Shown: piece after piece, positions 1 to 21,146 of the stretch
Layout of the letters: each line of letters opens with the position of its first letter
Numbering within the stretch: the first letter of the stretch is position 1
Virus record (IMG/VR): IMGVR_UViG_3300040801_005227
Coordinates: 1-21,146 of that record
Reading direction: 5' to 3' (one strand)
Source of the DNA: a virus
DNA length: 21,146 bases
Notes under the pieces: model-generated
What the model saw: the letters and a program-made list of their open reading frames with translations, nothing else
Database searches by the model: none
What the model was told of the DNA's origin: nothing
Made by a program: the position numbers and the translations under genes

Positions 1-1364
1 GCGTCGGGAATAGGCGCTTCAAAATTGCCATATGCCATAGAAAAATATTCGATATAACAGGTCGAACCCGAAGATGTTCCGCCATACCAATTAATGCCGC
101 AATTGAGAAATGAAGATTGAGTGTCAGCATGTTTTAAATGCCAACCGGAGGGTTCGGGTGTGCCGTAAGCCCAAATTTTGCCGAATATGCCGGATGAGCC
201 TGAATCCTTGGCTTTTAACCTGACAAAAACGCGGTCACCTTTGGAGAAAGCAGGAGTAGCAACGTTTGTGCGGTTATACCAGGTGCCACTGCTTAAAAGG
301 TTGTAATCCAGGCTGCCTTTCTGGATATTCATAACCAGGGCATCGGCAGAGCTTTCATTGGTTACGCAAACCGCTGGGCCTGGTTGCGGGTAGTTGACCG
401 TTGCTCCCAGCGTAATCAGAGCGAGTGCTTCGTGATCGTACCATTTTGAATGATCCAGGCCGTGACAGATTCCCTGACCGTAACCAAATAGAATTCCCAT
501 TTCCATGTCAGTGGTTCTGTAATCCGGATCGATTGCCAACCGTTTGCCCGACACGCCGCCGCTGACGATCGAAATCGACATGCCGGTGCTGCCGACGGCT
601 GGCCCCCAATCCCATAAACCACTCAGTGTTGCCCCCAACGTATTGTGGCTGAAATCGGTTGAAGCGGTGAAAGGCGTTGCCCATGTGCTGTCGCCATCGG
701 TGCCAACCGCAAAATCGTAAACATCAAAATTCCATGTGGCTTCAGAGTTTGTTCTAAGCCCGACCCAGCCGGACGTCAGTGGTGTGGCAAGAAAATTGGT
801 TGTCGTGATAGAAACAGACCAAATGTTGGGCTCGTCTTCGTAATAAGCCCAGACTTTTGCTTTAACAACAGTGCCGTCAGCCGACACATACATGCGGTGT
901 GCATAATAACGGGTTGTGCCGTCGGTATCGAAAGTTAATGGCACCGTGGTGAACGCTGTCCACGATCCTCCAGTTAATGCGCCGACATACAAATTGTCTG
1001 CATCGTACCAGGAAAGATAGCCGGTTTCATCCGAATCGCCGCCGCTGCCGTTAATGATGATATGGGGCGTGCAGTAGTTAAACTGCATGTAACCTGTTTG
1101 ACGGACGACCTTTTCGACCGCGCCCAGAGTCCCGGCGCTGGCGAAGCGCATGGCGCAGTTGGCGTTGGCGCTGCCGTGGTAGTTGCTTAACCAAAGCCAA
1201 TGCTGGGGAGCTGACGATATTTCATATTCATCGATGTAAAAAGGTTTGCGTACGCCGTTGCCCGGGTCGTGCCACATGAACTGCCAGCCGCTTGGAGTTA
1301 AACTTTGTGAGTTGGCAGTACTCCATGCTGACTCAGAGTTGAAGTGATCGTAGTATTGCCCCAT
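1..1364 (-). CDS. Large jelly-roll-like receptor-binding/fibre protein, 3' end outside the window
   Basis: From ATG 1364 (TAATG overlap with the fibre gene) the frame is open to the window edge for about 454 codons: MGQYYDHFNSESAWSTANSQ… It is rich in Trp, Tyr, Gly and Ser. Three related segments can be seen: one near residue 10-60 (PSGWQFMW … FYIDEYEISS), one near 165-235 (KAKVWAYYEDEPNIWSVSI … WNFDVYDFAVG), and one near 390-454 (GKIWAYGTPEPSGWHLKHAD … CYIEYFSMAYGNF). The repeated 'K-[IV]-W-A-Y-x(3)-E-P-x(2)-W' core suggests tandem concanavalin-like/jelly-roll sugar-binding modules. A distal receptor-binding role is inferred from content and place. The C-terminus is missing. Confidence 0.82.
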   Translation of the reverse strand, partial: MGQYYDHFNSESAWSTANSQSLTPSGWQFMWHDPGNGVRKPFYIDEYEISSAPQHWLWLSNYHGSANANCAMRFASAGTLGAVEKVVRQTGYMQFNYCTPHIIINGSGGDSDETGYLSWYDADNLYVGALTGGSWTAFTTVPLTFDTDGTTRYYAHRMYVSADGTVVKAKVWAYYEDEPNIWSVSITTTNFLATPLTSGWVGLRTNSEATWNFDVYDFAVGTDGDSTWATPFTASTDFSHNTLGATLSGLWDWGPAVGSTGMSISIVSGGVSGKRLAIDPDYRTTDMEMGILFGYGQGICHGLDHSKWYDHEALALITLGATVNYPQPGPAVCVTNESSADALVMNIQKGSLDYNLLSSGTWYNRTNVATPAFSKGDRVFVRLKAKDSGSSGIFGKIWAYGTPEPSGWHLKHADTQSSFLNCGINWYGGTSSGSTCYIEYFSMAYGNFEAPIPD

Positions 1365-2098
1365 TACCTTGAGCCTTTCAGTGTTAGTGCAATTTTCGCA
1401 AGGGTCGTGTCGGTGGTGGCCCCAAAAGAAAAAACCAGCTGAGATGTGGTTTCAAACGTCACTGCCGAGGAGAACGTGAAAGTCCCCTGCGTGGCCCCGC
1501 TGGCAAAACGTAGCCGTCCGATCTGGGTAGTGTTTTTATATAGATAAAAGTTGGTGGTCGCTGCGGCTGCAGCGCCGGCTTTTGCTGAAGATCCTGTTAA
1601 ACCGGACGGCAGCATGAATTCCAGCGCCGGCACATGGCGCATTAGTTCTTCGGATGCGGTAGGTTTCCCGTTATAATAGGCTGCCACGGCATAGGGCTGG
1701 CCGGTGATAGCAGAATCGGAATGTTGGTGCGCAGCGACGCTGGTGTCTTCCTGCCACGAAGAACCATCGTAATAAAGCAGTTTGTTTTCATCCTGGATGT
1801 AAGCCTGCCAGCCTTCTTTTGGAATAAAATAAGTCCAGCCAATAGCTGTCGGCGTAGCCCCGGAATAATAACAGATGTGCTGGTCGCGCCCGCCCCAAGT
1901 ACCAGTGGCAATCGTGGCTGCGATATAGACGGCACCTGTGGCCGGACTGCCAGGGGGGCTGTTGAGATCCCTGTCGATGACCGTAATTTGAGAAAGCGCA
2001 TCGATGGCGCAGTCCAGCTCGATCAGGGGCGCGTTCATTTCCTCGGCCCTGAATACGGTAATGGAATCTTGCCATTCATTGAAGAAATTATAGGCCAT
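1364..2098 (-). CDS. DUF2793-type tail fibre protein (244 aa)
   Basis: Residues ~1-45 are a helical N-terminus (MAYNFFNEWQDSITVFRAEE). Residues ~46-118 hold the DUF2793 pattern: SPPGSPATGAVYIAATIATG, TWGGRDQHICYY, WTYFIPKEGWQAYIQDENKL and YYDGSSWQE. The C-terminal ~100 residues are a separate beta-rich module with Ala/Thr repeats (AAAAATTNFYLYKNTTQIGR … AKIALTLKG), typical of fibre tips. DUF2793 is a phage tail-fibre domain; receptor recognition is inferred. The ribosome site AAGGA overlaps the stop of the 92-residue gene, and its own TAA overlaps the next ATG. Confidence 0.85.
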   Translation of the reverse strand: MAYNFFNEWQDSITVFRAEEMNAPLIELDCAIDALSQITVIDRDLNSPPGSPATGAVYIAATIATGTWGGRDQHICYYSGATPTAIGWTYFIPKEGWQAYIQDENKLLYYDGSSWQEDTSVAAHQHSDSAITGQPYAVAAYYNGKPTASEELMRHVPALEFMLPSGLTGSSAKAGAAAAATTNFYLYKNTTQIGRLRFASGATQGTFTFSSAVTFETTSQLVFSFGATTDTTLAKIALTLKGSR

Positions 2099-2109
2099 CG
2101 TTCATATCC

Positions 2110-2388
2110 TTAATCGTTGAAATTGATGTTTAGAAATTCGTTGAAGAAATCGATTGCGTTTTGATCCATGCCGCGTTTTTCCATAATTTCCGACACATGT
2201 TGACGATATTTTTTAAGGACGGCATCTTGATTGGGAACGCGGCTTTGGGCATTGTAAATATGAGTGACAATGTCTTCGACCATGCGGCTCAAGACGATCA
2301 ATTGAGAATTGATAAGGTTTAGTTTGTCGTCGATGCTCATTTCAGTAAAATTGTTGGGAACTTTGTCTAATGCCTCTCCTTGGCTCAT
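2110..2388 (-). CDS. Small helical protein (92 aa) in the tail-fibre cluster
   Basis: Ninety-two residues with strong AAGGAGAGG just before the ATG at 2388. The product is largely helical: DDKLNLINSQLIVLSRMVED with a hydrophobic heptad-like pattern, then VLKKYRQHVSEIMEKRGMDQ and an aromatic, acidic end (DFFNEFLNINFND). There is no signal peptide or membrane helix. Placed between tip protein and DUF2793 fibre, it could be a fibre chaperone or connector. I do not recognise the family. Confidence 0.72.
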   Translation of the reverse strand: MSQGEALDKVPNNFTEMSIDDKLNLINSQLIVLSRMVEDIVTHIYNAQSRVPNQDAVLKKYRQHVSEIMEKRGMDQNAIDFFNEFLNINFND

Positions 2389-2406
2389 TGTCCTCTCCTT
2401 TTAAAT

Positions 2407-2429
2407 AGTACCGATTAAAGAGTACCGAT
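2407..2429. repeat. Short direct repeat spanning the stop of the 385-residue gene
   Basis: AGTACCGAT (plus strand) occurs at 2407-2415 and 2421-2429 with five bases between. The stop of the gene falls between the copies. It may be a local duplication; no function is suggested. Confidence 0.55.
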
Positions 2430-3572
2430 AGGCAGTCCGTTTGAATCAAGCAGTTGAATGTATATGTTTCCAAATGATGCGCCTGGTTTTGTCGTGATGA
2501 CAATGCTTGGTGGAATTTCCTGCCCAAGATTTTGATTGCGCTTATAAGTAACTGATGCGTTTCCGCCATAAGATTGCACGACCTGGGTGGTGGCAAACGG
2601 CCCGTAAATGTTTTTGCACAAAGTGCCGGTTCCATGCAGTTGAAACGTAAATGCGGTTTGGTCAAGATTTTCAGTGGGGTCATAATCCCAACCGTATTGG
2701 TCTTTAATTTTAGCATTGACCGCACAGTATGGTGTGCTGGTATAAGCCGACCAAAACATCACATAGCCTTCGCCCTCTCTATATATAGAGGTAAACCCGA
2801 TTGCTGCACCGCTTAATGAGAGCGACATGACCGTTGCAATGCGGTTTTCCCAAAGCGCGTTAATCATGTCCGATGTGATTGCCGTGATGCCGCCTAAAAT
2901 CAAAACGTGGCATATTTTGATATGGTTAGCGGGTATGCTGGGCATTTGTAGATCTTCTGTATCAGCAACGCCTTTAACTACATCAACAATATCGTCTTCT
3001 CCCACCACCACCAAGTCGTAACGAGCATACGGTATGGCCGGAGCAGCCGAAAACGCGACTGTGACACCGCCAACACCCATTGTAGTCACGGGCGGATCGG
3101 TCATGTAAACAGTTCCGGCCCCCATGACCATATTGTCACCAAGTAATCCGTGCAAAGTGCCGTTAAGACGAAAAGTCATGTTATCGATTTCAATTAACAT
3201 GTCGTCTAGATCGGCTGCAGGCTCGCCGCCGGAGATAATTTCATCGGCATAGGTCCCCCAGCCAGGGAATTGACCGCTTTCGCCAGAGACAGGCGAGGGT
3301 ATCGCGCGGCCGTGGCCGATGACCTCGATAAAACCCTTATAACCTGCTTTGTGAGCGATTCTTACCGCATTTCCCGGACGGACATATTCGGGCAAGGTTT
3401 GCCAGTTGCGTGGATAATGAGCATGGACAAATTTGTCCGAGCCTTGCACTTTGCAGCGGACGATGTGATTTACCGCGTCAACATCCCAGACAATGGCATC
3501 GCGTCCCCATTGATGTGAACGAAATCGACGGCGAAGACCTGTGTCGAAATTTTTTCTATTGTAAAGGCGCAT
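2415..3572 (-). CDS. Tail tip / baseplate-like protein (385 aa)
   Basis: I place the start at ATG 3572 (MRLYNRKNFDTG), not the upstream GTG at 3590. Residues ~25-90 look like an OB-type beta-barrel (AIVWDVDAVNHIVRCKVQGS … NAVRIAHKAGYKGFIEVIGHGR). The middle has a beta-sandwich-like segment with YDLVVVGEDDIVDVVKG and MPSIPANHIKICHVLILGG, a pattern I recall from uncultured phage tail proteins, where it follows the hub. Residues ~250-385 are beta-rich and aromatic. No enzyme motif. It follows the hub with a TAATG overlap, so it is probably part of the tip that carries the fibres. Name inferred from position. Confidence 0.75.
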   Translation of the reverse strand: MRLYNRKNFDTGLRRRFRSHQWGRDAIVWDVDAVNHIVRCKVQGSDKFVHAHYPRNWQTLPEYVRPGNAVRIAHKAGYKGFIEVIGHGRAIPSPVSGESGQFPGWGTYADEIISGGEPAADLDDMLIEIDNMTFRLNGTLHGLLGDNMVMGAGTVYMTDPPVTTMGVGGVTVAFSAAPAIPYARYDLVVVGEDDIVDVVKGVADTEDLQMPSIPANHIKICHVLILGGITAITSDMINALWENRIATVMSLSLSGAAIGFTSIYREGEGYVMFWSAYTSTPYCAVNAKIKDQYGWDYDPTENLDQTAFTFQLHGTGTLCKNIYGPFATTQVVQSYGGNASVTYKRNQNLGQEIPPSIVITTKPGASFGNIYIQLLDSNGLPIGTL

Positions 3573-6500
3573 TAGTCGGAGATCCTCCACCCTTCGATCT
3601 TGTCTTTAAATGAGCCTTGGCCGTCAAAGTTAGGCCGAATGAATTCGCGGGTGATTCTGGTGACAAAGGTTCGAATCGGTATGTTACTGATTGGATGGTT
3701 GATTTGAAGAATGTCGCCAATTTCATCTTGCAGGTGCGCTGTTTTTTCAAACTTAACCCGTCGTCGCTGGTTTTTGACAACTTGAAGTTCATTATTGGCT
3801 ACCATTTGGCAATGTTCGACTTGGTAAGAGAGCGGGTCATCGAATTCTTCGGTCACAACCAATCCGCCCAGTTCGTCCTGAAAAGCGTAGTCGTTGGCGC
3901 TGGCCTGAAGCATTTCTTTTTCGTGTCCAATCGGACGGGCATAAATGTCGTAGCGGTAAGAAGCGACCGCAGCCAGAGCTTCGATTAAAAAGCTCAAGGC
4001 AATGTTAGTCGCCAAAATAAAAATGTGGCACCAGTGAGGGCCATATACGCCGATGTCGCACCCAATAGCAGCTAAGCCGAAGCCAAGCACAATAGCTGCA
4101 AAGGCAAAAACATACATGGCGCGGTTAGGCCCTTCGAGCTTAACATAAATAAAAGTTTCGCTTGGATCGACGTAAGAGATATATTGGTCCGGCCGGCGGC
4201 CGAATATATCGTCGATAAACCCGAGCAAAGGAGACCAGTCTTCAAGTGATTGCAAAACCTCAAGCCGGGAATTGCGGCATTGCCTGGTTTTGTCGTCGGA
4301 AAAATAGACAGTTATCGTTTCGTTTTTGCTCCACCAGCCCAAAGAACCCGAGACTTGGGTAATGCGCTCCTCGTCCCATAGGACCTCAATGGTTTCTCGG
4401 CTTTCACACCGGACAGTGACCTTATTGATATAGCTGGAATTTGAATCGTCCGGAGAGAAATGCATGATCTTGATGTTGCTTTCACCGTAGTCGTGATCAA
4501 CAGCTCTGTCCATATTGAGCCGTTTGAGAGTCCATTTGCCGTCCTGCCGCCAATAACCGAACAGACCAAAATGAGTATTTAATTCATCAATGATATCTTG
4601 AAGTGTTTCATCGACCCATTGGATATAGACCGGATGATAGGTTGAAATAGTTGTCGGGATCGAATATTCCTCGCTAGTGTAATTGCCAAAATCCTCAAGC
4701 AGGTCGATGTAGATATCATCCGGGTCTTCGGCCTCATATGGAGAGGTTGCCGTCAGTACCATCTCGGGCCACATAGCCCCCTTGTCTTCCGCCCTGACCG
4801 TTACGGTGGGGTGTGAAGTTTTGCTGTAAGACACCGAGACTTCTGTGATAATAAATTTGCCTTGCGGTTGCCAGTAGTTGGTGCCGGAAACCTTTTCACC
4901 CAAATGGACTTCAACCAAACGGCCTTTTTTTAAGACAGCCGAATATGTCGAAGCGTGGTTGGTAGGATCAAACAGGTCTCCACGGGCGATTTGAAATTCC
5001 ATGTAATTGACGCGTTCAATTTCCCAATTGAGAATAACCGGGGTGTCAGCCAAAAGATAATCGGCCAAGTCCGGAGAAAATCCGGCGTTGTCCCATTGGT
5101 GCGAAATTTCTTCAATATCCGTTCGGTAGTAAGTCCAGGTCGACCACATGACGTTGGTAGGGTCATAAACAACAGTGGGATTGTAAGTGCCATAATTTTG
5201 GGTCAGCTTGGCGGTGCCCGCATAAGCGTATCTGCTGTCGCCCTGAAGCGCACCGTCGATGTAGTAGGCCTGATAAATCGACCCAGCCATAGGCACTGCA
5301 AACAAAAAAGCGTCATTGGGTGGAACGTTAACACGATGGCCGGTAAAAAACATTTCACCAACAGTGTCCACAGCGACCATGCCGCAGACCTGATTGTCTG
5401 GGTTTTCGTAGAACCAACCAGGATGGGTGTCATTGTTAAGTAATGACCAGAGGCCGGTGTTTAGATCGTAAATTGCCAACCCATCGGAAGAGCCCATGAC
5501 GATCTTATTGTGGCCGTCGTTGGGATCAGTGTAGACTTCCAAATCCATCAAATAGTAGTCGTCGCGGGTTGAAAAAGTTGGACGGCTGTAAGTGATAGCA
5601 CGGGTGGCCGTGTCGATAATGCACAAGCCGCGATGTTCATCACAGTTTTTATTGGTTGTATATGCAGAGACATTGCCGTAGATTTTACCATTGTAGTAAA
5701 TGGTGTTGTTTAGGCCGATCCAGTGGAAACCTTCGCCATCGTGCCATTCAAAATGTTGGATTAGTGACCCGGTGGACAATGAGCGTAACTGAAGAAAACC
5801 GGCATAATTGGCGTGATAATAACCGTCAAAGTTACCGCCTACGACCATTTTGTCATTATTGGGATCGATATCAAAAGCTTGGCCGTCACCAGACCATGAT
5901 GTGCAGATACTTTGATAATTGCTACCGCTATCAATAAAAATCATTTCCGGCTTGTATAAACCGTCACCGTCCGGAGTGGGGGTCAAATCCATGCTGAAAA
6001 CCATAAAATCCCAGTTTAGATAATATTCAGCAGATCCATAAACATAGAATTTGCCAGCGGACGCATCGACGCGCACGGACATATATTCGCACAGATAACC
6101 CAGACCATAAGGCATTTGAGGAAACGAGCTTGTATCAAAATTTTTTGTGATGAGGTAGGTTGAATTGTCGTCTAAAAAAAGCTCGGTAACGGTTTCGGCT
6201 TGGTCGTTTAAAATGAGAAACCCTTTGCAACTAGAATGGTTGGAAGGAATAACGACATAGCGTCCTTGGCCGCCAACGTTTGTCCACATAATGCTGACCA
6301 TATCGTTCCAAAAATCATTCCACCCGGGAGGAGCATCTTGTTTATAGCAGCGCACGATTGTCCAGGTGTCAACATCGATGACCAGGATTGAATTAAGTGG
6401 TTTGGGACCGCTACTTTGATAAGCGTTTACGCAGAAAAGCAATCGTGAAGACGGATCAAAATGTAAATGCGTTATATGAAGAACACCACTGCCTGCAGAG

Positions 6501-7438
6501 ACTCCAGCGCTTTCACAGTAGTTGTTGGTGTTTTCGTCAAGGCGCAGCACCGTAATCTCTTTATGGAAAACAATACGGACATCATCGTCGATTTTTTCGA
6601 CCGCGTAAGGGGATTTTGCTATCTCGGAAAACCCGACGAAACTGGTAACTGTGTTGGCGTTCGACCATGTGGCACCGTCGTCATCCGTCCAAGCTGAAAA
6701 AATATTCCAACGCTCAGTGTCTTCGACCTTGCTGTCCACATAGTCGAAATACACCCAGAGGTATCCGCTTGTGGCCGCCAAAAAGTTTGGGTTGCTGCGC
6801 TTGCGGTCATAGGTCTCGAGGCCGAAACTGTCCATCGTGGCCGGAGAGGACCAGCCGCCGAAAATTGAGCTGCCAGTGCTGTACATGAAATAATGAGTCG
6901 ATGTCGCCGCTACGGCTTCGAGGCTGAAAGCCATGATAAACGTGCCGTCTGAAAGCGGACCCAGACCAATCGTGTCAACCAACTGTGTTGACTCGGAATA
7001 ATCAGAACCCAGCTGAGTGGGCCCGGATAGCACCGTGCCGGTGTTGTCGATAATCTGGGTATAGATACGACGGGATGAACCGCGATCCTGCAGGATAGCG
7101 ACGCCAAAATTACCGTCATTCAATTGGATGATATCCGCATCAATGATATTGTACAAAGAGTCGAATATTTGAACACTGTTCCATGTTTGCCGTTCAGTGT
7201 CGGTGTAAGACATGAAAAGATCGTTTGATCCATCGGTATCCATGCGATAGATTTCAACCAGGCTGCCATCATCGGCCAATATTAATCCGGCACTGTCTTG
7301 TTCGTAGGAGTAGGTATCGAAAAAATTGCCGTCAAACGGGATCTCTGCCAGCTGGTCTTCGGTAATAATTTTGCAGATCGGATGATGTGAGGTACTGCTA
7401 AGCGCAGCTGCGAGTGTGCTGTTAAGCGTAATGGGCAT
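3572..7438 (-). CDS. Giant tail hub (Tal-like) with fused beta-propellers and a two-helix membrane hairpin
   Basis: A 1288-residue protein. Residues 1-30 look like a hub N-terminus (MPITLNSTLAAALSSTSHHP). Residues ~30-330 are propeller-like, with an Asp-box at 251-258 (TDDDGATW) and a degenerate one ending at Trp86. Residues ~330-760 appear to be a second propeller (VMGSSDGLAIYDLNTGLWS). Residues ~805-1288 are a hub domain (WEIERVNYMEFQIARGD, KGRLVEVHLGE, ETLQDIIDELNTHFGLFGYW), ending in EIGDILQINHP. Two membrane-like helices at ~1108-1127 and ~1139-1161 flank a CDIGVYGPHWCH loop. The role is closure of the tail tip and receptor contact; no sialidase active site is visible, so sugar cleavage is not claimed. 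AAAGGAG precedes the ATG. The hub call is moderate, the propeller fold good. Confidence 0.8.
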   Translation of the reverse strand: MPITLNSTLAAALSSTSHHPICKIITEDQLAEIPFDGNFFDTYSYEQDSAGLILADDGSLVEIYRMDTDGSNDLFMSYTDTERQTWNSVQIFDSLYNIIDADIIQLNDGNFGVAILQDRGSSRRIYTQIIDNTGTVLSGPTQLGSDYSESTQLVDTIGLGPLSDGTFIMAFSLEAVAATSTHYFMYSTGSSIFGGWSSPATMDSFGLETYDRKRSNPNFLAATSGYLWVYFDYVDSKVEDTERWNIFSAWTDDDGATWSNANTVTSFVGFSEIAKSPYAVEKIDDDVRIVFHKEITVLRLDENTNNYCESAGVSAGSGVLHITHLHFDPSSRLLFCVNAYQSSGPKPLNSILVIDVDTWTIVRCYKQDAPPGWNDFWNDMVSIMWTNVGGQGRYVVIPSNHSSCKGFLILNDQAETVTELFLDDNSTYLITKNFDTSSFPQMPYGLGYLCEYMSVRVDASAGKFYVYGSAEYYLNWDFMVFSMDLTPTPDGDGLYKPEMIFIDSGSNYQSICTSWSGDGQAFDIDPNNDKMVVGGNFDGYYHANYAGFLQLRSLSTGSLIQHFEWHDGEGFHWIGLNNTIYYNGKIYGNVSAYTTNKNCDEHRGLCIIDTATRAITYSRPTFSTRDDYYLMDLEVYTDPNDGHNKIVMGSSDGLAIYDLNTGLWSLLNNDTHPGWFYENPDNQVCGMVAVDTVGEMFFTGHRVNVPPNDAFLFAVPMAGSIYQAYYIDGALQGDSRYAYAGTAKLTQNYGTYNPTVVYDPTNVMWSTWTYYRTDIEEISHQWDNAGFSPDLADYLLADTPVILNWEIERVNYMEFQIARGDLFDPTNHASTYSAVLKKGRLVEVHLGEKVSGTNYWQPQGKFIITEVSVSYSKTSHPTVTVRAEDKGAMWPEMVLTATSPYEAEDPDDIYIDLLEDFGNYTSEEYSIPTTISTYHPVYIQWVDETLQDIIDELNTHFGLFGYWRQDGKWTLKRLNMDRAVDHDYGESNIKIMHFSPDDSNSSYINKVTVRCESRETIEVLWDEERITQVSGSLGWWSKNETITVYFSDDKTRQCRNSRLEVLQSLEDWSPLLGFIDDIFGRRPDQYISYVDPSETFIYVKLEGPNRAMYVFAFAAIVLGFGLAAIGCDIGVYGPHWCHIFILATNIALSFLIEALAAVASYRYDIYARPIGHEKEMLQASANDYAFQDELGGLVVTEEFDDPLSYQVEHCQMVANNELQVVKNQRRRVKFEKTAHLQDEIGDILQINHPISNIPIRTFVTRITREFIRPNFDGQGSFKDKIEGWRISD
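3584..3588 (-). promoter_or_regulatory. Ribosome binding site that fixes the start of the 385-residue tip protein
   Basis: The transcript reads GGAGG 11 bases before the ATG at 3572, which overlaps the hub stop (TAATG). A GTG at 3590 is in frame but lies in the ribosome site itself, so it is unlikely to be used. Confidence 0.7.
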
Positions 7439-7449
7439 GAACGGCTCCT

Positions 7450-7806
7450 TTATGCCATGATGATCATCTCTAAGTTGACATCCCGCCGGAACTCAGCCAG
7501 GGCGCTGTTGTCAATAAAGTATTCGCCATTGAGGCTGAGGATTTCCACGGTGTAAGTGTTGCCGCCACCGGTCGTCCAGCTGCAGCTCGAATCAGCAGTC
7601 AAAATTGAGATAAATTGGTTCCATTGGGCCAGGGGCATATAGTCCCAGTACAAGCGGATAACCTTACCTTTAATCGTTGTGCCCCATGAAAAAAATTCCG
7701 CGCCGCCAAGAGTGGGCGCGAAAGTGGTGAGCCGTTCAGTATGTGGCAAAGTCGCCCTCGCCGGATTCATAGCAAAGGTGTAGCCAGCAAGTGTCATCTG
7801 TGCCAT
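7450..7806 (-). CDS. Small distal-tail-like / minor tail protein (118 aa)
   Basis: The ATG follows the tape measure stop directly (TAA-ATG). The 118 residues are beta-rich, with Trp and aromatic residues along strands (FFSWGTTIKGKVIRLYWDYM, LAQWNQFISIL, CSWTTGGGNTYTVEILSLNG) and an ending FRRDVNLEMIIMA. The layout (tape measure, short beta protein, large hub) is the one seen for distal tail (Dit) or lambda gpM-like minor tail proteins that bridge tube and tip. The length fits the gpM-like group better than full Dit proteins. The assignment rests mainly on position. Confidence 0.68.
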   Translation of the reverse strand: MAQMTLAGYTFAMNPARATLPHTERLTTFAPTLGGAEFFSWGTTIKGKVIRLYWDYMPLAQWNQFISILTADSSCSWTTGGGNTYTVEILSLNGEYFIDNSALAEFRRDVNLEMIIMA

Positions 7807-10800
7807 TTATCGCATTTCCTCTCTAATGATTCTCAGAACTGTTGACTCGACCTCGTCTCTCATGCGGTTGGCAGTGTGTTTTGCCACCGGTGCAGTGATT
7901 TGTATGGGAACAGAAACTGAAATCCCCCCCAGCTCGCCGCCCCCCATTTTGTTTTTTGGTACGACATACTCGGGTCCATTTTCTGCTAAATTGTAAGTAG
8001 CGCCTGAATTGAGCCCAATGCCGGTGACAGGCTCATTGAGAAGGCCGCCGGATGCCATGCCGTAAACGACGCCGCTTTTATTGGCGATGGCGCCGGTGGA
8101 CAAGGTTGTCGCTCCGTTGCCGCCCAAGTTAAACAGACTCGACAGTCCGCTACGGATAAATGTGGCAGCATATTCTTTTAAGATATCGTTTAAAATTCCG
8201 GTGGTTACATCTCTTAATTCTTCCAGTATGCCGATGCCAACGTCTTTAAGGTTGTCGAATTCAAATCTCATAAAGGTGAAAAAGCCTTCGTCCCAGGCTT
8301 CGGCAATATTGTCAGCACCTCTTACCCAGGTATTCGATACCCGTTGGGCCAATGTTTGCTGTTCTGCCAGTAAACGGTGTGTGCCGGCCTGCATCCCGCG
8401 GTAGACACCCTCACCGGTGCTTTCATATTCCTGGCCCTCAAGGTATTGAGCTTGCAGTTCATGTTGCTTGGAATACATTTCGCGGTAGGCGCTGACCACA
8501 TCGCCGGTCAAATCAATGCGCAACTGTTTTTCCAGTTCGATCAGTTCCTTTTCTTTTTCGTAATGTTCCTGGCTCATCACATGGGTGCGCTCGTGCATGG
8601 AGCGAAAAGCGTCAAGGGAGGGTGCGATCATTTTCGTCTTAAGGGCCCGCACACGCTGGTCGTAAATTTTGTCAGCGTCATTTGTAGGCATGTTCATATA
8701 ATCGCTAGCTCGCATGCGGTTGAGGCGTTGAAGTTCAAGCTCAAAAAGTCGATCGTTGTTTGGGCTGGTTCCCAGTTCAGTAAAGCTACGGTTTAAGGCG
8801 TCGTATTCGCCTTTGGTGTGGTTTAAGGCTTCATCGAGCTTGTCCAGCTCAGCGGCTAGGCGCGCATAGGCCTCTTCGGCGTCAGTGCCACCCAGTGCAC
8901 GCAGCGTGTTGACTTGAGCCCTGAGAGCATTATTGATTTTTTTAACGTTTGCCTCTGACAGACGGTCAGGGTATTGATCGGTTTTGCTGAAAACATCTTC
9001 CAATACTTTCAAGCGCGGCCGTATTTCAGTGTTTTTGATTTCGGCTTTGCCGTAGCGGTCGATTGCATCGATCATTTCCATAGTCAGGCCGTATTCCTCC
9101 TTGAGATACGGCAGACGTTCTTTTAAATTTTTGATATAGTTGTCGTGCTTGGCCTTTTCATTTTCCCAGAACTTGCCCCCGGTGTAACCGAGTTTGTCGT
9201 AGGCCATTTGAAAGTCGCGCATAGCCGGGCCAAGCAGGTATTGACCGCGCTGGAAATCCATTTGTTCGGTGAAAATGCGCTCGCGTTCTTCTTGTTCCTG
9301 CGGTGGTAAACCCTGCCACTGGTTGCGCAGATTCCACAGCTGAACGTTTGCGTTGCGGTCCTGTTCCTGAAATTGCCCCGGCAGTGGAGTCGGCATGAGC
9401 TTGAAAGCGTACTCGATCGATTTGCTTAACTGATTGGACCATTTAATGGCCTCTTTGTCGGAAACTGGTTTTAGATTTTGCCAGAGGATCTCACCTGGCT
9501 CGGCGTCGGCGGCGGCGGCCAGATTTCGTAGCGTGCGTTCGAACTCGCCCAGCGAGCCGTTGAGTTCATCGATGGTCTGCATGATTCTGGCAACGTAATC
9601 CTTGGTCATCTGCGGCGCATTGTCCCAACCAAACTTGTCGACTTTGCCCGGGCCCCAGTTGTAAGCGGTCAGTGCCTTTTCAAGGTCGCCATATTTGTCG
9701 AGCATTTTGCGCAAATAACCAACACCGCCCATTACGTTTTCTTCAACATCAAAGGCGTTCTTAACACCCATTTCCTTGGCGGTGCCTTCCATTAGTTGCA
9801 TCAGGCCTTTTTCGCCGGATGTGCCAATTGCTCCTGGTTTAAACTGGGATTCTTGCTTGATAACAGCATAGATCACATCGGCGTGGATTTTATAGGCCTG
9901 CGAGGCTTTCGAAACAACTTCATCCAGACCTTCCAAATTATGCATCAGTTGTCCGAAAGACCGATTCGTGTACCGCATCTGATCGGTGTAGGCGCGGGCG
10001 CGATCGGCCATGTTGTCGAAATCGTCGACCCATGCCTGAAGGCGATGCTCGGGGCGGTTAGGCATGAAATTCATTCCCATGCCTTCTTGTGCAATGGGCC
10101 GCTGTGGGCCGTAATCTATATCCGAAGTACCGATTCTCCCGGACAAGATCCCGGTTAACCAGTTGGGTTTGCTGGTCAAATCGCCAAGCGGATTGCCGAC
10201 TTTGAGGCGCGGATCGAATTCACGATAGGACTTGATGACAAATTTGGCGTGTTCAATACTGTGGGCCAATTCCACGCGTTGCTGCTGGACTTCAGAGGCG
10301 ACCTTGTTTACGCTGCTGATTGAGGTCAAAAGGCCGGCATTAACCGCTTCGAAGAGTCGTCTTAGATCTTCGGTCACGCCTCTTAAATTGGTTTCCGACC
10401 AGGTGCGCATGGCCCCGGCAAAGCCTTTTAAAGCCGCATCAAAGGTGCCTTTGCCGGCTTCCTGTTGCCTTTCAATCACATCGGCAATGACTTGCTCAGG
10501 GTTCTGAACGCCTTTTAAGCGCAAGTCCCTGACCGATGAAATAAATTCTAGCGGCTTGATGTAGCCTGTGGTGCCCAGATCACGCGCCAGATCAGAGAGC
10601 CTTTCCATTTGGTCACCGGACAGTTCAGCCTCGAGCTTGAGTTGACTCATGACTTTTTCCATGTCGGTGACAGGCCGGATGATAGCTGCGATGATGCGCG
10701 AGAATTCTTGCCACACGAACAGGGTGGCGGCGATACCACTCATAATGATTGAAAAGCGGCCCAGCTTAGAACCTGCAAAACCGATGCTTTTGGACATCTT

Positions 10801-12750
10801 ATCGACACGCCTGCGGCTTTCACCCATGATTTTAGAGTGTTCTTTCCATTCACGGGTTGCTTGGCTGACTAATTTTTTATCATCGCTCATCATCCTGCCC
10901 ATGATGTCATAGGCGCGTTTGACATCGGACTCTAGTATGCGGTATTGCTTTGAACTTGCCGGGTGTTTTTGAAGAAGATCGTGGTGTTGGCCTATTTGGC
11001 TGTCCATGTTTTTCATGACCCGCATGTACTGGCTGCCTTGTTGAGCGGCTTTTTGCAGCTGTTCTGTGGTCATTTTGATATTGGGATGTAGCCTGTTGAA
11101 AGCGTTGGCAAGCCGCTCGACAGTCTGGGCATTGCTTGAATCAACCGCCGGCCAGAGCCGGTTCCAATCTTTTTCGGTCATCCCGGAGGTTGCAGCGCTT
11201 CTGGCTTTTTCGAGTTTTTGAAGCGCCTGTTCGGCGCGGGCATCCAAGAAACCGCCGTATTTGGCCGCTACACGGTCTTCAGCAGTCATTACTGGTGGTT
11301 TGTCACGCTTTGCCAATCGTTTGGAGCGGGCTGGATGGGATAAAACTTTGTTGAGTTTTGCTTCGGTATGGAGTGCTTCGGCCTGTAAGGCATTGCCGGT
11401 TTCAAACAAATCGTTAAGTTCCCGCTGATTTTTAGGCATGATCTTCGCGGCCTGTTTATCAAGCTCCATGTAGCGTGTCTTTAATTCGAGGTTTTCGAAT
11501 TGCAGCGCGTTTTGGCGTTGAAGGCCTTGTTCGAGTATCGGCTGGTAGTGGGCGATTTGTTTGTGATGGCGTTCGACATCGGCCATGGTAGCCATGTTGA
11601 CAGGTGTGGCTTGCAAAAATTGCTGAGATTTTTGGACCCAGGTATCAGCATCGGCAATCGTGCGGTTGACCTTGGAAAGTTCACGGCCGATTTGAAGCCG
11701 CCGCTGGGAGATGCCAGCCAGTTCTTCGAGTTGCTTTTTGGTGTGCTGGTGACGGTAAGCTTCGTCTGCGTAATTGGCTTTCTTAATTCGTTCGGCGTAT
11801 TTTAATTGATCGCGGTACTCGGAATGGGCCAGCTCTCCATCGGAGCGCAGGCTCTCGTACTCTTTTTTCAATGTGTCGATACGCTTGGCATCGGTTTGAT
11901 CAGTATAATCAAGGGCCCCGGCTCCGGCTTTGTAGCGTTGGGCGGCCCCGCGCCCGGAACCGCGGAACTCTCCGCGCTGTTGCTGGGATTCAAAGGTTTC
12001 ATCGTAGAGACGTTTTAGACGTTTGCCCGCAATTTTTTTTTCAATTTTTTCGTTATTGGCCAGAATCGCTTCGTTCTTGCGTTTGTTCGACTCGACTTCC
12101 TTGCGGTTATCGGCCTCGAGTCGCCGGAAGAAATCGTTTGTTTTACCGCCCTGTAAAGAAGCGTCTGCCTTGGCGTCCGCACGCACCCGTCCGAGATGTT
12201 CATCGTACTTGCGCCCGGCACGTTCAACCATTTTTTCACGGTTGTCGAAAAGATTTTGCCACACGCGCTTTAATTCGTCGGCTTCTTTGATACGATTTTT
12301 ATGCCAATAAGCGGCCATAGCTCGGCCTGTCACCGACTTGGGAACCGGATCTGTTTCGTATTTTTTTATTTGCTTAAGAAGTTGCAGTCGTTTCTGATAG
12401 ATGCTGGCCATTTCCTTGTTGATACGGGCACGGGCAGACTCGACCACATCGGTACGGGTTGCATAGGGCGTTTTGGGCCGTTCATAAAGAAAGCTGCTGG
12501 CCTGACGCCCGGAACCGCCCGCACGGCCCAGCATTTTTAACCGGTGTTCAAGACGGGCCAATTTTGCTTCAGCCTGTCCGAGCCCGGAAGTGTCGATACG
12601 CAGCGCCAACCGTTGCTTGCCCAGTCGTTGCATGCGTTCAATGACGTCCTCGGTCCGTTTAGCTAACCTGACTGTTTCCTTGCGAGCCTTGGTGACGCCA
12701 TTAACAATTCCAGTAGTATCAACGCTTAGGCTTATTTTTGCGTCCGCCAT
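7807..12750 (-). CDS. Tail tape measure protein with lytic transglycosylase (SLT) domain
   Basis: The largest product, 1647 residues, mostly charged helix and coiled coil (~40-650), with a hydrophobic stretch at ~660-690 (FSIIMSGIAATLFVWQEF) and a tape-measure core after it (FISSVRDLRLKGVQNPEQVI). An SLT domain lies at ~950-1056: catalytic Glu967 in AVIKQESQF, GLMQLM at 982-987, AYNWGPG at 1029-1035. The C-terminus is Gly-rich, ending in a charged helix (RDEVESTVLRIIREEMR). It sets tail length and during infection is ejected to open the cell wall. By the usual ~0.15 nm per residue the tail would be up to ~250 nm; this is an estimate. Position after the chaperone is diagnostic. Start ATG at 12750 overlaps the chaperone extension. 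Confidence 0.93.
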   Translation of the reverse strand: MADAKISLSVDTTGIVNGVTKARKETVRLAKRTEDVIERMQRLGKQRLALRIDTSGLGQAEAKLARLEHRLKMLGRAGGSGRQASSFLYERPKTPYATRTDVVESARARINKEMASIYQKRLQLLKQIKKYETDPVPKSVTGRAMAAYWHKNRIKEADELKRVWQNLFDNREKMVERAGRKYDEHLGRVRADAKADASLQGGKTNDFFRRLEADNRKEVESNKRKNEAILANNEKIEKKIAGKRLKRLYDETFESQQQRGEFRGSGRGAAQRYKAGAGALDYTDQTDAKRIDTLKKEYESLRSDGELAHSEYRDQLKYAERIKKANYADEAYRHQHTKKQLEELAGISQRRLQIGRELSKVNRTIADADTWVQKSQQFLQATPVNMATMADVERHHKQIAHYQPILEQGLQRQNALQFENLELKTRYMELDKQAAKIMPKNQRELNDLFETGNALQAEALHTEAKLNKVLSHPARSKRLAKRDKPPVMTAEDRVAAKYGGFLDARAEQALQKLEKARSAATSGMTEKDWNRLWPAVDSSNAQTVERLANAFNRLHPNIKMTTEQLQKAAQQGSQYMRVMKNMDSQIGQHHDLLQKHPASSKQYRILESDVKRAYDIMGRMMSDDKKLVSQATREWKEHSKIMGESRRRVDKMSKSIGFAGSKLGRFSIIMSGIAATLFVWQEFSRIIAAIIRPVTDMEKVMSQLKLEAELSGDQMERLSDLARDLGTTGYIKPLEFISSVRDLRLKGVQNPEQVIADVIERQQEAGKGTFDAALKGFAGAMRTWSETNLRGVTEDLRRLFEAVNAGLLTSISSVNKVASEVQQQRVELAHSIEHAKFVIKSYREFDPRLKVGNPLGDLTSKPNWLTGILSGRIGTSDIDYGPQRPIAQEGMGMNFMPNRPEHRLQAWVDDFDNMADRARAYTDQMRYTNRSFGQLMHNLEGLDEVVSKASQAYKIHADVIYAVIKQESQFKPGAIGTSGEKGLMQLMEGTAKEMGVKNAFDVEENVMGGVGYLRKMLDKYGDLEKALTAYNWGPGKVDKFGWDNAPQMTKDYVARIMQTIDELNGSLGEFERTLRNLAAAADAEPGEILWQNLKPVSDKEAIKWSNQLSKSIEYAFKLMPTPLPGQFQEQDRNANVQLWNLRNQWQGLPPQEQEERERIFTEQMDFQRGQYLLGPAMRDFQMAYDKLGYTGGKFWENEKAKHDNYIKNLKERLPYLKEEYGLTMEMIDAIDRYGKAEIKNTEIRPRLKVLEDVFSKTDQYPDRLSEANVKKINNALRAQVNTLRALGGTDAEEAYARLAAELDKLDEALNHTKGEYDALNRSFTELGTSPNNDRLFELELQRLNRMRASDYMNMPTNDADKIYDQRVRALKTKMIAPSLDAFRSMHERTHVMSQEHYEKEKELIELEKQLRIDLTGDVVSAYREMYSKQHELQAQYLEGQEYESTGEGVYRGMQAGTHRLLAEQQTLAQRVSNTWVRGADNIAEAWDEGFFTFMRFEFDNLKDVGIGILEELRDVTTGILNDILKEYAATFIRSGLSSLFNLGGNGATTLSTGAIANKSGVVYGMASGGLLNEPVTGIGLNSGATYNLAENGPEYVVPKNKMGGGELGGISVSVPIQITAPVAKHTANRMRDEVESTVLRIIREEMR

Positions 12751-13090
12751 CTTTACCTGCTTTTGCTGCTATTTTTTTGTTGGCTTCGTCGAGAAGCGCT
12801 TTGTCGAGTATGCGGATACGATTGAAAAAACGTGTGCGGGTTGACCTGTCAGTGAGTTCCAGTTCGTCAGCCATGGCCCGTATTTCAGAAAACCGGAGCG
12901 GCTCCGGTCCGGCAAAACCCGACTCGCGGCTTAAATTCAATTCACCAAACGCTTCCCAGACCCAGATCAAATCATCATAGATCTTTGGCATTTCTTCCAG
13001 AGCGGGTATTGTTTCGCCATCACGGGCCAGATTGACAAAGAATTCGTACTTGCTGCCATACTTTAGCTGCCATCTCAGGCAGTCGATAAG
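12719..13090 (-). CDS. Tail assembly chaperone C-terminal extension (lambda gpT-like), made by -1 frameshift
   Basis: This frame has no convincing start of its own. It is open without interruption from the slippery codon at 13090 and reads LIDCLRWQLKYGSKYEFFVN, then LARDGETIPALEEMPKIYDD before the first ATG at 12991. Joined to the short form it gives a 265-residue product (142 + 123). The helical core contains YDDLIWVWEAFGELNLS and RSTRTRFFNRIRILDKALLD, and the tail is highly basic (KKIAAKAGKDGGRKNKPKR), in contrast to the acidic short form. In lambda the T part is thought to recruit the tail tube protein while the G part binds the tape measure. It overlaps the tape measure start by 32 bases. 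Confidence 0.82.
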   Translation of the reverse strand, partial: LIDCLRWQLKYGSKYEFFVNLARDGETIPALEEMPKIYDDLIWVWEAFGELNLSRESGFAGPEPLRFSEIRAMADELELTDRSTRTRFFNRIRILDKALLDEANKKIAAKAGKDGGRKNKPKR

Positions 13091-13096
13091 TTTTTT
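13067..13096 (-). promoter_or_regulatory. Programmed -1 ribosomal frameshift signal (A AAA AAC plus hairpin)
   Basis: In the zero frame of the chaperone the transcript reads GA-A AAA AAC at 13096-13090, an X XXY YYZ heptamer. A 7-base spacer (TTATCGA) is followed by a perfect 5-bp stem CTGCC/GGCAG with a TGAGAT loop (13082-13067); the loop holds the zero-frame TGA. Slippage by -1 enters a frame open for 124 codons to 12719. Placement, frame and spacing all match the G/GT system of lambda-like tails. Confidence 0.88.
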
Positions 13097-13515
13097 TCCG
13101 TGTCTTCTTCCGGGCTGTCCTCTGAATTAACTTCAGGACGAAAATTTTCCGTGCGTAGCATTTCGTCTACAACGATGCTTGAAAACTTTTCATACTTAGC
13201 CAGGACGGCAATCTTGTTTTCTTTCGTTGCCGGGATCTCGTTGCCTTCAGTGTCAATGACACCCCGCCAATCTTTTAAAATGGCCTCGGACAAAAATCGG
13301 GCATAGACCAAAGCACGTTTTTTGGGGATGTGGCGTGAATTTTCCAGCGCCTTATCATACTTTCTAAGAATTCTTTGATGATCCGGATGACTGACGTCGC
13401 CGATGGTAAACACAATTGGATCACCGTTGCGGTTAATGCCGACCTCAATTTCAACGCCTTTCTTTGATTTATCTTCGTCCATTGCAAAAAGCTCGTCGAA
13501 CGTGCTGAAATCCAT
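13075..13515 (-). CDS. Tail assembly chaperone, short form (lambda gpG-like)
   Basis: The 146-residue zero-frame product starts at ATG 13515 behind GGGGGAG. It has an N-terminal region MDFSTFDELFAMDEDKSKKG, a beta-strand segment (VEIEVGINRNGDPIVFTIGD) and helices such as HQRILRKYDKALENS, then an acidic end (SEDSPEEDTEKNL). Small acidic proteins placed between tail tube and tape measure are tail assembly chaperones. They coat the tape measure until the tube forms and are not part of the virion. At residue 142 it carries a -1 slippery site, so a minority of ribosomes extend it into the frame at 12719-13090. Confidence 0.85.
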   Translation of the reverse strand: MDFSTFDELFAMDEDKSKKGVEIEVGINRNGDPIVFTIGDVSHPDHQRILRKYDKALENSRHIPKKRALVYARFLSEAILKDWRGVIDTEGNEIPATKENKIAVLAKYEKFSSIVVDEMLRTENFRPEVNSEDSPEEDTEKNLSTA

Positions 13516-13536
13516 AAACTCCCCCTTTTGTTAAAG

Positions 13537-13582
13537 ACCGAGTATGCGCTGATTATCCTTTGATTATCAGCGCGTACCCGGT
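13537..13582 (-). promoter_or_regulatory. Long RNA hairpin between tail tube and tail chaperone genes
   Basis: The transcript folds as a stem of 21 positions closed by an AAAG loop: 18 Watson-Crick pairs, one G-U and two mismatches (C×A and A×A). The left arm is ACCGGGTACGCGCTGATAATC. It fills most of the 83-base gap between the tail tube stop and the chaperone start. It is not followed by a U run in either direction, so it does not look like a normal intrinsic terminator. It may protect the 3' end of the tail tube message, act as a processing site, or reduce read-through to the chaperone gene; the sequence does not decide between these. Confidence 0.72.
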
Positions 13583-13598
13583 TTAAATTAATGACGTA

Positions 13599-14522
13599 TT
13601 AACTGCTTTTTATAATGCGAGCCTGAACACCGGTAGTGTCGTCTTTGAGTGCACGCCAAGTCATGTTTTCGATAACGTCCTGATCCTGACCCGGAGCGGT
13701 GGTGCTTTCGGTTTCGAACTTCACGCGTGGAAACTCGAAGATGTAACTGCTGCCGCCCGAAGACAGCTGAAACTTGAGCTTCAAAGCGCTGCCGGCCAGG
13801 AACTTATCGAACAGGCGGTCATTGGTGAAATACACGTTCATATTGCCGGTCACATCCATTTTGCCGACCGCGACTTCCTGAATCGTATCGAAGCCGATGG
13901 CGTGCACGGGGCGCAAATTGTTATTGATGGTGAACGACAGCTCTTGAATATAGATGCCGTTCATATTGGTGTAGGCACCGGAATAGTTGCCTTCCTGAAT
14001 TGTCGCCACGTTGCCCATGCAGTTAAAGACGTCGTTGGTGTTGGCGCTAACCGTGGCAACGGCATTGGTGACTTGCGATAGTGTGGCATCCGACCCCAAA
14101 AATGTGATGTTGCCGGTGCAGATCGAACTGGTTGCCAGGTTGAGCGTAAAGGTGTTGACCATCATACCTGAGAACAGAAAGTACTCGTCGATATCCAAAT
14201 GGCCCTTTTCAATGGTATAAAATTTCTTGGTAATGCCATTGTTTAAGGTTAAACCCGACCAGGCTTCGAACATGGCCCCTTCGAGCAAGGAGTTGAATGT
14301 GGCGTAAGAAAATTCAAAATCAAATCCGCCACTGTTTTGTCGGGAAGTCTGGATCACATCGGAGATCATGCGGTCGCTGCGCAGCTCGGCAGAGGTGATA
14401 GTCTCGATTTCCGGGACTAAACTTTCACCAGTGAGCCGTAACTCGGTCATGCTGGCCGTAGCAGGAGTGTTCCAGGTGGTCTCTTGGGCAAAAAGTAATC
14501 TTGTCCTATTAGCATCTGACAT
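13599..14522 (-). CDS. Major tail tube protein
   Basis: A 307-residue protein beginning MSDANRTRLLFAQETTWNTP and continuing LRLTGESLVPEIETITSAEL then RSDRMISDVIQTSRQNSG. This is the signature of the phage tail tube family Phage_tube_2 ('xxExTxGxTPxxPxxxxLRxTGESL…SxElxxdR'). The rest is beta-rich, with a middle region rich in Asn/Thr and an ending FPRVKFETESTTAPGQDQDV that matches the C-terminal tube strand. It polymerises as rings around the tape measure. The call is supported by the terminator before it and the chaperone after it. A strong AGGAGGA site precedes the ATG, and a long RNA hairpin follows the stop. Confidence 0.9.
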   Translation of the reverse strand: MSDANRTRLLFAQETTWNTPATASMTELRLTGESLVPEIETITSAELRSDRMISDVIQTSRQNSGGFDFEFSYATFNSLLEGAMFEAWSGLTLNNGITKKFYTIEKGHLDIDEYFLFSGMMVNTFTLNLATSSICTGNITFLGSDATLSQVTNAVATVSANTNDVFNCMGNVATIQEGNYSGAYTNMNGIYIQELSFTINNNLRPVHAIGFDTIQEVAVGKMDVTGNMNVYFTNDRLFDKFLAGSALKLKFQLSSGGSSYIFEFPRVKFETESTTAPGQDQDVIENMTWRALKDDTTGVQARIIKSS

Positions 14523-14529
14523 TGTGCTT

Positions 14530-14536
14530 TCCTCCT
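14530..14536 (-). promoter_or_regulatory. Strong ribosome binding site of the tail tube gene
   Basis: The transcript reads AGGAGGA seven bases before the ATG at 14522, a near-perfect anti-16S match and one of the best in the window. The tail tube is needed in many copies per virion, so a strong site here fits. Confidence 0.8.
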
Positions 14537-14568
14537 ATCTCACTGTTAGTAAGATTTTAAATTAAAAA

Positions 14569-14967
14569 TTAAGCGTACACCTCATTGTAAAAAAAGGGAC
14601 AAGTCATGTTGACGATATACCAACCTTCTACCTCACCAATGTTGCGCACCACGGGGCTGCGACAAGTGATACCGGAAAAATCTTGATCCCTGAAGATTGC
14701 GGCTGCAGTATCCGCCAACACGCGGCCCTGATTAGTGCCCACATCCAGTGGGAGATGAAAATTGACAATGATAGAACCAAAACTGCGATGAAAAGGATTT
14801 GTCGTGCCGATATCGGCGCGTTGCGAATAAGACTCGACAATTTCCAAGGTGCAAAAAGTCGTGCCGGGGATCGGTGTGTAGGGTACGTTTTCATACTGTA
14901 CCGGGCAACCCGCAAAATTACTGTTGAATCGGCTTTCAATAGAAATTTGTGCGCTGGCAAAACCCAT
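14569..14967 (-). CDS. Tail terminator (DUF4128-like)
   Basis: A 132-residue protein: an N-terminal helix (AQISIESRFNSNFAG), VQYENVPYTPIPGTTFCTLEI, the strand pair RSFGSIIVNFHLPLDVGTNQGR, a helix (ADTAAAIFRD) and WYIVNMTCPFFYNEV at the end. This strand-helix pattern with a '…G.I.V..H.P...G...' centre is that of DUF4128/lambda gpU-like tail terminators, which form a ring stopping tube growth and binding the head. It precedes the tail tube gene as in most siphophages. Start ATG at 14967 is two bases beyond the upstream stop. Confidence 0.8.
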   Translation of the reverse strand: MGFASAQISIESRFNSNFAGCPVQYENVPYTPIPGTTFCTLEIVESYSQRADIGTTNPFHRSFGSIIVNFHLPLDVGTNQGRVLADTAAAIFRDQDFSGITCRSPVVRNIGEVEGWYIVNMTCPFFYNEVYA

Positions 14968-14969
14968 TC

Positions 14970-15455
14970 TTAACCCCCTACTTTAACCAATGTTTTCTTG
15001 CGCCCCGTAATAATTTTTTCTTTAAAAATAGGCTCTGCTATGCCGCGTAACAGATCAGCCACTTGTTGAAACGGGGCGCGCTCGGTGGCCTCTACGATTA
15101 GTGAGTGAGAAATGTCGTTTTCGATTGTGATCGGTACGTTTTTTTCTTGGCGTTTGAGTTTGTTTAATTCAACCAGGGCAGAGCGGCGGAATCTGGCGGC
15201 ACGCTCATCGCTGACTTTCAATGGATAAATGCCGCCTTTTGGATCGGGTCTTTTTATATTTGTTGGTGGTCGGGCTGGCATGTCGCCAAGTTTGACTCGA
15301 TGTGACAGGACATAAGAGCCAGACCAGATTGGGCTGACATCGACCAGGTGTCTGTAACCGATTTCAACCAATTGTTTTGACGCTTCAAAACCGGCGTCAA
15401 TAACTTCCCCGGTAAAATGGTCAAAAGCATCGATAAAGGCATTGCCTGTTTTCAT
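14970..15455 (-). CDS. Tail completion / neck protein (HK97 gp10-like)
   Basis: A 161-residue protein with an N-terminal amphipathic helix (FIDAFDHFTGEVIDAGFEAS), then HLVDVSPIWSGSYVLSHRVKLGD, where 'DxSPxxSGxxxxS' is the usual signature of HK97-gp10-like neck/tail-completion proteins. A basic helix (RFRRSALVELNKLKRQ) and VPITIENDISHSLIVEATER follow, the latter matching the family's 'NxxxYAxxxExG' strand region. Such proteins complete the tail and help join it to the head. ATG overlaps the upstream stop (ATGA). It lies between head closure and tail terminator, the expected place. Confidence 0.8.
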   Translation of the reverse strand: MKTGNAFIDAFDHFTGEVIDAGFEASKQLVEIGYRHLVDVSPIWSGSYVLSHRVKLGDMPARPPTNIKRPDPKGGIYPLKVSDERAARFRRSALVELNKLKRQEKNVPITIENDISHSLIVEATERAPFQQVADLLRGIAEPIFKEKIITGRKKTLVKVGG

Positions 15456-15832
15456 GGCTTTTTACCTTTTAATATCCAAAGCGCATTTGCCGGATCGGTT
15501 TTGACTTCAATGATTTCCCAAGTTGCCGATTCAAGATCAAGTTCGTCTCCGTTTTTAGGCACCGGGGTCAAATCGACTTTAGCGATATAAAAAAGACGCT
15601 CATTTTCATGGACGGTTAAATTAGATATATCAAGTGAACCAAGATTGACCTGTTGCGTGTCATCAAAAATAACCTTAATCCCGGTGTACTCGGTATTGTT
15701 CGCAGTCACTTGCCCTGTGGCAGTGTTATAAGTCGCTGAGCCCAGAACCCGATATGTGCATAGAACGGGAATGTCACCGACTGAAGCGATTACGGTACTG
15801 GCCAAATTTTGTAATGTTGTTTTGAGTCCCAT
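15452..15832 (-). CDS. Head closure / head-tail joining protein
   Basis: A 126-residue, beta-rich protein: VLCTYRVLGSATYNTATGQV, YTGIKVIFDDTQQVNLGSLD, ERLFYIAKVDLTPVPKNGDE and WEIIEVKTDPANALWILKG. The order of strands and the ending 'xxWEIIxVxTDPxxALWIL' fit phage head-closure (stopper, SPP1 gp16-like) proteins. These seal the portal after packaging and bind the tail. It follows the connector by 40 bases and overlaps the next start (ATGA). The ribosome site is weak, so reinitiation after the upstream gene is likely. The family call rests on pattern and position, not on a search. Confidence 0.75.
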   Translation of the reverse strand: MGLKTTLQNLASTVIASVGDIPVLCTYRVLGSATYNTATGQVTANNTEYTGIKVIFDDTQQVNLGSLDISNLTVHENERLFYIAKVDLTPVPKNGDELDLESATWEIIEVKTDPANALWILKGKKP

Positions 15833-15872
15833 ATTTATATCTTAGCTTTAGCAAGGTCATAAAGTCAAAGAA

Positions 15873-16385
15873 TTACATGCGTTCCAGCGCTCTGCGTTTA
15901 CGTCCCCAGGGCGTGTAACGGCGGATCATCAATGCCACACTTTTAGGCAACACGGGCTTTTGCGTGTACTTGTCGACCTTGACCATCAGGGGGCCAATTT
16001 TAACCTGTTCAAATCCCATTAAATCGCGATTGGAATCTATAGTCAGGTCTTCACCCAGTAAATGATATGCAAATTCTGCCGTAGCTTCTTTAAGCCAATT
16101 CGGAACAGTGTCCGCGCCGATTTGAACACCATCAATATCGTAGACATATGACCGTGGCCATCTGAGGGCCTGATCATCACTGGTCTTGGTTCCTATCCAG
16201 TTGACCAGATCATCGAGCAGCCGTGTAGCCCATATCAGCGCCGGGGTCTTTTCTTCGCCATCGTCAGCCGCTTCCCATGTCGTTAAACTGTGAAGACGGC
16301 TTTCATGATAGGCCTGTGCTTCTGCTAAAGTACAATAGCAATTGGCACTTGTACCGCCTGCGGTCGCATCTATTGTAAGGGCCAT
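15873..16385 (-). CDS. Head-tail connector / adaptor (DnaT-like family)
   Basis: A 170-residue protein with the layout of phage head-tail connectors that databases often label 'DnaT-like ssDNA-binding'. It has CTLAEAQAYHESRLHS near the N-terminus, an ALIWATRLLDDLVNWIG helix, ALRWPRSYVYDIDGVQIGAD with the family's WPR…DG motif, and an alpha-helical ELATAEFAYHLL-type segment (here LKEATAEFAYHLLGEDL). The C-terminus is basic (RRYTPWGRKRRALERM). These proteins form a ring under the portal that joins head to tail. It is the first of four neck genes in the canonical order, which supports the call. AAAGGAA precedes the ATG by nine bases. Confidence 0.82.
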   Translation of the reverse strand: MALTIDATAGGTSANCYCTLAEAQAYHESRLHSLTTWEAADDGEEKTPALIWATRLLDDLVNWIGTKTSDDQALRWPRSYVYDIDGVQIGADTVPNWLKEATAEFAYHLLGEDLTIDSNRDLMGFEQVKIGPLMVKVDKYTQKPVLPKSVALMIRRYTPWGRKRRALERM

Positions 16386-16407
16386 TGTAAAGTTCCTTTA
16401 TACGCTA

Positions 16408-16620
16408 TCAGTTGGTCTGGTGTTTTCGAATATTACCCATGTCGCGTGAAAGCATGCGACGCCGATTGGCATCGGTCATGCCATTTTGTGACATTAAACG
16501 CTTAGAAATTATGCGCTGTATAGGATGTTCTATGCCTCGGTTGGGCATGGGGGTTTGGCCTAAGTTGATTGATTTCGATTTGATAATATTAAATTTTTTT
16601 AAATTGATTTGGAGTGCCAT
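16408..16620 (-). CDS. Small basic hypothetical protein (70 aa)
   Basis: Seventy residues starting one base after the upstream stop, with the same MAL- start as its two neighbours. The N-terminus is Lys- and Ile-rich (MALQINLKKFNIIKSKSI); the middle has an IEHPIQRIISKRLMSQNGMT segment; the C-terminus is very basic (DANRRRMLSRDMGNIRKHQ). No recognised domain, signal peptide or membrane helix. The tight spacing on both sides and its ribosome-site context make it likely real. The charge could suit contact with DNA or with an acidic capsid surface, but this is speculation. Confidence 0.62.
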   Translation of the reverse strand: MALQINLKKFNIIKSKSINLGQTPMPNRGIEHPIQRIISKRLMSQNGMTDANRRRMLSRDMGNIRKHQTN

Positions 16621-16621
16621 T

Positions 16622-16963
16622 TTAAAGTTCCTTAATTTTCATAGAAATGTCTTTTTCCCATTTATGGGGTGGTGTCAAATCGGTTACGCCATAGAAGGTT
16701 ATTTTATAAGGCGTATTGGTATCATCGCCACCGCGAATCAACGCTTGCAATGATGTGCTGGTCATACCCGTAGAGGTGCCGTTGATCAGTGTCATGGTTG
16801 TCAAATCGACAATGGCTGCCGTGCAGGTTGCGCCGCTGGCATTTGTAGCGACAATATAACAGCTGCCTAAGGCCAATTTTTCACCGGCATCCATGTTTTT
16901 ACCGAAGTCGACATCGATCCTAAATTCTTCCCATGATTGCTTAGTGAAATTATCAAGGGCCAT
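16622..16963 (-). CDS. Small beta-sandwich virion protein (113 aa), Ig-like fold inferred
   Basis: MALDNFTKQSWEEFRIDVDF opens a 113-residue protein with alternating strands (CYIVATNASGATCTAAIVDL) and an ending YKITFYGVTDLTPPHKWEKDISMKIKEL. This layout resembles small phage proteins encoded near the neck genes that look like single Ig-like domains with a conserved tryptophan near the C-terminus (…KWE.D..MK.KE). No enzyme motif is present. Start ATG overlaps the upstream stop (TAATG), with GAGGTAG as the likely ribosome site. A capsid or neck accessory protein is inferred. Confidence 0.78.
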   Translation of the reverse strand: MALDNFTKQSWEEFRIDVDFGKNMDAGEKLALGSCYIVATNASGATCTAAIVDLTTMTLINGTSTGMTSTSLQALIRGGDDTNTPYKITFYGVTDLTPPHKWEKDISMKIKEL

Positions 16964-17142
16964 TATTCTACCTCATCTTCTTCAAAGCTGCGTTGTGTCA
17001 AAGATTTGACAAACGAAAGCGTTTTAATTTCTTTGGCAAAACTGCGTGCAACAACAGGTTCTTCGTAAGAAAAAGTGCGTTCTGCGTATTCGAAAGAACG
17101 TGTAATTATTTCTTTTGTGAATGTCGCCAGTGATTCGGTCAT
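16963..17142 (-). CDS. Microprotein B (59 aa) with 18-residue RSF repeats
   Basis: The ATG at 17142 overlaps the stop of microprotein A and its TAA overlaps the ATG of the next gene (TAATG). RSF occurs at residues 15, 33 and 51, exactly 18 residues apart. Within the first two units T follows at +8 and S-[YF] at +10/+11, so the protein is close to three copies of one short unit, the last truncated. Eighteen residues equals five helical turns, so the Phe residues could line one face of a helix. Charged throughout, acidic at the C-terminus (EEDEVE). Its end resembles the end of microprotein A. Function unknown. Confidence 0.7.
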   Translation of the reverse strand: MTESLATFTKEIITRSFEYAERTFSYEEPVVARSFAKEIKTLSFVKSLTQRSFEEDEVE

Positions 17143-17315
17143 CGCGGTTGCGGCCTGTCTTCAGTAAACGAGCGATTTAAAAATGATTTGACAAAAGATT
17201 TTGCGCTACGAAAAACGATTGATAAAAACCCCACACGCCCTACGACCCCCTTGGTCATTAATGAAACACCGGCATTGGATGCCCCGGCGCGGCCGTTGGT
17301 TAATCTAGGGATCAT
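17139..17315 (-). CDS. Microprotein A (58 aa), basic, paired with the next gene
   Basis: The ATG at 17315 overlaps the stop of the 456-residue gene (ATGA), and the stop overlaps the next start in the same way, so translation is very likely coupled. The product is MIPRLTNGRAGASNAG…, strongly basic, with a hydrophobic middle (GVVGRVGFLSIVF) and the C-terminal SFVKSFLNRSFTED at residues 40-53. That segment matches microprotein B at 10 of 14 positions without gaps. It is below usual gene-calling length, but without it and B there would be an otherwise empty ~350-base gap in a tightly packed operon. Function unknown; a small decoration, scaffold or membrane-active peptide are all possible. Confidence 0.7.
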   Translation of the reverse strand: MIPRLTNGRAGASNAGVSLMTKGVVGRVGFLSIVFRSAKSFVKSFLNRSFTEDRPQPR

Positions 17316-18682
17316 TGCTTTACCACCTGATAGGTTTCCATCTGGTCATTGTTCCATGTAACGGTTACCAGATAAGTTGCCAGTACATTTGCGGTGCTGC
17401 CTACAGAGGCTTCATCGGTATATGTCCTGATGCGGGCGCTGGTCAGAAAATTCTGGTTTTGATAGATTTGATAACTGCATTGATCCTGGTACATATTTTC
17501 TTGCGACATGCCCAGCATCCGCGCTATCTGGGTATTGTTCTGGCTCAGCTGCCAGCCGAGCGAGCCAATGACCTGGTGTTCGGCAATAGGCTCGTCCATG
17601 ATATGATCGGCAATGTGATTGGGGTTGTTGACGTTGTCGACGTTAACCGTTCCTCCGGTCGAGTAATCTTCCACTAAGCCGGTCCCAATGATCGTTATGT
17701 ACCCGGCGGTTATCGTCGAATCCAGGTACACCCATCCCGCGTTCAGGCTCGCGTTGGCCTGATCGCTCGCCCCAGTTTTGTTTTCCCACTTTACATATCC
17801 GTTGAAGTTTTGCATTACTAACGACTGACCGGCTCCGCCTAAGTTGATTGTTGGAGGATTTCCCAGGCGCGAGCCCGCCCAGCAATCGAGGAAGTAAGCG
17901 TCCGCGCCGCCGTCTAATGATATTTCGCCTGCCAAAACGCATAATTCTACATACCCCGATATATAATTAAGGTCATAGATGAGGCAATCCTTGACTTTGC
18001 TGTTGCCGTCCAAGGTGCCGGTAAGAGAACACTCGTAAAATTCACAATTGTTAACATTGGCGCTAGGTTCAACAGTGATTGTGGTCCTGCTCATTGATTC
18101 GCCAATAAAAGTAAACTGTGTGAAATCAAAACTGTTGCCGAGTGTAATGTCACCCAAAATATAAAAGACCGTGAAACCCCTGGTTTGAGCAATCAACAAT
18201 GCGTCGGACATATTGTTGACCGGCCGTTGAGCCGTGCCAACGGGAAAAAGTGTGCCGCTATAAACAGAGCCTTCATCAACCGTTACGCCACCGTTAAACG
18301 ATGCGAACTCAATTGCCGCATTGGTAATCAAGCCCGCAGCGTTATTGACGATCAAAGAAACTTGGTTGGCGACCTTGACGTCGGAAATGTTGTGGTTCGC
18401 ACCGACACAGTTAACAGTGTATTGTCCATCTTCGAATTGAACCGTATATCCGTTAATGACCTCGACGATACGGGCATAGGTTAACCCTGAAAGCGTGACT
18501 TCGGTATTGTGGTTGTGCGTATCATCGGCCCAAATACCTTCTTCATCGTCTTGAAGCGCATGTAGTTGAAGTCGGAACCAGTTCAAATCCAACTCACGCA
18601 CTTCCGGAGAAGTCTGTATTAATGTCAGGTCTGCCTTGGGGACAAAAATTACTTTAGTGCCCCAATGGATCGAAATGGCCAT
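17312..18682 (-). CDS. Beta-helix virion protein (456 aa) with conserved 'IHWGTKVIFVPKADL' N-terminus
   Basis: Residues ~1-140 form a compact N-terminal module: MAISIHWGTKVIFVPKADL, then an acidic linker (LQDDEEGIWADDTHNHNTEV) and ARIVEVINGYTVQFEDGQY. This resembles a set of hypothetical proteins I recall from uncultured phages (memory, not a search). Residues ~146-350 are a likely right-handed beta-helix with repeated short strands (FYILGDITLG, CEFYECSLTGTLDGNSKVKDCLIYDL). The last ~100 residues contain DHIMDEPIAEHQVIGSLGW and a terminal beta-rich segment. The stop overlaps the next start (ATGA). Position before the neck genes suggests a capsid-attached fibre or decoration protein; function is unproven. 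Confidence 0.82.
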   Translation of the reverse strand: MAISIHWGTKVIFVPKADLTLIQTSPEVRELDLNWFRLQLHALQDDEEGIWADDTHNHNTEVTLSGLTYARIVEVINGYTVQFEDGQYTVNCVGANHNISDVKVANQVSLIVNNAAGLITNAAIEFASFNGGVTVDEGSVYSGTLFPVGTAQRPVNNMSDALLIAQTRGFTVFYILGDITLGNSFDFTQFTFIGESMSRTTITVEPSANVNNCEFYECSLTGTLDGNSKVKDCLIYDLNYISGYVELCVLAGEISLDGGADAYFLDCWAGSRLGNPPTINLGGAGQSLVMQNFNGYVKWENKTGASDQANASLNAGWVYLDSTITAGYITIIGTGLVEDYSTGGTVNVDNVNNPNHIADHIMDEPIAEHQVIGSLGWQLSQNNTQIARMLGMSQENMYQDQCSYQIYQNQNFLTSARIRTYTDEASVGSTANVLATYLVTVTWNNDQMETYQVVKQ

Positions 18683-18685
18683 GGT

Positions 18686-18952
18686 TTATACTTTCTGCAG
18701 CGCCTCAAGCTCTTTGATTCTGGCTCTGAGTTGCTGGTTTTCAAGCAAGTATTGATTGGTATCACTGTTCGAACGGTTAAGTGCTTGTTGAATAATTACC
18801 TTTTGATTGACCTTTTCGATTTCCCATTGTGCTTTTTGACTTTCTAAAACGAGAATTGTTTTTTCAAGTGTGAGAATTTTCTTTTCCAGTTCAGGCACGG
18901 CTTGTGCCAGTGATTGATAACGTTTTTGCCAATCGTTTTGTGTTTGATTCAC
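18686..18952 (-). CDS. Small coiled-coil protein (88 aa)
   Basis: Eighty-eight residues, nearly all predicted helix. Residues ~15-52 carry a leucine/isoleucine heptad pattern (LAQAVPELEKKILTLEKTIL), with a second helix at ~65-88 ending in LRARIKELEALQKV. There is no signal peptide, membrane segment or catalytic motif. It lies between two beta-helix-type proteins with gaps of 11 bases upstream and 3 bases downstream, so it is probably translated with them. A trimerisation or assembly partner for those fibres is a reasonable inference; I do not recognise the family. Start ATG at 18952. Confidence 0.75.
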   Translation of the reverse strand: MNQTQNDWQKRYQSLAQAVPELEKKILTLEKTILVLESQKAQWEIEKVNQKVIIQQALNRSNSDTNQYLLENQQLRARIKELEALQKV

Positions 18953-18963
18953 AGAAATTCCTT

Positions 18964-20493
18964 TTAATCTTGAATGAGAAGAACATTGAATGTCACTCCG
19001 GACGAAGAATCGATCGTGCCGGAAATCTCATAAGTTTTATAATAAGGAGGGTTGCCAGAAGCCTTTCTAACCCAACCTGAAACAGGCTGGTCAGATGCCA
19101 GTGAGCGCGTGTCCGACACATTGCCGGATGCATCGGTAAGCTCGTTGAAAATGACGGTGCCTTGTGTTAGCGGCCCGCCAGAATCGCAGATCAAATAAAC
19201 CCTTGCACCTTGGATGTTGGTTCTACCAACAATTGCCTTGACGTTTACCTGTGTTGTGACCGGATTGCTGACCACATCGAATGTGCCGCCGGCCGAGGTG
19301 CAGCCTGTCGCTGATATGTTGGTGCCATTTTGCGAATTGATAGTCAGTATGCCAGCGCTGCCAGCCCAATACAATGCAAAGCTTGTCGTGTTATCTGGAT
19401 CAGAAAAAAACCAGTTATCCATCGTAAAGGTCGTGACTGCCGATGCGACGTAGACAGCATAAGAGCCATTGTTTTCGTAACCGTCGAACTGAAGATCGGT
19501 ACATTTGTCTGATTCGGCCTCAAGGTTGACCAGCAACGCGCCGTAAGTTGGTTCATTGGTATTGATAAATTTGCAGTTTGTGACCGTGGCTCCATTGGTA
19601 TCCATGTAACCGGATTCAACGAAGTTTGCGCCTGAAATTACCTGACCGGATGTAAGATCGATCTGAGAGGCGCGAGTCAAACCGCCGCCGGTCATATTGA
19701 ACGCATTGGCACCGGTGGCAGAGAAAGCAAAGTTGGCCGTACCTTCTGCGGCAATCAGTGTGTTCTCTAAGGTCAGTGTCCCGGTCACGGTCATCTTGTA
19801 AGCCGAAATGCCGTTTAATGTATCTTTGAACGTCAAGCTTTCATTTTTGGATATCATCGATGTGCCGGCTAATCTTAGGTTGCCCTGAGAAAAGATCTGG
19901 CCGGAATAGTTTTCGAGGATGCCGTATTTGTTTGAAGAATTATTTTCATCGATAGCGGTTGCTTCGGCAAAAAGCGCATCGTTGGCGGTGGTGCCGGAGA
20001 CAGTGAAACCCGAGCCGTAGTACATCGCATCAATCCAGTTATTGATAACCGAACGGATGTTTCCCGAAGCTGAATTATCAACTATGACACGCAAGACAGA
20101 AAAATTAGCGGGGACAAAAGTGCCGGTTGGAGTGCCGCCATTATTGACATCAACGACAAATGGACGGAAAGCACCATCTACTGCGGGAAGGGACGATGTG
20201 GCTAATGTATAGCTGCGATAATTGCCCGAACTACTTTGAAGCTCGAGTTTAACACTGGTGTAATAAAAAGACAAATCTGATTTCATCCACATCATGAACA
20301 GATTGTCTGTCCCTGAAATGTCGCTAGATAGTGTTAACGTACCAGTTTCAGAGGCGTTTTTGGAAACAAGCCACGACTCAGAATTGACGCTTTGCACCGC
20401 AACGTTGTATGCATCGGCACCGTCAGTTCCAGACCAGTTCCCTTCGTTGTCGTTATTTGTGTGCAAACGCATCCCTGCCAAAGAAACAGCCAT
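18964..20493 (-). CDS. Beta-solenoid-like virion protein (509 aa), probable head-fibre or decoration protein
   Basis: A 509-residue protein with no signal peptide. Residues ~20-170 look like a beta-sandwich (carbohydrate-binding-like). Residues ~185-410 are a run of short strands with stacked small and hydrophobic residues (LRLAGTSMISKNESLTFKD, MTVTGTLTLENTLIAAEGT), typical of a right-handed beta-helix. Residues ~415-509 form an Ig-like ending (VGRTNIQGARVYLICDSGG … TDASGNVSDTRSL). No catalytic motif stands out, so I infer a structural role. ATG at 20493 follows a G-rich ribosome site. It sits between another beta-rich protein and an 88-residue coiled coil, upstream of the neck genes, which suggests a head-proximal fibre. 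A depolymerase with a beta-helix fold cannot be excluded from sequence alone. Confidence 0.82.
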   Translation of the reverse strand: MAVSLAGMRLHTNNDNEGNWSGTDGADAYNVAVQSVNSESWLVSKNASETGTLTLSSDISGTDNLFMMWMKSDLSFYYTSVKLELQSSSGNYRSYTLATSSLPAVDGAFRPFVVDVNNGGTPTGTFVPANFSVLRVIVDNSASGNIRSVINNWIDAMYYGSGFTVSGTTANDALFAEATAIDENNSSNKYGILENYSGQIFSQGNLRLAGTSMISKNESLTFKDTLNGISAYKMTVTGTLTLENTLIAAEGTANFAFSATGANAFNMTGGGLTRASQIDLTSGQVISGANFVESGYMDTNGATVTNCKFINTNEPTYGALLVNLEAESDKCTDLQFDGYENNGSYAVYVASAVTTFTMDNWFFSDPDNTTSFALYWAGSAGILTINSQNGTNISATGCTSAGGTFDVVSNPVTTQVNVKAIVGRTNIQGARVYLICDSGGPLTQGTVIFNELTDASGNVSDTRSLASDQPVSGWVRKASGNPPYYKTYEISGTIDSSSGVTFNVLLIQD

Positions 20494-20508
20494 AACGAAC
20501 CCCCATTA

Positions 20509-21146
20509 TTAAGCATCGCTGGTTCGAATTGCCGTTGCAGAGCCACCGCCTGTATTAAACGGTGCTGTAGCTTCATAAGTTTTGATTGGTGTTCCTCCGC
20601 CGTCTCGCACGCGTACAAACATGGTCCGTGATGAATCGTAGACCACCGTAAATTGCAATGTAGCTGCCGAGGCAAGTTGATCAATATAGCCTATGAAAAC
20701 GTTATTGCCGGCCGATGCTGTGCCGCCGTGAGCGTCAAAGCTGGTCGCTGCGATGGTAAACTCATCATCACTGTCATGTGACAACCATGGAATCCGACGG
20801 TAAGTTCCTTGATCTAGTTGAATACGAAGGTTGCCTGTTTGAGGCGTGTCTCCCGGGATGTTGCCAGTACCGACATTGATTGTTGTCTCAGCTGCACCGG
20901 CTAAAGCAATCGATAAGGTCATTTGGCTAAAGTCGATCGCTGAACCGGAAGCATTTGTGACCAAGACTCGATCTTCATTTTCAACTAAACCAAAGACACT
21001 GAAGGTAATGTTTTGAGGTGGTGTACGCTGGACGTTCGTAAGGTCAAAGACTTTATCGCTTTCGGTCAGAGAGGAAACGCTGAAACCGACGCCGAAAGCA
21101 CCGATAATCGCGGAGCCCGTAGATTGACCCAGAAAAACCGGCGAGA
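20509..21146 (-). CDS. Beta-rich phage structural protein, 5' end outside the window
   Basis: The frame is open from the window edge to the stop at 20509, about 212 codons; the apparent start at 20964 is only an internal TTG codon with readable sequence before it (…ENEDRVLVTNASG). The true start lies to the right of the window. The product is rich in Ser, Thr, Gly and Val with alternating hydrophobic residues, as in beta-sandwich or beta-solenoid virion proteins. It has a DLTNVQRTPPQNITF segment followed by a GLVENEDRVLV segment, and ends in a Gly/Thr-rich tail (GGGTPIKTYEATAPFNTGG). I do not recognise a named domain. It leads into the 509-residue beta-rich protein after a 15-base gap, so the two are probably made together. 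A head fibre or capsid-decorating protein is the best inference; a tail fibre is less likely because the neck and tail genes come later. Confidence 0.8.
   Translation of the reverse strand, partial: SPVFLGQSTGSAIIGAFGVGFSVSSLTESDKVFDLTNVQRTPPQNITFSVFGLVENEDRVLVTNASGSAIDFSQMTLSIALAGAAETTINVGTGNIPGDTPQTGNLRIQLDQGTYRRIPWLSHDSDDEFTIAATSFDAHGGTASAGNNVFIGYIDQLASAATLQFTVVYDSSRTMFVRVRDGGGTPIKTYEATAPFNTGGGSATAIRTSDA

Follow-up and report, generated by a model that had tools for sequence, protein, structure and literature searches.

A putative plug or penetration hairpin inserted into the tail hub protein of a siphophage

Introduction

How siphophages pass their DNA across the outer membrane is still unsettled, and hydrophobic helices of the tail tip are the leading candidates for this step. 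Such helices, and the proposal that they form a channel in the outer membrane, are known from lambda gpI and from gene transfer agents (GTAs). The locus described here raises the question whether a single hub chain can carry an element of this kind by itself. It belongs to the virus record IMGVR_UViG_3300040801_005227, whose complete length of 21,146 nucleotides is the window analysed throughout. With both helices in one hub chain, at a site that is new and in a locus that has no gpI gene, it would offer a compact natural case for testing whether membrane passage can be achieved by the hub alone.

The tail gene cluster and the hub protein

The minus strand of the window encodes a siphophage cluster with head–tail adaptor, head closure and tail terminator proteins, a tail tube of the Phage_tube_2 type, tail assembly chaperones, a tape measure of 1647 residues bearing an SLT domain, a protein of 118 residues, the hub of 1288 residues and fibre-type proteins downstream (Table 1). 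The 118-residue protein shows no family match in Pfam or PHROG and is probably a distal tail protein, as its position suggests; taken as such, it gives the gene order tape measure, distal tail protein, hub of the phrog_1887-type siphophage hubs. The host presumably possesses an outer membrane, because phages with related tail tubes have mostly Gram-negative hosts. Upstream of the head–tail genes (window positions 16622–20493) there are three proteins of 113, 456 and 509 residues without PHROG match, the two larger of which may be structural or fibre-like.

Table 1. Features of the hub and tape measure region (window positions; aa, residues of the respective protein)
Feature	Position	Strand	Basis
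Tail hub protein, 1288 aa	3572..7438	-	phrog_1887 'tail protein', E 1.8e-8; downstream of tape measure
Hub fold part 2, aa 1195-1265, hdIV-like	3644..3856	-	phrog_1887 positions 571-641, E 4.8e-5
Insertion carrying the hairpin, aa 1018-1194	3857..4387	-	177 residues where the profile has 24 positions between the phrog_1887 stretches
Hydrophobic helix 2, aa 1134-1159, one buried acid (E1153)	3962..4039	-	Kyte-Doolittle 2.07; AlphaFold2 helix
Loop CDIGVYGPHWCH, aa 1127-1138, with C1127, H1135, C1137, H1138	4025..4060	-	translation
Hydrophobic helix 1, aa 1106-1126	4061..4123	-	Kyte-Doolittle 2.32; AlphaFold2 helix
Hub fold part 1, aa 840-1017 (end of hdI to hdIII and strand INKVTVRC)	4388..4921	-	phrog_1887 positions 368-546
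Large N-terminal insertion, aa about 45-785, beta-propeller/BNR-like	5084..7306	-	Pfam BNR_2 at aa 195-265
118-aa protein, probably distal tail (gpM/Dit-like)	7450..7806	-	position between tape measure and hub
Tape measure, SLT transglycosylase domain at aa 945-1039	7807..12750	-	Pfam SLT, E 2.8e-25
Hydrophobic tape measure segment, aa about 666-690, MSGIAATLFVxQ	10681..10755	-	same motif at L025, L040, L041

The profile of the gp27-like siphophage hubs (phrog_1887) matches the core of the hub protein in two separate stretches. A second model, constructed from phrog_1887-type hubs of bacterial genomes, aligns to residues 941–1014, weakly and with scores that are low but sensible, and this alignment ends at the strand INKVTVRC, which corresponds to NAVFVRG in the phrog_1887-type members. 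The domain names hdI to hdIV used here are assigned provisionally after published descriptions of hubs. The N-terminal half is dominated by a large insertion that appears to be placed inside the first hub domain (hdI), close to its start. Its match to Pfam BNR_2 (E 3.7e-7) lies just under the gathering score, and with this half the hub may have a receptor module of its own that binds glycans.

Relatives of the whole hub were searched by tblastn in 50,697 phage records (E up to 10), in a viral contig collection with four hub stretches and one DNA pattern, in a genome contig collection and, for phages whose tail tubes are related, in their loci and records; none was found in these collections, which may omit near relatives of the window. 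A sequence search of the PDB with the hub gave no match either.

A hydrophobic hairpin within an insertion of the hub fold

All conclusions on hydrophobicity rest on Kyte–Doolittle means over 19 residues. The two maxima of the hub are reached at residues 1107–1125 (2.32) and 1139–1157 (2.07), and the next best value anywhere in the protein is 1.15. Of 2000 shuffled versions of the hub, 50 reached its single best value, and none had a pair so strong within 60 residues (0/2000). With hydrophobic moments of 0.05 and 0.15 both helices are uniformly hydrophobic and not amphipathic. The original prediction, which had placed two hydrophobic helices at about residues 1108–1161 (positions 3960–4125) with paired Cys and His in the loop between them, was correct within a few residues, and the two cysteines and two histidines are indeed present.

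AlphaFold2 was run twice on the single sequence without alignment, and the models are poor overall (mean pLDDT 35 and 48). Their most confident part is in both runs the helix–turn–helix (pLDDT of the hairpin about 55–77), with helices at 1105–1128 and 1134–1164 in one run and at 1106–1126 and 1134–1159 in the other. In these models the second helix starts at about residue 1134, within the loop as delimited in Table 1. A fold search with a model of 186 residues yielded a best E of 0.75, as expected at a pLDDT of 48.

The position of this pair within the hub fold follows from the comparison with phrog_1887. Between the two matching stretches there are about 150 extra residues, and the site of this insertion is predicted to lie after hdIII and before hdIV, near the C-terminus of the hub. 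Among 17 open reading frames picked at phrog_1887-type loci, 16 contain no 19-mer with a Kyte–Doolittle mean of at least 1.6, the sole exception being a frame that was picked from the wrong strand. As judged from these alignments, ordinary soluble phrog_1887 hubs are devoid of both the insertion and a membrane-like segment. A comparison of hub homologues for presence or absence of the insert had been proposed together with the original prediction, and it identifies the hairpin as an insertion that is missing from the ordinary soluble members; the opposite outcome, a buried core common to all of them, is not what phrog_1887 gives. This protein with hub fold thus has an insertion, about 150 residues long, with two adjacent membrane-grade helices that are missing from ordinary soluble hubs.

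A chimeric origin or a recent insertion was considered and rejected, since GC3 of the hairpin (0.55) is nearly that of the remainder of the hub gene (0.53), GC is uniform too and the gene contains no repeats.

Comparison with known tail tips

In lambda the helices H1 and H2 of gpI are unresolved once the tail has opened, and they were proposed to form a channel in the outer membrane (PMC11101478). Used as a control, gpI showed segments starting at residues 105 and 138 (both 1.78), while gpJ showed nothing above 1.0. The likeness to the hub presented here consists of a hydrophobic helix pair in a tail-tip protein with nearly identical spacing of the helix starts (33 residues in gpI, 32 here), and the hydrophobicity here is equal or higher; the pair occurs in one copy per hub chain. 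In contrast, gpI forms a protein of its own, which carries a beta-grasp domain at its N-terminus and sits beside gpL and gpJ, whereas here the hairpin is part of the hub chain itself. Moreover, gpI is encoded ahead of hdII and hdIII, either by its own gene or in the N-terminus of J, but the present hairpin (residues 1107–1161) follows the hdIII-like stretch.

The low-confidence model of the insertion shows the order strand–strand–helix–strand–strand, which hints at the beta-grasp of gpI, and by eye and strand order a homologous domain was suspected. This was rejected by shuffle statistics and profile comparison: residues 1015–1106 scored against a beta-grasp model no better than many of their own permutations (150 of 1000 shuffles equal or better), and the profile of the insertion could not be aligned to gpI, with no sequence similarity detected. 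The hairpin may therefore be called gpI-like in its presumed action, but it is not a gpI.

In the megatron proteins of RcGTA and R4C an iris or penetration domain closes the channel and was proposed to pierce the outer membrane. Here too the hydrophobic element is part of the hub polypeptide, but it lies near the C-terminus, whereas that of the megatrons is found at the extreme N-terminus (residues 1–46 in RcGTA), where each chain has a single resolved iris helix. The hub did not match the megatron families phrog_4271 and phrog_1101. A wider survey of lambda/GTA-type hubs from phages with related tail tubes revealed a segment with a Kyte–Doolittle mean of at least 1.6 within the first 230 residues in 15 of 16 cases; these hubs are a non-random set with open frames taken from stop to stop, and their class was assigned by PHROG matches for most of them and by annotation or a beta-grasp match for three (L011, L015, L041). 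The original prediction had started from the view that hubs are normally soluble. This view holds for the phrog_1887 type, but as a general premise it fails, since the surveyed lambda/GTA-type hubs and lambda gpI do carry membrane elements. In the lambda-type hubs of eight loci (L005, L010, L013, L020, L041, L075, L088, L108) J has a gpI-like unit, i.e. a beta-grasp followed by one or more hydrophobic segments, fused to its N-terminal end.

The hub pb3 of T5 resembles the present protein in being a single chain with an inserted plug that closes the tube. On refolding, this plug gives rise to legs by which the hub is anchored in the membrane, whereas the proposed outer-membrane channel is a stretch of 46 hydrophobic residues, forming two helices, in the tape measure (PMC10038345). 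The two helices thus belong in T5 to the tape measure pb2, and its hub plug turns into beta-hairpin legs. Common to lambda, RcGTA and T5 is an element located ahead of hdII and hdIII, be it as a separate gene, at the N-terminus or as an early insertion; the site between hdIII and hdIV is used in none of them. The phrog_1887 hubs, which are soluble and gp27-like, match in sequence on both flanks of the insertion, but about 24 positions without a membrane-like segment take the place of the 177 residues. By domain order the hub of mycobacteriophage Douge is similar, as the available part of its description places an extra domain (369–486) just before the second stretch of the core beta-fold. There this domain binds fibres, and no hydrophobic hairpin is described in that part. 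What is new in the present hub, as far as sequence comparison reaches, is the combination of a single-chain hub, the hdIII–hdIV insertion site and the lack of detectable homology to gpI.

Possible function of the hairpin

A membrane mechanism triggered by the receptor, as formulated in the original prediction, is plausible, and earlier proposals of this kind exist for lambda gpI, RcGTA and R4C. By analogy we suggest that the hairpin probably acts as a plug or penetration element of the tail tip in the manner of H1 and H2 of gpI, and we hold this reading with some reservation. In the closed virion three hairpins, one per hub chain, would lie within the hub trimer or at its tip, where they would be shielded from water and help to close the channel. 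On opening they would be released and enter a membrane, the outer rather than the inner one, because published models assign hub-borne elements to the outer membrane. All these parts are our inference: that the hub is a trimer, that the hairpins are shielded and later released, that they insert, and into which membrane. In favour of a plug or penetration element counts that the alignment with phrog_1887 places the pair in an insertion and hence outside the core of the fold, and also that the list of open reading frames contains no gpI-, gpK- or gpL-like genes between tape measure and hub. Against it stand the missing sequence similarity to gpI, a site unlike that in lambda, T5 and RcGTA, the acidic residue E1153 in the second helix and the poor quality of the models outside the hairpin. 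In addition, the collections searched contained no hub homologue that would attest to conservation of the hairpin.

Soluble trimers are also able to bury such helices, which equally speaks against a role in penetration. The main rival is a static bundle, in which the six helices of three hubs pack together or onto the coiled coil at the C-terminus of the tape measure. They would then serve as a trimerisation core or a structural plug and never meet a membrane. Residues E1153 and N1145 of the second helix would fit such a packed arrangement, and in the mycobacteriophages Claus and Corndog C-terminal helices of the hub plug the lumen, with no membrane role stated; in phages related to Douge, too, C-terminal helices occupy the lumen. 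The uniform hydrophobicity of both helices, however, is not what a soluble bundle with one face turned to water would show, although a completely buried hairpin could look equally hydrophobic. On balance we regard the static bundle as unlikely.

If the hairpin does act as a penetration element, its site bears on the evolution of tail tips. Independent gain of a gpI-like membrane-penetrating hairpin by a single-chain siphophage hub, in the strand loop of hdII that lies between hdIII and hdIV, is an idea that we put forward tentatively and with less than even confidence. If true, plug and penetration modules would be mobile solutions that were inserted at differing points of one conserved hub fold, and a hairpin at this new site would also suggest more than one evolutionary origin of the element.

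The tape measure has to be considered in this context as well. Related tape measures (L025, L040, L041), although divergent elsewhere, strongly conserve the hydrophobic motif MSGIAATLFVxQ, and the present one retains it. This would suit a hairpin that only tethers the opened tip without forming a pore while the tape measure provides the channel, and in just this manner the T5 hub is held in the outer membrane by its legs, next to pb2 as proposed channel (PMC10038345). The T5 legs are, however, beta-hairpins with short hydrophobic tips, and two helices of membrane length exceed what an anchor needs; we consider a mere anchor improbable. Even less credence can be given to the idea that passage across the inner membrane is the work of the hub hairpin and not of the tape measure. 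The predicted helices would be long enough to span a bilayer, but the structures of T5 and lambda show a hub that stays at the cell surface (PMC10038345, PMC11101478). The original prediction, which had suggested the inner membrane as a possible target and the usual job of the tape measure as a possible role of the hairpin, is supported in neither respect, as published models of hub-borne elements point to the outer membrane and the tape measure keeps its own motif. It is more likely that the hairpin would act alongside the tape measure and not replace it. The SLT domain of the latter (window positions 9634–9918) is likely to provide a peptidoglycan-opening activity.
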